From: Synechococcus sp. JA-3-3Ab
GTDB taxonomy: Bacteria; Cyanobacteriota; Cyanobacteriia; Thermostichales; Thermostichaceae
Direction of reading: 5' to 3'
NCBI RefSeq assembly: GCF_000013205.1
Contig: NC_007775.1
Location: 1,980,501-2,044,500 of the forward strand
DNA: 64,000 nt
Below, piece by piece: positions 1 to 64,000 of the stretch. The number at the start of each line of letters is the position of its first letter. Within the stretch, counting starts at the first letter, position 1. The notes under the pieces are model-generated. The model did no database searches and had not been told where the DNA came from. It worked only from the letters and a program-made list of their open reading frames with translations. A program made the position numbers and the translations under genes.

Positions 1-1
1 G

Positions 2-1171
2 GTGGCCAACAACTTGACCGAGGCGCGTGCACGGCTGCGCCGAGAGGGCGTTTTTGCCAAGCCAGAGGACATTCAGGAAGAAAAGCCCTTTTTCTCGCTG
101 GAGACCTCTTTTGATTTCTCGATGCTGGGATCCATCGACATTCGGGACAAGGCGGTGTTCTCGCGGCAATTTGCTGCCCTGATCAACGCCGGCGTGTCGA
201 TGGTGCGCTCCCTCACCATTATGGAGGAGCAAACCGGCAACCCCAAGCTCAAAAAATACCTGCGGGCGATTCGGGCGGAAGTGGAGGCGGGGAAAAACCT
301 GTCCGATTCCATCCGCCCCTATCCGGATGCCTTTGACGGCCTCTACTGCAGCATGGTGCAGGCGGGGGAGGTGGGCGGCGTGCTCGACGAGGTGCTCAAC
401 CGCCTGGCCAAGCTGCTGGAGGACATGGATCGCCTGCAGAAGCAGATCAAGTCAGCCATGACCTACCCGGTGGTGGTGACGATCTTGGCTGTCTTGATTT
501 TCTTGGGCATGGTGCTGTTCATCTTGCCCACGTTTGAGAGCATCTACAACGACTTGGGGGGTGAGCTGCCCGCCTTTACCCAGTTTTTCATCAACATCAG
601 CAAGTTCCTGCGCACGCCCCAGTACAGCTTGGGCCTGGTGGGCTTTCTGGTGGCGGTCTTCTTTGCCTTCCGCCGCTTTTATCGCACCCCCGCCGGCAAG
701 GAGACCATCGACGCGCTGGCCCTCAAGCTGCCCATTTTCGGGGATCTGATCCAGAAGTCGGCGGTGGCCCGTTTTTGCCGCACCTTTGGGGCCTTGACCC
801 GCTCTGGGGTGCCGGTGCTGACTTCGTTGGAAATTGTGCGCGACACTTCCGGCAACCAGGTGGTGGCCAACGCCATCGACGCCGCCCGCCAATCCATCTC
901 GGAAGGGGGCCAGATCGCCCCGGCCCTGGATAAGGCCAAGGTCTTCCCGATCATGGCCATCCAGATGATCAGCGTGGGCGAAGAGACGGGGGAGCTGGAT
1001 GCCATGCTGATGAAGACGGCGGACTTCTACGAGCTGGAGGTGGAGGAGGCGGTGCGCGCCCTCACCAGCCTGCTGGAGCCGCTGATGATCGTGATCTTGG
1101 GGGGGATGGTGGGCTGCATCATCGTGGCCATGTACCTGCCGATGTTCAACGTGTTCGAGCTGGTGAAGTAG
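2..1171 (+). CDS. pilC: Type IV pilus inner-membrane platform protein PilC (5' truncated by window edge)
   Basis: PilC is the polytopic inner-membrane platform that couples the PilB/PilT motor ATPases to pilin assembly and retraction. Two GspF domains are visible in the 389 residues present, at about 51-176 and 255-377. Each carries an internal-repeat signature (AGEVGG at 121-126, GEETGE at 326-331). Hydrophobic segments lie near 155-177, 207-224 and 358-380. A GTG can be read as a start at the first bases, but the residues LTEARARLRREGVF match the middle of the usual N-terminal region of PilC. The true start therefore probably lies upstream of the window and some 30-40 residues are missing. 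A large alpha-2-macroglobulin gene follows 51 bases later on the same strand. In cyanobacteria pilC commonly follows pilB and pilT, which would lie off the left edge. Confidence 0.93.
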   Translation: MANNLTEARARLRREGVFAKPEDIQEEKPFFSLETSFDFSMLGSIDIRDKAVFSRQFAALINAGVSMVRSLTIMEEQTGNPKLKKYLRAIRAEVEAGKNLSDSIRPYPDAFDGLYCSMVQAGEVGGVLDEVLNRLAKLLEDMDRLQKQIKSAMTYPVVVTILAVLIFLGMVLFILPTFESIYNDLGGELPAFTQFFINISKFLRTPQYSLGLVGFLVAVFFAFRRFYRTPAGKETIDALALKLPIFGDLIQKSAVARFCRTFGALTRSGVPVLTSLEIVRDTSGNQVVANAIDAARQSISEGGQIAPALDKAKVFPIMAIQMISVGEETGELDAMLMKTADFYELEVEEAVRALTSLLEPLMIVILGGMVGCIIVAMYLPMFNVFELVK

Positions 1172-1222
1172 CGACCCCGTCCCCAGGGCAACCAGGACAC
1201 ATAGGGAGGAGGAAGGGATCCC

Positions 1223-4200
1223 ATGCTGCGGCGCTGGTTGGTGGCCCTGGGGGTGTTCTTGGCCGTGGGGCTGGCGGTTTTGCTGTCGGAGCCGCCGACG
1301 GGATCCCTGACGGGGCGGGTGGAGCTGCCGGCAGGGGTGGCGCCGGGGAACGTCCAGGTGATTGCCGCCGGCCCGGTGAGCCGCAGCGTCAGCCCGTCTG
1401 CGGAGGGCGAGTATCGCTTGGATCAATTGCCCGTTGGGGAATACCGGGTGACGGTGCGGGGATCCGGCCTGGAAACCGTCTTCAGCGAGAGGCCTGTGCA
1501 GGTGCGGGAAGGGTCAGTAGCTTCTGCTCCTCTCCTGCGCCCGCAGCTTCTGCCCCCCAGCCTCTACCTCTACAGCACCAGCCAGGTGTTCACGACCGCC
1601 GAGCCGGCGCGGCTGGAGTGGAGGGCCAGTGGCTTGAGGGCGGTGCAGTTTGCCGTTTACCGCTTTTCCCTGGCCGATCTGGAGGGATCCCCTCGCTTGC
1701 GGAATTTGGCCCTCGGCTACGGATCCCTGGATCCGGATTTGTATTCCACCCTGCGAGGAGAGCTGCTGCGCCGTTGGCAGCAGCCGCTGGGGGGAGAAGA
1801 GGTGACCCGCACCTTGGATCTGGGGATCCTGCCGCCGGGGGCCTACTGGCTGGAGGCGGAAGGACAGGAGCCGCTGAACCCGAGTGCACCTTTGCCCCGT
1901 TCTGAGGAGTGGCTTTTGGTAAGCGACCTGGGCCTAATCCAGAAACAGGATGCCAGCCAGTTGGTGGTGCAGGCGGTGCATTTGCAGGAATTGCGTCCTC
2001 TGCCGGGGATCCAGATCCAAGTTTTTGGGGAGTGGGGGGATCCCTTGACGGCCACCACCGACGAGGAGGGGCTGGCCCAGTTTAGCTTGCCGGCGGGGGA
2101 GAGATCCTCGTTGGTGGTCTATGGCCGCAGCGCCGACAACACGTTGCAGGTTTTGTCCCGCAGCTACACCTACGGCTGGAACCAGCCGTACCGCATCTAC
2201 GCCTACCCAGACCGCCCCCTCTACCGCCCCGGCCAGACGGTCTATTTTCGCGCCCTGGTGCGGGAGCAAGGCCGCCTCACCCCGCCCCCGGCAGGCCAGC
2301 CGCTGCAAGTAACCCTCGCCGCTCCCAACGGCGATGTGCTGGAGGAGCAGACCCTGGCCACCAACGCTTTCGGCAGCGTCCACGGGCAGTTTCAATTGCC
2401 GGAAGAAACCCCCCTGGGCAGCTACAGCCTAGAGTGGCAGTTCCAGGGATCCAGCCGCGAGTCCACCGACTTTGGGGTGGCAGCCTACCGCAAACCGGAG
2501 TTTGAGGTGACGGTGGTGCCCGACCGGCCTTGGCTGGTGCGGGGGGGATCCCTGAAGGTGCAGGTGGAGGCCGAGTATCTTTTCGGCGCGCCGGTGGCCG
2601 CTGCCCAGCTCCGCTACCGAGTTTACAGCAGCCCCGACTGGAGCCTGCGCTACGGGCTGTTGCCCCGTTCTGCGGCAGAAGACTATTTTGCCAATGACCT
2701 GGGAGAGGAACCGGCCTACTACGGCGGCTACGGGCGGCTGGTGGCGGAAGGGGAAGGGGTGACAGATGCTCAGGGACGGGCCGAGTTGCGCCTGGAGCGC
2801 CTGTTGGCGGATCTGGACTGGGAGGAAGACAGCTACTGGGGCCCGCAGGAGGTGCAGCAGTTGCGCATTGAGGTGGAGGTGACCGATATCAGCCGCCGCA
2901 GCGTGACCGGGGCGGCGCGGGCCTGGGTGACAGCCGGCGAATTGGCCCTCTTTGCCGCAGCCGATCGCCACCTGCCCGCGCCGGGGGACGTCGTCACCTA
3001 CCGGCTGCAAGCCCGCGACTACGATGGCCGCCCCGTCAGCACCGCCGGGGAGCTGAGCCTGGAGCGCTGGCGCTGGGATCCCAAGAGCAGCACCTACCAA
3101 CGGCAAGGTACCCTGCTGCGGCAGCCTTTTCAGATCGTCAACGGGGAGGGCAGCCTCACCCTCAGCTTGCCCGCCGACCTGGAGCCGGGAGACTACCGGG
3201 TGCGGTTGACGGCATGGGATCCCCGCCGCCGTCGCGTGCAGGAGGTCGCCTCTCTCTGGGTGGTGGAGCCGGGCAGCCCCCTGCAAAGCTGGGGATCCCT
3301 GCCCAGCCTGGAGGTGGTGGCGGATCGCCAGATCTACGAAGTGGGGGAAGAGGCCCAGATCCTGATCGCCTCGCCGCTGCCGGATCTGCCGGTGCTGGTG
3401 GGCCTGGAGGGATCCCGGCTGCACCAGGTACAACTGCTGCGCCTGCAGGGGCATACGGCCACCCTGCGCCTGCCCATCCGGGAGGAGTATCGCCCCAACC
3501 TCTACGTCACCGCCACTGTCGTTGGCCCAGAGCGGCGGCTGTACCAGAACGAGGCGCTGCTGCGGGTCTCGCCGCTGGATCGCTTTTTGCAGGTGGAGCT
3601 GCAGACGGATAAGCCCACCTACCAGCCGGGGGAGACGGCCCGAATTCAAATCCGCACCCGCAATGCCCAAGGGCAGCCGGTCAGCGCCGAGGTGGGGCTG
3701 GGGATCGTGGACAATGCCCTCTACCTGCTCCGGCCCGACTTTACCCCCGATATCCGCCGCTTCTTCTACGGGCGCCAGGACAACCAAGTCACCACCACCA
3801 CCTCTTTCCCGCAACAATATCCCGGCGGCGCCGACAAGCTGGCCGGCCAAGTGCGGGAAGACTTTCGCGATACCGCCGCCTGGTTCCCGGATCTGGTTAC
3901 CGACGCCGATGGCCTGGCTCAGGTGCAGGTGCGCTGGCCCGACAACCTCACCACCTGGCGCTTGACCGCCCGTGCTGCCACTGCCGACACCCAGGTGGGA
4001 TCCGCTCTTGCCACAGTCTCGGTTAGCAAAGACCTGTTGGTGCGCTTGGCAGCTCCCCGCTTTTTCCGGGTGGGGGATCAACTCACCTTGGCCGCTGTTG
4101 TGCAAAATCGCACCACAAAAGCCCAGGCGGTGGAGGTGGGGCTGGAAGTGCCCGCCAACTTGGCGTTGCAAGGCCCGGATCGACAACGCCTTACCGTGCC

Positions 4201-5932
4201 GGCCCAGAGGGCGGAGCGGGTGGAATGGCCCCTGCGGGTGCTGGGGGCCGGCGAGACCCCCCTGCGGGTTTGGGCACAAGGGGAGGGGCTGCAGGATGCG
4301 CTGCAACTGCGGATCCCCAGTCAGCCCTTAGGGGCAGTGCACCGCTTCTTCCAAACGGGGCGGCTGCAGGAGGATGGCCTTGAGCTGCCTTTGGATTGGC
4401 CGGCCACCTGGGTGCCGGGATCCCGACACCTGCATCTGGAACTGGCCGCCAGCCCCGCAGCGGAGCTGTTGGGGCCCTTGGACTACCTGGTGCAGTTCCC
4501 CTACGGTTGCACCGAGCAGACTTTGAGCCGCTTTTTGCCCGCCTTGGCGGTGGCCCAGGCCGGCGAGCAGTTGGGCCTCAGCTTGCGCTTGCCCACCCTG
4601 GAGCGGCTGCCGCGGGTGGTTCGGGCCGGCCTGCAGCGGCTGGAGGAATCCCAGAACTACGACGGCGGCTGGGGCTGGTGGGCCTACGACACCAGCAACC
4701 CCTACCTGACCGCCTACATCCTGCAGGGCTATCATCTCGCCCAGGCCGCCGGCTACGCCCTCAAGGAGTGGCGGGTGCGGCGGGCTTTGGAGTATCTGGC
4801 TGGGCAGCCGTTCCAACGCCTCTCCCCCGATCTGCGGGCCTTTGTGGCCTACAGCCTGGCCCTCTGGGATCCGGCGCTGGTGACTGCCGAGCTGCCGCCG
4901 CCGCCGCAGCTTTCCACCTTTGGCCTGGCCTACCGCGGCCTGGCCGCCCTGCAACGGGGCCAGCGGGATCTCGCCCAGGCGGCTCTGGAGGAAGGTCTGC
5001 AACGGCGACAAAGGGATCCCCAGGGCCGCTGGTTTATTCCTGCCGCCTCCGCTCCGCCAGCCGGGGAACGCCCCACCTACGACGACCTGGAGGTGGCCGG
5101 GCCCCTCCTGCAACTGGCCGTGCGCCTCCAGGATGGCCGCGCCGGGGAGATCGCCACCGCCCTTCTCCAGCAACGGCAGGACAACCGCTGGCGCACCACC
5201 AAAGCCACCGCCGACGCCCTCCTGGGCCTAGTGGCCCACTACCAAGCCCAGCAACAGCAACAGCCTGGCCCCCGCCAGGTGCGGGTGCAAGATGGGGTAA
5301 GCGGGGCGCAACTGGCCCAGTGGCAGGCCGGTCCTCAGGATCCTCGCCAGGTGCTGGACTGGGACGACGCCGAAGTGAGTAACCTGCGCCGCCTGCGCCT
5401 GGAAAAATCCGGCCCCGGCCCCCTCTACTACAGCCTGCGGGGAGAGGCCTTTCTGCCGGAGCTGCCGCCCCCCGACAGCCAGGGCTTCACGGTGAGCCGC
5501 CGCTACTTCCGCCTACAGCCCCAGCCCCAAGCCAATGGCGAGATCCGCTACCGGGAACAGCTCCTGCGCCCCGGCGAGGCGGTGCGGGCGGGCGAGGTGC
5601 TCCTGGCCCGGCTGACGGTGGAAGCTGAGCGGGATAGCCACTACGTGGTGATCGAGGATCCCTTGCCCAGCGGCGCCGAGATCACCTCCCGGGATCCGCG
5701 AGGGCTTGCCGCCGACTACTGGTGGGACTGGTTTTGGGCCCATCAAGAGAACCGGGACGACCGGGTGGCCTTCTTCAGCACCGAGCTCAAGCGGGGCCGC
5801 CACGAGTTCGTCTACCTCTTCCGTCCCGAGATCCCTGGCCAATTCCAGGTGGCCCCTGCCCTTGTCGAGGAGATGTACGATCCCAGCCGCTATGGCCGCA
5901 GCGCTGGCCAGGCGCTCAAAGTCCTGCCCTGA
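1223..5932 (+). CDS. Bacterial alpha-2-macroglobulin family protein with intact thioester
   Basis: This 1569-residue protein has the layout of bacterial alpha-2-macroglobulins, periplasmic protease traps that entangle attacking proteases. An N-terminal hydrophobic segment (about 5-21) serves as signal or anchor and has no lipobox Cys. It is followed by a carboxypeptidase-regulatory-like beta domain (about 28-100), a series of MG-type beta domains, a bait/A2M region near 880-930 (VRWPDNLTTWRLTARA) and an alpha-alpha barrel (GGWGWWAYDTSNPYLTAY). The thioester motif PYGCTEQ is intact, with Cys1096 and Gln1099. The ATG is preceded by a strong GGAGGAGG-type ribosome site. In many proteobacteria the partner gene is penicillin-binding protein 1C; none is present here and the upstream neighbour is pilC. 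Family assignment is firm; the biological target is not known. Confidence 0.93.
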   Translation: MLRRWLVALGVFLAVGLAVLLSEPPTGSLTGRVELPAGVAPGNVQVIAAGPVSRSVSPSAEGEYRLDQLPVGEYRVTVRGSGLETVFSERPVQVREGSVASAPLLRPQLLPPSLYLYSTSQVFTTAEPARLEWRASGLRAVQFAVYRFSLADLEGSPRLRNLALGYGSLDPDLYSTLRGELLRRWQQPLGGEEVTRTLDLGILPPGAYWLEAEGQEPLNPSAPLPRSEEWLLVSDLGLIQKQDASQLVVQAVHLQELRPLPGIQIQVFGEWGDPLTATTDEEGLAQFSLPAGERSSLVVYGRSADNTLQVLSRSYTYGWNQPYRIYAYPDRPLYRPGQTVYFRALVREQGRLTPPPAGQPLQVTLAAPNGDVLEEQTLATNAFGSVHGQFQLPEETPLGSYSLEWQFQGSSRESTDFGVAAYRKPEFEVTVVPDRPWLVRGGSLKVQVEAEYLFGAPVAAAQLRYRVYSSPDWSLRYGLLPRSAAEDYFANDLGEEPAYYGGYGRLVAEGEGVTDAQGRAELRLERLLADLDWEEDSYWGPQEVQQLRIEVEVTDISRRSVTGAARAWVTAGELALFAAADRHLPAPGDVVTYRLQARDYDGRPVSTAGELSLERWRWDPKSSTYQRQGTLLRQPFQIVNGEGSLTLSLPADLEPGDYRVRLTAWDPRRRRVQEVASLWVVEPGSPLQSWGSLPSLEVVADRQIYEVGEEAQILIASPLPDLPVLVGLEGSRLHQVQLLRLQGHTATLRLPIREEYRPNLYVTATVVGPERRLYQNEALLRVSPLDRFLQVELQTDKPTYQPGETARIQIRTRNAQGQPVSAEVGLGIVDNALYLLRPDFTPDIRRFFYGRQDNQVTTTTSFPQQYPGGADKLAGQVREDFRDTAAWFPDLVTDADGLAQVQVRWPDNLTTWRLTARAATADTQVGSALATVSVSKDLLVRLAAPRFFRVGDQLTLAAVVQNRTTKAQAVEVGLEVPANLALQGPDRQRLTVPAQRAERVEWPLRVLGAGETPLRVWAQGEGLQDALQLRIPSQPLGAVHRFFQTGRLQEDGLELPLDWPATWVPGSRHLHLELAASPAAELLGPLDYLVQFPYGCTEQTLSRFLPALAVAQAGEQLGLSLRLPTLERLPRVVRAGLQRLEESQNYDGGWGWWAYDTSNPYLTAYILQGYHLAQAAGYALKEWRVRRALEYLAGQPFQRLSPDLRAFVAYSLALWDPALVTAELPPPPQLSTFGLAYRGLAALQRGQRDLAQAALEEGLQRRQRDPQGRWFIPAASAPPAGERPTYDDLEVAGPLLQLAVRLQDGRAGEIATALLQQRQDNRWRTTKATADALLGLVAHYQAQQQQQPGPRQVRVQDGVSGAQLAQWQAGPQDPRQVLDWDDAEVSNLRRLRLEKSGPGPLYYSLRGEAFLPELPPPDSQGFTVSRRYFRLQPQPQANGEIRYREQLLRPGEAVRAGEVLLARLTVEAERDSHYVVIEDPLPSGAEITSRDPRGLAADYWWDWFWAHQENRDDRVAFFSTELKRGRHEFVYLFRPEIPGQFQVAPALVEEMYDPSRYGRSAGQALKVLP

Positions 5933-5976
5933 GCTTGAAGCTGCCCAGGGATCCTCCCTAGAGGCCCCAACGATGA

Positions 5977-7641
<1,665 letters not shown>

Positions 7642-7735
7642 GAGTTCTGCCGAGAAGCTAGATCTCTCTGGGGGGAGGGATTAGGGGCAATGGCCGGCAG
7701 AGAAAGACGCTCGAGAGTGGCGGTAGGATGAGGAG

Positions 7736-8689
7736 GTGGGGACCCTTCCACAACGCCTCCACATCTTTTTTCTGTCTGTGTTCACTGCTCCTCCTGCGAG
7801 TTTGGCAGCCGATCCCATTGCCCCTTTTGCTCCCCAAACCTGGAGCTGGCGGGGTCACGCCATTCGCTACGTCGTCCAGGGATCTGGCTCCCCACTGATT
7901 TTGGTGCATGGCTTTGGGGCCTCCATTGGCCACTGGCGGCACAACATCCCTGTGCTAGCGGCGGCGGGATACCGGGTCTATGCTTTGGATTTGCTGGGGT
8001 TTGGCGGCTCGGCCAAGCCGGCCCTTGCCTACAGTCTGGAGCTGTGGGCCGAGCTGCTGGCGGATTTTTGGCGGCAGCATGTGCGGCAGCCGGCGGTGTT
8101 CATCGGCAACTCTATCGGCGCCTTGCTCAGCTTGCTCATGGCTGCCCGCTATCCCCAGCTTGTTGCTGGAGCCGTGCTGCTCAACTGTGCCGGCGGTCTC
8201 AACCACCGCTCCCACGAGCTCAGCCCGCTGGCCCGCCTTTTCATGGCCACCTTCACTGCTCTGGTGGCCTCGCCGGTCACGGGGCCCCTTCTGTTTGATT
8301 GGGTGCGGCAGCGGCAGCGGATCCGCGCCACTCTGAAACAGGTGTACTGCAACCCTGCCGCCATCACTGACGAGCTGGTGGAGATCCTCTACGCCCCTTC
8401 CTGTGAGCCGGGAGCGCAGCAGGTGTTTGCCGCTGTTCTCACGGCTCCCCCTGGCCCTACGCCGGAAGCGTTGCTGCCCCAGGTGCGCTGTCCGCTGCTG
8501 GTGATTTGGGGGGAACGGGATCCCTGGACGCCTATTCAGCGGGGTCGCGGCTTTCAAAACCATGTGCAGGGGATCGACTACCAATTTTTCCCTCTTCCCG
8601 ATACGGGCCATTGCCCCCACGACGAGCGCCCAGAGATTGTCAACCCCTTGATTTTGAGCTGGCTACCCAAAGCCTTTGCCACGGCTTAG
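7736..8689 (+). CDS. Alpha/beta-fold hydrolase
   Basis: This 317-residue protein has a typical alpha/beta hydrolase core. The oxyanion strand-loop is LVHGFGAS (57-63 region), the nucleophile elbow is GNSIG with Ser126, the acid is Asp262 in WGERDPWTP, and the catalytic His292 is in DTGHCPHDERP. The lid region around 155-235 is hydrophobic. It resembles the plastid/cyanobacterial group often annotated as pheophytinase-like or haloalkane-dehalogenase-like hydrolases, but the substrate cannot be told from sequence. The GTG start was chosen because a GATGAGGAG ribosome site sits immediately before it; no earlier in-frame start fits. The 3' end nearly touches the convergent HHL1-like gene. Confidence 0.85.
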   Translation: MGTLPQRLHIFFLSVFTAPPASLAADPIAPFAPQTWSWRGHAIRYVVQGSGSPLILVHGFGASIGHWRHNIPVLAAAGYRVYALDLLGFGGSAKPALAYSLELWAELLADFWRQHVRQPAVFIGNSIGALLSLLMAARYPQLVAGAVLLNCAGGLNHRSHELSPLARLFMATFTALVASPVTGPLLFDWVRQRQRIRATLKQVYCNPAAITDELVEILYAPSCEPGAQQVFAAVLTAPPGPTPEALLPQVRCPLLVIWGERDPWTPIQRGRGFQNHVQGIDYQFFPLPDTGHCPHDERPEIVNPLILSWLPKAFATA

Positions 8690-9147
8690 CCTTTCTTGGA
8701 GGCTTGGGTAGTTCTTTTGCCCAGGCCCAGCCACTTGCGCACCCTGTCTATCCAGCTCTGAAGGGGCGAAGGCTGGGGCCGAACTGCCACCTGAATCGGC
8801 TCGTCTTGAAACTCTTTGTCCTTAAGGCGAAAGCCAAACTCCAGCTCGTCTTTGACTTTGCTAAGACGGGGAAAGAGGCGGACGGCTGCTTTTTTGAGCT
8901 CTTCCTCGTTTTGGAAGATGGCCTGGTGGATGGCGCTGGAGCGACTGACCGCCAGGGATCCCACGGGCAGCCAGGGGTTGGGTTTGCCGGGCTCAGCTTG
9001 GCGGCGCCGGGCAAAAATGGCGAACTCCGGCATCCCCTTGGCTTTCAGCTCGTCGTAGCGTTTGGCGGCTTCCTTGCGCTTGGCCGTGTTGGCCTTGGCC
9101 GGTTTCTTCTCTGGCTTGGATTGGCTGAAACCCTTGGGCTGACTCAT
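8686..9147 (-). CDS. HHL1-like conserved cyanobacterial/plastid protein
   Basis: This is a short basic protein of about 153 residues. A lysine-rich N-terminal third (KPEKKPAKANTAKRKEAAKR) is followed by a compact domain with the pattern PEFAIFARRR, PWLPVGSLAVSRSSAIHQAIF and LEFGFRLKD. This resembles the plant HHL1 (hypersensitive to high light 1) protein and its cyanobacterial relatives, which in plants associate with photosystem II. The assignment is from pattern memory and is moderate. The ATG at 9147 is preferred over one five codons upstream because GGAG lies just before it. The stop overlaps the end of the convergent hydrolase gene by four bases, leaving no room for a separate terminator. 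Confidence 0.65.
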   Translation of the reverse strand: MSQPKGFSQSKPEKKPAKANTAKRKEAAKRYDELKAKGMPEFAIFARRRQAEPGKPNPWLPVGSLAVSRSSAIHQAIFQNEEELKKAAVRLFPRLSKVKDELEFGFRLKDKEFQDEPIQVAVRPQPSPLQSWIDRVRKWLGLGKRTTQASKKG

Positions 9148-9210
9148 ACTCCAGTAGGGCAACGGTGGATCCCCATAGCTTAGCGCAGAACGACTCCCGC
9201 CCGCGGGAAG

Positions 9211-9226
9211 ATGCCATGCATGGCAT
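9211..9226. promoter_or_regulatory. 16-bp perfect palindrome upstream of tRNA-Pro
   Basis: The sequence ATGCCATGCATGGCAT is a perfect palindrome. It lies between the HHL1-like start and the tRNA-Pro gene, just before a TATACT that could be the tRNA -10 box. It could be an operator. A 16-bp palindrome is expected about once by chance in a window of this size, so support is weak. Confidence 0.25.
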
Positions 9227-9262
9227 GCTATACTTACAAAGCCTTGGATTTGGATTGCTCCT

Positions 9263-9336
<74 letters not shown>

Positions 9337-9435
9337 TAGATTCAGGAAAATGCGGGGCAACGGCCATCCTTCGAGCCTAAGGCCCTCTTCCCCTTGGGCA
9401 GCAGAGGGGCAAAAGCGCAGCCTGCGGCACTCAGA

Positions 9436-12036
9436 TCACTGGTGGGGTTGTAGGTGACGCAGCCAGGCGTTGACGTTAACGCGGAGCCGCTGCCCAAGCT
9501 GGAAGAGGCGGCGCAAGGTTTCGCCAGGGATCTCCTGGCCTTCTTCTCGAAGGTGGGTTGGGCCGCTCGCGCTCCCTTCAGCCAGATGCAGTTGAAGTTC
9601 TCTCTGCCGTTCCAGACCCAGCAGGTAGAGCTCCTGGAGGCGATCCAGGTTGATGGGCAGGCGCAGATCGTCAGCTAGTTTTAGCCACTCCTCCAGGTTG
9701 TGGAGCTGTTCGCCAAAGCTCTCCGGCTCAAAATCGTGGGCAAGGTGCCACATCCCCCGCTGCAAGAGCCGATCCAAAACCCGGGCCGCCTCCTCCCGCC
9801 GCAACTGACACCCCAACTGCTCCGCCTCGCGGGCAATTGCTCGCAACTCCAGCAGGTGATCCCGCTTGCCCTCTTCTATTTCCATGGCCCGTAAGCTGCT
9901 CAATAGGCGCTGGTTGAGGGTAATCTGGGCGGCGGCCAACAGCTCTTCCGGGATCGGCAGGCCATCGGCCCGAAAAGCCATCAAAACCCCGTAATTCTCC
10001 AGGTAGGTTTGGCGATAGAGCTGGGCCAAGCGCTCCAACGTGTCCTGGGTAAGCCAGCGCAGCATCTGCTGCCGGTCTTCCTCAATCAGGGCGTTGAGGT
10101 CGAAGGTTTCCGGTCCCAGCAGCTCTTGCAGGGTTAGGACGAGCTGGATGCGGCTGCGGGATCCAGATAGCAGGGTGGCTTTCAACTGCTCGTAGCTGCG
10201 CCGCCCTGTAAACGGCTTGACGCCACATTGAAAGTCCCAGCCGCCCAGGTGGAGTAGAGCGTAGATGAGGTCGTGCTCTTCAGAGGTGGTGGGAAAAGAG
10301 AGCTTCACCCGCCCAACCAGCAGCGTGGATCCCCCTATAGCTAGGCGCTCCTGATCCACCGGCTCCAGCATATACCCAGAGGAGCGAGGTACGCCGTTGA
10401 CCAGGGAAAGCATGGCGTGCTGGGCCACGAGCCGCTGCGGGCTAACCCGGCGGGGGCGCACCAAAGCTTGGTAAACTCCTCGGCCGTCTTTGTAGAGTTC
10501 GAGGTTGCTGGGGGCCTTGCTTAGGCGAAGCAGAAACTCCTCCTCCAGATCCACCTTGGTGGCAGCCGCTGCCAACTCAATGGCCCGCGCCGCATAGCGC
10601 AGGATTTGCACCCCCTCAGGGCGAGCGAGTTCTTCAAAGAACCAGCCGCAACTGGTGAACATCAGTTGGCTGTAGCGCTGCATCTCCAACAGGCGCAGCA
10701 CCTGCACCCGGTCTTCGGCAGTGAGGCGGTGGCTTTGGTGCTCCTGCAAAAATGCCTCGCAGCGCTCCCGATCCAAGATCACCTCGATGTAGCGATCCCG
10801 AGCCAGCCAGGGATCCCGCAGGTAGGCCTTAGCCTCCGTCTCGTAGATCTCGGCCAACTGATCCCGCAGCCAGTTGAGGGCCTCCCGCAGCGGTTGCCGC
10901 CAGCGTTGGTGCCAGCCAGGCACTGCCCCACAGCCACAGTCCCGTGACCACCGCCCCACCCCATGGGCGCAGCTCCAGGCAGTAACTGGCTTTAGTTGCA
11001 CCTCCCAGGTGGGAGGGTGGTGGCTGAGGAAATGGGCGTAGTTGCCCACTTGCCAGCCTCGGCGGGGAAACTCCTCGCAGAAGGCATAGGCCAGGGTACG
11101 CTCGGTTCCGCGTTTGTGGTGGCCAAAGGTCTCGCCATCCGTGGCACAGTTGACGAGTTGGACTTCTCGGCCAGGGCGAATGGCCAACTGGAGCCGCTCC
11201 GCCAGCGCCTGGGTGCTGTAGGCAATATCGCCAAAGCCAAGGTCGCGGGAGATGGGGCCGTCAAAGAAAAAAACATCTAGGTAGCCGCCTCGGTCGGGGG
11301 TAAAGCAGCGATAGGGCCGGCTGGGATCGATCTGACCCTGGCTGACATCGATCCATTCCGTTTGACCCAAAGGGCGAATGCGCTGCGCCTGGCTGGGTGC
11401 CAAGATGACAAAGCGGATCCCGCAGTCGACCAAGGCCTTAACCGTTGCTGCATCGATAGCGGTTTCCGCCAGCCACATGCCCTCGGGAAAGCGGCCAAAG
11501 CGATGCTGGAAATCGGCAATCCCCCAGCGGATCTGGGTGTACTTGTCCCGCTCGTTGGCCAAGGGCAGGATGACGTGGTTGTAGACCTGGGCGATGGCAT
11601 TGCCATGCCCCTCCAGCCGCTCGGCGCTGAGGCGGTCGGCAGTCAAGATGCGTTGGTACACTTCAACATCGTGCTCCTCCAACCAGGAGAGGAGAGTGGG
11701 GCCAAAGTTAAAACTCAAGAATTCGTAGTTATTGACAATGCGCACCACCCGCCCCTGCTCGTCCAGGATGCGGGCAAAGGCGTTGGGACGATAACACTCC
11801 GCCAGAATGCGCTCGTTCCAGTCGTGGAAGGGGGCAGCGCTGGGCTGGCGCTCAATGCGGTTTAGCCAGGGATCCTCCCGCGGCGGCTGGTAGAAATGAC
11901 CGTGCAGCACCACGTAGGGAGCGGTGGTTGTAGCTCGCGGAGGCGGAGAGCTAGCATCAGCTAAAAAGGGAGCCGGATCCCCTTGCCCTGATTCGGCCGC
12001 CGGCATAGAGGCGTTTTTGGAGCCACTCGGCAGCAT
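9436..12036 (-). CDS. Glycoside hydrolase family 57 protein with DUF3536 region
   Basis: This 866-residue protein starts its catalytic barrel with VVLHGHFYQPPRED (about 42-55). It carries the GH57 nucleophile-region motif GMWLAETAID with Glu191, followed by long helical C-terminal segments typical of the large DUF3536-containing GH57 proteins of cyanobacteria. GH57 enzymes act on alpha-glucans (amylases, 4-alpha-glucanotransferases, branching enzymes). This subgroup has no firmly assigned substrate, so a role in glycogen metabolism is inference. The N-terminal 40 residues are low-complexity. The ATG has a GGAG ten bases upstream, which supports this start. It is transcribed away from folD. 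Confidence 0.88.
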   Translation of the reverse strand: MLPSGSKNASMPAAESGQGDPAPFLADASSPPPRATTTAPYVVLHGHFYQPPREDPWLNRIERQPSAAPFHDWNERILAECYRPNAFARILDEQGRVVRIVNNYEFLSFNFGPTLLSWLEEHDVEVYQRILTADRLSAERLEGHGNAIAQVYNHVILPLANERDKYTQIRWGIADFQHRFGRFPEGMWLAETAIDAATVKALVDCGIRFVILAPSQAQRIRPLGQTEWIDVSQGQIDPSRPYRCFTPDRGGYLDVFFFDGPISRDLGFGDIAYSTQALAERLQLAIRPGREVQLVNCATDGETFGHHKRGTERTLAYAFCEEFPRRGWQVGNYAHFLSHHPPTWEVQLKPVTAWSCAHGVGRWSRDCGCGAVPGWHQRWRQPLREALNWLRDQLAEIYETEAKAYLRDPWLARDRYIEVILDRERCEAFLQEHQSHRLTAEDRVQVLRLLEMQRYSQLMFTSCGWFFEELARPEGVQILRYAARAIELAAAATKVDLEEEFLLRLSKAPSNLELYKDGRGVYQALVRPRRVSPQRLVAQHAMLSLVNGVPRSSGYMLEPVDQERLAIGGSTLLVGRVKLSFPTTSEEHDLIYALLHLGGWDFQCGVKPFTGRRSYEQLKATLLSGSRSRIQLVLTLQELLGPETFDLNALIEEDRQQMLRWLTQDTLERLAQLYRQTYLENYGVLMAFRADGLPIPEELLAAAQITLNQRLLSSLRAMEIEEGKRDHLLELRAIAREAEQLGCQLRREEAARVLDRLLQRGMWHLAHDFEPESFGEQLHNLEEWLKLADDLRLPINLDRLQELYLLGLERQRELQLHLAEGSASGPTHLREEGQEIPGETLRRLFQLGQRLRVNVNAWLRHLQPHQ

Positions 12037-12366
12037 GAGACCCTACTCCTTGCCCGCCCTCGGAGCTTCAGTTCTGGGGAGACGGGCTGCTAGTTAACCT
12101 AAGTTCATATCCATACGTTACAGCGATCCCCGATCTGCGACTGTCAATGTAAAGGACTTGGACAAAAATTTGATGGCGAATAACTATTGCTTAGCAATCT
12201 TCTTGCGTTCCCCCAGCGAAGACTCTTGAGCAAGCCCGAAGATGACCCGATCTCACTGCCACTCGGAGTAACAAGCTATACAAAAAGCCTCACTGATGTC
12301 TCCAAGGCTCCCTCCTGGTGGCCGGCCATTGGCAGTTGTTCATGGATTTTGAGGACAGCTTCCAGG
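12037..12366. other. Intergenic region, no gene seen
   Basis: These 330 bases separate the GH57 start from the folD stop. I see no convincing coding sequence, RNA fold or terminator on either strand. The GH57 promoter must lie in its left part. The local base composition is more AT-rich than the flanking genes, particularly around 12100-12200. Confidence 0.5.
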
Positions 12367-13254
12367 CTACAGGTGGCTGCGAAGCTTGTAGCTTTCCAGG
12401 GTGTTGGCCAGCAGCATCGTCACCGTCATCGGCCCCACGCCGCCTGGTACAGGCGTGATGGCAGCGGCCCGCTCTTTGACCGCTTCGTAGTCCACATCTC
12501 CCACCAACTGCTCAGATCCGTCAGGGTCTTGGATACGGTTAATGCCTACATCGACAACCACGGCGCCCGGCTTCACCATGTCTGCCGTGAGCAAGCGAGG
12601 ACGCCCTACAGCCATGACCACAATGTCGGCACTGCGGGTTACTTCGGCCAGGTTGGGTGTACGGGAGTGGGCCACGGTAACCGTTGCGTCGGCGGCCAAC
12701 AACATCAGGCTCAGGGGCTTGCCCACCAGGAGGCTGCGGCCGACCACCACCGCTTTTCGTCCGGCAATGGGGATCCCTTCCGCTTGCAACAGGCGCATCA
12801 CACCTAGAGGCGTACAACTGCGCAGGCCGGGCTCGCCGCGCACTAGCCGGCCCAGGTTGAGGGGGTGGAGACCGTCCACGTCTTTGGCGGGGTCGATGGC
12901 CAGAAGGGGCGGGATGGGATCCCAGCCGGGGGGCAGAGGCAGTTGCACGAGGATGCCGTCGACGCGCTCGTCCTGGTTGAGTTGGGCGATGGCGTCGAGC
13001 AGATGGGCGGGGGAGTCTTGGGCGGAAAAATGGCGGCCAAAGGAGGCAATGCCCACTCGCTCACAGGCCCGCTCTTTGCCGCGCACATAGGCAGCACTGG
13101 CGGGATCCTCCCCCACCCGCAGCACTGCCAATCCCGGCGGACGCCCCACCCGCGGCAGCCAAGCTTGCACCTGAGCGGCCATCTCGGCTTGCAGCCGGCC
13201 AGCCAAGGCTTTGCCATCCAGGATCTTGGCAGACATGGGGGCCCCAGAAGACAT
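12367..13254 (-). CDS. folD: Bifunctional methylenetetrahydrofolate dehydrogenase/cyclohydrolase
   Basis: FolD interconverts 5,10-methylene-, 5,10-methenyl- and 10-formyl-tetrahydrofolate using NADP. The 295 residues show the YVRGK catalytic motif (Lys60 is the cyclohydrolase lysine), the substrate loop GILVQLPLP (100-108), the dinucleotide-site signature [14 protein letters not shown] and the C-terminal [14 protein letters not shown] second ATG six codons in (MSAKILDG) is equally plausible as the start, since neither has a clear ribosome site. With glyA further along the window it completes serine-derived one-carbon supply, although the two are not linked. Confidence 0.95.
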
Positions 13255-13337
13255 CTTGACAACTTGACGATTGTTACGGGTCGAGCATTGTCCGTCAAGC
13301 CTCGGCGCAGCAAAGAGGCGACGGCAGAGCGGGATCC

Positions 13338-13574
13338 CTAGAATGCTTGCCAGTCTTCGTCGTCTTGGTTCAATTCCTCGATGAGGATCTCCACCTGCTG
13401 CCGCTTTTCCTCCAAAAACTCGGCGCAGCGCTTCAGGGTCTGGGCGGCCTGTTGGAAGCGCTCCACCACCTCCGCCAGATCCAGCTCTCCCGATTCGATC
13501 TGGGCAATCAGACTTTCCACTTCGGCGATGGCTGCTTCGTAGCGCCAGGGATCCTCACGTTTGCGGCGGCTCAT
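13338..13574 (-). CDS. xseB: Exodeoxyribonuclease VII small subunit
   Basis: At 78 residues this matches the XseB length. It contains the conserved helical pair with [20 protein letters not shown] and [18 protein letters not shown], followed by an acidic tail. XseB decorates the XseA scaffold to form the ATP-independent single-strand exonuclease VII. Its start codon overlaps the end of xseA by 20 bases, so the two are translationally coupled. Confidence 0.94.
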
Positions 13575-14790
13575 GGCTCTCCTCCACTCGGGCCCAGAGG
13601 CTGCCCGAGGCCAGTTGTATCCTCAGCCGGGTCTGGGGCGGCAGGCGGTGGCTGCGGACCAGGGATCCCCGCTCGTCGCGCACCAGGGCATAGCCCCGCC
13701 TGAGAACGGCGGCAGGATCGAGGGCTTGCAGGTGCTGCTGGAGAGCTTGGTGGCGCTGTTGCTGCTGCTGGAGACGGTGGCGCACGGCCTGGACCAGGCG
13801 CTGCTGCTGTTGGGCTAGGCGCTCCTGGGCCTGCTGCAGCAGCCGCTCCGGATGCACCTGGGCTAGGCGGCGCTGGGCGTGGTGCCAACGCTGTTCAGCT
13901 TTTTCCAGAGCATGCAGGGTGCGCTCGACAAGCTGCTGGCGCAACTGGAATGCCTGGCGCTGCAGTTCCCGCAGATCGGGCACAACTCGCTCGGCGGCCG
14001 CTGTGGGGGTGTGCGCCGCATAGTCAGCAGCGTAGTCAGCTAAGGTCTCATCCCGCTGGTGGCCGATCCCGGTCACCACCGGAATGGAGCACTCGGCAAT
14101 GGCCCGCACCACCCGCTCGTCGTTAAAGCAGGCCAAGTCCTCGCCGGATCCGCCCCCCCGGGCCACGATCAGCACTTCCGCCCGCCCGTCCCGCTCCACC
14201 CGGCGAATGGCCCGCACAATCGACTCCGGGGCCGCCTCCCCCTGCACCTGGGCTGGCGCAAACAGCACCCGCAGCCCGGGGTAGCGCTGGTTGAGGGTGC
14301 GGCGGATATCGCCCCAGCCAGCGGCGTCGGGAGAGCTGACGACGGCAATACACTGAGGGTGGGTGGGCAGGGGCCGCTGGTTGTCGAACAGGCCTTCGGC
14401 GGCAAGGCGGGCCTTAAGCTGCTGAAACCGCCACGCCAACAGCCCCTCGCCCGCCGGCAGCAGTTGCCAGATAACCAGGCGGTAGTAGCTGCCGCCGCTG
14501 TAGATGCCAAGTTGACCCAGGGCCAGCACCCGTTGCCCCACTTCTGGCCAGAAGCTGAGCCGGGCAGTCTGACTTTGCCACACAACCCCCTTGAGGAGGT
14601 CGCCGCTTTCCGGATCCACCAGGGTCAGGAACAGGTGGCCGTTGCGGCTGCGCTGGCAACTGGAGACTTCTCCCACCACCCACAGCCTGGCCAGGTAGGG
14701 ATCCCCGGCCAGCAGCGATTTCAAGTAGCCGGACACTCCCCCCACCGAGAGCAGGGGTAAGCCTCTAGTCCTGAATTTACTGAACAACAT
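13555..14790 (-). CDS. xseA: Exodeoxyribonuclease VII large subunit
   Basis: XseA is the catalytic subunit that degrades single-stranded DNA from both ends. The 411 residues contain the N-terminal OB fold (SVGGVSGYLKSLL, WVVGEVSS), the central nuclease domain (IAVVSSPDAAGWGDI, VARGGGSGEDL, GIGHQRDETLADYAAD) and a long glutamine-rich coiled coil. The first residues, MLFSKFRTRG, do not look like normal XseA. Their DNA resembles the left end of the transposon-like elements in this window (compare the MITEs), so the start codon may have been supplied by the adjacent tnpB element. Homology begins at about residue 12. The operon is xseA-xseB. Confidence 0.93.
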   Translation of the reverse strand: MLFSKFRTRGLPLLSVGGVSGYLKSLLAGDPYLARLWVVGEVSSCQRSRNGHLFLTLVDPESGDLLKGVVWQSQTARLSFWPEVGQRVLALGQLGIYSGGSYYRLVIWQLLPAGEGLLAWRFQQLKARLAAEGLFDNQRPLPTHPQCIAVVSSPDAAGWGDIRRTLNQRYPGLRVLFAPAQVQGEAAPESIVRAIRRVERDGRAEVLIVARGGGSGEDLACFNDERVVRAIAECSIPVVTGIGHQRDETLADYAADYAAHTPTAAAERVVPDLRELQRQAFQLRQQLVERTLHALEKAEQRWHHAQRRLAQVHPERLLQQAQERLAQQQQRLVQAVRHRLQQQQQRHQALQQHLQALDPAAVLRRGYALVRDERGSLVRSHRLPPQTRLRIQLASGSLWARVEESHEPPQT

Positions 14791-16060
14791 ATTGTCTTAC
14801 GGAACTAAAATAGCCACACTGAATTAAGCGTGCTGCCGCGCTATCCCAAAGTTATGTTGCTAGGTTTTTGTACCCGATTGGAACTAAATAACCGGCAAAA
14901 GACCTTGGCCGCTCAGCATGCAGGGGTGGCCCGTCACGCCTACAACTGGGGTCTGGCTATCTGCAAGCAGGCTGTTGAATCCAAACAGAAGCTACCCACG
15001 GCTATTGACCTGCACAAGCGCTTGGTAGCCGAGGTGAAGAAAGAAAATCCCTGGTACTACCAGGTCTCCAAATGCGCTCCTCAGCAGGCCCTCCGCAACT
15101 TGGAGCAAGCCTTTAAGCGCTGGCGGAGTGGGTTGGGGAAGTTCCCCCGCTTCAAACGCAAGGGAGTGCGAGACAGCTTTTACTTGGAAGGTAGCATCCG
15201 CATCTCTGGTGACCGCATCAAGGTACCTATCCTTGGTTGGTTACGCTGTGCGGAGCTGCTCCCCACTGCCACACCCAAGAACGTGGTCATTAGTCTTCGC
15301 GCTGGACATTGGTATGTCTCCTTCAAGTATGAAGCTCCGGCGCCTCAGGTGGAGAAGACCGGGGAAGTTGTGGGAGTAGACTTAGGTATCAATCGCTTGG
15401 CCACCTGTTCCGACGGGGAAGTATTCGAGAATCCAAAGCCCTATTACAAAGCGAAGAAGCGTCTGGCCAGGCTGCAACGGCGACTGAGTCGTAAGCAGAA
15501 GGGATCCGCTAACCGTAAGAAGGCAGTAGCACAGCTCGCTAAGGCCCATAAGCGGGTGGCAGGCATTCGGCAAGACAATCTGCACAAGCTAACGACCTAC
15601 CTGGCCAAGAAATATCGGGTAGTGGTGATTGAGGACTTGCAGGTGAAGAACCTGCTTAAGAACCACAAGCTGGCAGGAGCGCTGTCAGATTGTGGCTTTT
15701 ACGAGTTTCGGCGACAGCTAGAGTATAAGGCCCGGCTCTACGGCTGTCAGGTGGTGGTGGCGGATAGGTTTTATCCGTCCAGCCAACTGTGTTCTCGCTG
15801 TGGGCACCGACAGAAGATGCCGCTACAGGAAAGGATGTTCTGCTGCCCGTGTTGTGGTCTGGAGCTAGACCGCGACTTGAATGCAGCCCTAAATCTGTTG
15901 CGGTGGTACAGAACTACCTCAAGCTCTGGGGGAAGTGACGCCTGTGGAGATCCCTCTGGCGGGGTGGTAGGGGTGAACTCTGCCGCTAGTCATGGGTCGC
16001 TGAAGCAGGAAGAAAGCAGCGATGCTGGGCAAAGTTCTGCTTTGTTCAGCGTTGCATAAG
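14761..16060 (+). mobile_element. tnpB-only element related to IS607/IS200-IS605 groups (approximate ends)
   Basis: The element contains an intact tnpB but no transposase tnpA. The putative left end (GCCTCTAGTCCTGAATTT) resembles the left ends of the MITEs at 22.7 and 62.2 kb. The putative right end has a small hairpin (CAAAG-ttctg-CTTTG) followed directly by TTCAGCGT, the same arrangement as in the IS607 element and the MITEs. Exact boundaries are uncertain. The left end appears to extend into the first codons of xseA. Confidence 0.45.
14830..16059 (+). CDS. tnpB: TnpB RNA-guided nuclease (transposon-associated)
   Basis: This 409-residue TnpB has a complete RuvC active site: Asp184 in GVDLGIN, Glu268 in VVIEDLQV and Asp349 in LDRDLNAAL. 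A zinc ribbon lies between the last two motifs (CSRCG at 321-325, CPCCG at 339-343). TnpB proteins of IS200/IS605 and IS607 elements are known to be omega-RNA-guided nucleases that cut at sites resembling the element's own empty target. An ATG at codon 9 is an alternative start. The C-terminal 50 residues are low-complexity and overlap the presumed right end and omega-RNA region. No tnpA is nearby, so mobility would need a transposase in trans. Confidence 0.92.
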   Translation: MLPRYPKVMLLGFCTRLELNNRQKTLAAQHAGVARHAYNWGLAICKQAVESKQKLPTAIDLHKRLVAEVKKENPWYYQVSKCAPQQALRNLEQAFKRWRSGLGKFPRFKRKGVRDSFYLEGSIRISGDRIKVPILGWLRCAELLPTATPKNVVISLRAGHWYVSFKYEAPAPQVEKTGEVVGVDLGINRLATCSDGEVFENPKPYYKAKKRLARLQRRLSRKQKGSANRKKAVAQLAKAHKRVAGIRQDNLHKLTTYLAKKYRVVVIEDLQVKNLLKNHKLAGALSDCGFYEFRRQLEYKARLYGCQVVVADRFYPSSQLCSRCGHRQKMPLQERMFCCPCCGLELDRDLNAALNLLRWYRTTSSSGGSDACGDPSGGVVGVNSAASHGSLKQEESSDAGQSSALFSVA

Positions 16061-16232
16061 TCTTTCGGAGCGGACTTCCTCGGCAAGAAAGGATTCTGTC
16101 CCGCAGTCGAGGCCATCAAAGGCCAGAGCCATTGCTTGCGGATCCAGATCGCGCATACGGGCTCCCCCATGGAAATGCTCGGGATCCCATCTAGAATAGG
16201 CGACGACAGGGCGAGAGAGGAGGCGAGCTGCG

Positions 16233-17369
16233 GTGACCTTCGCCCAGTGGCTGGGGCTGGCAGCATTGCTGGGTTTGCTGGTTCTGCTCTGGCAGATCCG
16301 GCAGATCCTGCTGTTGGTGTTTGCGGCCATCGTCTTGGCAGTAGCTTTGGATACCTTAGCCCAGATCCCGCAGCGCTACGGCTTTCGCCGCGGCCCCTCG
16401 CTCCTCATCACCGGTTTGACGGTTCTGGTGGGGGCGATTCTGGTGGGGCTGATCGTGGTGCCTCCCTTGGCGGATCAGTTGCGGCGGCTGTTTACCGATG
16501 GGGTGCCCGCCGGGATCGTGCAGGCGCAGCGGCTGTTCGAGAGCCTCATCCTCTCGTTGCCGACGGATATCGAGCTGCCGACGCTGCGGGAGTTGGCCAA
16601 TAGCTTGGTGCCCCAGGCCACCGAGTTGGTGCGCCAGGTGCGCGACTTTTTCTCCGAGTCCTTCACCGCCTTTTTCGCCACCCTGCTCAATCTGTTGTTT
16701 GTGATCATCCTCACCATCCTGTTGTTGGTGGATCCCCAGGCTTATAGCCGCGCCTTTGTCTCGGTTTTCCCGGCCTTCTACCGCCCCCGCGTCCGCTACA
16801 TCCTCAAGCGCTGCGAGCTGGCGCTGCGAGGGTGGCTGGTGGGGATCCTGTTCACCAGCAGCTTGGTGATGCTGCTAAGCGGCATTGGCCTCTGGATTTT
16901 AGGTGTGCCCCTGAGCCTGGCCAACGCGGTGCTGGCGGGACTGTTTAATTTCATCCCCAACATCGGCCCCACCCTGAGCGTGGTTGCCCCAATGCTGGTA
17001 GCCCTCACCGACGCCCCCTGGAAGTCCCTAGCAGTGCTAGGGCTGTACATCTTCATCCAGCAGCTTGAAAGCAGCGTCTTTACCCCGCTTGTCATGTCGC
17101 GCCAGGTGTCGCTTTTGCCCGCCCTAACTTTGGTGGCCCAAGTTACCTCGGCCTTTTTCTTCGGCGTGCTGGGCTTGTTTTTGGCTGTGCCGCTGGCGGC
17201 CATCCTGCAGGTGTGGATCCAGGAGGTGCTGATTCGGGATGTGTTGGATCCCTGGCAGGGATCCCGGGCCCGCCCCTTGCCCCTGGCCAAGGGAGATGGG
17301 ATCCCGGCTTCCCAGGAGAAGCGGAAGCCTCTGCAGCCGGAGAACGAGAACGCCATCCTGCTGCCGTGA
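16233..17369 (+). CDS. AI-2E family (PerM/DUF20) membrane permease
   Basis: This 378-residue polytopic membrane protein has the AI-2E/PerM pattern. Paired N-terminal helices (residues about 7-50) are followed by a helical region (LFTDGVPAGIVQAQRLFESL) and a further cluster of helices. These include the family motif NFIPNIGPTLSVVAPMLVAL and a C-terminal FFGVLGLFLAVPLAAIL. Members export autoinducer-2 or act as Na+/H+ antiporters; the substrate here is unknown. The GTG start is supported by GAGAGGAGG eight bases upstream. The last 40 residues are a charged cytoplasmic tail. Confidence 0.88.
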   Translation: MTFAQWLGLAALLGLLVLLWQIRQILLLVFAAIVLAVALDTLAQIPQRYGFRRGPSLLITGLTVLVGAILVGLIVVPPLADQLRRLFTDGVPAGIVQAQRLFESLILSLPTDIELPTLRELANSLVPQATELVRQVRDFFSESFTAFFATLLNLLFVIILTILLLVDPQAYSRAFVSVFPAFYRPRVRYILKRCELALRGWLVGILFTSSLVMLLSGIGLWILGVPLSLANAVLAGLFNFIPNIGPTLSVVAPMLVALTDAPWKSLAVLGLYIFIQQLESSVFTPLVMSRQVSLLPALTLVAQVTSAFFFGVLGLFLAVPLAAILQVWIQEVLIRDVLDPWQGSRARPLPLAKGDGIPASQEKRKPLQPENENAILLP

Positions 17370-17488
17370 GGGTAGAGAAGTTACGGGAGCCGCGGGAAAC
17401 GTAATCCTCCTTCACATTTCTTCCACAACTGCAGAGGCGCTTCTATAGTGAGGATCCCGTCTCCATCCGTCCAAGGATCGGAACCGCC

Positions 17489-17863
17489 ATGTCCCACTTC
17501 ACCACCTTGCAAGTGCAAATCAAGGATGCCGACCTGCTGGAAGAGACCCTGAAGGAATTGGGCTACACCGTGGAGCGGAACGCCAGCCTGCGCGGCTACC
17601 TCTGGAACCGCACCCGCGCCGATCTGGTGATCCGGCAAAAGAACGGCTTCGACATCGGCTTTCGCCGCAACGGGGATCACTATGAGCTTGTGGTGGATCT
17701 GTGGGGGGCGGGCATCGATCCCCAGACCTTTCTGGAGCCGATTTTGCAGCGCTACGCCCACAAGAGCTTGCTGCGCTCTGCCCGGCAACAGGGCTTCGCC
17801 ATCGAGGCGGAGGAGCATCTAGAGGATGGCACCATCCGCGTAGTGGTGGGGCGCTGGGTGTAG
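17489..17863 (+). CDS. ycf35: Ycf35 / DUF1257 protein
   Basis: The 124 residues match the plastid-encoded Ycf35 family (DUF1257): MSHFTTLQVQIKD, TLKELGYTVERN, DLVIRQKNGFDIGF, ELVVDLWG and an LEDGTIRVVVGRWV ending. Ycf35 is conserved in cyanobacteria and algal plastids, but its function is not established. The pentapeptide-repeat gene begins 22 bases downstream on the same strand, so the two may be co-transcribed. Confidence 0.88.
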   Translation: MSHFTTLQVQIKDADLLEETLKELGYTVERNASLRGYLWNRTRADLVIRQKNGFDIGFRRNGDHYELVVDLWGAGIDPQTFLEPILQRYAHKSLLRSARQQGFAIEAEEHLEDGTIRVVVGRWV

Positions 17864-17885
17864 CCGGGCCCATTGGCATCCGCTC

Positions 17886-19001
17886 ATGCTCAGCAACTCC
17901 CGACCCTTGGTGGGCACAGGTGAGGGATCCCGGCCCCGCCCTTGGGATCTGGTGTTGGGAGGACGAGCCGCAGCCGGCGGTGCCCCGGCCCACGCCTTAG
18001 TTTTGGGGGGGCTTGAGGGGGCGCGGCGACGGCTCACCCAGGGCGACGAGGCGGTGCGTCTGGCCACCTTGCCCCAGCTGCTGCAGTACGGGCCGGCAGG
18101 CCTGGCCGAACTGATCGAAGCACTTGCTGGCAACACCTCCTGGGCGGTGCGCCTAGAGGCCTGGCGGCTGCTCTCCCAGCTCGAGCAGCCGGAGGCAGAG
18201 GAAGCCTGTCGAACCTACAGCCCCTTTCGCCCGGTGGGGGGTGCCCAGGGGGTCATCGTGGCCTATCGGCGCGGGGAGCGGAACTTTGCCTACGCCGACT
18301 TGGAGGGAGTGGATCTGCAAGAGGCGCGGCTGGGGGGTGCCAACTTCTACGAAGCTAATTTGAGAAAGGCCAACCTGGGTCTTTGCAACTTCAACGGCGC
18401 CCACCTGCACCAGGCAGATCTGCGCCAAGCTAACTTGCAAGGGGCCAAGCTCAGTGGCGCCGTCCTCCAGGGGGCGGATCTGCGGGGAGCCGATCTGAGG
18501 GGGGCGAAAGTCAGCGGCACCAGCCTGCGGGGATCCCGGCTTTCGGAAGAGACCCGCCTGGAGGAGCGGCTGCGCCACATCTGGCAGTTGCAAAACTGGG
18601 GGGGACAAGGGCAAGATTTCTCCGGCCAAGACCTGAGCAAGGCCGACTTGAGAGGGCTGGGGCTGCGCCAGATCCGGCTGCGGGGGGCCAACCTCAAGCG
18701 CGTGGATCTGCGCGGATCCAACCTGGAGGGAGCAGACCTGCGGGGGGCCAACCTGCAGCGAGCGGATCTGCGGGGGGCCAACTTGCAAAATGCCGACCTC
18801 GAGGGGGCCGATCTCGGCGGCGCCGAGCTGCGCCAGGCCCAGTTGCAGGGGGCCAACCTGCGCCGGGCTGACCTCAGCCGCGCCAACCTGACTCAGGCCA
18901 ACCTGGAAGGCGCCCAGATCGAGGGCCTCAAACACAGCGGATCCCAGATTGCCGGCCTCATCTTCCCCGACGGCACCCCCCTCAAGCCCTGGTGGTGGTA
19001 G
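17886..19001 (+). CDS. Pentapeptide-repeat protein with N-terminal helical (ARM-like) domain
   Basis: Residues about 45-115 form an alpha-helical segment (LATLPQLLQYGPAGLAELIEAL, split here for reading as LPQLLQYGPAG and AELIEAL) reminiscent of the ARM-like domain found before GUN4 domains. From about 135 to 360 the protein is nearly continuous A(D/N)LXX repeats (GANLQRADLRGANLQNADL), which fold as a right-handed quadrilateral beta-helix. One interruption at about 215-245 (RHIWQLQNWGGQGQDFS) separates two repeat blocks. Such proteins are abundant in cyanobacteria, and most have unknown roles. The repetitive codons explain several long antisense reading frames here. Confidence 0.85.
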   Translation: MLSNSRPLVGTGEGSRPRPWDLVLGGRAAAGGAPAHALVLGGLEGARRRLTQGDEAVRLATLPQLLQYGPAGLAELIEALAGNTSWAVRLEAWRLLSQLEQPEAEEACRTYSPFRPVGGAQGVIVAYRRGERNFAYADLEGVDLQEARLGGANFYEANLRKANLGLCNFNGAHLHQADLRQANLQGAKLSGAVLQGADLRGADLRGAKVSGTSLRGSRLSEETRLEERLRHIWQLQNWGGQGQDFSGQDLSKADLRGLGLRQIRLRGANLKRVDLRGSNLEGADLRGANLQRADLRGANLQNADLEGADLGGAELRQAQLQGANLRRADLSRANLTQANLEGAQIEGLKHSGSQIAGLIFPDGTPLKPWWW

Positions 19002-19100
19002 GCTGACCACCGCTGCCAAATCCAAAGGAATCCCAAGATCCCCAAGCCCCCGCCCCAACCTGGAGCAGCATGAGAGTAGAGATACCTAGGGGGTACGGCT

Positions 19101-21476
19101 ATGGTTTTGGCAGAACAGCTCTCAACCAAACCGCTCACCGACGACGAACTGCGCAAAATGGACGCCTACTGGCGGGCCGCCAACTACCTGTCGGTGGGGC
19201 AGATTTACCTGATGGACAACCCGCTGCTGCGGGAACCTCTAAAGCTAGAGCATGTGAAGCCGCGCCTGCTGGGGCACTGGGGCACCACACCGGGGCTGAA
19301 TTTTATCTACGTGCATCTCAACCGCATCATCAAGCGGGAAAACCTCAACGTCCTCTACATCACCGGCCCCGGCCATGGCGGCCCCGCTCTGGTGGCCAAC
19401 ACGTACCTGGAGGGCACCTACAGCGAGGTGTACCCCAACATCGGCCAAGATGCCGACGGGATGCGCAAGCTCTTCAAACAGTTCTCCTTCCCCGGCGGCG
19501 TGCCCAGCCACGTGGCCCCAGAAACCCCCGGCTCCATCCATGAGGGGGGAGAGCTAGGCTATGCCCTGGCCCACGCCTTTGGGGCGGCCTTCGACAACCC
19601 CGATCTGTTGGTGGCCTGTGTAGTCGGGGATGGAGAGGCGGAAACCGGCCCTCTGGCTGCTTCCTGGCACTCCAACAAGTTCCTCAACCCCATCCACGAC
19701 GGGGCAGTGCTGCCGATTCTCCACCTCAACGGCTACAAGATCGCCAACCCCACCATCCTGGGCCGCCTCAGCCGTGAAGAGCTGCAGAGCCTGTTTGTGG
19801 GCTATGGCTACAAGCCTTACTTCGTAGAAGGCTCCGATCCGGCCCAGATGCACCAGTTGATGGCCGCCACTTTGGACACGGTAATCCACGAGATCCAAGA
19901 AATCCAGCAGCATGCTCGTACCAAGGGGGATCCCAGCCGTCCCCAGTGGCCGATGATCATCCTGCGCACCCCCAAAGGCTGGACGGGCCCCAAAGAGGTG
20001 GACGGCAAAAAGGTGGAGGATTTCTGGCGCTCCCACCAGGTGCCGCTGGCGGATCTGGCCAAGAAACCAGAGCACCTCAAGATCCTGGAAGAGTGGATGC
20101 GCAGCTACAGACCGGAAGAGCTCTTCGACGAAAACGGCCGCCTGCGGCCCGAGCTGCAGGAGCTGGCCCCCAAAGGGGAAAAGCGCATGGGCGCCACCCC
20201 CTATGCCAACGGCGGCCTGCTGACGCGGGAGCTGAAAATGCCGGATTTCCGCCGCTACGCCGTGGACGTGCCGCACCCCGGCACCCTCGAAGCCGAAGCC
20301 ACCAAGGTGCTGGGGCAATTCTTGCGAGATGTGATGAAGCTCAACCCCCACAACTTCCGCCTCTTTGGCCCCGATGAAACTGCATCCAATCGCCTGGACG
20401 CCGTGTTTGAGGCCAGTGACCGCACCTGGGTGGCGCCTATCTACGACTACGACGAGCACCTCTCCCCCGATGGGCGGGTGATGGAGATCCTGAGCGAGCA
20501 CGTCTGCCAGGGCTGGCTGGAGGGCTACCTGTTGACAGGCCGCCACGGCTTTTTCTCCTGCTACGAAGCCTTCATCCACCTGGTGGACTCCATGTTCAAC
20601 CAGCACGCCAAGTGGCTGAAGACCACCCGCCACATCCCCTGGCGGCGGCCCATCCCCTCTCTCAACTACCTGCTCACCTCCCACGTGTGGCGGCAGGATC
20701 ACAACGGCTTCAGCCACCAGGATCCCGGCTTTCTGGATCACGTGGTCAACAAGAAAGCCGATGTTATCCGCGTCTACCTGCCCCCGGATGCCAACACCCT
20801 GCTCTCGGTGGCGGATCACTGCCTGCGCAGCCGCCACTACGTCAATGTCATCGTGGCGGGGAAACAGCCGGCCCTGCAGTACCTGGACATGGATGCCGCC
20901 ATCAAGCACTGCACCCAGGGCTTGGGGATCTGGGAGTGGGCCAGCAACGACCAGGGCTCGGAGCCGGATGTGGTCATGGCCTGCTGCGGCGATGTGCCGA
21001 CGATGGAAACCCTGGCGGCGGCGGACTTCTTGCGGCAGCACCTGCCGGACATCAAGATCCGGGTGGTGAACGTGGTCAACCTGATGAAGTTGCAGCCGCC
21101 CAGCGAACACCCCCACGGCATCAGCGACAAGGAGTTTGTCAGCATCTTCACCCCCGATAAGCCCATCGTGTTTGCCTTCCATGGCTATCCTTGGCTCATT
21201 CACCGCCTCACCTACCGCCGCCCCAACCACCACAACCTACACGTGCGCGGCTACAAGGAGGAAGGCACCACCACCACTCCCTTCGACATGTGCGTCCTCA
21301 ACCAGGTGGATCGCTTCAACCTGGCCAACGACGTGTTGGAGCGGGTGGAGCGCTTCAAATACCGGCGGGATCACGTCCAGCAGCTCATTCGGGACAAGCT
21401 GGTGGAGCACAAGCAGTACATCTGCAAGTACGGCGAGGATCTGCCCGAGGTGCGCAACTGGAAGTGGCCCTACTAG
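19101..21476 (+). CDS. xfp: Phosphoketolase (xylulose-5-P / fructose-6-P)
   Basis: Phosphoketolase cleaves xylulose 5-phosphate (or fructose 6-phosphate) with phosphate to acetyl phosphate and glyceraldehyde 3-phosphate (or erythrose 4-phosphate). The 791 residues match full length. Family signatures visible include [15 protein letters not shown], the phosphate/TPP-site histidines in GPGHGGPA, the TPP motif GDGEAETG (176-183), [13 protein letters not shown] near residue 695 and [19 protein letters not shown]. In cyanobacteria the enzyme feeds acetyl phosphate to acetate or acetyl-CoA and can support dark fermentation or CO2-saving carbon use; use in this strain is inference. It stands as a single gene. 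Confidence 0.96.
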
Positions 21477-21530
21477 TGGATCCCCCTTCCCCCAACTTTC
21501 ACCTCTAGCCGCCGGCAGGGTAGAGTTTTC

Positions 21531-22670
21531 TTGGGCTCTCCTGCCGGAGCGTTCTGGGCGGTTGTGCTGGAGGTTGAGAATGTGAGGGGTTCAGAACGGG
21601 TGGATGCGGATACCCTTCCCCGGCTGGAAGAGGCGGACTGGGGAGGGATGGCCCTCTCCTTAGTTCTCGGCCTGGCCCTCTCAGCGCTGGTCATCGGGAT
21701 CCGGCCCCAGGTGGCCGTCCCCTTTGGATTGAGCGTGCTGGGCTCGGCCCTGCTGGGATCCCTACTTCTCCCGGTCTTGCGGCGCTGGAAGGCAGGCCAG
21801 GTCATCCGCGAGGAGGGGCCCCAGTCCCACCACAAAAAAGCGGGCACGCCGACCATGGGTGGCCTTAGCTTTTTGCCCGTAGGGCTGCTGGTGGCCGGCA
21901 TCGGGAGCGGCTGGGATCCCCAATGGCTGGCGGTGGCCCTACTGACCCTGGCTTACACCGTGGTTGGCTGGCTGGACGATTGGCTGGTCATCCGGCAGCG
22001 CTCCAACAAGGGGTTGTCTGCCAAATCGAAGCTTTTACTCCAAGTTGGGATCGGCCTGGTTTTCTGTGGCTACCTGGCCTGGCAAGGGATCCCCACCGTT
22101 CTCACCCTGCCGGGAATAGGCGCCCTCCCCCTGGGCTGGCTGTTCTGGCCCTTGGCCTTGTTTGTGCTGGTGGGCACCAACAACGCCGTCAACCTCGCCG
22201 ACGGCATGGACGGCCTGGCGGCAGGGATGGTGGCCCTTGTCCTGGCAGGGCTGGGGCTGACGGCAGCGGATCCCGTTTTGGCGCTCGTGGCTTTTGCCTT
22301 GAGCGGCACCTGTCTGGGCTTTCTGGTGCACAACCACCACCGGGCCCGCCTGTTTATGGGCGATACCGGATCCCTGGGGTTGGGGGGCGCTCTGGCGGGG
22401 CTGGCGCTGTTGGGGGATCAGCTCTGGGCCCTGGCCTGGATGGGCGCGGTGCTGGTGGCAGAGGCCCTGTCGGTGATCCTGCAGGTGGGCTACTTCCAAT
22501 ACACCAAACGCAAAACCGGACAAGGCAAACGGCTGCTGCGCATGTCGCCCTTGCACCACCATCTGGAGCTGGGGGGCTGGTCGGAGGTGCAGGTGGTGGG
22601 GTGCTTCTATGGGCTAACGGCGCTATTGGTGGGGCTGGGCTGGGCCTGGTGGCACTGGGCCGGCGCTTGA
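21531..22670 (+). CDS. mraY: Phospho-N-acetylmuramoyl-pentapeptide transferase
   Basis: MraY makes lipid I from UDP-MurNAc-pentapeptide and undecaprenyl phosphate at the inner membrane. The protein has about ten hydrophobic segments and the diagnostic motifs EGPQSHHKKAGTPTMGG, NLADGMDGLAAG (catalytic aspartates), HNHHRARLFMGDTGSLGLG and RMSPLHHHLELGGWSE. The TTG start gives a 45-residue N-terminal stretch before the first membrane helix that is not typical. A later GTG or ATG start (for example the ATG of MALSLVLG, about residue 40) would also fit. A MITE lies 77 bases downstream. Confidence 0.94.
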   Translation: MGSPAGAFWAVVLEVENVRGSERVDADTLPRLEEADWGGMALSLVLGLALSALVIGIRPQVAVPFGLSVLGSALLGSLLLPVLRRWKAGQVIREEGPQSHHKKAGTPTMGGLSFLPVGLLVAGIGSGWDPQWLAVALLTLAYTVVGWLDDWLVIRQRSNKGLSAKSKLLLQVGIGLVFCGYLAWQGIPTVLTLPGIGALPLGWLFWPLALFVLVGTNNAVNLADGMDGLAAGMVALVLAGLGLTAADPVLALVAFALSGTCLGFLVHNHHRARLFMGDTGSLGLGGALAGLALLGDQLWALAWMGAVLVAEALSVILQVGYFQYTKRKTGQGKRLLRMSPLHHHLELGGWSEVQVVGCFYGLTALLVGLGWAWWHWAGA

Positions 22671-22747
22671 GAGGCAGAGGATCCAGGGGTACCACGGCAG
22701 GGGCCAAGCGCCGAAGCCGGACTTGGGGCTGCTTTCGGGGTTGGGAG

Positions 22748-23018
22748 GAGCATGCCTCTAACCCCCAAAACCCTGAACTTTGCTGAATTTACTGAGCTTT
22801 AGGCGGTTTGGCAAAAGTCATTGAGAGGGATATAGTAGACCAAGTTTCCCCCTGATCCTTGAGTCCACCGCAACGGTTGCCGGGAAGTGAAGGGGGAAAG
22901 CGCTCGGGGGGTATTCCTCAGGGCTTTGCGGGATACCGCCTTCCTGCTCAGAGATAGGCAGGATGCGATCGCTTCTTTCCTGAACCATGTTCAGGAGAGT
23001 TCAGCGTGAATGTATCAG
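22748..23018 (+). mobile_element. MITE, IS607-derived non-autonomous element, copy 1
   Basis: A 271-bp segment recurs at 62220-62490 in inverted orientation with a single base difference. Its left end (GAGCATGCCTCTA) matches the left end of the IS607 element at 37.3-39.2 kb (GAGCATGACTCTA). Its right 120 bases match the tnpB 3' end and right terminus of that IS607: CTCAGGGCTTTGCGGGATAC, then a hairpin (CCTGAAC-cat-GTTCAGG), then GTTCAGCGTGAATGTATCAG. It has no gene and is best explained as an internally deleted derivative moved in trans by the IS607 transposase. It sits between mraY and a hypothetical gene and contains a GCGATCGC (HIP1) site. Confidence 0.9.
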
Positions 23019-23120
23019 GTCTAAACTGACTTAAGGGTTGTGGCTTGCCCTGGGCAGAGATTTGTCCATGGGTACAGCATCCTGTCCCCAACCCAAATGG
23101 CTGCAATTTCAAAAATGGTT

Positions 23121-23152
23121 GAAAAGGGCTTCTAGGCCGCCCGCAGAGCCCT
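23121..23152 (-). terminator. Rho-independent terminator of the secreted hypothetical gene
   Basis: On the minus strand, AGGGCT and AGCCCT form a stem immediately after the stop codon. The stem is followed by TTTTC, as expected for an intrinsic terminator. The loop is rather long (16 bases). Confidence 0.5.
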
Positions 23153-23716
23153 CTAAGGCTGCAGGATCATCGACCAAAAGCCGCTCTCTTCATTCCAAAA
23201 GGGCGCCAGCGACTCTCCCACCACGTTCGGCCCCCAGTAGCGAGCGGTTCCATCCAGGGTAAAAGCCACCACAATATCGCCGGGGCCGATCTGCAATGGC
23301 TCCTCGCCCAAACTCAGCACCAGCCCCTCGCTGCCCCCTTCTCCGGGCGCAAAGTCCCAGTGGGCCGTTTCCGGGTTGAGCAGCCGTCCACCGCTGCGCA
23401 TCAAGATCACCAGCCGAATCGGGTGAGGGGTGCGATTGCCGACTCGAAAGGCTCCTGTGCGGGTGGAGGTGGGGAAGGCAGACTCTGAGGGCAGGACAGG
23501 AGCTGCATTCCCCTCGAAGGAGCCTTGTGGGGATTTTAACATCGGCTGGGCTGCCAACCCCCGAACGAGAGCCAGACCCCAAACCAAAGCGGCAGCCAAC
23601 CCCAGGGATCTCTGGCGCAGCTTGCCCCGCAAGGTCCCTTTCGGCGGCCCGCCGGCAACAAGAGCGGCAACAGCTTGGGTGATACAGGCAGGAAATGAGC
23701 GGATGGAAACAGACAT
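23153..23716 (-). CDS. Secreted conserved hypothetical protein
   Basis: From the ATG of MSVSIRSFPACITQ the protein is 187 residues. A hydrophobic signal-like stretch (LGLAAALVWGLALVRGLAAQ) suggests export with cleavage after AAQ. The mature part has a beta-rich pattern (FRVGNRTPHPIRLVILMR, HWDFAPGEGG, LQIGPGDIVVAFTLDG, RYWGPNVVGESLAPFW) that I recognise as a recurrent cyanobacterial hypothetical without known function. The reading frame is open for another 56 codons upstream, but those residues lack similarity to the domain. A hairpin terminator follows the stop. Confidence 0.7.
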   Translation of the reverse strand: MSVSIRSFPACITQAVAALVAGGPPKGTLRGKLRQRSLGLAAALVWGLALVRGLAAQPMLKSPQGSFEGNAAPVLPSESAFPTSTRTGAFRVGNRTPHPIRLVILMRSGGRLLNPETAHWDFAPGEGGSEGLVLSLGEEPLQIGPGDIVVAFTLDGTARYWGPNVVGESLAPFWNEESGFWSMILQP

Positions 23717-23947
23717 CAGATTACCGCAACCAGGAGTGCTACATGCCGGATTGAGAAAGAAGCTGAGCGACCGTGACCTCGCCATTGGTGAGCAGATCCA
23801 GCCCGCAGGCGGCGTCGCGCTCAGAATAGGACGGTTGTTCAGCCACGCTAACACCTCTATCCTTGTCTGTTCTTCAATATTCATTCAACCTTCTCTCGGA
23901 AGGCGAAAACCGCTCCCCCCTCCCACCTGCAGTCGGCTGGGATCCTT

Positions 23948-24565
23948 CTAGGGGTTGACCGCTCGGCATTTCCACCCTTGCGGGCTGCGCTCATACAGAG
24001 TCCGTCGCTGGGGATAGATCGCATCTCCCTTGAGCTGGAGGTGATCCACCTCCGTTGGATCCAACAGCAGTAGGACAAATGTCGGCGGTGGCAAAGATGC
24101 CTTTTCGGGGGGCAGCTCTTCAACAAAAGCCTCGGGTGGGGCAAGAGGGCCTTTAGGTTCCGGCCAGAACCAGAGCAGCCGTCCTTTTTCCGAGATTTGT
24201 TGCCACAACTGTTGTCGGTGCTGCTGCGCCCGAGGATCCGGGTGGTCGGCGGTGATGGCCTCGAGAGTGCCGGCAATGCGAAATTGCTCGCGAGTTTTAC
24301 AGAAGTACCAGCAGATCTGGGCCAGTGGGCAGTGGGCGATCTGGCAGATCTTCTCGCTGCGGCTGTCCACCGCCAACTGAATGCGGTCGGTATCCCCCAA
24401 AAATCCCCGGAAGACCACCGTGCGGTTGCGCGGGTGCCCCCAAGGATCCACCGTAGCCAACTGCAAATAGCGCACACCCGCGTCGCTGCGGTTGCGGTGC
24501 AAGGCCGCCTGCAGCAACGTCCGCCAAGAGGGATCCCCAGCCGGGTTATCCTTCAACTCGTTCAT
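23948..24565 (-). CDS. Pyridoxamine 5'-phosphate oxidase-family protein (Alr4036-like, FMN-binding)
   Basis: The 205 residues match the PPOX-like split-barrel flavoproteins of the Alr4036 group: WRTLLQAALHRNRSDAGVRY, LATVDPWGHPRNRTVVFRGF, LAVDSRSEKICQI, AQICWYFCKTREQFRIAG and GRLLWFWPEPKG. They bind FMN, and the arginines in RNRTVVFRGF and the SRSEK segment fit the phosphate contacts. The true substrate in this group is not established and it need not be the vitamin B6 enzyme PdxH. The ATG at the 5' end is well placed. A GNAT gene lies 27 bases upstream on the same strand. Confidence 0.83.
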   Translation of the reverse strand: MNELKDNPAGDPSWRTLLQAALHRNRSDAGVRYLQLATVDPWGHPRNRTVVFRGFLGDTDRIQLAVDSRSEKICQIAHCPLAQICWYFCKTREQFRIAGTLEAITADHPDPRAQQHRQQLWQQISEKGRLLWFWPEPKGPLAPPEAFVEELPPEKASLPPPTFVLLLLDPTEVDHLQLKGDAIYPQRRTLYERSPQGWKCRAVNP

Positions 24566-24592
24566 AGGGGTGCGCAGGTGCCAGCCGAGACT

Positions 24593-25855
24593 TTAGCCGG
24601 GAGGGGGAGGAGCTTCCGATTGCGGATCCCTGGCCTGTCCTAGTGAGGATTCCGGCCGAACGGAATGGGAATCCAGACCAGTTGGGTGAAGGGAATGAAA
24701 GGGATGCTCCAGACAGCCCTCTGCCAGCCCCTCGAAGCGTTCCGGCACCGGCTGTTTCACCGGCAATTTCTGGAGCACCAGAGCGAGATACTCGCTGTAC
24801 CATGGGGAGCGAGCTTCTCGCACCTTGTGCCACACCGAGCGCGACATCAACAGCGTCCGCTCCACGTCCCGGGCTCCCAGCTTGAGCAAAAATTCCTCCC
24901 GTTCCGGCTGGTAATCGGTGGAGGTCAAAGCCAAAGCCTGCGGCGGATAGGCTTGGGTGAGCCGGGCCATCTTGGCCATGAGCTCAGGATAGAGCCAGGT
25001 GTAGGCGGGGTGAACCGTAAGCTTGGCCACATGCGGCTGCTGCCCGGTACGGTCCAACTTCAGGTTGAAATAGCCGATAGCGGTTTTCCGCTCCGGCTCA
25101 TAGACACACATCTCCACCCGTTCCGTTTGGCTGATGACGCATTTGGCCTGATCTAGGAGCCAATCCAGCGGGCTGGTGCGAAAATCGCTCACGTCGCGGT
25201 CGTATACCTGGCGCACGGTGGCCGGCATGGATCCCGTATCCAGTTGGTAAATGGCGTAGGCATCCCGGTTGGTCACCGGCACCAGGTTGGGCAGCATGGG
25301 CTCGTGCTGGCTGAGGGCGGCCAGAATCTCGGGCCGGATCGACCAGTAGGTAATCTGGGCCAGCGGTTGGAAGCCGTTGTGGCGGTAGAGGGCCATCGCC
25401 CCCTTGTTGTGGATGTTCACCTCCAAGATCCAGGTGCGGGCCTCGCGAAAGTGCTCCATGCAGTGTCTGAGCAACTTAGAGCCGATTCCCTGCCGCCGGG
25501 CGGAGGGCACCACAGCAATGTGATCCACCCGCCAGGTGCTGCGGGAATGATTAAAGGGAGAAACTTGAATGACCCCCTGGATTTTGCCCTCCAGCTCCGC
25601 CACATGCACCGTAAACATGTGCTGAAAACGGTTGGGAAACAGGCTCAAAGTTTTCAGGGGGCCATACCACTGGCGCAGCCGCCGCACCTGGCGACGAATG
25701 TCCACCGAGCGGCCGCTGTACTCTTCATCAAAAGCTTGAGCCAAAATCTCCTCCACCGCCTCCAGATCACCCAGTTGAGCCGGGCGGAGAATCAGTTCGG
25801 GAGCCTCCTTAGGAGCTTTGGAATCCGGGTTGGGCTTTTCCGCAGGGTTGTCCAT
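24593..25855 (-). CDS. Tandem GNAT-fold N-acetyltransferase
   Basis: The N-terminal half (about 20-180) is a recognisable GNAT domain. Its motif A, VDHIAVVPSARRQGIGSKLL, contains the acetyl-CoA pyrophosphate loop R-x-x-G-x-G/A, and motif B reads EVNIHNKGAMALYRHNGF. The second half (about 195-380) keeps a GNAT-like strand and helix order (GYFNLKLDRT, VAKLTVHPAYTWLYPELM, LGARDVERTLLMSRSVWHKV) but lacks the glycine-rich loop, so it is probably a degenerate second copy that binds substrate. The substrate is unknown. The last 40 residues are a disordered proline-rich tail. Confidence 0.8.
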   Translation of the reverse strand: MDNPAEKPNPDSKAPKEAPELILRPAQLGDLEAVEEILAQAFDEEYSGRSVDIRRQVRRLRQWYGPLKTLSLFPNRFQHMFTVHVAELEGKIQGVIQVSPFNHSRSTWRVDHIAVVPSARRQGIGSKLLRHCMEHFREARTWILEVNIHNKGAMALYRHNGFQPLAQITYWSIRPEILAALSQHEPMLPNLVPVTNRDAYAIYQLDTGSMPATVRQVYDRDVSDFRTSPLDWLLDQAKCVISQTERVEMCVYEPERKTAIGYFNLKLDRTGQQPHVAKLTVHPAYTWLYPELMAKMARLTQAYPPQALALTSTDYQPEREEFLLKLGARDVERTLLMSRSVWHKVREARSPWYSEYLALVLQKLPVKQPVPERFEGLAEGCLEHPFHSLHPTGLDSHSVRPESSLGQARDPQSEAPPPPG

Positions 25856-25974
25856 GCCAAAGTGTGGGCGGGAGAATACTCAAAGCATAGCTCAGGATCC
25901 CCCACTTCTTCTATCTAAGGGGGGCGTTGCTGCCACAAATGAGATTATCGGGCTTTCCGTTGGCCTTTGGCCAA

Positions 25975-26628
25975 TCAGGCCCCCGCATCCAGCAACGCCA
26001 GGTTGCGGAAGGTAAAGCGCTTTTCCACAGGGCCGGTTTCCGTCTCTGTTTGAATGCGCCGCTCCGAGAGGATATAGTACTTGCCCACTTTGGTGTAGAG
26101 ATCTTCAAATTGGCTGCGCCCACCCTTCTGCTCGCCAGTCTTGGCGTCGTGATAGACGGAGTCGTAGCGGTGGGAGAGGTAGCCTTCGCCCGTGTCATGG
26201 CTGCTGAAGGTGTGAATAGTAACCACCATACCGTGAATATGCCGATGCACCATGGTAACTTGGTTGTCGCGCACGTGGTAGCGATCCCCTTCGGCTTTGC
26301 CGCCCACCAGGATCTCCACGGTGCCATCGGGTAGGATCTGGCCATAGCGAAAAGTGTTGTTCCCGTGGGTCTCGGCGAAGCTGCGGCGCACCCGGTGAAC
26401 GGCAATCTCCCAAAGTTGATTGTGAATGGCTTTCCGGGCTTCCTCATCCTCCACGCCCGTAACCGTCGCTTTTAGGTCTGCCCCCACTCGCACCTGGCCC
26501 ACAAAAGTGCGCTCCCCATCCCAGTAGGTGACCTCGGCGCTGTAGCCCGGAAAGTCGGGATCCCAGGTGTAGCGATTTTCGTAGGCGGCCCGAAACAACT
26601 CTTCGGCAGAAACTTGGGTCGCGGTCAT
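25975..26628 (-). CDS. DUF3386 family protein
   Basis: The 217 residues fit DUF3386, a family of cyanobacteria and plastid-bearing plants: LFRAAYENRYTWDPDFPGYS, VRVGADLKATVTGVED, HRVRRSFAETHGNNTFRYG, and RDNQVTMVHRHIHGMVVTIH near 115-135. No enzymatic motif is evident and no function is known. GGAGACACTCG before the ATG gives a good ribosome site. The gene is divergent from murA across a 343-base promoter region. Confidence 0.82.
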   Translation of the reverse strand: MTATQVSAEELFRAAYENRYTWDPDFPGYSAEVTYWDGERTFVGQVRVGADLKATVTGVEDEEARKAIHNQLWEIAVHRVRRSFAETHGNNTFRYGQILPDGTVEILVGGKAEGDRYHVRDNQVTMVHRHIHGMVVTIHTFSSHDTGEGYLSHRYDSVYHDAKTGEQKGGRSQFEDLYTKVGKYYILSERRIQTETETGPVEKRFTFRNLALLDAGA

Positions 26629-26971
26629 CGAGTGTCTCCTGTCTTACTGGCAAGCGCTTCTCATGACCATCCATCATACTGCCCCTTGCTGCCAGGCTAT
26701 CCCCCTAGCCGCCCGCGGCAGGAACCTGCGTTTGTTGACATACTCTCTACGCCCAGGGCCTGCTTCCCCACAGCGATCAGCCAGGGGTTTTCGCGCCACA
26801 AAGAGCTGACATAGCTAATTGCCCATCCGCCGCTGTAGGATAGAGGCATAGCCACTGGAGCTTCTCTTCCTTCGTCACCCTAAGTTTTGGCCTGCAAGTT
26901 TAGTTGCTGCTTTGATCCCCGGAGTATTCTCTGGAAAGAGCCTTTCTATTTTTGGTGGGTGAGGAGGAAGA
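26629..26971. promoter_or_regulatory. Divergent promoter region between DUF3386 and murA
   Basis: No gene is seen in this 343-base gap. A consensus -35 hexamer TTGACA occurs at 26735-26740 without a good -10 at 17 bases. TAGGAT near 26836 is a possible -10 for murA. A strong GAGGAGGA ribosome site precedes the TTG used as the murA start. Confidence 0.4.
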
Positions 26972-28417
26972 TTGAGAGATTTTTTTGACAATCGCGTCGG
27001 CAGGACGGAATCCCTAGCGCCTAACCTGTCGCCGGCCCAGACCAGAGTGGCAGCCCCGCCGGAGATGATGGGGCCAGTGCTGAAAATTGTCGGCAAGCAG
27101 ACCTTGAGCGGCCACATTCCCATCGGCGGCGCGAAAAACTCAGCTTTGGCGCTCATGGCGGGATCCCTTTTGGCTCCTGCCGCTTGTCGAATTCACAACG
27201 TGCCGCGCCTGCTGGACATTGAACGCATGGGGCAGATCCTGACCAGCCTGGGGGTTAAGGTGTCCCATGTGGGCAATACCCTTGACCTGGACGCCAGCTC
27301 CCTCAAAACTTCCCAGGCGCCCTACGAGTTGGTCAGCCAGTTGCGGGCCAGCTTCTTCATCATCGGGCCGCTGCTGGCGCGGCTGGGAGTGGTCAGAGTT
27401 CCTCTGCCCGGCGGCTGTGCCATCGGCTCGCGTCCGGTGGATCTGCATGTGCGGGGCCTGCAAGCGTTGGGGGCAACGGTTCAAATCGAGCACGGCGTGG
27501 TTCATGCCTATGCCCGCAAGCTGGTGGGAACCCGCATCTACCTTGACTATCCCAGCGTCGGCGCCACCGAGACGCTGATGATGGCCGCTACGCTGGCCGA
27601 AGGGGAAACGGTGATTGAAAATGCTGCCCAAGAGCCGGAGGTGGCCGACTTGGCCCGTTTTTGTCAGGCGATGGGAGCCCGCATCCGTGGCGTGGGCACC
27701 AATACGGTTGTGGTGGTAGGGGTGCCGCGCCTGCACGGCACCGAGTACACGGTCATTCCCGACCGCATCGAGGCCAGCACCTACCTCATTGCCGGGGCCA
27801 TCACCCGCTCCGAACTCACGGTTGGCCCTGTTATCCCGGATCACCTGCGAGCGGTGATTGCCAAGCTGCGCGACATGGGGCTGCGGGTGGAGGAAGAAGG
27901 CCCCAACCGGCTGCGCATTGCCCCGGCTCAACTCAGTTCGGGCTGGCTTTGCCAGGCAACCGATATCCAAACCTTGCCCTATCCAGGTTTTCCCACCGAT
28001 GTGCAGGCGCCGATCATGGCCTTGGCTGCCCTGAGCGAGGGCAGTTGCACCATCGAGGAGACGGTGTTTGAAAACCGCATGCACCACATTCCCGAGCTCA
28101 ACCGCATGGGGGCGGATATTCGTCTCAAGAACCGGGTGGCCATTGTCCGGGGGGTGCCGTCGCTGTCGGGAGCGCCGGTGGTGGCCACGGACTTGCGGGC
28201 GGGGGCAGCTCTGGTGTTGGCTGGCCTGGCGGCTGAGGGCTGCTCTACTATCCACGGGCTCCACTACATCGACCGCGGCTACGAAGCTATCGATGAAAAG
28301 CTGCGCAGCGTTGGGGCCAAGGTGTATCGCTGTAACAACCCGGCAGGGATCCCGGCCACCCCTCAGCCTGAACAAGCTGATGGAAAGGGGATCCCATTGC
28401 AGAATTGGCCCACTTGA
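26972..28417 (+). CDS. murA: UDP-N-acetylglucosamine 1-carboxyvinyltransferase
   Basis: MurA catalyses the first committed peptidoglycan step, transferring enolpyruvate from PEP to UDP-GlcNAc. Visible signatures are [17 protein letters not shown] (Lys55 and Asn56), [15 protein letters not shown], the catalytic cysteine loop [15 protein letters not shown] with Cys149 (so it should be fosfomycin-sensitive by this criterion), [18 protein letters not shown] and [16 protein letters not shown]. The TTG start is backed by a strong ribosome site, giving about 33 extra N-terminal residues before the normal MurA beginning ([14 protein letters not shown]). An internal ATG at about residue 32 is the alternative. 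Confidence 0.95.
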
Positions 28418-28538
28418 GCCTACGCCGTTGGGGGGATCCGCCGGCCCCCTCCCCCTTGTTTTCTTGAGGGAAAAAGGATGCGGTAGGCTAGGAGCCGACA
28501 GCCCAAATTCAGGGAGAAGGGGTTGGGGATCGAGAGCC

Positions 28539-29669
28539 ATGTCCCAAGTGTACGACTGTGTCATCGTCGGCGCTGGCCCTGCCGGCGGCTCGGCCGCCTA
28601 TCACCTGGCCAAGCGGGGGCGCTCAGTGCTGGTCTTGGAGAAGGATCCTTTGCCCCGCTACAAACCCTGTGGCGGCGGCGTTTCTCCCATGGTGGCGGCC
28701 TGGTTTGACTTCGATTTCAGTCCCGCCATTTCGCTGAAGATCCGGCAAATTCGCTACACCTGGCGGGGCGGGGATCCGGTCGTGGCCGACCTGGATCTGA
28801 AAGAGCCGGTATGGATGGTGCGGCGGGAGGTCTTCGACCATTACTTGATCCAGCAGGCGCAAAAGCAGGGGGCAGCACTCCAGACGGAATGTCCCGTCTC
28901 CGGCATTGAGTGGCAGAGCGACCGCTGGCAAGTGATGACAGCCACCGGCCCGGTCTGGGGTCGGTATGTGATCGGGGCCGATGGGGCCAAAGGCTCGATG
29001 GCCAAGTGGCTCGGCTTTCAAAACCGGCAGCGCCGCCTGGCTGCCGCCCTGGAAGCAGAAGTGCCCGTCTCAGAGCCAAAAACCGCAGCCGCCCATTTCG
29101 ACTTTGGCGCCGTGAGCAACGGCTACATTTGGAACTTCCCCAAAGCCGATGGCTACTCCATCGGGGCAGGCACCTTTCGGGGTGGCGAAAAACAAAACTT
29201 GCGGGAAATCGCCGCCGAGTATGCCCAAAGCTTTGGTGTGGACTTGAAATCGGTCAGGCAGTTTGGCCATCCCATCTGTCTTTGGGAGGGGGATCAACCC
29301 CTGCACAGCCAAAATGCCCTCCTGGTGGGAGATGCTGCCTGTGTCGTCGATCCGTTTACCGCCGAAGGGATCCGCCCCTCCCTCCTCACTGGCATGCTGG
29401 CAGCGCAGGCCATCGACCAAGCCCTGGCGGGAGATACCGAAGCCCTGGCGAACTACTCCGCCCGCGTGCAGCAGGAGTGGGGCTCAGAGATGCGTTGGGC
29501 CAAGCGGATCGCGGCGCTGTTCTACCGCTTTCCGGGCGTCGGCTACAGGGTAGGCGTCAAGCGACCGGGAGCCACTCGGCGCATGGGCCAGATCTTGGCC
29601 GGTGAGCTGCGCTACAGCGATGTGGCCAGCTCGGCCATTCGCCAGTTGAGCGCTGGCCTGTTGGCCTAG
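28539..29669 (+). CDS. Geranylgeranyl reductase-family FAD-dependent oxidoreductase
   Basis: This 376-residue flavoprotein has the Rossmann dinucleotide motif at its start (VIVGAGPAGGSAAYHLAKRG, glycines 11, 13, 16). It also has the reductase-family segment KPCGGGVSP and the FAD-closing motif LLVGDAACVVDPFTAEGIRPSLLTG. Relatives include ChlP, which reduces the geranylgeranyl side chain for chlorophyll and tocopherol, and archaeal-type digeranylgeranyl lipid reductases. This paralogue differs from canonical ChlP at the N-terminus, so its substrate is uncertain. The ATG was chosen at the Rossmann start; the open frame upstream overlaps murA and is not coding. The stop overlaps the convergent kinase gene. 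Confidence 0.85.
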   Translation: MSQVYDCVIVGAGPAGGSAAYHLAKRGRSVLVLEKDPLPRYKPCGGGVSPMVAAWFDFDFSPAISLKIRQIRYTWRGGDPVVADLDLKEPVWMVRREVFDHYLIQQAQKQGAALQTECPVSGIEWQSDRWQVMTATGPVWGRYVIGADGAKGSMAKWLGFQNRQRRLAAALEAEVPVSEPKTAAAHFDFGAVSNGYIWNFPKADGYSIGAGTFRGGEKQNLREIAAEYAQSFGVDLKSVRQFGHPICLWEGDQPLHSQNALLVGDAACVVDPFTAEGIRPSLLTGMLAAQAIDQALAGDTEALANYSARVQQEWGSEMRWAKRIAALFYRFPGVGYRVGVKRPGATRRMGQILAGELRYSDVASSAIRQLSAGLLA

Positions 29670-30151
29670 GCCGGCCGCTGGGAGAGGGGGGCGGGATCGT
29701 CGAAGCGCCTGCTGATCAGCAGGCAGTTGCGGCCATCTGCCTGGCGAGTATAGCTCAGGTGGGTGGAGAGAGCCTTCATCAGCCGAATACCCCGTCCCCC
29801 CTCGGATTCGACCTCGGCGTCGGGGGGCCTGCTGGCTGCTCGGTTCTGGAAGAATTCCTCCAAGTTGAACTCCTGCCCTTGATCCCAGATGCGCAGCTCC
29901 AGCTCCTGGGGCATCAGAACCAGCTCGATATCGATGGGTGTACTGGGAGACAAAGTGCGGTGGGCATGGCGAACGGCGTTGGTAAAGCCCTCCGCCAAGG
30001 CCAACTGGCATTCCAACCAGATGGGGCCCGGAATGCCGGCGTCGCGGAAAGACTCAAACCACGTCAAAACTTGGCTGAGAGCATCCAGGGTTGTGTCTAC
30101 TCTCAGCGCAAAGGTCTGCTTTTCCCCCGACGGGATCCCTGCCGCGTTCAA
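29666..30151 (-). CDS. RsbW-like anti-sigma factor serine/threonine kinase (HATPase)
   Basis: The 161 residues form a single GHKL ATPase domain of the HATPase_c_2/RsbW type: N box CQLALAEGFTNAVRHAH, G1 box ELRIWDQG and G2 region EGGRGIRLMKALS. Such proteins phosphorylate anti-anti-sigma (STAS) partners or bind sigma factors in partner-switching circuits. No STAS partner or PP2C phosphatase is adjacent, so its partner must be elsewhere. The start appears to be TTG and is the least certain part. It converges on the reductase gene with a four-base overlap. Confidence 0.85.
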   Translation of the reverse strand: MNAAGIPSGEKQTFALRVDTTLDALSQVLTWFESFRDAGIPGPIWLECQLALAEGFTNAVRHAHRTLSPSTPIDIELVLMPQELELRIWDQGQEFNLEEFFQNRAASRPPDAEVESEGGRGIRLMKALSTHLSYTRQADGRNCLLISRRFDDPAPLSQRPA

Positions 30152-30270
30152 AATCGAACCCCAAAGCTCAGACTGTTGCCTTGGCCCTCGCCCCCACCAG
30201 GGATCGGACCAGTTGATTCTAGACTAAGGCGCTGTTCAAGCCTGCCAACCCCCAACTTTGGGGGGGGCCA

Positions 30271-31083
30271 CTAGGGGGCGATGATGAGATCCACGCGGCG
30301 GTTTCGCTGTCTCCCTTCCTCCGTATCGTTGTCGGCCACCGGCAGGGTGGGGCCAAAGCCAGAGGTTGTCCAGCTGATGGGGTGGTCTTCCGGCAACAGG
30401 TTAGCTAAGTAGTCTTTCACAGCGTTGGCGCGGCGCAGGGAAAGGTCGAGGTTATAGTTCAAGGAACCGATGTTGTCGGTGTGGCCGTTGACTTGAACGC
30501 GGGCGCCGGGCATTTCCCGCAAAGATTTGGCCACTTCTGCTAACAGGGAGGCCGCCTCAGGCCGAATCTCGGCCTTGTCGAAGTCGAAGAGCAGATCGCC
30601 CGGCAGGCTAATGGTTCGGGTTCCCACCTGAAAAGAGGTAGGGGTCGGCGTTGCGGTGGGGGCAGGGACGCTTGCTCCCTCCGGGGCGATCTCGGCAGTG
30701 GTGGCCGATTCTCGCCTCGGCTCAGGGGCCGCTGCTGGGGAAGACAGCCGTTGCAGCCGCGACTCCAGTTCTTCAACGCGGATCAAAAGCTGGATGGCCT
30801 GCTGGCGGAGTTCTCGAATCTCCCTTTCCAGATCCGTGGAGCCGCCGTGATTTGGATTCCCCTTTGGTGAATCTGCATCTGGGCTCACCGCTGGGAGACT
30901 GGCCTGGGGTGGAGACAGGGTGGGCAGGAGCGGCGGCGTGTTGGCCTGCGGCTGGGGAACTGGCAGCGGTTGGGTCTGAAGCGGCTGCGGGAGCACCATT
31001 CCCGCCCAGATGCCGCTGCCGACCAGGAGGATCCCACTCGAGAGATTGAGAAAGACCGTTGCACGTTCCGATGGGCGGGGCAT
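30271..31083 (-). CDS. OmpA-domain peptidoglycan-binding membrane protein
   Basis: The 270-residue protein has an N-terminal hydrophobic anchor (VFLNLSSGILLVGSGIWAGM), a proline-rich linker with a short coiled coil (REIRELRQQAIQLLIRVEELE), and a C-terminal OmpA/MotB domain (ILLFDFDKAEI-type strand LFDFDKAEIRPEAASLLAEV, then VQVNGHTDNIGSLNYNLDLS and LRRANAVKDYL). The Asp and Arg that bind diaminopimelate in peptidoglycan are present in HTDNIG and SLRRA. It probably ties the envelope to peptidoglycan. ATG at 31083 with AGAGG upstream is preferred to an earlier TTG. Confidence 0.85.
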   Translation of the reverse strand: MPRPSERATVFLNLSSGILLVGSGIWAGMVLPQPLQTQPLPVPQPQANTPPLLPTLSPPQASLPAVSPDADSPKGNPNHGGSTDLEREIRELRQQAIQLLIRVEELESRLQRLSSPAAAPEPRRESATTAEIAPEGASVPAPTATPTPTSFQVGTRTISLPGDLLFDFDKAEIRPEAASLLAEVAKSLREMPGARVQVNGHTDNIGSLNYNLDLSLRRANAVKDYLANLLPEDHPISWTTSGFGPTLPVADNDTEEGRQRNRRVDLIIAP

Positions 31084-31234
31084 CGCAGGCAAACCTCTGG
31101 CTAGATGGGCGCAGGCGAGGAGCGAAAACCGGGCTCAACTCAACGCCTAGAGTCGATCCTATCCGGCGACCGCAGCTTGCCAAGGGGATTAGGGGCTGCT
31201 CAGGCTACCCCTTCCCGCCATCCTCGGCAAAAGC

Positions 31235-31891
31235 CTAGTCGAAGCTGAGACGGCCCCGATAGCGTCCTATGAGGATCAGGCCGTTGACGGGATCCGCACA
31301 ATCGACCACAAAAGACGGGAAGCGAGGGTTGTCGCTGATAACTTTTACTCGGGATCCTGACAGGCGTTGCAGCCGTTTGACCCACAGCTCGCCATCCCTC
31401 TGAAAGACGTAGATGCCCTCACCCCCCAGCTCTTTTTGCCGTTCGACAAAGATCCAGTCGCCATCTTCCAAGGTGGGAGACATGCTGTCCCCTTGCACCC
31501 GAATCAAACTGAGCCCATCCGGGTTCCCCTTCAGATGGGCCCGTAGCCAGTTACGCTCAAAAGCTAGCACCGACTCGATGGACTCTTCCCGCACCAGCGC
31601 CCCCGCCCCTGCCGAGGCGACCACATCCACCAGAGGCACGTATACATACTCCGTTTTGGCGTCGCCAGCCTCCAGCCGCGGGGATCCCTCCCCCGTAATC
31701 AGCCAACTGAGACTCACCCCCCCCACCTGGGCAATTTTCACGGCCTTGTCGATGCCGGGCACGGATCCCTTGAGGTAACTGCGCAAGGCTGTATCGCTAA
31801 TGCCGGCCCGCCGCCCAAACGCATAAATGGCCTCATCGCCGATCACCTGTCGCAAACGGTCGGCAAAGGAGGAATCAGAGGAGGTGGACAT
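31235..31891 (-). CDS. CI/LexA-like transcriptional repressor with S24 peptidase domain
   Basis: The 218-residue protein has an N-terminal HTH (about 20-65: AFGRRAGISDTALRSYLKGS) and a C-terminal S24 domain with the Ser136 nucleophile in GDSMSPTLEDGDW and the general-base Lys172 in ELWVKRLQ. A possible Ala-Gly cleavage site lies in VVASAGAGAL (91-100). This is the architecture of phage CI-type repressors that self-cleave with RecA, but no phage genes surround it. Two inverted repeats lie just upstream and suggest autorepression. The ATG at 31891 begins the domain; an upstream TTG overlaps one operator. It is divergent from a small membrane-protein gene and the ndh operon. Confidence 0.85.
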   Translation of the reverse strand: MSTSSDSSFADRLRQVIGDEAIYAFGRRAGISDTALRSYLKGSVPGIDKAVKIAQVGGVSLSWLITGEGSPRLEAGDAKTEYVYVPLVDVVASAGAGALVREESIESVLAFERNWLRAHLKGNPDGLSLIRVQGDSMSPTLEDGDWIFVERQKELGGEGIYVFQRDGELWVKRLQRLSGSRVKVISDNPRFPSFVVDCADPVNGLILIGRYRGRLSFD

Positions 31892-31907
31892 CGGCTTAAC
31901 GCTACGG

Positions 31908-31919
31908 GTTGTGTACAAC
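31908..31919. promoter_or_regulatory. Putative operator 1 (GTTGT-GT-ACAAC)
   Basis: This inverted repeat with a 2-base centre lies 16 bases upstream of the repressor ATG, between the start codon and a putative -10 (TAGAAA on the minus strand). Its half-site GTTG(T/A)C resembles that of the second repeat, and the two centres are 32 bases apart. Confidence 0.5.
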
Positions 31920-31938
31920 TAAATTTCTACCACTACCT

Positions 31939-31952
31939 GTTGACAAGTCAAC
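31939..31952. promoter_or_regulatory. Putative operator 2 overlapping -35 (GTTGAC-AA-GTCAAC)
   Basis: A perfect 6+2+6 inverted repeat contains the minus-strand -35 hexamer TTGACT. Its 16-base spacing to TAGAAA makes a plausible repressor promoter. Binding here would block the promoter, as expected for an autorepressor. It also lies upstream of the divergent small membrane-protein gene. Confidence 0.5.
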
Positions 31953-32050
31953 CCTCGTGAGGGGCAGGGGCTTATGCTGGGTTGGAGGGAAGAGGGCAGG
32001 GTTTCCAGTAGTAGGATCTGAGAGACTTCACCTGCTCTGGCTTGCTCCCT

Positions 32051-32314
32051 ATGACCGTCTCAGACTGGAAACGCTGGCTGGATCATTTTCTCATTGCCCT
32101 GGTCTTTCTGGTGTTTGCCGGGTTTGTCTGGTTTGTCTTCTCGGTAACGGGAGCTTTCATCGGGATCCCGCTGGGCTACAAACTTTGGCTGCGGCTGTGG
32201 TTGCCTTTGTTCCAGCCGGCACTGGGGATCCTGATGGCTGGAGCCCTGCTGAGTGGGGTGTGGGGTTGGCTGGAGAAACGCCACTCCCGCAATCGAGACC
32301 ATCAGCAGAACTAA
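32051..32314 (+). CDS. Small two-helix membrane protein
   Basis: The 87 residues contain two strong membrane segments (FLIALVFLVFAGFVWFVFSV and WLPLFQPALGILMAGALLSG) with a charged C-terminal tail (KRHSRNRDHQQN). I do not recognise a named family. It lies 93 bases upstream of ndhC on the same strand and opposite the repressor gene. It could therefore be co-transcribed with ndhCKJ or be controlled by the repressor; neither is shown. The ATG at 32051 is preferred over the TTG three codons earlier. Confidence 0.6.
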   Translation: MTVSDWKRWLDHFLIALVFLVFAGFVWFVFSVTGAFIGIPLGYKLWLRLWLPLFQPALGILMAGALLSGVWGWLEKRHSRNRDHQQN

Positions 32315-32407
32315 AGATCGGGCAGCGCCGGGAGGCGGCAGACTGGCTCTATACTGAAAACGTAGAAAACGTATCTAAATGTTGAGCACCTGAGGCGGTC
32401 TGGCGTC

Positions 32408-32770
32408 GTGTTTGTCTTATCCGGCTACGAGTATTTGCTGGTCTTTCTGATCGTCTGCGCTCTGCTGCCGGTCTTGGCTCTGGGAGCTTCTGCGCTCTTG
32501 GCCCCAAAGCGGCGGGGATCCCTGCGCCGCAGCACCTATGAGTCGGGGATGGAGCCGTTTGGCCAGGCCTGGATCCAGTTCAACATCCGCTACTACATGT
32601 TCGCCCTGGTCTTCGTGATCTTCGACGTGGAGACCGTGTTCCTCTATCCCTGGGCGGTGGCCTTTCATCGCTTGGGACTGCTGGCCTTTGTGGAGGCCCT
32701 GATTTTCATCGCCATCCTTGTGGTGGGCCTTGTGTACGCTTGGAGAAAAGGAGCGCTGGAATGGTCATGA
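32408..32770 (+). CDS. ndhC: NAD(P)H-quinone oxidoreductase subunit 3
   Basis: NdhC is a membrane-arm subunit of cyanobacterial NDH-1, which carries cyclic electron flow, respiration and CO2 uptake in thylakoids. The 120 residues have three transmembrane helices and the family loop [24 protein letters not shown] (SGMEP.G core) before [20 protein letters not shown]. The stop codon overlaps the ndhK start region by ten bases, the conserved ndhC-K-J arrangement. Confidence 0.96.
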
Positions 32771-33501
32771 CCTCTCAGGAGCCGGAAGTCTTGTTTCCGG
32801 CGTCTGCCCCGCAAGTTACCACAGACCTCTCGAACAACGTCGTTCTCACCACGGTTAACGACCTGTACAACTGGGCGAAGATGTCCAGCCTCTGGCCGCT
32901 CCTCTACGGCACTGCCTGCTGCTTCATCGAGTTTGCAGCCATGCTGGGCTCCCGCTTCGATTTCGACCGCTTTGGCCTGTTGCCCCGTTCTTCGCCGCGC
33001 ACGGCTGATTTGATCATCACGGCGGGCACGGTCACTATGAAAATGGCCCCAGCGTTGGTCAAGCTCTACCAACAAATGGCTGAGCCGAAGTACGTGATCG
33101 CCATGGGGGCCTGTACCATTAGCGGCGGCATGTTCAGCTCCGATTCCTACACGGCGGTGCGAGGGGTGGACAAGCTGATCCCTGTGGACGTGTACATTCC
33201 CGGCTGCCCGCCGCGTCCGGAGGCGATCATGGATGCTATTGTCAAGCTGCGCAAGAAGATCGCCGCCGAAGACATGCGGGAGCGGGGCCGCCTGCAACAA
33301 ACCCACCGGTACTACACGGTCAAGCACAACCTCAAGCCGGTGCCGGAGATCATCACCGGCAAGTATCTGGAGAGCGAGACCCGCCAAGCTCCTCCACCGG
33401 AACTGGCGGCGGCTATTGGCCTGCCGGTGCCTCCGGCCTTGCAGACTGCCGACTTCAAGCAGGCGGAACAGCAGCTCAAAGCTTTGCGGGGAGGGATGTG
33501 A
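32761..33501 (+). CDS. ndhK: NAD(P)H-quinone oxidoreductase subunit K (N2 cluster subunit)
   Basis: NdhK carries the terminal [4Fe-4S] cluster N2 that passes electrons to plastoquinone. The cluster cysteines are visible in [19 protein letters not shown] and IPGCPPRPE. The protein is 246 residues from the ATG at 32761. That ATG has GGAG seven bases upstream and overlaps ndhC; a second ATG two codons later gives the common ATGA coupling. It ends one base before the ndhJ start. Confidence 0.96.
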
Positions 33502-33502
33502 G

Positions 33503-34048
33503 ATGACAGAGGACAAAGCCCAGCAAAAGCCGTCCTCGACAGCCGAGCCGACAGAGCCGTTGGCGACGCTGGAACGGGGGCCGGTTTCCCAGTTCCTCGC
33601 CGATAACGGCTTTGACCATCAGTACCTGGGCAGAGATGCCGCCGGGGTGGAGCTGCTGGAGGTGGAGCGGGATTTTCTCTTGCCTGTGTGTACTGCCCTC
33701 TATGCCTACGGCTTCAATTACCTGGAGTGCCAGTGCGGCTACGACCTGGGGGCAGGGCAACCCCTGGTCAGCCTCTATCACCTGATCAAACTGGCGGACG
33801 GGGCAGATCGGCCGCAGGAGGTGCGGGTTCAGGTGAAGCTGCCCCGCCAAGATCCGCGGGTGCCCTCGGTGTACTGGATCTGGAAGTCGGCGGACTGGCA
33901 GGAGCGGGAGACCTATGACATGTACGGCATCATCTTTGAGGGACACCCCAACTTGAAGCGGATCTTGATGCCGGAAGACTGGATTGGGTGGCCGCTGCGC
34001 AAGGACTATATCACGCCTGACTTCTATGAGTTGCAGGACGCTTACTAG
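33503..34048 (+). CDS. ndhJ: NAD(P)H-quinone oxidoreductase subunit J
   Basis: NdhJ is the 30-kDa-type (NuoC) hydrophilic subunit of NDH-1. The 181 residues carry an acidic disordered N-terminus, the core [17 protein letters not shown] and the signature [38 protein letters not shown]. The ATG at 33503 follows the ndhK stop by one base, so the genes are coupled. The frame is open further upstream but those residues overlap ndhK. Confidence 0.96.
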
Positions 34049-34095
34049 GGGGGATCCCTTAACCGGCTGAGCAGCGTTCGCAGGACGTGAGAGAA

Positions 34096-34269
34096 ATGTG
34101 GCCTTTTTTGCTCTTGGCAATCTACGCAGGGGGAGTTTGGTACTCAGCCCGCAAGGCGGATCGCATCTACTCAGGCTCTGGAAAGTGGGCGGTGTCGGCC
34201 CTCTGGCCACTGCTGCTCTTGACCAACCGCCAGTTTCGCCAAAATTGGCGTCGTCCCTTGAACAAGTGA
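34096..34269 (+). CDS. Small membrane protein in the ndh operon
   Basis: The 57 residues MWPFLLLAIYAGGVWYSARK... contain one hydrophobic helix, a basic loop and a second shorter helix (SALWPLLLLTNRQF). I do not recognise the family. It fits tightly between ndhJ and the downstream methyltransferase, whose GTG start overlaps its stop as GTGA. That overlap supports it as a real translated gene. A GTG three codons earlier is an alternative start. Confidence 0.6.
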   Translation: MWPFLLLAIYAGGVWYSARKADRIYSGSGKWAVSALWPLLLLTNRQFRQNWRRPLNK

Positions 34270-35507
34270 GTCTATCCCCATTGGTAAGCCCTTCTAGGCA
34301 AGACTTAGGCTTGGGCAATCCGGATTTGCCCTTGTCGCCCTCGCAGGCCGACCGGAGGTTGCCAGAGCTGATCGGCAGCCGCATTCGCGCCCGAGGACCC
34401 GTGACCTTTGCCCAGTTCATGGAGTGGGCCCTCTACGAGCCAGGTCTGGGTTACTACGAGCGGGAGCATCTCCCCCTCGGCTGGGACTATCGCACCTCCC
34501 CTCACTTGGCGGCGGATTTTGCCCAACTGTTGGCTGAGCAGATCTTCCAGTTCTGGCACATTTTGGGATCCCCTCCCCATTTTGCGGTGATTGAGATGGG
34601 GGCGGGCAGCGGGCGCCTGGCCGAAGATTGGCTGGCCTATGTGTGCTCCAATTGGCCCGACTTCTGGCAAGCCCTGGAGTACGGGATCCTCGAGCGCTCT
34701 GCTTTTTTGCGGCGGCTACAGCAGGAGCGCTTGGCCGGCTATGGCGAGAAGGTGCGCTGGCTAGAGTGGGACGAGATCCCAGATGGTTCGGTAACCGGCT
34801 GTTTTTTTTCCAACGAGCTGGTGGACGCCTTCCCAGTCCATCGGGTGCAGGTGCAGGCGGGGGCCTTGCGAGAAATCTACGTGGATTGGGCGGAGGGGGA
34901 GGGCTTCCGAGAAGTGTTAGGGGATCTCTCTACGCCCGCGCTGGAAGCGTACTTTGCCCGCCTGGGGATCCCGATTGCCACCTATCCCTCCGGCTACCAA
35001 ACGGAGGTCAACCTCAAGGCCCTAGAGTGGCTCCAGCTTCTGGCCCGCAAGCTGCGGCGGGGCTACGTGCTCACCCTTGACTACGGCCACACCGCCCAGC
35101 GCTACTACAGCCCCCAGCGCTTCCAGGGCACGCTCCTGGCCTACCGCCAACACGGCACCTACGCGGATCCCTATGTCTGGGTGGGATCCCAAGATCTCAC
35201 TGCCCACGTGGACTTTACCACCTTGCAGCAGGTGGGGGAGTCTCTGGGGCTCAAGTGCCTGGGCTTCACCCAGCAGAGCTGCTTTTTGGTGAACCTGGGA
35301 TTGGCGGAAAGGCTGGCCGCCCTCGGCCAAGTTGGCGACGAGGGGGGGGATCTGGGCCAGGTGTTGCAACGGCGACATGCCCTTCACGCTCTGCTGGATC
35401 CGCTGGGGTTGGGGAGCTTTGGGGTGTTGCTGCAGGCCAAGGGCTTGAGCGAGGCGGAAGCGGCCCAGCCGCTGCAGGGCTTTGTCGAGCCGGAGCTACA
35501 CTTATGA
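34266..35507 (+). CDS. NDUFAF7-like SAM-dependent methyltransferase (COG1565/DUF185)
   Basis: The 413-residue protein has the NDUFAF7/MidA pattern: FAQFMEWALYEPGLGYYER, the SAM-binding loop AVIEMGAGSGRLAEDWL, GILERSAFLRRLQ, CFFSNELVDAFPVHRVQ and LTLDYGHTAQRYYSP. In mitochondria NDUFAF7 methylates an arginine of the complex I subunit NDUFS2 during assembly; the NDH-1 homologue of NDUFS2 is NdhH. Here the gene sits directly downstream of ndhCKJ, which makes a matching role in NDH-1 assembly a natural inference. The start was set at a GTG overlapping the previous stop; homology begins about residue 25. Its own stop overlaps the next ATG (ATGA). Confidence 0.85.
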   Translation: MSLSPLVSPSRQDLGLGNPDLPLSPSQADRRLPELIGSRIRARGPVTFAQFMEWALYEPGLGYYEREHLPLGWDYRTSPHLAADFAQLLAEQIFQFWHILGSPPHFAVIEMGAGSGRLAEDWLAYVCSNWPDFWQALEYGILERSAFLRRLQQERLAGYGEKVRWLEWDEIPDGSVTGCFFSNELVDAFPVHRVQVQAGALREIYVDWAEGEGFREVLGDLSTPALEAYFARLGIPIATYPSGYQTEVNLKALEWLQLLARKLRRGYVLTLDYGHTAQRYYSPQRFQGTLLAYRQHGTYADPYVWVGSQDLTAHVDFTTLQQVGESLGLKCLGFTQQSCFLVNLGLAERLAALGQVGDEGGDLGQVLQRRHALHALLDPLGLGSFGVLLQAKGLSEAEAAQPLQGFVEPELHL

Positions 35508-35764
35508 ACCTCACCTTTTGGGTGGGCCTATCGGCTGCTGCTCTGACCACTGCCAGTTTCTTCCCGCAAGCCTGGAAAACTTGGCATAGCCAAAAGGCGG
35601 ACGATTTTTCTTGGAGCTACCTGCTGCTGTTTGGGGCAGGGATCCTGATGTGGGATCTGTACGGCCTGTTGCGCCAAGATGCGGTCATCCTGCTTGCCAA
35701 CACGGTAACCCTGGCGCTGGTGGGAGTGATTATCCTAACCAAACTGAGAACCTCGGCTCGCTAG
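35504..35764 (+). CDS. SemiSWEET (PQ-loop) sugar transporter-like protein
   Basis: The 86 residues fold as one three-helix bundle with the PQ motif in ASFFPQAWKTWHSQKADDFS, then WSYLLLFGAGILMWDLYG and a last helix ANTVTLALVGVIILTKL. This is the size and pattern of bacterial SemiSWEETs, which dimerise to transport sugars. The ATG overlaps the methyltransferase stop by four bases, so it is the last gene of the ndh transcription unit. The substrate is not predictable. Confidence 0.88.
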   Translation: MNLTFWVGLSAAALTTASFFPQAWKTWHSQKADDFSWSYLLLFGAGILMWDLYGLLRQDAVILLANTVTLALVGVIILTKLRTSAR

Positions 35765-35831
35765 GGGGAGAGGGGAGTTGCTCTGCATCTGGCCTGGGTT
35801 TTAGGCCTTGCTTGCCTAGAACTCCTCCTGA

Positions 35832-37322
35832 CTAAGGGATCCAGGCCAGTGCGCTGCTGCTCAGCGGCAGGCGGCGACGGCTGTTGGGGATCGGCAGCCC
35901 ATCTTGCAAGTCCACCAGCCACACTTGCCCGCTGCGGATCGCTTGCCCAGTGCGGCTAAAGGGGGCCCAGGGATCCGGGATCTCCTCTTGCAAGGGCTCC
36001 AAAAGCGTGTAGGCCAACAGGCGGCCGTCAGGGGAAAGGCTGAAGTCCAGCTCAAAGGGATAGTCGGCCCGCCCCACCTCTACGGTCTTGCCCGCCGGGG
36101 CCGCGCCGCCGCTGCCGAACACCACTGCCAGCAAGCGGGGGGACTCGGTGTAGGCCAGAGATGCCAACGCGCCCTCACCAACAAACTCGGCCTCGCTGAC
36201 CAAGCCGTAAAAGACGGGTGCCCTCGGCGAAAAAGCTCCTTTGGTTACGGATCCCTCGGTAACCCAAATCTCCTCGCTGGTGCCGGTATTGCTGACGATA
36301 AAGAGGCTGCGGGTGTAGTCGGGATTGAAGCGCAGCAAAGCCCCGAAAGCCCCATCGGGACGGATGGCCAAGGTTTGGCCGAACTGGGCCAAAAAGCTCT
36401 CCGCTGCCGCCCGCGGCTGCAAGGGCACAATCCCCACCCCCTGCCCCTGGGAGATGAGCAGGCTGCTCTCATCAGGGCTGATGAAAAAGTCTCCCCCCAA
36501 AGCCGTATCCAGATCCAGCCGCTCAAAGGGATCCCGGCTCCTTTTCTGGATCCACAGTTCCGTCTGGACGGGAGCCAGGGGATCCCGTTGCAGGGGGATC
36601 CGCTCCGCTACCACCAGCTCCCCCGTCGGCGAGACCTGGAAGCGCAGGTTTTGGTAGCCCTGGTGGTCCAGCAGCAACCGGGAAGACAGATCCTCCAGAT
36701 CCAGGCGGTAGAGATCCTGCTGCTGGATGGTGCTGGCGGTGGCAAAGTAGTAGACGAAGCGGCCATCGGCGCTGGGCTGCATCTGGGTAACCTTCAGCCC
36801 CGCCGGCGTCAGCAAAGTGGTGGATCCCGTCTCCAGGTTAAAGAGCAACAGCCGCCCCCGTTGGTCTGCTTCCGTGCCGATCCCCAACAACTGCCGATCC
36901 GGCGTGCGAAACTCGCCCTCAAAAGGCCGCGCCATGGGCTGGCCCCGCTCATCCACGGCTGCCTGCAGGCGCACCCGGTAGGTCTGGCCGTAGGGGGCCG
37001 GCTCTGTCAGCGTCCAAAAAAAGCGGCGGCCCAGCTTGCGCATCCGGCCCGGCAGAGGCGGCTGGATCTCCAGGTTGGCCGCAACGCTGTCCGCATCCAT
37101 AGGGCGGTTGAAGGTCAGCACCATCTGCAGTTCCTGGGATCCCACCCGCTGCTGTTGCCAGTTAAAGTCCCGCACATAGGGGGCCGTGTGGTTGCCCAGC
37201 AAAAATAAGATCACCCCAACCGCCAAGTTGCAGAGGGTGATCCCGGCCACCCAGCGATCCAGGGGCTGGGTCAGCCCTCGCTGCAGAGCTGCATAGAAGC
37301 GACGTGCCGGCCAGGCAGACAT
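35832..37322 (-). CDS. Membrane-anchored protein with Ig-like and beta-propeller regions
   Basis: From MSAWPARRFYAALQ the protein has 496 residues. A single membrane helix (ITLCNLAVGVILFLLGN, about 25-45) is followed by an SbsA/Big_5-type Ig domain (MVLTFNRPMDADSVAANLEI, about 70-140). The remainder is repeats of about 45 residues resembling WD40/TolB-like propeller blades (MQPSADGRFVYYF, FFISPDESSLLIS, FSLSPDGRLLAYTL). I do not recognise a named family. The IS607 right end lies only 21 bases upstream and adds an in-frame ATG giving 10 extra residues (MYQVENCTTR). The native promoter has probably been displaced by that insertion. Confidence 0.75.
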   Translation of the reverse strand: MSAWPARRFYAALQRGLTQPLDRWVAGITLCNLAVGVILFLLGNHTAPYVRDFNWQQQRVGSQELQMVLTFNRPMDADSVAANLEIQPPLPGRMRKLGRRFFWTLTEPAPYGQTYRVRLQAAVDERGQPMARPFEGEFRTPDRQLLGIGTEADQRGRLLLFNLETGSTTLLTPAGLKVTQMQPSADGRFVYYFATASTIQQQDLYRLDLEDLSSRLLLDHQGYQNLRFQVSPTGELVVAERIPLQRDPLAPVQTELWIQKRSRDPFERLDLDTALGGDFFISPDESSLLISQGQGVGIVPLQPRAAAESFLAQFGQTLAIRPDGAFGALLRFNPDYTRSLFIVSNTGTSEEIWVTEGSVTKGAFSPRAPVFYGLVSEAEFVGEGALASLAYTESPRLLAVVFGSGGAAPAGKTVEVGRADYPFELDFSLSPDGRLLAYTLLEPLQEEIPDPWAPFSRTGQAIRSGQVWLVDLQDGLPIPNSRRRLPLSSSALAWIP

Positions 37323-37352
37323 CCGAGTCGTACAGTTTTCGACCTGATACAT

Positions 37353-38633
37353 TTACGCTGAACACTGCTGAGCATTACTGCTCAGCGGTGAAGCGATAGC
37401 ATTCTGTCCGTTTCCGTTGTCACTACGCGATGCTGACGCGACCGCGCTACTCGGACGGAGTCCAAACAGAAAGGCGGTATCCCGCAAAGCCCTGAGCATA
37501 ACACCCAGAGCGCCTTGCCAATCTCGTGGTAGCCTATGGTTGCACTTTGGGCATCTAAACACCTTTGCGCCACCCAACTTGGTGTGGATGTGCCCGCACT
37601 TGGTACAGGTTTTGCTGGTGTACGCTTCCGATACTTCCACGACAACCACGTTTTTCTTCTTGGCTTGAAACTTCAGGAGCTGCTTGAACCGGTAGTGCGC
37701 CCAGGTGAGCATCGCCCTTGCTGTCTTGCTACCAAACTTCCTCCCTGCCTTGGCAACCATCTTGGCTGACTCGAAAGTGGGGAGGAATATCAATCGGTAG
37801 TTATCCGTCAAGAACGCTGCTACCTTACGATGGCACTCGTCCACCAAGTTCCTGATTCTCTCCCGCAGACGAAACGCCGCTTGCCGCATTCGCCTACGCT
37901 TGGGTCTCGGTGCTTTACTCAGCCTAGACTGCAGATCGTCTAGGTGGTAGCACAGCCGAACGATCCTGCCAAAGTCTCCCTTGGCGATATCTACAAAGCC
38001 CGCCCCATCAAACCCTGTAAGGAAGCTTCTTACTCCAGGATCAAGTGCGATCACCCCCTTTGCTAACGAACACTGCTCGTTCACGGGCTCAGGGAAGATG
38101 GCATACCATCTGTCTTTCACCCGCATTAGCTCAGTTCCACGTGCCCATTCTCTGGGCATCTCCTCGGATGCACGGAACGTCAAGCCTCGGGTGAGTTTCG
38201 GATACCACGTCCCATTGCGAAAGTTGCCGGCGTTGAATTGCAGCGTATGCGACCTGTCCCGCACACTGCGAAACCTCGCGTCTTTGCTTCGGCGAAACGC
38301 CAGCCACGCCTCGACGACCGCGTTCTGCTTGATGTGGCAAGGGACGTCCTTCACCCACCCGGGCAGGTCGGAGCGCAGGATGATGTCCCGCAGCTTTCTG
38401 GCCGTTTTTGGGGCACCATGCTGACGCTGATAGGCAATCGCTTGGTTGTAGCAGTACCGGCACGCCGCTTGCCACCGCTTCCAAACTTTAGCCAGCGCTG
38501 GCTCCGGATAAATCCGTATCTTTCTCGATTGCAGCCCGATATTTTCTGAGTCCGTAGAGCCGACTGCTGAAGCAGTGCAGGATGGTGAGGATATCCTCAA
38601 CCAGTTCCTGTTGGGGAGAAAGGTGATCGTCAT
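37353..38633 (-). CDS. tnpB: IS607 TnpB, RNA-guided nuclease
   Basis: The TnpB is about 426 residues from an ATG inside tnpA. Homology begins near IRIYPEPALAKVWKRWQ and continues through the RuvC motifs IALDPGVRSFLTGF (Asp), LIFLPTFESAKM (Glu) and LPRDWQGALGVML (Asp), with a zinc ribbon CTKCGHIHTK...FRCPKC between. All catalytic residues are present. The frame stays open a further 127 codons upstream, but that part is out-of-frame overlap with tnpA. The start is uncertain because few start codons occur near the tnpA stop. The 3' end probably overlaps the omega-RNA scaffold that runs to the element's right end. Confidence 0.87.
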   Translation of the reverse strand: MTITFLPNRNWLRISSPSCTASAVGSTDSENIGLQSRKIRIYPEPALAKVWKRWQAACRYCYNQAIAYQRQHGAPKTARKLRDIILRSDLPGWVKDVPCHIKQNAVVEAWLAFRRSKDARFRSVRDRSHTLQFNAGNFRNGTWYPKLTRGLTFRASEEMPREWARGTELMRVKDRWYAIFPEPVNEQCSLAKGVIALDPGVRSFLTGFDGAGFVDIAKGDFGRIVRLCYHLDDLQSRLSKAPRPKRRRMRQAAFRLRERIRNLVDECHRKVAAFLTDNYRLIFLPTFESAKMVAKAGRKFGSKTARAMLTWAHYRFKQLLKFQAKKKNVVVVEVSEAYTSKTCTKCGHIHTKLGGAKVFRCPKCNHRLPRDWQGALGVMLRALRDTAFLFGLRPSSAVASASRSDNGNGQNAIASPLSSNAQQCSA

Positions 38634-39105
38634 CGAGAACCAAGATTTCGCATCCGTATTGACGGCAGTACCACTCAACGAACTCAAATCCAAACCGGCA
38701 GAGTCGATCCCGGTGAGCGACCACAATTGTTCCGACATCTCCCGCACGGACTCGTTCCAATAAGGCAAGGAACTTTGGTCTTTTGAAGTTGAGACCGCCG
38801 CCAACCTCTCCGACCACTTCGGCTCCAGGATAGAGGTCAACCAGTCTTGCAATCTGTCTCTCCAAGTCTGGTTTCTGCCCTCGACTGCTGACTCGGGCGT
38901 ACAAAACGACTCGTTTGTCCTTCTTGGGCGCTCTGTTCGCGTCAGCGGGCCGGAGGCCAATGTAGCTGTCGAGGTCATACCTTCTCGCCCTACCGGATGG
39001 TGTACGTGTTGCATTGATCCAGCCCTTCTGTTCCCATCGCCTCAAGGTGTGGAGACACACCCCAAAATAATCCGCCGCTTCTCTCGGTTTTACATACCTA
39101 GCCAT
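38488..39105 (-). CDS. tnpA: IS607 TnpA, serine-recombinase transposase
   Basis: The 205 residues combine a MerR-like N-terminal HTH (YVKPREAADYFGVCLHTLRRW, about 4-45) with a compact serine-recombinase domain (VVLYARVSSRGQKPDLERQI with nucleophile Ser73, then VVAHRDRLCRFGFEFVEWYC). This small domain order is diagnostic of IS607 transposases, which form a synaptic tetramer and insert at GG dinucleotides. It overlaps tnpB at its 3' end. Confidence 0.93.
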   Translation of the reverse strand: MARYVKPREAADYFGVCLHTLRRWEQKGWINATRTPSGRARRYDLDSYIGLRPADANRAPKKDKRVVLYARVSSRGQKPDLERQIARLVDLYPGAEVVGEVGGGLNFKRPKFLALLERVRAGDVGTIVVAHRDRLCRFGFEFVEWYCRQYGCEILVLDDDHLSPQQELVEDILTILHCFSSRLYGLRKYRAAIEKDTDLSGASAG

Positions 39106-39115
39106 ACCAAGCAGC

Positions 39116-39149
39116 TATACTGAACATATTGTACATTATTTTCAGTATA
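39116..39149. promoter_or_regulatory. Inverted repeat in the IS607 left end
   Basis: TATACTGAA and TTCAGTATA form a 9-bp inverted repeat spaced by 16 bases, ending 11 bases before the tnpA start. It may be the transposase-binding site or a promoter/operator; TATACT also reads as a -10 box. Confidence 0.5.
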
Positions 39150-39221
39150 GTCCAGCATATCATTGACTAGAGTCATGCTCTCAAACCAGATTAAGACACT
39201 TCCCAGGCACTCCGCGCCACT

Positions 39222-39261
39222 GCCCTCACCCCCAACCCCTCTCCCAGAGGGAGAGGGGAGT
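39222..39261. repeat. 40-bp dispersed hairpin repeat, copy 1
   Basis: The segment contains a perfect 10-bp stem (CCCCTCTCCC-aga-GGGAGAGGGG) preceded by GCCCTCACCCCC. The same 40 bases with two differences occur at 58897-58936. It lies between the IS607 left end and the stop codon of a methyltransferase gene. Confidence 0.8.
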
Positions 39262-39290
39262 TGGGATTGGTCGGGAACGGGAAAACGGCT

Positions 39291-40553
39291 CTACTGCAGC
39301 ATGACGAATAGAAAGTCTTCCAACGCCGTCAGGAAGGTCAGCACCTCGTCAGTTGCCTGTTCTTCCGTCAGGGATCCCAACTCGACGACCCGCTGAATCA
39401 GCTTTGCCACCGGAGTTGGCCCCTGCAGCAGCGGGGCCAGCCATTTCACCTTCTCGGCAGGGATGCGGATCCGCCCGTGGGTGGCCCCTGTCCACTGCAT
39501 TTCGTAGGTGCAGTTCTCTTGCAGGGCCTTGTTGTACTCCTGGTGGAAGCGAGCGTTGTCCATCAGCAGGGGGTTGAATTGCACGGATCCCGCCAACCAA
39601 TCTGCATCCGTCCAAGGTAGCACCAGGGAAGAGCCGGCGTGCTCGGCCCAAAAGTCGATGAGGCGATGGGCAGGCCGGATCAGCTCGTAGAGGTGCAGCC
39701 GCTCCATGACGCTGAGGGTTTCCAGCCGTTGCCGCACAAACTCCGGCACTTGCTTAAAGAGAGACTCCAGCGACCAGTCGGGCATATCCACCAGGCTTAA
39801 AAAGCCCAACCCCGCCTGCTGCAACATGCCAAACACCTCGGGGATCGTGAATCCCTTGTCGTTGGAGAGCAGATAGTTGTTCATGATGGCGGCATCTTCG
39901 GTATAGCTGGCCGGGTTCCACAGCACCGCCTTGGCCACCTCTTCCTGCAGGGATCCCATGAACTCCCGCACATGTTGCGCCCCCACCGCCGGCGGGACGT
40001 CGAATTGCCCCACCTTTTGCAAAGCTGCCTGCAGGCGGAGAAACACCTGGCGTTGGCGGCGGCTGTGGAGATTGGCGCGAATGATGCCCTCGGGCTTGAG
40101 GACTTTTTTCATCGCCCGCAAGCCCTCAGTGGGATCCGCCAACAAATACAAAACATCGTTCAGGCTGATGAAATCGAACTGGATCCCCAGGCGATCCAGC
40201 TCCAGCACGTTGAGGACGTAGCACTGGACATCGGTGAAGCCGTGGTGCCGCAGGCGTTCCTCGGTGAGCTTGACCGAAGCCGGCGACAGATCACAGGCCA
40301 CGATCTGGGCGCCCGGATTGGCCTCCGCCATCATCAGCGTCTCCCAGCCGGAGCCACAGCCGGCGTTGAGCATCACCTTGCCCTCGGACGGGACGAGGGC
40401 GTGGGTGCGTAGGTACTGGGCGGTGGTATAGCTCATCTTGAACATCTCCCCCAGGGCATTGCGGGCCGACTGCGAGAGGGGCACGTTGGGGTAGGGCAGA
40501 GCCTCGTAGAGGCTGAGGGCCCGGTCTGCAGCCGAGAGGGCGGATCTGGTCAT
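39291..40553 (-). CDS. Class I SAM-dependent methyltransferase with extended C-terminal domain
   Basis: Residues about 25-200 form a Rossmann methyltransferase: motif I VMLNAGCGSGWETLMMA, motif II acidic end in IVACDLSPASVKL, and DFISLNDVLYLLADP. The first segment, LYEALPYPNVPLSQ, is typical of cyanobacterial methyltransferases with a tetratricopeptide or unknown C-terminal extension. The 200-residue C-terminus (YNKALQENCTYEMQW, GRIRIPAEKVKWLAPLL, LIQRVVELG) is not recognised but resembles a winged-helix cap. The substrate is unknown. It is divergent from the TPR-like membrane protein gene. Confidence 0.8.
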   Translation of the reverse strand: MTRSALSAADRALSLYEALPYPNVPLSQSARNALGEMFKMSYTTAQYLRTHALVPSEGKVMLNAGCGSGWETLMMAEANPGAQIVACDLSPASVKLTEERLRHHGFTDVQCYVLNVLELDRLGIQFDFISLNDVLYLLADPTEGLRAMKKVLKPEGIIRANLHSRRQRQVFLRLQAALQKVGQFDVPPAVGAQHVREFMGSLQEEVAKAVLWNPASYTEDAAIMNNYLLSNDKGFTIPEVFGMLQQAGLGFLSLVDMPDWSLESLFKQVPEFVRQRLETLSVMERLHLYELIRPAHRLIDFWAEHAGSSLVLPWTDADWLAGSVQFNPLLMDNARFHQEYNKALQENCTYEMQWTGATHGRIRIPAEKVKWLAPLLQGPTPVAKLIQRVVELGSLTEEQATDEVLTFLTALEDFLFVMLQ

Positions 40554-40656
40554 ACGCAGAGGAAAAGCTCAACAGAGAGCGAGAGAGCGGTCGATGCAAA
40601 GGCAGGATGAATTTATGATTGAGTGTAGCCGTTGAGGGATCCGCTCAGAACTGGCT

Positions 40657-41475
40657 ATGACTGCTGCTGCTTTGCCCCGTCGCCGCTCCCGTTTCTCCCT
40701 GGCAGGCACCCTGGCCGCCGTGGGCGGGGCGCTGCTGTGCGGGATCCTGGTGGTGCGGCTGCAGGTGCCGATGCTGGAGCGGATCAACCTAGAGGCCCTG
40801 GAAAATGCCGAGGCCCGCAAAAACCGCAACATCGCCCTGGCCACCACCCTGGGCTGGCTGGGCTACCGCAACCTGGGCGCCTCCTGGCTGTGGCTGGAGC
40901 TGATCCAGTACTACGGCGACGCCCCTGCTCGTGCCCAAACCGGCTACGGCCTCGCCTACGAGTACTTCGACCACATGCTGCGACTGGATCCCAACTTTTT
41001 CTTGGGCTACCGGCTGTCTAGCTTGGTGTTGGCCTATCGGGCCGGCCAGCCGGAAAAAGCTGTCGAGATTTTGGATCGCGGCCTGCAGCAGTTTAACCCC
41101 CAAAACAATCCCGACGCCTGGCGGCTCTACGTGGATCGCGCCTTGATCAACTTCATGTTTTTGGGGGATGCGGAAGCGGGCCGCCGCGACTACTACCAAG
41201 CTGCCGCCTGGCGGGAACAGGTGGGCCTGCCCGGCGACGACTTTCGCCAACTGGGGGACAACATCGCCCGCAGCCCCCTCAGCCGCCGTTCCCGCTTTGA
41301 TGTCTGGCTGAGCGTGTTCAATGCCACCAGCGACCGGGATACCCGCCAGTTTGTTCTGGAACAACTGACCCAATTGGGGACGGTGCTGCGGACGCTGCCC
41401 ACCGGCGAGATCGAGATTCTCCCACCTCCTCTGCCCGATTTTCCCGAGGAAGAGCCCTACCGCTTGCGCCTGTAA
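40657..41475 (+). CDS. Conserved cyanobacterial membrane-anchored TPR-like protein
   Basis: The 272-residue protein has an N-terminal membrane anchor (FSLAGTLAAVGGALLCGILV, about 14-35) and a helical body with one or two TPR-like pairs (YGLAYEYFDHMLRLDPNFFLGYRL, read as AYEYFDHMLRLDPNFFLGY; AGQPEKAVEILDRGLQQFNP). No catalytic motif is seen and I know no assigned function. The nuclease-PspA fusion and a second TPR protein follow on the same strand. Confidence 0.7.
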   Translation: MTAAALPRRRSRFSLAGTLAAVGGALLCGILVVRLQVPMLERINLEALENAEARKNRNIALATTLGWLGYRNLGASWLWLELIQYYGDAPARAQTGYGLAYEYFDHMLRLDPNFFLGYRLSSLVLAYRAGQPEKAVEILDRGLQQFNPQNNPDAWRLYVDRALINFMFLGDAEAGRRDYYQAAAWREQVGLPGDDFRQLGDNIARSPLSRRSRFDVWLSVFNATSDRDTRQFVLEQLTQLGTVLRTLPTGEIEILPPPLPDFPEEEPYRLRL

Positions 41476-41785
41476 TTCCAATCCCCTAACTGGGCAAAGA
41501 TTGCGCTCTAGGGTTGTGACGTTGCCCCAAGAGGTGAGCTAAACTCTAACCCAAATTGTCATCCTGGAAGCCGTCTTCTTCACAGGACCGATCCCTGCGT
41601 CAGAGAATCTGCTCTCTCTGGCGCAAGCGAAGTGTTGCTCCCGCTGCCTCTCCTCGAAGAAGGGGCGGCTATCGTTCTTGCTTCCGGTTCGTGAAGACGC
41701 TCCAGGCTTTCGGTAAGTTCCCGCAGCTTCCCCATTTCTTATTATTTCTTAACTTTTGTTGTTCTGCACAATAGGAGTGATCCCC
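41476..41785 (+). other. 310-base non-coding leader region
   Basis: No gene is seen between the TPR-like gene and the nuclease fusion. The region holds several short stems (for example CAGAGA/TCTCTG) and ends in an AT-rich run (TTATTATTTCTTAACTTTTG) before a GGAG ribosome site. It could be a structured 5' leader or a small RNA, but I cannot match it to a known family. Confidence 0.35.
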
Positions 41786-42763
41786 ATGGCCTCAAGAACT
41801 TCTCTCCTGATGATGGCGGCTGTCCTTTCGGGCAGTTGGTTTGTCCTCCCTGCAGCGGCCCAATCTTCTGGGACAGCGCGAGTACGGTCGGTGGTGGATG
41901 GGGACACCTTTTGGGCAGACTTGAACGGCAGGCCAACCCGTTTTCGTCTTGCCTATGTGGATGCCCCAGAGCTGACGCAAGGGCGCTGGGGGCGGCTCTC
42001 GCAGGAAGCTTTGCAAAGCCTGCTGCCGCCGGGATCCCTGGTGCAGGTGGATACTCTCTACGTCACGCCAGAAGGGCTGCACATTGCCCAGGTGTACAAC
42101 GCCGAGGGTTTGGTGAATTTGGAGATGTTGCGCCAGGGGCAGGCGGTGGTTTATGAGCGCTTTTTGTACGGGGCCAACCGGGAGCGCTACTTGGAAGCTC
42201 AAGAATTGGCCCAGGCGGCGCGACGAGGTTTTTGGCAGCAACGCAATCCGGTGATGCCCTGGGAGTTTCGGGAGACAGCCGCGCAAACCTCAGCCTTTGC
42301 GGGATCCAACGTTTTGGACGGCTCCTTCCTGCGGGAAAACCCGGCAGCGGCTGCGGGCGTGGGCATTGCCACCGCGGTGGTGATGGTGGGCTTGAGCAAG
42401 CTGCTGTGGAGAAAGCCCAGCCGGCAGAGGGTGAGCATCCGCCAGATGGAGCGGGATCTCAAACAACTGCAGCGCAGCCTGGCCACAACGCTGGCCAGCC
42501 GCAAGCAACTGGAACGGCAGTACGATCAACTGCTGCAAAAGGCCGAGGATTGGTTTGTCAGAGCCCAAAAGGCCAGCCAACATGACCAGGACGAGCTGGC
42601 GCGCCAGGCTTTGGTGCAGCGGAACCAACACATGAGTGCTGCAGAGGCGGTTCGCAAATCTTTGGATGAAGTTGAAGCGCAGGCGGCAACCCTCCGCGAA
42701 GGCATTTCTCGCCTGGAAAGCCAGATCGCGCTGGCCAAGCTGGAACGGGAGATGAACAACTAA
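41786..42763 (+). CDS. Secreted SNase-like domain fused through a membrane helix to a PspA/Vipp1-like coiled coil
   Basis: The 325-residue protein has four parts. These are a signal-like N-terminus (1-27, ending AAAQ), a staphylococcal-nuclease domain (31-155), one membrane helix (about 187-207, AAAAGVGIATAVVMVGLSKL) and a coiled coil (215-325). In the SNase domain the calcium/catalytic residues Asp40 in VVDGDT, Arg54, Asp59 and Glu62 in RLAYVDAPE are kept. The position of catalytic Arg87 of S. aureus nuclease is Leu98 (EGLHIAQVY), so activity may be reduced. The coiled coil matches the central and C-terminal helices of PspA/IM30 (LARQALVQRNQH, ISRLESQIALAKLEREM). ATG at 41786 has AGGAG eight bases upstream. 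Confidence 0.8.
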   Translation: MASRTSLLMMAAVLSGSWFVLPAAAQSSGTARVRSVVDGDTFWADLNGRPTRFRLAYVDAPELTQGRWGRLSQEALQSLLPPGSLVQVDTLYVTPEGLHIAQVYNAEGLVNLEMLRQGQAVVYERFLYGANRERYLEAQELAQAARRGFWQQRNPVMPWEFRETAAQTSAFAGSNVLDGSFLRENPAAAAGVGIATAVVMVGLSKLLWRKPSRQRVSIRQMERDLKQLQRSLATTLASRKQLERQYDQLLQKAEDWFVRAQKASQHDQDELARQALVQRNQHMSAAEAVRKSLDEVEAQAATLREGISRLESQIALAKLEREMNN

Positions 42764-42802
42764 GCCTGGGGCGGCGGCTTAAGATGGGGGAGCATCTACC
42801 TA

Positions 42803-43642
42803 GTGAGCCAACTGGCAATGGCGATGAAGGCAAGAGTATCCCCTCTTTTAGCTGCCCTGCTGTTGGTGCTGCTTTGGCTTGGGATCCCCCTTGGATCTGA
42901 GTCAGCGAATGGGGCAGCGGCGGCGAGTGCCAAGATCGATCCTGAGATTGACCGGCTGTTTGAGGAAGCCTTTGCTGCCACCAACCGGGGAGATTTTGCC
43001 CGGGCAGAGGCCTTTTGGAGCCAATTGTTGCAGCGCCAGCCCGACAACCCGGCCCTGTGGAGCAACCGAGGCAACGCCCGCGTCAGCCAGAACCGCTTGC
43101 AGGAGGCTTTGGAGGACTATGCTGAGGCCATTCGCCTGGCTCCCAACGCACCAGATCCCTATCTAAATCGGGGGACGGCTTTGGAGGGGCTAGGGCGCTG
43201 GCAGGAGGCCATTGCCGATTACGAGCGGGTGTTGCAGTTGGATCCCAACGATGCGGCAGCCTACAACAACCGGGGCAATGCCGAGGCAGCGCTGGGAGAG
43301 TGGCAGCAGGCCCTGGCCGATTACCGTCGCGCCACGGAGCTGGCTCCTGACTACGCCTTTGCCCAGGCCAACTACGCCCTCTGCCTTTATCAGGTGGGAG
43401 AAACGGAAGCTGCCTTGCGCCTGATGCGGGCTTTGGTGCGCAAGTACCCGAAGTTCCCGGATATGCGGGCTGCCCTCAGCGCTGTTCTTTGGGTGCAAGG
43501 CCGGCAGGGAGAAGCAGAAAGCCAATGGGTGGCTGTGCAAGGGCTGGATCCCCGCTATGCCGACCTGGAGTGGGTGAAAACCGTCCGTCGTTGGCCACCG
43601 GCGATGGTGGCAGCCCTGGAGCGCTTCCTTTCTCTGCGTTGA
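42803..43642 (+). CDS. Secreted TPR-repeat protein
   Basis: The 279-residue protein has a signal peptide or anchor (SPLLAALLLVLLWLGIPLG, about 12-32). It is followed by at least four clear TPR units with the W-x-x-x-G-N-A/R pattern (ALWSNRGNARVSQNRLQEAL, PDPYLNRGTALEGLGRWQEA, AAAYNNRGNAEAALGEWQQA, AFAQANYALCLYQVGETEAA). TPRs mediate protein contacts, and partners are unknown. The GTG start is used; ATG codons lie five and seven codons later. It follows the nuclease-PspA gene by 39 bases and may share its transcript. Confidence 0.8.
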   Translation: MSQLAMAMKARVSPLLAALLLVLLWLGIPLGSESANGAAAASAKIDPEIDRLFEEAFAATNRGDFARAEAFWSQLLQRQPDNPALWSNRGNARVSQNRLQEALEDYAEAIRLAPNAPDPYLNRGTALEGLGRWQEAIADYERVLQLDPNDAAAYNNRGNAEAALGEWQQALADYRRATELAPDYAFAQANYALCLYQVGETEAALRLMRALVRKYPKFPDMRAALSAVLWVQGRQGEAESQWVAVQGLDPRYADLEWVKTVRRWPPAMVAALERFLSLR

Positions 43643-44097
43643 AGAGCCGTCAGCAGACTCCCCTGCAACTCTGGATCGCAGCAATTCTTAATCTCATCTC
43701 AATTGAGAGGAGACATCGATCCTAGAAAGGAAAAGCCCCCACGACTCCCTCAAAAGAGGAAACGGGGCGGGCGCAGTGCCTCAGTCTAAATCGAAATAAC
43801 AACATTGCCATCTTTGAGTTATGGTTTCGGACTTGGCTCTGCGCATTGGCGAAGCGGTTGCTAGGGATCCCCGCAGCCAGAGGCTCAGGTTGCAGCCTGT
43901 CTGGGGGGGCGGGGATTGCCTAAATTGGGATCAGGACAACTGAGGATCCCGGCAGCCAGCTCAACCCAAGCCCAAGAGAACGCGAAGGGATCCCGACGGT
44001 TTCGATAGACTGTGAGAGGGACAGTGTAAAAAATTGCTTCCTCGAGCTTCCTCCCGCTCTGCTGTGTTTCAGTTCTATCGCGGCGTGTGGTACTGAC
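43643..44097. other. Intergenic region, no gene identified
   Basis: No convincing gene is found in 455 bases. A 40-codon frame at 43821-43943 has no ribosome site or recognisable similarity. A CGATAGACT near 44002 could be a -10 for the downstream gene. The structured G/C-rich stretch at about 43730-43790 resembles no RNA family I know. Confidence 0.4.
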
Positions 44098-44613
44098 GTG
44101 AGTGCAATGGCCTTTTTCTCTCGCTATTCTTTCCTCTCTCCTGGTTGGAGGAGGGCACTACGAGCTCAGGGGAGCTGGGCAGGGCTGTTGCTCATGGCTC
44201 TACAGCTTGGGCAGCCCGCCGTGGCTCAGACAGAGACCCAAGTTTGGAGTGGCACTGGCCAGATCTTGAGCGGTCAGGGGCAAGGGGCCACGGTGCAACT
44301 AGTTCTGGAAACCGGTGGCGGACGCATTTGGACGCAGTCGGGGCCGGCGTTGGATGCGCCCTTTTCCGGCGGGCAGATTTCGGTTACCAGCGGCGACGGC
44401 ACCTGGCAGATCCAACCGCAAGGGGATCAGTTGCTGGTGACCTTTTACCGCGGCGAGCAGATCATCCGCTGGCAACTGCGCCCCGTCGGCGAGGTTCCAG
44501 CCTCTTCTCCTCCTGTGCCATCCAGCTCCTTGATCGGCGACACCGCCCAACCGCTGGCTCTGCCTGTGCAAGAGCTGGTCGTTCCCATCCAGAATTTGCC
44601 TAACAATCGCTGA
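44098..44613 (+). CDS. Secreted hypothetical protein
   Basis: The 171 residues begin with a signal peptide (AGLLLMALQLGQPAVAQ; predicted cleavage after VAQ at about residue 44) and continue as a short beta-rich domain (VQLVLETGGGRIWTQSGP, ISVTSGDGTWQIQPQGDQLL, FYRGEQIIRWQL) with a proline/serine-rich tail. I do not recognise a family. The start is GTG, with an ATG three codons later. It converges on mazG. Confidence 0.65.
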   Translation: MSAMAFFSRYSFLSPGWRRALRAQGSWAGLLLMALQLGQPAVAQTETQVWSGTGQILSGQGQGATVQLVLETGGGRIWTQSGPALDAPFSGGQISVTSGDGTWQIQPQGDQLLVTFYRGEQIIRWQLRPVGEVPASSPPVPSSSLIGDTAQPLALPVQELVVPIQNLPNNR

Positions 44614-44670
44614 GGGATCCCGCGGGCAGGTCTCCCGGTTCAGACATAAGTAAACTACCCGGCTCCGACC

Positions 44671-44768
44671 GCCCCCCTTCCAGCCCCCTGCCCCTGCCCC
44701 CCACTCCCCCCGTATACGGAGGGGATTGAGGGGGGCTGGGCGGGGGGATATAGGGGGGTACAGGGCGG
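44671..44768. repeat. Strand-asymmetric C-run/G-run inverted repeat
   Basis: About 98 bases between two convergent stop codons begin as C-runs (CCCCCCTTCCAGCCCCC) and end as G-runs (GGGGGGCTGGGCGGGGGG), centred on CCGTATACGG. It can form a long imperfect hairpin, and the G-rich half has four or more G-tracts able to form a quadruplex. It may act as a two-way terminator. Confidence 0.6.
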
Positions 44769-44795
44769 GTCTCCTGCGGTTTCTAGATGAAGGGA

Positions 44796-45890
44796 TTAGG
44801 GGTGCTCCTGCTTTGCCTGTTGCCAGAGGGCCTCTAACTCCGCGAGGGTGAGTCTTTGGAGAGGGGAGGCTTGGCCGCTGCTAGGCAATGCCGCTTCTGC
44901 TGGTTGCCGCGCCAGCTCTTCCAGGCGCAAAAAGCGGCGGGCAAAGCGCAGGTTGGTTTGGGTCAAGGCCTGTGCGGCATCCAGCCCATACCAACGGCCC
45001 AAATTGACCAGAGCAAACAGCAGATCCCCCAACTCGGCTTCTTGTCGCGCCGGGTCAGGGGGATCCCGTTCCAGCTCTCGGCGCAGTTCGGCCTCTTCCT
45101 CGCGCACCTTGGCCCAGATCCCCTCCACCGTCGGCCACTCAAATCCTGCTCCCACCACCTTTTGGGAGATCTTCAGGGCGGCCATCAGGGGGGGCAAACT
45201 TTCGGCGTAGTGGAGCAGTTTCTGGCCGAGGGTTTGCTGCGGCTGTTCCTTCTGCTTGATGTCTTCCCAGGAGCGGTGCAACTCAGAAAGGCTGGAACTA
45301 TCTGACTGCGGAGCCTCCCCAAATACATAGGGGTGACGGCGGATCAGCTTATCGGCAATCCGCGCGGCTACAGTTTCCAGGTCGAAGTGGTTTCGCTCGG
45401 CAAAGATCTGGGATTGCAACACCACCTGCAGCAACAGATCCCCCAGCTCTTCGGCAATCGCTGCCGGATCCCCGGCCCGAATGGCCGCCACCGTCTCGTA
45501 GGCTTCTTCGAGGATATAGGGAGTGAGCGACTCAGGCGTTTGGGCGCGATCCCAAGGACAGCCGTCGGGGGCGCGCAACTGAGCCACAATTGCCGCCAAG
45601 CGGCTGAGGTGCTGTGCAGACGCAGAGCGCTCCAGATAAAGATGGGCAAAAGAGCCTGTGGCCTGCGGATCCCAGCTTTGCAGCGTCAGGGGGCCGCCCA
45701 CTATCTGCAAGTCTTCTGTGAGCAAGGTCAACGCTTGGACAGGGGCGCAGACCTGCTGTAAAAAACGACGCAGCTCCGCCGGATCCTTCTTCCCGCAACT
45801 TTTCAGCAGCAGGGATCCCTGCCCAGCCGCAGACCAGCGGGCCAGATGCTGTTGCCAATCGGGCTCAAGGCTATCCAGCGTTTGGAGCAT
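44796..45890 (-). CDS. mazG: Nucleoside triphosphate pyrophosphohydrolase MazG
   Basis: MazG hydrolyses NTPs and dNTPs to monophosphates and pyrophosphate, acting as a house-cleaning enzyme. The 364 residues have two MazG domains with the metal-binding EExxD-type motifs: PYILEEAYETV and IAEELGDLLLQVVLQ in the first, REEEAELRRE and EAELGDLLFALVNLGRW in the second. An N-terminal segment of about 85 residues is the cyanobacterial extension. The start overlaps the end of the DUF2949 gene by 20 bases, so the two form an operon. Confidence 0.92.
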   Translation of the reverse strand: MLQTLDSLEPDWQQHLARWSAAGQGSLLLKSCGKKDPAELRRFLQQVCAPVQALTLLTEDLQIVGGPLTLQSWDPQATGSFAHLYLERSASAQHLSRLAAIVAQLRAPDGCPWDRAQTPESLTPYILEEAYETVAAIRAGDPAAIAEELGDLLLQVVLQSQIFAERNHFDLETVAARIADKLIRRHPYVFGEAPQSDSSSLSELHRSWEDIKQKEQPQQTLGQKLLHYAESLPPLMAALKISQKVVGAGFEWPTVEGIWAKVREEEAELRRELERDPPDPARQEAELGDLLFALVNLGRWYGLDAAQALTQTNLRFARRFLRLEELARQPAEAALPSSGQASPLQRLTLAELEALWQQAKQEHP

Positions 45891-46086
45891 GGTCGTAGGT
45901 GCGGCCCAAATCCAGAAGGCGCCTGAGCTGCTCGAGATCGATGAAACTCAGCTCCAAAAGGATCATCAGCAGCGGCCCCTGCTGGCGATGCTGCAGCTTT
46001 TTGGCCAAGCTCAGCTGCGAGCGGTCAATGATGCCCGCTTCCAACAGGTATTCTTCAAGGACAGGAGGGGGAATGGGATCTAGCAT
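45871..46086 (-). CDS. DUF2949 family small protein
   Basis: The 71 residues match the cyanobacterial DUF2949 pattern: LEEYLLEAGIIDRSQLSLA followed by GPLLMILLELSFIDLEQLRR and a LLDLG ending, two helical hairpins. Function is unknown. The ATG of MLDPIPPP was chosen; an open frame continues 77 codons upstream but shows no similarity. Coupled upstream of mazG by a 20-base overlap. Confidence 0.75.
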   Translation of the reverse strand: MLDPIPPPVLEEYLLEAGIIDRSQLSLAKKLQHRQQGPLLMILLELSFIDLEQLRRLLDLGRTYDHAPNAG

Positions 46087-46386
46087 AGTCGTTTCACAGC
46101 GCTGAGAAGGACAAGTGGGAAAACTGAGAGGATGACAGACTAGTGTAATCATTCTTAACACTCTTACAGAGCTTCCGCAAAGATCTGGCCGGCAACTAAG
46201 CCAAGAGGCAGTAAGCCAGGTTTGCCGAGCGCAGCTCCGCCAGGCGATCCCTCCCGTTACCGGGACAGATGGGATCTCTGTATCCAAGAGCACAAAAAAT
46301 GGATTCAGTGAGGTCAATGTATAATAGCAAGCTCGCTGCCGATTGACAGTGCCCTGATGAGCCGATTCTCTTTCCCCGACGAAAAG
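46087..46386. other. Intergenic region before the IS630, with possible 5' end of the tnpB remnant
   Basis: No complete gene is seen. TATAAT at 46320-46325 is a good -10 match reading rightwards. From about 46310 an open frame (ending SRFSFPDEK) runs into the IS630 target TA and continues in frame on the other side as [13 protein letters not shown]. This suggests the tnpB remnant extended here before the insertion. Confidence 0.45.
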
Positions 46387-46442
46387 TACAGCCTTTTAAT
46401 TTAAAATAGGGTACAGGTATTCAAGAGGAAGGAGAGAAAGGA

Positions 46443-46847
46443 ATGCCGACTCATTCTTTGGATTTGCGGCAAAGAGTTGTAGCAGCCTACCAGGCAGGTA
46501 ACACCTCCATCCGCCAGGTAGCTAAACGCTTCATGGTGACCAAAAGAACAGTACACCGCTGGGTGCGTCAGTACCAACAAACTCAAGATTTAGCCCCTAA
46601 GAAAGCAGGCACCAAGCGAGTGGGCATTTTGGAACAACATCGGCAGGAAGTGATGGCAATTATTACAGAACACCCAGACTTCTACCTGTGGCAGTATCAA
46701 GAACTGTTGCGCGAGCGCTTAGGAATCAATGTAAGCATCGTCACGATACATAATTTCTTGAAAAAGCAAGGAATGACTCTAAAAAAAGACCTACTGCAGT
46801 GCAAAAGTCAAAGAAGAGGAGGTGCAAAGGGAACGACTAGCTTATAG
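46443..46847 (+). CDS. IS630 transposase, N-terminal frame (HTH)
   Basis: The 134 residues hold the HTH DNA-binding region (DLRQRVVAAYQAGNTSIRQVAKRF, read as VVAAYQAGNTSIRQVAKRF; TKRTVHRWVRQYQQT) and the second HTH-like segment (LRERLGINVSIVTIHNFLKKQG). The frame diverges from transposase homology after TLKK at an A7 run (46781-46787). The C-terminal half is encoded in the +1 frame. It therefore needs programmed frameshifting, or the gene is broken by a homopolymer indel. Confidence 0.82.
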   Translation: MPTHSLDLRQRVVAAYQAGNTSIRQVAKRFMVTKRTVHRWVRQYQQTQDLAPKKAGTKRVGILEQHRQEVMAIITEHPDFYLWQYQELLRERLGINVSIVTIHNFLKKQGMTLKKDLLQCKSQRRGGAKGTTSL

Positions 46848-47388
46848 TCAAGAAGTCAGGAATATTCCAGCCGAGGATTTGATTGCCATCGACCAGACGG
46901 GAGTCTGGGAGGGAATGGAGCGGGGAGTATCTCGGAGTTTACGTGGTCAACGGGCTTATCATTACCGTCAAAGATACAAGGGTGAAAAGTATACGGTTAT
47001 TGGAGCTATTTCCTTGAGAGGTGTAGTTGGCTGTCGTGTCATCAAGGGTGGGATGAAGAAAGGAGATTTTTTGGAGTTTTTGAGAAGCGAGCTATGTCCG
47101 AAGCTAGATGCGAGGAAGGTTGTGATTATGGACAACTTAAATATCCACAAGAGTCGGGAAGTTGAGGAATTGATTAGGGGGACAGGAGCACGAATCCTAT
47201 ACCTGCCTGTGTATGCGCCGGAGTTGAATCCCATTGAGATGATGTGGTCGGTGTTGAAGCATTTTATTCGGCAGCTTTGCAGAATTGGGAAATATAGCAT
47301 GGAGCAGATAGTGAAGACTTCTTTACTACTGATCAATCCATCCTCCTTCCGAAGTTGGTTTGCTAAGTGCTGCTATTGTACCCCTTGA
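46822..47388 (+). CDS. IS630 transposase, C-terminal DDE frame
   Basis: The 188-residue frame carries the catalytic triad of IS630 transposases: Asp in LIAIDQTGVWEG, Asp in VVIMDNLNIHKS and Glu in APELNPIEMMWSVLK. In-frame similarity continues upstream of the GTG to the A7 run (KKTYCSAKVKEEEVQRERL). The GTG is therefore probably not a true independent start, and this is the second half of one protein. All three acidic residues are present. Confidence 0.82.
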   Translation: MQRERLAYSQEVRNIPAEDLIAIDQTGVWEGMERGVSRSLRGQRAYHYRQRYKGEKYTVIGAISLRGVVGCRVIKGGMKKGDFLEFLRSELCPKLDARKVVIMDNLNIHKSREVEELIRGTGARILYLPVYAPELNPIEMMWSVLKHFIRQLCRIGKYSMEQIVKTSLLLINPSSFRSWFAKCCYCTP

Positions 47389-47433
47389 GCCCTTAACAGG
47401 CTGTATCGCCGGACGGAGAAGAAGCTGAGGCGG

Positions 47434-47976
47434 TTGCAAAGGGCCGTATCCCGGAAAAAGAAAGGGTCAAACCGCTACAAGAAAGCGGTAAAGAGGTTGT
47501 CCAAAGCGCACCAGAAGGTAGCCAACCAGCGCAAAGATTTTCACTACAAGACGGCAAAGGAGTTGTTAAGTAGGGGGAAGCACATTGCTCATGAGGCGCT
47601 TACTATTGGGGGTCTGGCTAGAACCAGACTAGCCAAGTCTATTTATGATGCCGGGTGGGGACAATTCCTGCAAATCCTTAAGGTCAAGGCTGAAAGAGCT
47701 GGGCTGTTAACGATTGCAGTGAATCCAAACGGCACAAGTCAAGAGTGTTCCGGGTGTGGTCAGGTGGTTCCCAAAAAACTCCACGAAAGGTGGCACGATT
47801 GCCCCTACTGTGGGCTAAGGCTGTCACGGGACCACAACTCGGCAAGGGTAATCAAATCCAGAGCGGTGGGGCATCCTGTTCTTAAAGCTCGGAAAACGTC
47901 CTATGCGGTAGCAGGAGTCACCGAGAAGCCCGCCCTCTACCCGTTCGCGTCAGCGGCGCGGAGCGCTTTAGGGTGA
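47434..47976 (+). pseudogene. tnpB: TnpB remnant interrupted by IS630
   Basis: The right part keeps the second half of a Tnp[21 protein letters not shown], the Glu region [15 protein letters not shown] (Glu present), the zinc ribbon CSGCGQVVP...CPYCG and the last Asp in [10 protein letters not shown]. The first RuvC aspartate and the N-terminal 200 residues are not found upstream of the IS630. The gene was therefore already truncated, or has decayed, and cannot encode a working nuclease. Confidence 0.82.
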
Positions 47977-47990
47977 GGGACGGGAGTATG

Positions 47991-50423
47991 TCACGTCAAC
48001 AAAGCCGGCCCCAACAGGCGGGCCTGGCGTTCTTCCAGTATGCGGCGCAGGCGGGGCCACTGCTGCAGCTCCGGGTCTTGGGCAATGAGCTGCTCGGCCG
48101 CCTGGCGGGCCAACTGCAGCACCTCTTGGTCGTCCATGAGGCTGGCCAGGGCAAAGTCGGGCAGCCCCGACTGGCGGGTGCCCATCACCTCCCCAGGGCC
48201 GCGGAAGCGCAGGTCCATCTCGGCAATGAAAAAGCCATCGTGGGACTGCTCCAGGACTTTTAGCCGACGCAGGGCCTCTTCGCTTTGGGATCCCGTCATT
48301 AGAATGCAGTAGGCCTGGTCGGATCCCCGCCCCACCCGCCCCCGCAGTTGGTGGAGCTGGGAGAGGCCAAAGCGCTCGGCATGCTCCACCAGCATCACCG
48401 AGGCGTTGGGCACATCCACCCCTACTTCCACCACTGTGGTGGAGACGAGGATATCCAGCTCCCGCCGGCGAAAGGCTTCGATGACAGCCTCTTTCTCGCT
48501 GCTAGTTAGGCGCCCGTGCAGCAGGCCCACCCGGAACTGGGGGAAGACCTTCTCCTGCAGGCGCTGGTGCTCTTCAATGGCTGACTTGAGATCCAGCTTC
48601 TCCGACTCCTCAATCAGGGGCAGCACCACGTAGGCCTGCCGTCCCTGGGCAATTTCCCGCTCCATCAGCCGCACCACCTGCAGGCGATCCCCGGGTCGAG
48701 CTACCACCGTATGCACCGGCTTGCGCCCCGGGGGCAGCTCGTCAATTTGGGTAACATCCAGATCCCCGTGCAGGGCCAGGGTAAGGGTGCGGGGGATGGG
48801 GGTGGCCGTCATGGTCAGGACATCGGGGTGATCCCCTTTCTGTTGCAGGGCAGCCCGCTGTTCGACGCCAAAGCGGTGCTGCTCGTCGATAACCACCAAG
48901 CCCAGGTTGCGAAACTGCACCGCCGGCTGGATGAGGGCATGGGTACCAACAACTAGGGGCAGCTCCCCGGTCTGCAACTGCCGCAGGATCTCGCGCCGCT
49001 TGGCGGGGGGGGTGGAGCCGGTCAAGAGTTCAACGGGCACTTGCAGTTGGCTCAGCCACTCCACCAGCTTGCGGTAGTGCTGCTCGGCCAAGACCTCGGT
49101 GGGGGCCATGAGGGCCGCCTGCCAGCCGGATTGAATCGCCGCCAGCAAGGCCGCCACCGCCACCACAGTTTTGCCGGATCCCACATCCCCCTGCAGCAGG
49201 CGGTTCATGGGCAAGGGATCCCGCAGATCCGCCAGGATCTCATCGATGGCCCGCTGCTGGCCCGCAGTAAGCTGGAAGGGCAGGATCTGGTAGAAGCGAT
49301 CCAAGAGCTCCCCTCTGGCCGGCTGGTAGCGAGGTACAGCCTGAGCTTGGGCGCGGTAGCGCTGCCGCCGCTGCAAGAGGCTAAGTTGCAGGTAGAAGAA
49401 CTCATCGAACACCAGCCGCCGCCGGGCCTGGGCCAGCAGCTCTTGCGTCTTGGGAAAGTGGATCTGCTGCAGGGCAAGGGGCAAGTCCAACAGCTGCAAC
49501 TGCCGCTTCAGGGGCTCCGGCAAGGGATCCTCCACCAAGGCAGCTGCCGGCAGGGCGAGCTGGACGGCCTTGCGCACCAGATCGGCGGGGATCCCTTCTG
49601 AAAGGGGGTAAACGGGTAGAATCTTGCCCAATCTCTCCGGATCCTCGCCCTCTCCCCCCAGCACCTCCAGTTGCGGGTTGTCCAGCGTCAAGCCCAAGCG
49701 GCCCTTTTTCACCAGGCCGCTGGCCGCCACCACTGCCCCCTTGGGGTACTGCCGCTCCAGGGCCGCCTGCCAACTGCGCTGGGCAAATTGCCGCCCGCTG
49801 TAGAAGCGGCTGAGGGTGACTATGCCACTTTTGTCGGCAATCTTGAGGTTCAAGATGGTCAGCAAGGGGTTTTTGGGGCTGGTAAAGCAACTGCAGCTTT
49901 TCACCGTCCCCACCAGGGTGACCGTCTCCCCCACCTTGGCCTGGCGGATGAGCACCCGGCGGGAATAGTCCAGGTGATCCCGTGGGAAGTAGTAGAGGGC
50001 ATCGCGCACAGTGTGCAGGCCCAGTTGTGCCAGCTTCTCCGCCGACTTGGGGCCAATGCCCTTGAGAAATTGCAGCGGCTGCTCCAAGCTGAGGCCCTTG
50101 GGCGGGGGCAAAGCAGGGCTGGGTGGGCCAGATTGGGCTTGCTCTTGCTGACGACGCAGCCGATCCAGCCAGCGGCGGGTTTCCGCCACCAGGTGCTGCC
50201 GCTCCGCCAGCTCCAACTGGGGGTAGAGGCGATAGCGGGATCCCAGTTCTTTCCACCGCCGTCGCTCCTCTCCATCCAGCGTCCAACCCGCAGGGGGATC
50301 CTGGCCAAACACGCTCTGCAAAAACTGGGAGAAGGTCTGCTCTCGCCCCCGCAGGTCGGTAAATCCCAACTCCGCCTCTAGAGAAAGGGCGCGCTGAAGC
50401 CGCTGTAGATCCACCTGGCTCAA
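47991..50423 (-). CDS. recG: ATP-dependent DNA helicase RecG
   Basis: RecG remodels stalled forks and Holliday junctions by driving fork regression. The 810-residue protein has the wedge/OB domain (DHLDYSRRVLIRQAKVGET, VTLVGTVKSCSCF) and the SF2 helicase core: Walker A LLQGDVGSGKTVVAVAALL, motif II VIDEQHRFGVEQR, motif III TATPIPRTL, and motifs V-VI LVSTTVVEVGVDVPNASVM, QLRGRVGRG. The extra N-terminal 100 residues are typical of cyanobacterial and plant RecG. The stop is 14 bases from the tnpB remnant, so the transposon insertion stopped just short of it. Confidence 0.95.
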   Translation of the reverse strand: MSQVDLQRLQRALSLEAELGFTDLRGREQTFSQFLQSVFGQDPPAGWTLDGEERRRWKELGSRYRLYPQLELAERQHLVAETRRWLDRLRRQQEQAQSGPPSPALPPPKGLSLEQPLQFLKGIGPKSAEKLAQLGLHTVRDALYYFPRDHLDYSRRVLIRQAKVGETVTLVGTVKSCSCFTSPKNPLLTILNLKIADKSGIVTLSRFYSGRQFAQRSWQAALERQYPKGAVVAASGLVKKGRLGLTLDNPQLEVLGGEGEDPERLGKILPVYPLSEGIPADLVRKAVQLALPAAALVEDPLPEPLKRQLQLLDLPLALQQIHFPKTQELLAQARRRLVFDEFFYLQLSLLQRRQRYRAQAQAVPRYQPARGELLDRFYQILPFQLTAGQQRAIDEILADLRDPLPMNRLLQGDVGSGKTVVAVAALLAAIQSGWQAALMAPTEVLAEQHYRKLVEWLSQLQVPVELLTGSTPPAKRREILRQLQTGELPLVVGTHALIQPAVQFRNLGLVVIDEQHRFGVEQRAALQQKGDHPDVLTMTATPIPRTLTLALHGDLDVTQIDELPPGRKPVHTVVARPGDRLQVVRLMEREIAQGRQAYVVLPLIEESEKLDLKSAIEEHQRLQEKVFPQFRVGLLHGRLTSSEKEAVIEAFRRRELDILVSTTVVEVGVDVPNASVMLVEHAERFGLSQLHQLRGRVGRGSDQAYCILMTGSQSEEALRRLKVLEQSHDGFFIAEMDLRFRGPGEVMGTRQSGLPDFALASLMDDQEVLQLARQAAEQLIAQDPELQQWPRLRRILEERQARLLGPALLT

Positions 50424-50510
50424 GTTGCTTCTGGGTCGGCTGCCGGTAGTCTCTCTAATCCAACTTTAGCCAATGGCAAAGAGCCCCAGGCGCGGCCTCT
50501 GCGCCTCAAC

Positions 50511-50540
50511 TCAAAAGGGCCTGCTCTGTAGGACAGGCCC
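50511..50540 (-). terminator. Rho-independent terminator of psaM
   Basis: On the minus strand GGGCCTG-(10-base loop)-CAGGCCC is followed by TTTTGAG. It lies 34 bases after the psaM stop. Confidence 0.75.
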
Positions 50541-50573
50541 AGGGATCCAGAGCAACCTTATTCCAGATGGAAA

Positions 50574-50666
50574 CTAGCTGCGGGCCAAGGCGGATCCCAG
50601 GAGCGCGGCCATCACGGCCGGCACCAGGGCAATGGCCAGGATGGTGAAAACTTGCGCGTCGGTCAT
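50574..50666 (-). CDS. psaM: Photosystem I reaction center subunit XII
   Basis: This 30-residue protein is shorter than most gene finders report. It reads [20 protein letters not shown] followed by [10 protein letters not shown], a single transmembrane helix with the PsaM pattern (TDAQVF...A.ALVPAV.A..L...L). PsaM sits at the trimerisation face of photosystem I. A GGGAG ribosome site is nine bases upstream of the ATG, and a strong intrinsic terminator follows. It is monocistronic and divergent from glyA. Confidence 0.88.
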
Positions 50667-50900
50667 AGCCAACTCCCTAAAACCCAGTGCTGTGAACCTG
50701 CTCCTCACTTTACCCCGGCTGGTGACCAGACCTGGGGCCTAAAAATATTCTTTACAAAGCGGCCTTTGGCTCTGGGTTTGGCCGCTGCGGGATCCCCCAG
50801 CCCGGCCCCAATCGTGTTACGATGTTGCTCCGCAACGCTGTCGCGACAGCGGGGCAATTCTGGATCTTTGTTCTTTGCAACGTTCGCTCTTGGCGTCACC

Positions 50901-52226
50901 ATGGTAGCCGCTCCGCAAAGCTTGACCACTCCCCGGGACAACCTGGCCATTTTGGCGGAAACGGATCCCGTCGTCTACCGCCTCATCCAGCAGGAGCTCA
51001 ACCGGCAGCGGGATCACCTGGAGATGATTGCCAGCGAGAACTTCACCTCGCCGGCTGTCCTGGCCGCCCAGGGCTCGGTGCTGACCAACAAGTATGCAGA
51101 GGGGCTGCCCGGCAAGCGCTACTACGGCGGCTGCGAGTTTATCGACGAGATCGAACAACTGGCCATCGACCGCGCCAAGCAACTCTTTGGAGCGGCCCAC
51201 GCCAACGTGCAGCCCCACTCCGGCGCCCAGGCCAATTTTGCCGTTTTCCTGGCCCTGCTGCAGCCGGGAGACACGATCATGGGCATGGATCTGGCCCACG
51301 GCGGCCACCTCACCCACGGCTCGCCAGTGAACGTCTCCGGCAAGTGGTTCCGCGTGGTGCACTATGGTGTGGATCCCCAGACGGAGCGGATTGACTTCGA
51401 CCAGGTGCGGGATCTGGCCCGGCAGCACCGGCCTAAGCTCATTATCTGCGGCTACTCGGCCTATCCGCGGATCATTGACTTTGCCGCTTTCCGCGCCATT
51501 GCCGACGAGGTGGGGGCCTATCTAATGGCCGATATCGCCCACATTGCCGGCCTGGTGGCCACCGGCCACCACCCCAACCCGGTACCTATCTGCGATGTGG
51601 TCACCACCACCACCCACAAGACGCTGCGGGGGCCACGCGGCGGGCTGATCCTCACCCGCGACCCGGAATTGGGCAAAAAGCTGGACAAGGCGGTGTTCCC
51701 CGGCAGCCAAGGGGGGCCTTTGGAGCATGTCATTGCCGGCAAGGCGGTGGCCTTTGGAGAAGCCCTGCAGCCCAGCTTTGCCCAGTACTCAGCCCAGGTC
51801 ATTGCCAATGCCCAGGCGCTGGCGGCAACGCTGCAGCGGCGGGGCATCCGGCTGGTTTCAGGGGGCACCGACAACCACCTGGTGTTGCTGGATCTGCGCT
51901 CGGTCTCGGCAGTGCTGGAGAAAAACGGGGCTGCTGATCCAGTGATGACAGGCAAGCGGGCGGATCGCCTGATGGAAGAGATCCACATTACTGCCAACAA
52001 AAACACCATCCCCTTTGACCCGCAGCCGCCCTCTGTGGCCAGCGGCCTGCGCCTGGGATCCCCGGCCTTGACCACCCGCGGCCTGGGGCCGGCAGAATTT
52101 GAGGAAATTGGGGAAATTATCGCTGACTGCCTGTTCCAGCCAGGGGATCCGGGTGTGCTCGAAGCCTGTCGCCGGCGAGTGGCCGAGCTCTGCCGCCGTT
52201 TTCCGCTCTACCCCCACTTGGGATAA
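50901..52226 (+). CDS. glyA: Serine hydroxymethyltransferase
   Basis: GlyA converts serine and tetrahydrofolate to glycine and methylene-tetrahydrofolate with PLP. The 441 residues show [36 protein letters not shown], the PLP-lysine motif [14 protein letters not shown] (Lys240) and [13 protein letters not shown]. Length is normal for the family. ATG at 50901 begins about 10 residues before the conserved [16 protein letters not shown]. The frame is open further upstream but that part is not homologous. Confidence 0.96.
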
Positions 52227-52250
52227 CCCCCCTCCTCGCTACGGCTTGCC

Positions 52251-53354
52251 ATGCCTTACTTGGTTGCCTTTTTGGCTGCTGCCTGTGTGGTTCTCTGGGC
52301 AACCCCGGTGGTGAAGGCGGTCGGGATCCGCAGCGGCCAGTTGGATTTTCCCGATGAGCGCAAGATCCACCGGCAGCCGATGGTGCGCCTAGGGGGGGTC
52401 TCTATCTTTTTTGGCAACCTGGTGGCACTACTCTTGCTCTGGGGAGCCGGAGCCTTCGCCGGCTTGCGCACCGAGCAGGAGTACGAGATCTGGGGGGTAA
52501 CCATTGGCGGCGTTTTGTTTTTTTTGATCGGCCTGGCCGACGATCTGTTCCAGTTGTCGCCCTTTTCCCGCCTGGCGATGCAGTTTGGGGTGGCTGCCGC
52601 CGCCTGGGGAGTGGGGGTGCGCATCGAGTTCATTAACCTACCGGGGATCGGCATCTGGCCCTTTCCGGTATGGCTGAGCCTGCTGGTTACCCTGCTGTGG
52701 CTGGTGGGGATGGCCAACGCCATCAACTTCATGGACGGCCTGGATGGCTTGGCGGCAGGCGTGTCGGGGATCGCAGCAGTCGTGATGCTGATGGTAACGC
52801 TGCTCCTGGATCGGCCGGCGGCGGCCATGCTGGCGGCAGCCTTGGCCGGGGCCTGCCTGGGCTTTTTGCGCTACAACTTCAACCCGGCCCAGATCTTCAT
52901 GGGAGATGGGGGAGCCTACTTTCTGGGCTTTACCCTGGCCGGGATCGGGGTCATTGGGGTGGCCAAGGGGGTAACCACGCTGGCGGTGGCCCTGCCGTTT
53001 TTTATCCTGGCCGTGCCGATTTTGGATATGTCTGCCGTGATCCTCAAGCGGCTGGCTAGAGGCAAGTCCCCCTTTCATCCCGACAAGGGCCACTTGCACC
53101 ATCGCCTGCTCAAAGCCGGCCTGTCGCAGCGGCATTCAGTACTCTTGATCTACGCCATGACCCTCTGGGGGGGATCCCTGGCCTTGGCCCTGGCCGGCCT
53201 GCCGGCAGGGAGTACCTATCTGGGCGGGGCCTCGCTGGTGTTGGCGGGAGTAAGCTGGGGGGCCTGGCAACGCCACCGTCAGCGGCAACGGTCTTTGGCT
53301 GCTGAAGATACCCAGGTTCAAGCAACAGATTCAGTTAATTCAAAAAAGGATTAA
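52251..53354 (+). CDS. WecA/TagO-type undecaprenyl-phosphate sugar-1-phosphate transferase
   Basis: The 367-residue polytopic protein belongs to the MraY/WecA (GT4) superfamily. Motifs are DFPDERKIHRQPMVRLGG, the acidic pair LIGLADDLFQLSP, NAINFMDGLDGLAAGVS, FMGDGGAYFLGF and the HIH-type loop GHLHHRLLKAGLSQRHS. It transfers a phospho-sugar, probably GlcNAc- or a related HexNAc-1-phosphate, to undecaprenyl phosphate for cell-surface polysaccharide. It is distinct from mraY at 21.5 kb, which has the MraY-specific HHHLEL motif. The gene follows glyA by 24 bases. Confidence 0.9.
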   Translation: MPYLVAFLAAACVVLWATPVVKAVGIRSGQLDFPDERKIHRQPMVRLGGVSIFFGNLVALLLLWGAGAFAGLRTEQEYEIWGVTIGGVLFFLIGLADDLFQLSPFSRLAMQFGVAAAAWGVGVRIEFINLPGIGIWPFPVWLSLLVTLLWLVGMANAINFMDGLDGLAAGVSGIAAVVMLMVTLLLDRPAAAMLAAALAGACLGFLRYNFNPAQIFMGDGGAYFLGFTLAGIGVIGVAKGVTTLAVALPFFILAVPILDMSAVILKRLARGKSPFHPDKGHLHHRLLKAGLSQRHSVLLIYAMTLWGGSLALALAGLPAGSTYLGGASLVLAGVSWGAWQRHRQRQRSLAAEDTQVQATDSVNSKKD

Positions 53355-53415
53355 GCCTGGGTTGTTCCCAGCCGCCCGCCTGCCTAGACTGGAAGGGATC
53401 TCCTCTGCCGCCTTG

Positions 53416-53985
53416 ATGATGCGTCCTACACCGGAGCTGGCGGCCCTTTTGCGCCGCACCGCCGATCGCTTGCAGGCCCAGCACTGGGGCTTTTGGGATC
53501 GCGAGTACTGCTGGCGGGATAGTACCCGCTGCAATTGCGGCCTGCTGGTGCGAGAAGCCCTGGGCTGGAATCAGCAGCAGCTTAGCCTACACATCCACCG
53601 CGGCACTTGGCGCACCATTGCCCAAACAGCCTATCGCACCGCTGCCTTTGTCCTGAGGGATCCCTGGCAAGCCCGGTGCCAGGCCACGGGCCTGCGGCTG
53701 GGGTATGTGTTTGAGAAGATGGCAGAGCTGGGGTTTGACCGGCCAGAGGACTTTGCTGCCCTGGAAGAGCTCAGCGATCCGGTTATCCTGGCCCGCCTCG
53801 CCGAAAAGGGGGTGGAGCCAGTGCGGCGCGACCACGCCCTCCATGTGGCCCTCTACATGCGGGAGCTGGCCGACTGGATTGAGGAGCAGCTGCAGGCCCA
53901 GGCTCAGCTCAGCCACTTGACCCAACCCCTGCCCAAAGCCAAAGCAACAGAGGTGGCCGTCCGCCAGCCGCTGCGCCTGCGGTGA
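53416..53985 (+). CDS. Conserved hypothetical protein
   Basis: From the ATG pair at 53416 the protein is 189 residues, mostly helical (PTPELAALLRRTADRLQAQ; FVLRDPWQARCQATGLRLGY; DHALHVALYMRELADWIEEQ), with a CRDSTRCNCG-like cysteine segment (STRCNCGLLVREALGW). No family is recognised. A TTG start 18 codons upstream is possible. It follows the WecA-like gene by 61 bases and converges on apt. Confidence 0.6.
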   Translation: MMRPTPELAALLRRTADRLQAQHWGFWDREYCWRDSTRCNCGLLVREALGWNQQQLSLHIHRGTWRTIAQTAYRTAAFVLRDPWQARCQATGLRLGYVFEKMAELGFDRPEDFAALEELSDPVILARLAEKGVEPVRRDHALHVALYMRELADWIEEQLQAQAQLSHLTQPLPKAKATEVAVRQPLRLR

Positions 53986-53997
53986 GGTGTGGATCCC

Positions 53998-54525
53998 CTA
54001 GTTGGATTCGTCCACCATCACCACATGGGTGGGGATCTCAGGGGGCAGGAGCTTGCGGCCCGACAAGAAAGCCAGCTCAATTAGAAAGGCAAACCCTCCC
54101 ACCTCAGCGCCGCTCTGGGCCACCAACTGAGCGGTGGCGGCAGCAGTGCCCCCGGTGGCGATGACATCATCCACGATCACCACCCGGTCGCCGGGGCGCA
54201 GGGCGTGGGCATGGAGTTGCAGCTGGTCTTGGCCGTACTCTAGACTATAGCTTTGGCTAAGCACCGGCGGTGGCAACTTGCCGGGTTTGCGAACCGGGAC
54301 AAATCCCAACCCCAAATGCTGAGCCAAAGCAGCCCCCAGAATAAACCCCCGCGACTCAATGCCCACCACATAGTCCAGGGATCCCATAGTGGCAGTACCG
54401 GCAGCCAACTGTTCAATTGCCGCCCGAAAGCCTGCTGGATCCCGCAGCAGGGGGGTTATGTCGCGAAAGAGGATCCCGGGTTTGGGAAAATCGGGCACCA
54501 AGCGGATGAAGGCGCGCAAATCCAT
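53998..54525 (-). CDS. apt: Adenine phosphoribosyltransferase
   Basis: Apt salvages adenine to AMP with PRPP. The 175 residues from [17 protein letters not shown] match the family throughout: [54 protein letters not shown] and the PRPP loop [14 protein letters not shown]. An open frame continues 14 codons upstream but standard alignments begin at this ATG. Confidence 0.95.
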
Positions 54526-54703
54526 CCTGTTTTCCTCGCTGGCCAGTGGCTTGCCGAAAGAACGCAACCCATCATACCCACTTAGCTTAAGGGCAGATGG
54601 AATGCCTTTTTGTCCGTTCGGCAGCGGGGAAGATTTTTTATAATTAGCAGGGCTGGGAGCCGCGGCTTACCTGGTCTTTCTGTTTGTGACTCGGAGATTT
54701 CCC

Positions 54704-55141
54704 ATGCGCTACTACATGGCCATCGACTCCAATCCCCTGGCAAGTTTGCCGCTGGCTCTGTTTGGGGTGGGCAGCGAGTCGGCATACGTCGATCTGCTGC
54801 AGGACAAGTTAATGGTGCGGGTGGGCAACTTGTTCAACGAAACCTTTTCTCTAAGCGAGTTGGGACGAGGGGAGCGCTTCTCCTGGCCCTGGTTCTACGG
54901 CCTGGGTGTGCGCACCGATTTCCAGGGGTTGGTGGGCGCGGTAACCAGCACCCAGGGGGTGGTTGCCATTCCGCTGCTGCAGGAAAAGACCCTCTTCATC
55001 CCTCTGCTGGGGCCGCTGGGGCTGCAAGTACCCTGCAAAAAGCTGGTCTTCAGCCTCAAGGATCCGGATACCTTTTTGGCCAATTTCAACCAGGGGCGCC
55101 CCGAGGTGAACGGCGCGCCCAAGAATGTGGTGATTGAGTAG
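54704..55141 (+). CDS. Conserved hypothetical protein
   Basis: The 145 residues (MRYYMAIDSNPLASLPLALF..., then SWPWFYGLGVRTDFQGLVGA and ...IPLLGPLGLQVPCKKLVF) form a compact mixed alpha/beta protein with no signal peptide or membrane helix and no known motif. CGGAG nine bases before the ATG supports the start. It is divergent from apt; I recall no function for similar cyanobacterial proteins. Confidence 0.65.
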   Translation: MRYYMAIDSNPLASLPLALFGVGSESAYVDLLQDKLMVRVGNLFNETFSLSELGRGERFSWPWFYGLGVRTDFQGLVGAVTSTQGVVAIPLLQEKTLFIPLLGPLGLQVPCKKLVFSLKDPDTFLANFNQGRPEVNGAPKNVVIE

Positions 55142-55262
55142 CCAGGGCCAGCTATTTTGACAAGACCAGCACCTCAGTGACGGAGCCGCGCTTGCGGCCG
55201 TGGCAGTTGATGGCGCGGCTGTCTCCTTCTCGCTACGCCAAAGGTCAGCTGGCCGCAGTCCC

Positions 55263-57137
55263 CTAGTTTTGATCCTCTTCCAGCAGCTCTTCCAGCACCT
55301 CGATCCAATGCTCCAGTTCCTCCAACCCCTGCAACACTGCCTCTGGGTCGCTTAGCTCCACCTGGAGCAGCTGGGCCGATTCTGCCCAGCTTAGGGATCC
55401 GGGCGGGCTGGCCAGCCAATTCAGGTAGCTGGGCAAAAAGGTCCGCGGAGACAGATGATACTGGCGGTAACAGGCCAGGGCAACCAGGCTGGCCAGGCTG
55501 ACCTGAGGGGCGCTGAAGGGGCGCAGAAACAGCTCCGGCATCCCCACCCAGCGGAACTGCTCTTCCGGCAACAGCTCCACCGCATCGCCGCACAGCTCCT
55601 GGCTCAGCTTCAGCCACTCTTCGCCGACCCAGTAGGTAGGGCCAGCCTCGGATGGGGCCAGTGGAGCGGTGTCGCCTTGCGAGATCTCCGACCGGTAGAG
55701 GAGCAGCTCCAGCCGCGCAATCAAGCTCTGGTAGAACACGGCTTGCAACTGCGCCTCCAGGTGGTGAATCAACAGGGCCTGGGCCAAGGTAAGGCTGCCG
55801 GAGCGCAAGGCCTCCGGCCCGCTTCCCCGATCGCGGAGACGAGGTGGCGCCGGCGTGCCCCGCGCCCCCTCCAGCAGGTAGTCGAGCAGCATCTGCTGTA
55901 AAAACGCGGTGTGCACCCGAATTTCCCAGGAGGGCTGGATAGTTCCTTGCAGCTCCTCCAGATCCAGCCAAACCCGAGGCCCCTCAGGCCGGAGCCGCCG
56001 GCTGAGGGCTTCAAGGGCTTGCAGCAGCAAGGCGAGGGGTTCACCCCCTAACGATGGCGTCTCTGGCTTGCCGGCGGGTGCTTCCAAGTTGGAGCGGATT
56101 TCCGGTAACCAGGGTTTGGCCTGGGCTGCACAGTCGGGGCAGAACTCTTGCAGGGCCGCCCAGACCAGGGAGGTAGCCTCGGCGGCGGTGAGGGGAGGAG
56201 CCGGATCCCCCCAGGGCGCATAGAGGTCGCAGGTACGGATGGAACGGCCCAGGGCGCGGCTTTTTAGGCGGTAGTAGCGCTGGAACAGGTCGAAGCGATC
56301 GCGGATCCCGTCCAGCAGCTGCTCCCAAAAGGGCTGGCCGAGGCCATGGCGAGCCAGGTAAAGCTCGGCGGCAGAATCGTAGCCCCGCCACTGGGCTTCC
56401 CAGAGGTGGTCGCGGATGAGGACGCTGAGAATAAATCCCCCTAGCTCTGCATGGGCTTCTAGGTGTTGGCCCAACCGCTGGTAGGCCGCCCAGCGGATCT
56501 CAGCGCTGGGGTGGGTTTGCAGGCTCTGCAGGTGGGCAAGGGTTTCAGTCGACTGCTGTTGGGGGAGAGCGGGGGAGCTAAGGGTGACTTGCCACAACTG
56601 CCGCCAGGCCAAGCGTCCGGCCAGGCGCTGCTGGTGGAGTAGACGTTCCAGAGGCTCCGCCTGCTGGTGACCTCGCTGCTGGAGGAGGCCACACAGAAAC
56701 TGGCGAAAGGGGCGCAGCCCTGGATCGGCACAGGCAGCAGCCAAAAGATCCAAGCGCCGCTCCTCTGGCTCGGGCGGCAACTCGGCGGCAGGCTCGTCGG
56801 GAGAGACAGCCAACAGGGACTGCAGCTCCAGGGGGAAAAAGAGCAAGTGGCTTTGCAGGGAGATAGCCCGTTCCAGATCCCGCCAGCTTGGGGCCTGAAC
56901 AGGGGTAGCCGGGATCCCTTCCCTGCCCTCTGCAAGGTGAGCTGCCAGGGCTTGTGTTAGCTGCAACAAGACTTGCAGCGCCTTTCCCAGCTCTGGTGGG
57001 CTGAGCTGGGCCACTTGCCCTCGGTAGCAGCGGGCAAACTGCTGTACCTGCTCTTCCAGCTCATCCCACGCTGGGATGGGCTCTTCCCCGGGGCCAGAAA
57101 AATGGTCAAAGGGAGGGTCGGAAGTAGGAAAGACCAC
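55263..57137 (-). CDS. M3B (PepF-like) peptidase homologue lacking the HExxH zinc motif
   Basis: This 624-residue protein follows the M3B oligoendopeptidase layout. It has a helical N-terminal domain with LRDHLWEAQWRGYDSAAELY-type segment (242-262), RDRFDLFQRYYRLKSRALGR (279-298) and DLYAPWGDPAPPLTAAEA (304-321). The C-terminal part reads FYQSLIARLELLLYR, WLKLSQELCGDAVELLPEE and LASLVALACYRQYH, up to the acidic tail. Between them, where active enzymes have the TLAHELGH helix, it reads ALLLQALEALSRRL (369-382). No HExxH occurs anywhere, so zinc catalysis appears lost. It may be a pseudoenzyme with a binding role. The reading frame is intact over its whole length. Confidence 0.72.
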   Translation of the reverse strand: MVFPTSDPPFDHFSGPGEEPIPAWDELEEQVQQFARCYRGQVAQLSPPELGKALQVLLQLTQALAAHLAEGREGIPATPVQAPSWRDLERAISLQSHLLFFPLELQSLLAVSPDEPAAELPPEPEERRLDLLAAACADPGLRPFRQFLCGLLQQRGHQQAEPLERLLHQQRLAGRLAWRQLWQVTLSSPALPQQQSTETLAHLQSLQTHPSAEIRWAAYQRLGQHLEAHAELGGFILSVLIRDHLWEAQWRGYDSAAELYLARHGLGQPFWEQLLDGIRDRFDLFQRYYRLKSRALGRSIRTCDLYAPWGDPAPPLTAAEATSLVWAALQEFCPDCAAQAKPWLPEIRSNLEAPAGKPETPSLGGEPLALLLQALEALSRRLRPEGPRVWLDLEELQGTIQPSWEIRVHTAFLQQMLLDYLLEGARGTPAPPRLRDRGSGPEALRSGSLTLAQALLIHHLEAQLQAVFYQSLIARLELLLYRSEISQGDTAPLAPSEAGPTYWVGEEWLKLSQELCGDAVELLPEEQFRWVGMPELFLRPFSAPQVSLASLVALACYRQYHLSPRTFLPSYLNWLASPPGSLSWAESAQLLQVELSDPEAVLQGLEELEHWIEVLEELLEEDQN

Positions 57138-57345
57138 TGGGATAGCCTCCTAGCGATGAGGGCCCTCCCTCCATTGCCTTGTCGGCTGAGGGGAGTGCCC
57201 CCTTTTGAGGGGCAGGGAAAGCCTGAAACGATTGTGACATTCTCCCCAAGCCCCTGCAGCCAGAGCGCAGGGATCCCTGGCCAGGGCAGAGGCCAAAACT
57301 TCTGCCAGGATTAAGCTAAAGACTTTCCTCGGGGAGGCAACTGGA

Positions 57346-58896
57346 GTGTTTGCTCAGGTCACTGCTGCTGCCCTGGTGGGACTCAAGGCCGTGGGGGTCA
57401 CGGTAGAGGTGGATGTGGGCGGTGGCTTGCCCCAGATTACCCTGGTGGGGCTGCCCGATACAGCCGTTCAGGAGGCCAAAGAGCGGGTACGGGCGGCCAT
57501 CAAGAACTCCGGCTTTGCCCTGCCCCAGCGGCGGATCATCGTCAACTTGGCCCCCGCCGATCTGCGCAAAGAGGGCCCCAGCTTCGATCTGCCCATTGCC
57601 ATCGGCATCCTGGCAGCCGCAGGAGTAGTTGAGCGGGAAGCGCTGGCCAACACCCTGCTGCTGGGGGAATTGGCCCTGGATGGCACCCTGCGTCCTGTGG
57701 CGGGAGTTTTGCCCATCGCCGCCAGCGCCGCCGAGATGGGGATCCGCCGCCTGGTGGTGCCCCGAGAAAACGGCCCGGAAGGGGCGCTGGTGCAAGGGAT
57801 CCAGGTGTATGGGCTGCCCTCTTTGGCGGCAGTGGTGAGCTGGCTGCAAAACCCCCAGGGAGTTGAGCCGGTGCGGATCCAGCGGGAGCAGATGCTGCCC
57901 ACCGAAACGGAACCCCTGCTGGATTTGGCCGATGTCAAGGGGCAAGAGCACGCCCGACGGGCCCTGGAGATCGCGGCGGCCGGCGGCCACAACCTGTTGC
58001 TGGTGGGCAGCCCGGGAGCGGGCAAGACCATGCTCGCGCGTCGTCTGCCCGGCATTTTGCCGCGGCTGCAGTGGGAAGAGATGTTGGAAATTACCCGCAT
58101 CTACTCGGCAGCCGGCCTGTTGCGGCAAAATCTCCACCTGGGGCGCCAGACTCCCCTGATTACGCAGCGGCCCTTTCGGGCTCCCCACCACTCGGCTTCG
58201 GCGGTGGCGCTGGTGGGTGGTGGCCCCTACCCCAAGCCTGGCGAGATCTCCCTTGCTCACCACGGTGTCCTGTACCTGGATGAACTGACGGAATTCCGGC
58301 GGGAGGTGTTGGAGGTGCTGCGCCAGCCTTTGGAAGATGGCAAGGTCACCATCTCCCGCGCCCGCGTTTCTCTGGAGTTTCCCGCCCAAACCACCCTGGT
58401 GGCCTCCACCAACCCTTGCCCCTGCGGTTTCTATGGAGATCCCGTTCAGCCCTGCACCTGTACGCCGCAGCAGCGGGAGCGCTACTGGTCCAAGCTCTCC
58501 GGGCCGCTGTTGGATCGCATCGACTTGCAGGTGCGGGTCAACCGCCTCAAGCCAGAAGAAATTGTCCGCCTCCAGGGCGGCGAATCTTCCCAAGCGGTGC
58601 GGCAGCGGGTGGAACAGGCGCGGCAGCGCCAACGGCAGCGCTTCCAAAACGAGCCAGGGATCCACTGCAACGCCCAGATGCAACCCCGCCACCTGCGGCA
58701 GTGGTGTGCCCTGTCCGAGCCCTGTCGCAAACTCTTGGAGAGCGCCATCCAAAAGCTGGGCCTGTCTGCGCGGGGGAGCGACCGCATCCTCAAGGTGGCC
58801 CGCACCATCGCCGACCTGGAGGGTGCCGAGGCCATCGCCCCCACCCACCTCGCCGAGGCCATCCAGTATCGCAGCCTGGATCGCGGGCGGCCCTGA
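57346..58896 (+). CDS. comM: ComM / YifB family Mg-chelatase-like AAA+ helicase
   Basis: ComM promotes branch migration during natural transformation; YifB is its wider family name. The 516 residues begin with a Lon-like domain (LVGLPDTAVQEAKERVRAAI, LPIAIGILAAAG), followed by the Mg-chelatase ATPase with Walker A GSPGAGKT (221-228), RPFRAPHHSASAVALVGGG, Walker B VLYLDELTEFRREVLEVL and the cysteine-bearing NPCPCGFYGDPVQPCTCTP. The GTG start has GGGGAGG upstream. With pilC elsewhere in the window this fits a naturally transformable strain, but competence is inference. Confidence 0.93.
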   Translation: MFAQVTAAALVGLKAVGVTVEVDVGGGLPQITLVGLPDTAVQEAKERVRAAIKNSGFALPQRRIIVNLAPADLRKEGPSFDLPIAIGILAAAGVVEREALANTLLLGELALDGTLRPVAGVLPIAASAAEMGIRRLVVPRENGPEGALVQGIQVYGLPSLAAVVSWLQNPQGVEPVRIQREQMLPTETEPLLDLADVKGQEHARRALEIAAAGGHNLLLVGSPGAGKTMLARRLPGILPRLQWEEMLEITRIYSAAGLLRQNLHLGRQTPLITQRPFRAPHHSASAVALVGGGPYPKPGEISLAHHGVLYLDELTEFRREVLEVLRQPLEDGKVTISRARVSLEFPAQTTLVASTNPCPCGFYGDPVQPCTCTPQQRERYWSKLSGPLLDRIDLQVRVNRLKPEEIVRLQGGESSQAVRQRVEQARQRQRQRFQNEPGIHCNAQMQPRHLRQWCALSEPCRKLLESAIQKLGLSARGSDRILKVARTIADLEGAEAIAPTHLAEAIQYRSLDRGRP

Positions 58897-58936
58897 GCCC
58901 TCACCCCCGGCCCCTCTCCCAGAGGGAGAGGGGAGT
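58897..58936. repeat. 40-bp dispersed hairpin repeat, copy 2
   Basis: This copy differs from 39222-39261 at two positions and has the same perfect 10-bp stem. It lies exactly between the convergent comM and recF stops and could serve as a two-way terminator. Confidence 0.8.
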
Positions 58937-58957
58937 ATGGTATGGGATTGGCCTGCT

Positions 58958-60100
58958 TTAAGCCAAGGGGAGCGAGGCGGGGGAGGGAGCAATCTGCCCC
59001 TGGTGCACTTGCAGGATTTGCGCCCCTTGGAGCCAAGCGGCGTCGAAGGATCCCAGGTGGGTGGTGGTAACCAAAGTCTGCACCCGTTCTTGAATCGCCT
59101 CCAAGAGCTGGTTTTGGCGGTGCAGATCCAGCTCTGCCAGCACGTCGTCCAGCAGCAGCAGGGGCGGATCCCCCTTCACCTGCTCGATCAGTTCCAGCTC
59201 CGCCAATTTGAGGGCCAAGACCAAGGTGCGCTGCTGCCCCTGGGATCCATAGGCGCGGGCGGCAACTCCGTCGATGCCCAGCTCCACCTCGTCTCGGTGG
59301 GGGCCAACCAGAGAGGTGCCCAGGGCCTGTTCGGCAGCAGCCTTGGCGCGGATCGCGGCCAAAAATTGGGCTTGAACCACCTTGGGATCGGCCTGGGGAT
59401 CCGGCAGGGGCACCTGCGGGCGGTAGGTGAGGCTGAGGGTCTCCCGTCCGCCGCTGATGGCCTGGTGCCAGCGGGCGGCCAGGGGTTCTAGCCGCTGCAA
59501 CAGCCGGGCGCGGCGGCGCAGGATGCGGCTGCCAAGGGTGGCCAGTTGCGCGTCCCAAAAGGCCATCTGAGGTACTTTGTCGCCCGCAGCCAAGGGATCC
59601 TGCTTCAAGAGGGCATTGCGCTGCTTGAGGATCTGACGATACTGCTCCACCAGGCCCAGGTAAGCCGGCTCCAGTTGAAGCAACACCCCGTCCAGCCAGG
59701 TGCGCCGCGCTTCTGGAGCTCCCCGCACCAGCTCCAAATCCAGGCTGGAGAACACCACGGCACTCACCTGCCCCAAAAAGTCCGATTGTCGCCGTAGCCC
59801 CTGGCCGTTAACCCTTAGGGATCGCCCCCCTTGGCTGCGCAGCTCCATCGCCAGCTCGTGGGCCACCCCCAGCCGCTCCACCGTGGCGGCGATCCGGGCC
59901 TTCTCTGCCCCCTGCTGCACCAACTCCCGATCCCGACCGGCCCGCCGCGAGCGCAGGGTGGCCAAGAGCTCCACCGCCTCCAAGAGGTTGGTCTTGCCCT
60001 GGGCGTTCTCCCCCACCAGGATGGTCTTGGGCGCCTCGAAGGAGATCTTTTGATCCCGGTAGTTGCGAAAGTGCCACAGGTGCAGAAAACGCAGGTACAC
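58958..60100 (-). CDS. recF: DNA replication and repair protein RecF
   Basis: RecF loads RecA at gaps together with RecO and RecR. The 380 residues show Walker A GENAQGKT (30-37), the ABC signature-like LRSRRAGRDRELV region, SLVGPHRDEVELGIDG and YGSQGQQRTLVLALKLAEL, and Walker B LLLDDVLAELDLHRQ. Length is normal for the family. The start is GTG. Neither dnaA nor gyrB, its frequent neighbours in other bacteria, is nearby. Confidence 0.95.
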   Translation of the reverse strand: MYLRFLHLWHFRNYRDQKISFEAPKTILVGENAQGKTNLLEAVELLATLRSRRAGRDRELVQQGAEKARIAATVERLGVAHELAMELRSQGGRSLRVNGQGLRRQSDFLGQVSAVVFSSLDLELVRGAPEARRTWLDGVLLQLEPAYLGLVEQYRQILKQRNALLKQDPLAAGDKVPQMAFWDAQLATLGSRILRRRARLLQRLEPLAARWHQAISGGRETLSLTYRPQVPLPDPQADPKVVQAQFLAAIRAKAAAEQALGTSLVGPHRDEVELGIDGVAARAYGSQGQQRTLVLALKLAELELIEQVKGDPPLLLLDDVLAELDLHRQNQLLEAIQERVQTLVTTTHLGSFDAAWLQGAQILQVHQGQIAPSPASLPLA

Positions 60101-60143
60101 TCGACAGCCGTGCGCTCTTGGCTCTGGATTTCTGGGCAGAAGA

Positions 60144-60170
60144 ACAGCCCCCGCGGCGGGGGCTTTTACT
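60144..60170 (+). terminator. Strong GC hairpin with T-tract between recF and the upstream gene
   Basis: AGCCCCCGC and GCGGGGGCT pair perfectly around a central G-C pair, followed on the plus strand by TTTT and on the minus strand by GTTCTTCT. Both flanking genes are on the minus strand, so its working orientation is probably minus despite the better plus-strand T-tract. Confidence 0.55.
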
Positions 60171-60203
60171 CTAACGCAACTGCCTCGGGGTCAGCAGACC
60201 CAC

Positions 60204-60896
60204 TCAGAAGCTGCTCAGGGATCCCAGACCGCTCAGGCGCTCAGCCGCCAACAGGTGCAAGGCGGCGCGGGCCGAGTGGAAGGCGGCTTTGCTGCGGCTG
60301 TAGTCGGCGAAGGTGTAGCTAGCGGGATCGGCATTGACCCTGCCCAACAACTGTTGGGCTTGCTGCTGCAGCTCGGCTACAGGGCCGGAGGTGATGTTGG
60401 CGAAGGTCATCTCCGCTTGCAACCGGCTGAGGGACTCTTGGGCGCGGAGGGGGGCTTCGAAGAAGGAACGGCCAGGAGGGCCCCCAAAGCCTAGCTCCGC
60501 TTCGTACAGAGCTTTGGCGGCTTTGGCCAGGTTTTCCGCCGCCTTGGCCTGCTCGCGGGCGGCAAAGACATTCCCCCCTTGCAGAGCCTTCTGGGCCTTG
60601 GCAAAGCTCTGGCGGCTCAGCTCCAGAAGACGGGCCGCTGCCGGAGAGGATCCCCGCTGGGCGAAGAAGCTGGCTTCCGCCAGGTCCCGCTGCGCTTTGG
60701 CCAGGTCGTGGTTGACTCGCTCCAGCTCCCGCGGGCTCTGCCAACTCGGCTGCATTGGCACGGGGGCTGCAGTTCCAGGAGCCGAGGGCCGGCCCCGCTG
60801 GGCTTGCGCCGGGGATCCCAGCACCAGGGGGGTGAGGAGCACCAAAATCGGTAGGGAACAGCCGAGGGTACGGGTGAAGGAAGCACGCATCGTCAT
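60204..60896 (-). CDS. Secreted helical hypothetical protein
   Basis: The 230-residue protein has a signal peptide (SLPILVLLTPLVLGSPAQAQ) followed by long amphipathic helices rich in Ala, Gln and Leu (LERVNHDLAKAQRDLAEASF, RQSFAKAQKALQGGNVFAAR, ESLSRLQAEMTFANITSGPV) that would form a helical bundle. No named family. ATG at 60896 has TTGGAG upstream. It lies between the broken histidine kinase and recF on the same strand. Confidence 0.7.
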   Translation of the reverse strand: MTMRASFTRTLGCSLPILVLLTPLVLGSPAQAQRGRPSAPGTAAPVPMQPSWQSPRELERVNHDLAKAQRDLAEASFFAQRGSSPAAARLLELSRQSFAKAQKALQGGNVFAAREQAKAAENLAKAAKALYEAELGFGGPPGRSFFEAPLRAQESLSRLQAEMTFANITSGPVAELQQQAQQLLGRVNADPASYTFADYSRSKAAFHSARAALHLLAAERLSGLGSLSSF

Positions 60897-60986
60897 GGTT
60901 ACAAACTCCAATCGACAGGACAAGCCGGTTTGGGGTTGGCCCGTTCGCGCTCTTTGGGCGGAGTTCTGGGGGCTTTCCCTTGCGGC

Positions 60987-62709
60987 TTATCTTGAGAATG
61001 GCGAAAGAAAATGACGTGAAGATGACAAGGGCAGCTCTACCGTAAATATCGATCCCTCTCCCACTTGGCTGGCCACTCGCAGGGATCCCCGATGGGCGGT
61101 AACGATCTGGTGGGCCAAGGCCAGGCCCAGCCCAAATCCCCCCGTATGGCGGGCGCGGGCCGTGTCCACCCGGTAAAACCGCTCGCACAGGTGGGGCAGG
61201 TGCTCAGGAGGGATGCCGATGCCTGTATCCTTCACGTGGATGCTAACCCAGGGAGGCCGGCTTTCCAGGCTCACCTGCACCGTGCCGCCGGCGGGGGTGT
61301 ACTGCAGGGCATTGCGCAGCAGGTTTTCCACCGCCTGCCGCAGCAGGGCCGCCTCCCCCCGCACCAGCCATTTCCCGGCAGGCCCCGGCAGGTCGCATTG
61401 CCAGCGCAGCCCCAGGGACTCCGCTTGGGGCCGGTATTGTTCGCCCAGCTCCTGCACCAGCTTCCGCAAGTCCACCAGGGGCAGATCCTCCAAAGGCAGG
61501 GATCCCTGCTGGCGGGCCAACTACAGCAAGGTATCGATCAGCACGCTGAGGCGGCGGGCACCGCTCACCACCTTTTCCAGGCGAGGTTGAGCTTGTTCCG
61601 GGGCCAGCAGAGCCATTTGAGCATTGCTCATCAGGGCGGCCAGGGGGGCGCGCAACTCGTGGGAAGCATCGGCGGTAAAGCGCTGCAACTGCTCGTAGGA
61701 GCGGCGAATCGGCTGCATCGCCAGCCCCCCCAAGATCCAGCCGGCCCCGCCGATCAACGCCAGCGTCAGCGGGATCCCGATCCCCAACCCCCAGCGCAGA
61801 CGGCCCAAGCTCAGTTGCAGCGGCTCCAGCGGCACCGCCAGTTGCAAGTAGCCCAGGATCTGATCCCCCTGTTGCACCGGTAGGGTGAGCTGGCGCAGCA
61901 GCCTGCCCTCTTCCGCCGCTACCGTCTCAAACCCCAAAGACAGGTGGTGGGGAGGGCTATCTAAGGCAAACCACTTCAGAGGGGGAGGGGATCCCGTGTA
62001 TTGGCGCAGGGATCCCAAGCTTTCCCTTCCGGTGCCGGGAGCAGGATCGAACCAGCGCACATAGGCCAAGTGATGGTCGAGGGGTTGGGTTTTCCCCCCC
62101 AAAAAGGGCACCTCGTTCAACACCAACCGCCACTGCCCCTGGCGCAGCTCGTACTTAATGGCTGCCGCCATGATCCCGGCCTGAACCTGCAGCTCCTCGT
62201 CAAAAGCCTGCAACTGGTTCTGATACATTCACGCTGAACTCTCCTGAACATGGTTCAGGAAAGAAGCGATCGCATCCTGCTTATCTCTGAGCAGGAAGGC
62301 GGTATCCCGCAAAGCCCTGAGGAATACCCCCCGAGCGCTTTCCCCCTTCACTTCCCGGCAACCGTTGCGGTGGACTCAAGGATCAGGGGGAAACTTGGTC
62401 TACTATATCCCTCTCAATGACTTTTGCCAAACCGCCTAAAGCTCAGTAAATTCAGCAAAGTTCAGGGTTTTGGGGGTTAGAGGCATGCTCCACTTCCAAG
62501 CGGTAGAAGACGGCGGCAAACACCAGCAGGATCCCCCCCATGACCCCGGCAAAGCTGCGGGCCAAGCGACGGCGGCTGTGCTGAAACAATTCCGCCTCTT
62601 TTGTCGCGGCCTTCTGGCTCAGGTGCTGCTGAAAAGTTGGCCTCAGAGAAACCCAGTCCCAGCCCAGCCGCGGGAGAGAATGCTTTGGCCCGGCTCTTTT
62701 GGCCTCCAT
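60987..62709 (-). pseudogene. Sensor histidine kinase, disrupted by a MITE and a nonsense codon
   Basis: Three fragments form one kinase. 62491-62709 encodes an N-terminal part with the membrane helix AGVMGGILLVFAAVFYRLEV, and the MITE follows. 61521-62219 encodes the sensor loop, a second helix (LGIGIPLTLALIGGAGWILGG), the HAMP-like linker and the H-box FTADASHELRAPLAAL. A TAG stop at 61521-61523 ends this frame, but the same frame continues directly as LARQQGS and the HATPase (ENLLRNALQYTPAGG, VKDTGIGIPPEHLPH, GGFGLGLALAHQIV) to 60987. Removing the 271-bp MITE restores LEVNQLQAFDEELQ in frame. Kinase phosphotransfer needs both domains, so the gene is very probably non-functional. The paired response regulator is intact upstream. 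Confidence 0.88.
62220..62490 (-). mobile_element. MITE, IS607-derived non-autonomous element, copy 2 (inside the kinase gene)
   Basis: This is the inverted second copy of the 271-bp element at 22748-23018. I found one mismatch (GATAAGCAGG here, GATAGGCAGG there), implying very recent movement. The left end lies at the upstream kinase fragment (…GTG|GAGCATG) and the right end (TATCAG) at AACCAGTTGCAGG of the downstream fragment. Its right end provides ATGTATCAG, so an open frame MYQNQLQAF begins inside the element. Confidence 0.92.
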
Positions 62710-62730
62710 GCCACCTCTAGGGAACTGCTT

Positions 62731-63420
62731 CTATGGGTCTGCTTCCGGGGAGGGGATGCGCAGCCGGTACCCCTGGCCGTACACCGACTCCAGCCAATCC
62801 TGGGCCTCCACCTCCTTTAACCGTAACCGCAACCGCCGCACCAGCGCCGCCACGGCATTGCTTTCCGGCTCACAGCCCCACTCCCACACCGCCTGCTCGA
62901 TCTGGCCCCCACTGAGCACCTGGTGGGGGTGGCGCATCAGGTACTCCATCAACTGAAACTCTTTGCCCGAAAGCTGCACTTGCCGCCCCTGCCGCTCCAG
63001 GGTGAGGCTGGCCAGGTGCAACTGCAGGGATCCGAGGCTGAGGCTGTCGCCTTGCCATTGGGGGGAACGGCGCCCCAACGCCCGCACCCGCGCCAGCAGC
63101 TCTATCAGATCCACCGGCTTGACCAGGTAGTCGTCTGCCCCCGCATCCAACCCCTGTACGATGTCCGACGTGGCATCCTTGGCGGTTAACATCAGCACCG
63201 GTGCGCATCCCCCCGAGCGGCGGTACTGCTGACAGAGTTGGATCCCGCTGATCCCCGGCAGCATCCAATCCAAGATGAGGAGATCATAGGCTTTCTCCTC
63301 CATCAGCCAGGCAGCCGTCTCCCCTTCGCTGGCGCAGTCCACCACATGGCCGCACTTGGCCAGAGCAGCCTGCAAAGGCTCCAACTGCTCCAGGTCGTCT
63401 TCCACCAACAAAATTCGCAT
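62731..63420 (-). CDS. OmpR-family response regulator
   Basis: The 229 residues carry a receiver domain (MRILLVEDDLEQLEPLQAAL; phospho-acceptor Asp in DLLILDWMLPGISG; Thr-Lys switch in MLTAKDA and VKPVDLIELLARV) and a C-terminal winged helix (LSGKEFQLMEYLMRHPHQVL, AVAALVRRLRLRLKE, VYGQGYRLRI). It resembles the RppA/NrsR regulators of cyanobacteria, which work with a membrane kinase encoded next to them. Its cognate kinase gene starts 21 bases downstream but is broken, so this may be an orphan regulator. ATG at 63420 begins the receiver; an earlier start adds nine residues. Confidence 0.9.
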   Translation of the reverse strand: MRILLVEDDLEQLEPLQAALAKCGHVVDCASEGETAAWLMEEKAYDLLILDWMLPGISGIQLCQQYRRSGGCAPVLMLTAKDATSDIVQGLDAGADDYLVKPVDLIELLARVRALGRRSPQWQGDSLSLGSLQLHLASLTLERQGRQVQLSGKEFQLMEYLMRHPHQVLSGGQIEQAVWEWGCEPESNAVAALVRRLRLRLKEVEAQDWLESVYGQGYRLRIPSPEADP

Positions 63421-63498
63421 GTCCCGCTTGCTACCCACCGATCCCACTCTGCCAGGCTAGGATGGCGGAGAAAAGCCATCTCCCGGATCCCTCAAACC

Positions 63499-63891
63499 AT
63501 GGCCAACCCGTTCAAGCTTCTTCAGTCACGTGAGCCCAGCCTGGGGGCCGACTTCTGGCTGGCCTTGCCCCTGGCCGGGATCCTGTTTGGGGTGGGCGGA
63601 GAATGGGTGACCGGCCAAGTGCTGAGCCGTCCCCGCCCGCAGGTCCAGCCTTTGGCCATTCGCAGCCAGCAGGAGGCCATTCTAACTCTGGATATTCTCT
63701 CCATCCAAGCGGAGATCCGCCGCCGCCGCGGCTACACCAAGGTGGAGGTGACGACCACCAATCCCCATTTGCGCAAGCTGGAATTTGAATTTCCGGAGCT
63801 GGATCCGGATCGGGTGGCCGCCCAGATTGCCCAAGAGCTGGGCCTCACCCCCGACCAGGTGCAGCGCCTCACCTGCTACAGCTTGGACTAG
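63499..63891 (+). CDS. Conserved hypothetical membrane-anchored protein
   Basis: The 130-residue protein has a single membrane helix (DFWLALPLAGILFGVGGEWV, about 18-40). A small alpha/beta domain follows (QEAILTLDILSIQAEIRRRR, YTKVEVTTTNPHLRKLEFEF, AAQIAQELGLTPDQVQRLTC). I recognise no family. ATG at 63499 was chosen because the upstream frame is antisense to the response regulator. It is divergent from that regulator. Confidence 0.65.
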   Translation: MANPFKLLQSREPSLGADFWLALPLAGILFGVGGEWVTGQVLSRPRPQVQPLAIRSQQEAILTLDILSIQAEIRRRRGYTKVEVTTTNPHLRKLEFEFPELDPDRVAAQIAQELGLTPDQVQRLTCYSLD

Positions 63892-63945
63892 AAAGATATT
63901 TCAAGATATTTCAAACAGGAAGGCTATCTCCCGCGTTCCCTTGGG

Positions 63946-64000
63946 TCAGCCCTCCGAAAAAATCCGGGCCAACTGCTCGCAGGCCGCTCTAATCTTCTCC
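63946..64000 (-). CDS. 3' end of a gene running off the right edge
   Basis: On the minus strand the last bases read EKIRAACEQLARIFSEG followed by TGA. The residue pattern looks like the C-terminal helix of an enzyme (amphipathic, ending ARIFSEG), but 17 residues are too few for identification. Confidence 0.4.
   Translation of the reverse strand, partial: EKIRAACEQLARIFSEG

Follow-up and report, generated by a model that had tools for sequence, protein, structure and literature searches.

The enzyme family considered here and the arginine mark that it introduces are already known from mitochondria, and the mark is also known from Paracoccus. The idea that the role of this mark is ancestral, which the earlier note on this DNA had put forward for complex I assembly, is not new, and a 2018 Cell Reports paper on MidA reportedly argues for a proteobacterial origin. 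That P. denitrificans carries the mark is stated in a passage of PMC3750175, and the 2018 MidA paper is used in the review PMC9006661, as a portion of that review indicates. Human NDUFAF7 symmetrically dimethylates Arg85 of NDUFS2, a modification needed for complex I assembly, and the loss of NDUFAF7 from human cells impairs this assembly, as described in passages of PMC3829151. In the 49-kDa subunit of P. denitrificans complex I, symmetric dimethylation has been found at Arg65, while the equivalent arginine in E. coli complex I is unmodified, with the HRG motif present (excerpts of PMC3750175). The equivalent arginine in Yarrowia (R121) lies 3.7 A from cluster N2, according to a section of PMC8042128, and a role of the arginine mark on the N2 potential is discussed in parts of PMC8042128 and PMC8357420.

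Within the open-access literature, which leaves subscription papers and preprints outside its scope, we found no report of NdhH methylation in a cyanobacterium. Seemingly new are the linkage of the methyltransferase gene to ndhH itself, its pairing with the HRG copy in genomes with two ndhH genes, and the drift of the target site in genomes that are devoid of the enzyme.

The methyltransferase gene and its ndhC–ndhK–ndhJ neighbourhood

The window, which is the whole 64,000-nucleotide stretch of DNA analysed here, contains at 34266–35507 on the plus strand a gene of 413 codons, read from a GTG whose status as the start codon is uncertain, and its product is the cyanobacterial orthologue of NDUFAF7/MidA, the family and the fold of the S-adenosylmethionine-dependent methyltransferase both being established here. 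The product matches PF02636 (Methyltransf_28) over 249 of 249 profile positions (1–249) with an E-value of 1.6e-74 and a score of 250.9 bits against a curated cut-off of 23.3, and it is encoded by the single PF02636 gene of the whole 2,932,766-bp genome; a search with NCBIfam profiles returned no match for it. By sequence, the closest solved structure is 4f3n (E 3.8e-42), the other solved relatives being 1zkd and 5ztz, and the phmmer match to MidA (5ztz) extends over residues 40–367 with an E-value of 8.6e-21. The AlphaFold2 model (pLDDT 91.1, pTM 0.89), in which residues 1–18 form the low-confidence part, superimposes in the VIA structure comparison on 4g67 with a Z of 43.9 and on MidA (5zu0) with a Z of 38.2 and an rmsd of 2.8 over 358 aligned residues, and the next unrelated structure follows at a Z of 16.2. 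The full-length domain and the likeness of the model to MidA bear out the homology to NDUFAF7 that the earlier note had proposed. Three motifs, E-x-G-x-G-x-G, N-E-x-x-D-A-x-P-V-H, and D-Y-G, are invariant across 30 bacterial and archaeal homologues (Glu110, Gly112, Gly114, Gly116, Asn183, Glu184, Asp187, Ala188, Pro190, His192, Asp272, Tyr273, and Gly274), and these residues are mostly matched in the alignment with MidA; their catalytic roles are presumed.

The gene is the fifth of six plus-strand genes in a row. The run starts with ndhC (32408–32770; NDH-1 subunit 3, NuoA; PF00507, E 2.6e-39), which is followed by ndhK (32740–33501; NuoB; PF01058, E 9.1e-29; NF005012) and ndhJ (33503–34048; NuoC; PF00329, E 3.7e-41; NF009141). 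The ndhK reading frame is listed from a TTG at 32740, while the orthologue in a genome of the same genus (G177) is listed from the corresponding ATG, and translation of the window ndhK probably begins at the ATG at 32761. Between ndhJ and the methyltransferase gene lies a small hydrophobic ORF of 57–60 residues (34087–34269, with an ATG at 34096), which gave no match in a Pfam profile search and belongs to no known family; tblastn recovers it at 79–95% identity in five other genomes of the genus, and did not find it at two loci of the same family outside the genus set (G394 and G402). The row ends with a gene for a SemiSWEET-type small transporter (35504–35764; NF037968, 82.0 bits with a cut-off of 80), which directly follows the methyltransferase gene in five of six genomes of the genus. 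A scan for promoters and terminators revealed nothing above shuffled sequences. Two minus-strand features flank the run, both read by eye from translations: a LexA/CI-type repressor-like protein upstream of ndhC (31235–31918), and two adjoining ORFs (37353–39105) whose products resemble a transposon-borne TnpB-type protein and a serine-recombinase-type transposase that begins in a MerR-like manner.

The earlier note had described the methyltransferase gene as translationally coupled to its neighbours through GTGA and ATGA overlaps. Both overlaps are present in the window, the former at 34266–34269 between the small ORF and the methyltransferase gene and the latter at 35504–35507 between the methyltransferase and SemiSWEET-type genes. 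The GTGA overlap is missing from three related loci: the small ORF of G177 stops at TAA, so that its methyltransferase must start later; the frame in G332 that is opened by the GTG equivalent to the window start closes after two codons; and 39 nt separate the two genes at locus L223, where the ATGA overlap is kept. As the GTGA overlap is not conserved, it was rejected as proof of coupling, translational coupling at this junction is unsupported, and the start codon of the window gene is uncertain; the order of the genes is unaffected.

The survey of gene neighbourhoods that the earlier note had proposed was carried out, and it extends the linkage to ndhCKJ beyond the window strain. The order ndhK–ndhJ–small ORF–methyltransferase gene recurs in every one of the six examined members of the genus (G000, G177, G332, G359, G376, and G385), and this conservation indicates that the order is more than chance. 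A genome of the same family (G402) has ndhK–ndhJ–methyltransferase with the small ORF absent, and the short locus of another (G394), which reaches about 1.5 kb or less to each side, shows no NDH gene. The placement of the gene within an ndhC–ndhK–ndhJ unit therefore holds for 6/6 genomes of the genus and for G402, by which a linkage specific to this strain is ruled out. In the window genome, ndhH itself lies 1.26 Mb away from the methyltransferase gene and ndhCKJ.

Linkage to ndhH and descent of the enzyme in cyanobacteria

In other cyanobacteria, the gene is found beside ndhH itself. In a single sample of 339 genomes from the phylum, the methyltransferase and NdhH could both be placed by coordinates in 126 genomes of the class, and ndhH lies within 5 kb of the methyltransferase gene in 21 of them, distributed over six families (f3, f4, f7, f11, f15, and f28), with ndhH upstream and on the same strand in every one of the 21 pairs. 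Random placement would be expected to give about 0.28 such pairs, a figure to be read with the genomes being related and not independent. The remaining 105 genomes have the methyltransferase gene beyond 5 kb of ndhH or on another contig, the two genes being on different contigs in 48 of the 126. A second set of 52 genomes added six linked cases, three with ndhH upstream and three, all in family f48, with the methyltransferase gene upstream.

The arrangements differ in detail. The ORFs of ndhH and the methyltransferase are only 8 bp apart in G233, a gene for a GAF-domain protein lies between them in G042 (L066, 1583–2122), and G041 has the methyltransferase at similar spacing to ndhJ and to ndhH. 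In G131 the gene is upstream of ndhC–K–J with one RibD_C gene between, and in the non-photosynthetic G021 it is the first gene of a run, 80 bp before nuoA–B–C–D–E. A public genome collection supplied 80 named loci, which we ourselves divided by record title into 46 cyanobacterial and 34 others; an NDH gene is near the methyltransferase in 10 of the 46 (ndhH upstream in nine, ndhCKJ in one), and none of the 34 loci from other phyla has an ndh or nuo gene within reach. Several arrangements in cyanobacteria and none among the 34 loci elsewhere mark the linkage as a feature of this phylum. As a separate observation, a cyanobacterial genome on a single contig of 3.8 Mb (G051) has NdhJ and lacks both NdhH and the methyltransferase; the two genes are adjacent in G233, which belongs to the same genus, so that a single deletion could explain the loss of both.

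The enzyme also keeps company with its predicted substrate. PF02636 is found in 169 of the 339 genomes of the phylum, a count that includes weak matches in families f32 and f38, and all 169 hold PF00346, the NdhH/NuoD family, as well; none of the 97 genomes of the phylum without PF00346 carries PF02636. In other phyla, a PF00346 protein accompanies the methyltransferase in 33 of 34 genomes. A quick tree of 49 rows, with four named rows left out, places the cyanobacterial methyltransferases in one clade (27 rows, SH-aLRT 98), in which the family of the window falls into one of the two first branches. The single clade and the early position of this family fit the presence of the gene in the ancestor of the class with later loss, and the cyanobacterial methyltransferase would thus have been inherited in place.

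The predicted target arginine in genomes with and without the enzyme

The NdhH protein of the window genome reads GYLHRGMEKIAENRT and has Arg-Gly at the position of NDUFS2 Arg85. A draw of 388 genomes of the class comprises 331 with the methyltransferase and 57 without; 35 of the latter were identified from gaps in the numbering, and G051 and G243 from the phylum draw, the total matching the tally of 57. The genomes without the enzyme belong mainly to families f18 and f26, both of which lack it throughout. Of the 57, 54 have a recognisable NdhH, and neither NdhH nor the methyltransferase is present in G051, G371, and the 62% complete G396. The site is readable in 53 (a partial NdhH in G474 was left out), and reads HRS in 40, HRA in two, and HRG in 11. 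Six of these 11 are among the 38 genomes of f26, and five belong to families that otherwise have the gene; four of the five are draft assemblies of 77–97% completeness, so that the absence of the methyltransferase may be an assembly gap.

Where the methyltransferase is present, the exact HRG pattern was found in 77/80 and 78/80 genomes. Among the five carriers missing it, G135 reads HRGVEK, the HRG of G346 is found in the second of its copies, no NdhH could be detected in G345, and G384 and G442 are unmatched, such that 157 of 160 carriers hold an HRG copy of NdhH. Outside the class, six relatives without the methyltransferase keep HRG unchanged. Plastid NdhH (PDB 7eu3, 7wfg, and 9grx) resembles the NdhH type of enzyme-free genomes around the site (IIQYLPYVTRWDYLATMF) and yet has HRG.

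On a tree of NdhH (125 rows; L079 and L097 were left out and read by eye), at least five changes have occurred at the site, and the HRS and HRA copies fall mostly within one NdhH type. A paired test along this tree offers three to four independent pairs, one or two of them in the predicted direction and none against it (sign test, p 0.5). By counts, the association between site and enzyme is strong, but few events underlie it, and the motif association alone was accordingly rejected as statistically decisive.

Genomes with two ndhH copies lend additional weight, of which the tree test takes no account. In all four such genomes of family f48 (G346, G355, G362, and G379), the methyltransferase gene lies just upstream, on the same strand, of the copy that reads HRG, at a distance of 36 bp in G346, while the other copy reads HRS or HRA at the NDUFS2-Arg85 site and has no adjoining methyltransferase gene. 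In the same family, G388 is without the methyltransferase and has only an HRS copy, and G412 has a single HRG ndhH with the methyltransferase gene on another contig. A second, divergent ndhH with an FIQFLTY context also occurs in family f55 (L166 and L167, from G405 and G397), is not beside the methyltransferase gene, and still reads HRG. In other phyla, all 29 methyltransferase-bearing genomes with a readable site hold at least one HRG NuoD, and eight of them carry a variant NuoD in addition, with HTG (five acidobacterial genomes and G616) or HRA (G611 and G628).

Proposed function and comparison with known systems

Homology, linkage, and conservation of the site make it most likely that the window enzyme dimethylates the arginine of NdhH. 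In the mechanism that we propose, the enzyme would use S-adenosylmethionine to dimethylate, symmetrically, the arginine in the LHRGMEK motif of NdhH, the equivalent of Arg85 in human NDUFS2 and Arg65 in Paracoccus Nqo4; this arginine lies next to cluster N2, at the contact between NdhH and NdhK, and its dimethylation would help the NdhH–NdhK module to form. The reaction, the target residue, the symmetric form, and the assembly role are each something that we infer rather than something displayed by the genome data, and we consider it quite probable that the enzyme, as an orthologue of NDUFAF7/MidA, acts in this manner. Families f18 and f26 have NDH-1 without the enzyme, and the mark may serve assembly, the N2 potential, or both. 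The arginine may be methylated for the tuning of cluster N2 or of quinone reduction, with the mark dispensable for assembly in cyanobacteria, a variant of the proposed mechanism with which its confidence overlaps, and one that we hold tentatively, the balance leaning somewhat against it. It gains from these two whole families, from the assembly of E. coli complex I with an unmodified arginine (a passage of PMC3750175), and from the discussion of an effect on the N2 potential in parts of PMC8042128 and PMC8357420; the impaired complex I assembly upon loss of human NDUFAF7, as given in an excerpt of PMC3829151, speaks for a role in assembly instead.

The position of the gene beside ndhCKJ rather than ndhH in the genus of the window, together with the clustering of HRS and HRA copies by NdhH type, would also be expected if the enzyme acted on some other protein, within NDH-1 (NdhK or NdhJ, for instance) or outside it, and the drift of the NdhH motif were a by-product of NdhH type. 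We regard this as unlikely, since human NDUFAF7 acts on the equivalent arginine of NDUFS2 (a passage of PMC3829151), the gene in f48 adjoins the HRG copy and not the HRS or HRA copy, and the acidobacterial, nitrospiral, and planctomycete carriers with a variant NuoD always have a second NuoD with HRG. The choice of NdhH as the likely substrate, made in the earlier note, is strengthened by the adjacency to ndhH elsewhere, the pairing with the HRG copy, and the drift of Arg-Gly where the gene is lacking. Coincidence plus shared ancestry might likewise account for neighbourhood and motif, with no particular connection between the enzyme and cyanobacterial NDH-1, and the three to four independent pairs (p 0.5), the 105 of 126 genomes with unlinked genes, and the lack of linked loci among the 34 from other phyla agree with such an origin; five separate arrangements with ndh or nuo genes, the same order and strand in 21/21 pairs within 5 kb, and the presence of PF00346 in 169/169 carriers render it very improbable.

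A wider reading, to which we give about an even chance for its three parts taken jointly, is that arginine methylation of the NDUFAF7 type beside N2 would be an ancient mark of complex I maturation in general, extending beyond the Proteobacteria and mitochondria to many bacterial phyla and some archaea; that cyanobacterial NDH-1 would be split into one kind that is methylated, reads HRG and has its ndhH accompanied by the methyltransferase gene, and an enzyme-free kind that drifts to Arg-Ser or Arg-Ala; and that some early-branching genomes would keep both kinds together. If so, photosynthetic NDH-1 carries an unrecognised modification beside its terminal iron–sulphur cluster, and the mark would have to be included when N2 of the cyanobacterial enzyme is modelled structurally or energetically, and perhaps also for the enzyme of plastids, in whose NdhH HRG is retained. 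Ready controls for the role of the mark in assembly, in the N2 potential, or in both are provided by the lineages that have naturally lost the gene and by the genomes with two ndhH copies.

Among known systems, human NDUFAF7 and Dictyostelium MidA (5ztz, 5zu0, and 5zzw) belong to the same Pfam family as the window enzyme, and the window genome likewise holds the substrate subunit with its Arg-Gly site in the same organism as the enzyme. The cyanobacterial gene differs from them in being linked to ndh genes and in its predicted substrate, NdhH of NDH-1. The closest solved structures in both sequence and fold are COG1565/DUF185 proteins, from Burkholderia thailandensis (4f3n and 4g67) and Rhodopseudomonas palustris (1zkd), whose entry titles call them uncharacterised or likely methyltransferases. 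The dimethylated Arg65 of P. denitrificans, described in a passage of PMC3750175, occupies in a bacterial complex I the same site as the predicted target in NdhH, and, unlike in cyanobacteria, the 34 non-cyanobacterial methyltransferase loci have no nuo gene nearby.

Follow-up and report, generated by a model that had tools for sequence, protein, structure and literature searches.

What would bring the fold of an exported nuclease and a piece of the bacterial ESCRT-III machinery together in one polypeptide, on opposite sides of one membrane? This question is raised by a gene of Synechococcus sp. JA-3-3Ab, which lies in a 64,000-nucleotide stretch of contig NC_007775.1 (the window, from whose first letter positions are counted here). 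The preliminary description had read the gene product as a staphylococcal nuclease (SNase)-like domain, one membrane helix and PspA/IM30-type sequence in a single protein, and Pfam, sequence matches in the PDB, an AF2 model and hydropathy all bear this out, with the sides of the membrane predicted. The gene and its parts are laid out as follows:

41773..41777, + strand: ribosome-binding site AGGAG, read from the sequence, 8 bases 5' of the ATG
41786..42763, + strand: fusion gene, start ATG 41786, 325 aa plus stop; orthologues 83-91% identical
41786..41863, + strand: predicted signal peptide (..LPAAAQ), residues 1-26; hydropathy peaks over residues 7-25; orthologues share the layout
41864..42241, + strand: SNase-fold domain, residues 27-152, predicted extracytoplasmic (Pfam, Foldseek, VIA)
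42077..42079, + strand: Leu98 codon, at the site of the catalytic Arg87 of S. aureus nuclease (alignments)
42242..42349, + strand: linker, residues 153-188, with a predicted helix at 158-175 (AF2 model)
42350..42406, + strand: transmembrane helix, residues 189-207 (Kyte-Doolittle mean 1.85), then positive WRKPSRQR
42437..42757, + strand: Vipp1/PspA-type α1-α3 hairpin, helices 218-265 and 269-324, predicted cytoplasmic (Pfam, PDB, AF2, shuffles)
42551..42625, + strand: hairpin tip, residues 256-280, best conserved against Vipp1/PspA (shared columns); Leu271 corresponds to Vipp1 Leu86

The same layout is found in 10 full-length Thermostichaceae proteins, which form two sub-families, clade A (with the source protein) and clade B. 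Hydropathy of the fusion protein peaks only twice, at the signal peptide and at residues 189-207, and basic residues stand C-terminal of the transmembrane helix in all members. By hydropathy only, we predict a single pass with the N-terminus out and the C-terminus in; export is likewise a prediction, made from the hydropathy and sequence pattern of the signal peptide only. The N-terminal domain has an SNase OB-fold by Pfam (PF00565, residues 52-152, E 9.1e-11, above the gathering cut-off), by a sequence match to thermonuclease in the PDB (~3e-6) and by structure comparison. In the AF2 model, built with a 42-row alignment, the barrel reaches a pLDDT of about 95-98, and it resembles staphylococcal nuclease with a Foldseek TMt of 0.84 and, over residues 26-151, a VIA Z of 17.1 (rmsd 2.3 over 123 residues). 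Clade B shares the fold by model: a member with no Pfam SNase match (L041) was modelled as an SNase fold, possibly helped by the stand-alone SNases in its alignment. The linker is poorly conserved and has a low pLDDT.

For the C-terminal half, PF04012 (PspA_IM30) matches residues 218-322 with an E of 1.1e-14, above the gathering cut-off and covering profile positions 32-136 of 220, and Vipp1 in the PDB aligns by sequence without a gap, its residues 31-138 to fusion residues 216-323 (8.9e-12); NCBIfam returns sub-threshold equivalog-model matches only, PspA being the best at 6e-14. The AF2 model has the two long helices at a pLDDT of about 87-96, and another helix over the hydrophobic stretch. 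Matches in the structure search are SNase entries, and the hairpin assignment rests on sequence and model. Could any coiled coil score like this? Against a profile of 13 Vipp1/PspA hairpins, the fusion hairpin reaches 78.8 bits and those of clade B 48-58, compared with at best 13.6 for 2000 heptad-preserving shuffles, 3.9 for the reversed sequence and at best 15.4 for heptad-preserving shuffles of a clade B hairpin. Together with the presence of PF04012 at only three places in the whole source genome (a full-length Vipp1-like gene, the fusion gene and a second pspA), this rules out a coiled-coil artefact. The homology to PspA/Vipp1 that had been suggested is thus real, but it covers the α1-α3 hairpin and not a whole PspA. 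Helix α0 (residues 1-22 of Vipp1/PspA) is missing, with the transmembrane helix in its place, ending ~10 residues before the hairpin; α4-α5 are missing too, the protein stopping at residue 325, equivalent to Vipp1 ~140. Unlike Vipp1/IM30 and PspA, with which it shares a homologous hairpin, the fusion has no α0, α4, α5 or Vipp1 α6, and is predicted to span the membrane and to have its N-terminal domain exported.

In the Thermostichaceae, a small cyanobacterial family of hot springs, 8/8 genomes have the fusion, three of them (G002, G005 and G006) in two copies. Among the 388 genomes of the class that were searched for this domain order there is no other full-length match: the fusion is absent from the 380 cyanobacteria outside the family, including the sole genome of the order's other family, which rules out a common annotated family within cyanobacteria. 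In a contig search of genomes, the full-length relatives all came from Thermostichaceae-like cyanobacteria, with weak SNase-only matches elsewhere; no plasmid record among the 5000 matches listed covers 80% of the query. The same single open reading frame in several separate genomes rules out an assembly or annotation chimera, and the one split copy (G003) is broken at contig ends. In the trees of both the hairpin (support 99/99 and 100/99) and the SNase domain (100/97), a branch separates the fused proteins from the rest, and fusion hairpins cluster with Vipp1 from the same family of organisms (94/91). They are divergent, on a branch of about 1 change per site, and long branches leave their exact position unsure. 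As the simplest reading, the trees of both halves favour one fusion event that drew on a Vipp1 copy: an exported SNase domain, a membrane helix and the α1-α3 hairpin of that copy would have been joined once, in the ancestor of the Thermostichaceae. A genome of the same family (G007, contig C161) carries two tandem full-length Vipp1-like genes (L083).

Gene context gives little help with function. In the source genome, two neighbours lie upstream:

40657..41475, + strand: TPR-like protein with an N-terminal hydrophobic helix, a neighbour in 4/4 genus genomes with an intact neighbourhood
39291-40553, - strand: divergent methyltransferase gene, its order beside the fusion gene conserved in the same four genus genomes

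No vipp1 or pspA, and hence no conserved operon with either, was found in the neighbourhoods of the fusion genes, and clade B copies have different neighbours. A gene that we identify by eye as an MscS-type mechanosensitive channel lies ~50-440 bp downstream of the fusion gene in three of the five genus genomes (L038:4833-5936, L039:5133-6230 and L040:5256-6359), and a homologue was not found in the source genome, G003 or G004. Further upstream in the window, 37353-39105 on the minus strand holds a serine-recombinase gene and a TnpB-type gene that overlap and look IS607-like by eye; a TnpB almost identical to this one (L044:25-756) adjoins the second SNase gene of the source genome. That gene (L044:1492-2250, minus strand, genome ~1951119) looks degenerate itself (VNGDT, RLAGIQG and Leu at the Arg87 place), so the source genome may hold no complete SNase.

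Does the fused domain still cut? With the numbering of S. aureus nuclease, we compared clade A, clade B and 18 stand-alone cyanobacterial SNases, which have D19, D21, D40, E43 and R87 in 18/18 cases and R35 in 17/18. Clade A retains D19, D21, R35, D40 and E43, with R87 replaced by Leu in all five proteins compared, and the Leu98 singled out in the preliminary description is indeed the Arg87 equivalent. The losses in clade B are the mirror image: R87 is retained, R35 has become D or N, D40 has become R, P or V, and E43 is lost in four of five (L034 being the exception), so that the complete site (D21, R35, D40, E43, R87) exists in neither sub-family. The phosphate is polarised by R35 and R87, the latter also being a proposed proton donor (PMC8436206). 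Clade A is under purifying selection, its SNase part being the most constrained region (pairwise dN/dS 0.02-0.07, against 0.07-0.16 for the hairpin). Since the two clades break different halves of the site, and this part of clade A is nonetheless the most constrained, nuclease activity is unlikely to be their common function; an incomplete site with a dN/dS below that of the hairpin suggests that the clade A domain is retained for a purpose other than standard SNase catalysis. The earlier suggestion of binding rather than cutting is strengthened, on these sequence grounds, by the loss of the other half of the site in the sister sub-family. The fusion differs from the exported cyanobacterial thermonucleases, with which it shares the SNase fold, a signal peptide (predicted in the fusion) and up to ~44% domain identity, both in its incomplete site and in its continuation into a transmembrane helix and a Vipp1 hairpin. 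SNase-fold domains retained as binding modules, as proposed here, are found in SND1/Tudor-SN, which is unlike the fusion in being eukaryotic, cytoplasmic or nuclear, and built of repeated SN domains with a Tudor domain.

On the other side of the membrane, conservation is centred on the tip. When the 10 full-length fused proteins are compared with 13 Vipp1/PspA hairpins, W256, A263, A272 and A275 are invariant, and 8 of the 13 shared columns fall in residues 256-280 (hypergeometric p 0.002, an optimistic value because the tip limits were chosen after viewing the column table); clade B hairpins retain little beyond the tip and the middle of α1. In Vipp1, the tip takes the α5 helix of neighbours (interfaces 1 and 3) during polymer formation, Leu86 contacting α5 and being cross-linkable to α5 Leu193, and Vipp1 lacking α5, or α5/6, does not polymerise (PMC8281802). 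On its own, the α1-3 hairpin binds to anionic liposomes in vitro and, in living Synechocystis cells, to the cytoplasmic membrane (PMC12636044). By analogy with these tip contacts and this membrane binding, the fusion may be a membrane-anchored acceptor that joins a Vipp1/PspA polymer without extending it; ring or rod self-assembly is not expected, as Vipp1 without α5/6 does not polymerise. Nor, with α0 and the polymerising α4-α5 absent, should it remodel membranes alone, and of the membrane-repair helix imagined inside the cell, the PspA/Vipp1-type helices stand and autonomous repair is not to be expected.

We therefore tentatively put forward, at somewhat less than even confidence, that the fusion is a membrane-anchored, non-polymerising partner of Vipp1/PspA. 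The SNase-fold domain would bind some ligand or protein of the periplasm or the thylakoid lumen and so position the fusion, the transmembrane helix would take over the anchoring job of α0, and the hairpin, on the cytoplasmic face of the membrane, would offer its tip to α5 of Vipp1 or PspA. Having no α5 of its own, the fusion could not extend the polymer, and its part would instead be to seed or cap Vipp1/PspA assemblies, or to position them, where the outside domain dictates. Against docking, tip conservation could reflect the folding of the turn alone. Perhaps the hairpin is instead a clamp that lies on anionic lipid beside its own transmembrane helix, sensing lipid packing or spacing the protein with no contact to Vipp1/PspA: the α1-3 hairpin does bind membranes without α0 and α4-6 (PMC12636044), and clade A hairpins are net positive, at +4 to +5 near the helix. 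However, it is the tip and not the basic stretch that is best conserved, and the charge of clade B hairpins is close to neutral, reaching -5 at the lowest, which makes a clamp unlikely, if still plausible.

That the hairpin is now a plain dimerising coiled coil, its Vipp1 ancestry of no functional relevance, would suit its fast evolution outside the tip, especially in clade B; the four residues invariant from the fused proteins to Vipp1/PspA, and scores of 48-79 bits for real hairpins against at most 15 for shuffles, render this quite unlikely. Very unlikely, in our judgement, is a tethered nuclease, perhaps of altered chemistry, that acts outside the membrane to degrade DNA or RNA for nutrition or DNA uptake and uses the hairpin as an oligomerising stalk. 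Its relatives are exported nucleases, and clade A retains the Ca2+ ligands, Arg35 and Glu43; yet every clade A protein has Leu in place of the phosphate-polarising Arg87, clade B is without the metal site, and the SNase-fold domain is acidic to a slight or clear degree (-1 to -6). Finally, the topology, the strong constraint on the outer domain and the adjoining MscS channel gene in three genomes could fit a trans-membrane stress sensor in which the ligand state outside alters Vipp1/PspA behaviour inside, but with a single transmembrane helix, no known ligand and a linker both poorly conserved and low in pLDDT, we regard this as highly improbable.

The architecture appears to be undescribed. 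The main text of the largest PspA survey that we found reports that >98% of PspA homologues vary little in architecture, and describes PspA fusions with NlpC/P60, PspAA and tandem PspA (PMC11237479). These resemble the present protein in joining PspA_IM30 to another domain, but that main text mentions neither SNase nor a type I membrane topology. Our literature searches for a PspA-SNase fusion returned nothing relevant, and one Vipp1/PspA study retained only matches of >200 aa with a bit score >250, a filter that probably excluded the divergent fusion. Another group of PspA/IM30 proteins (L035:4400-5551, + strand, and matches in eight more genomes), mostly of about 340-390 aa, carries a Gly/Ala-rich hydrophobic insert of ~100 aa between α0 and the hairpin; even between distant cyanobacteria their identity is 77-84%, the insert has further matches within ~600-aa proteins, and the group looks like a second kind of membrane-inserted PspA.

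What directs Vipp1/PspA polymers to particular places on a membrane is a question on which the fusion bears. The Thermostichaceae lineage is the proposed earliest known thylakoid-bearing branch of cyanobacteria, and it is possible, although we hold it doubtful, that its fusion is a lineage-specific transmembrane ESCRT-III accessory in which a pseudo-nuclease on the outer side of the membrane steers Vipp1 nucleation or capping on the inner side. If this is true, bacterial ESCRT-III would have a membrane-anchored, site-determining partner, and a naturally occurring protein with the polymer-accepting half of Vipp1 anchored to the membrane, and the polymer-extending half missing, would make the question of polymer placement directly testable.
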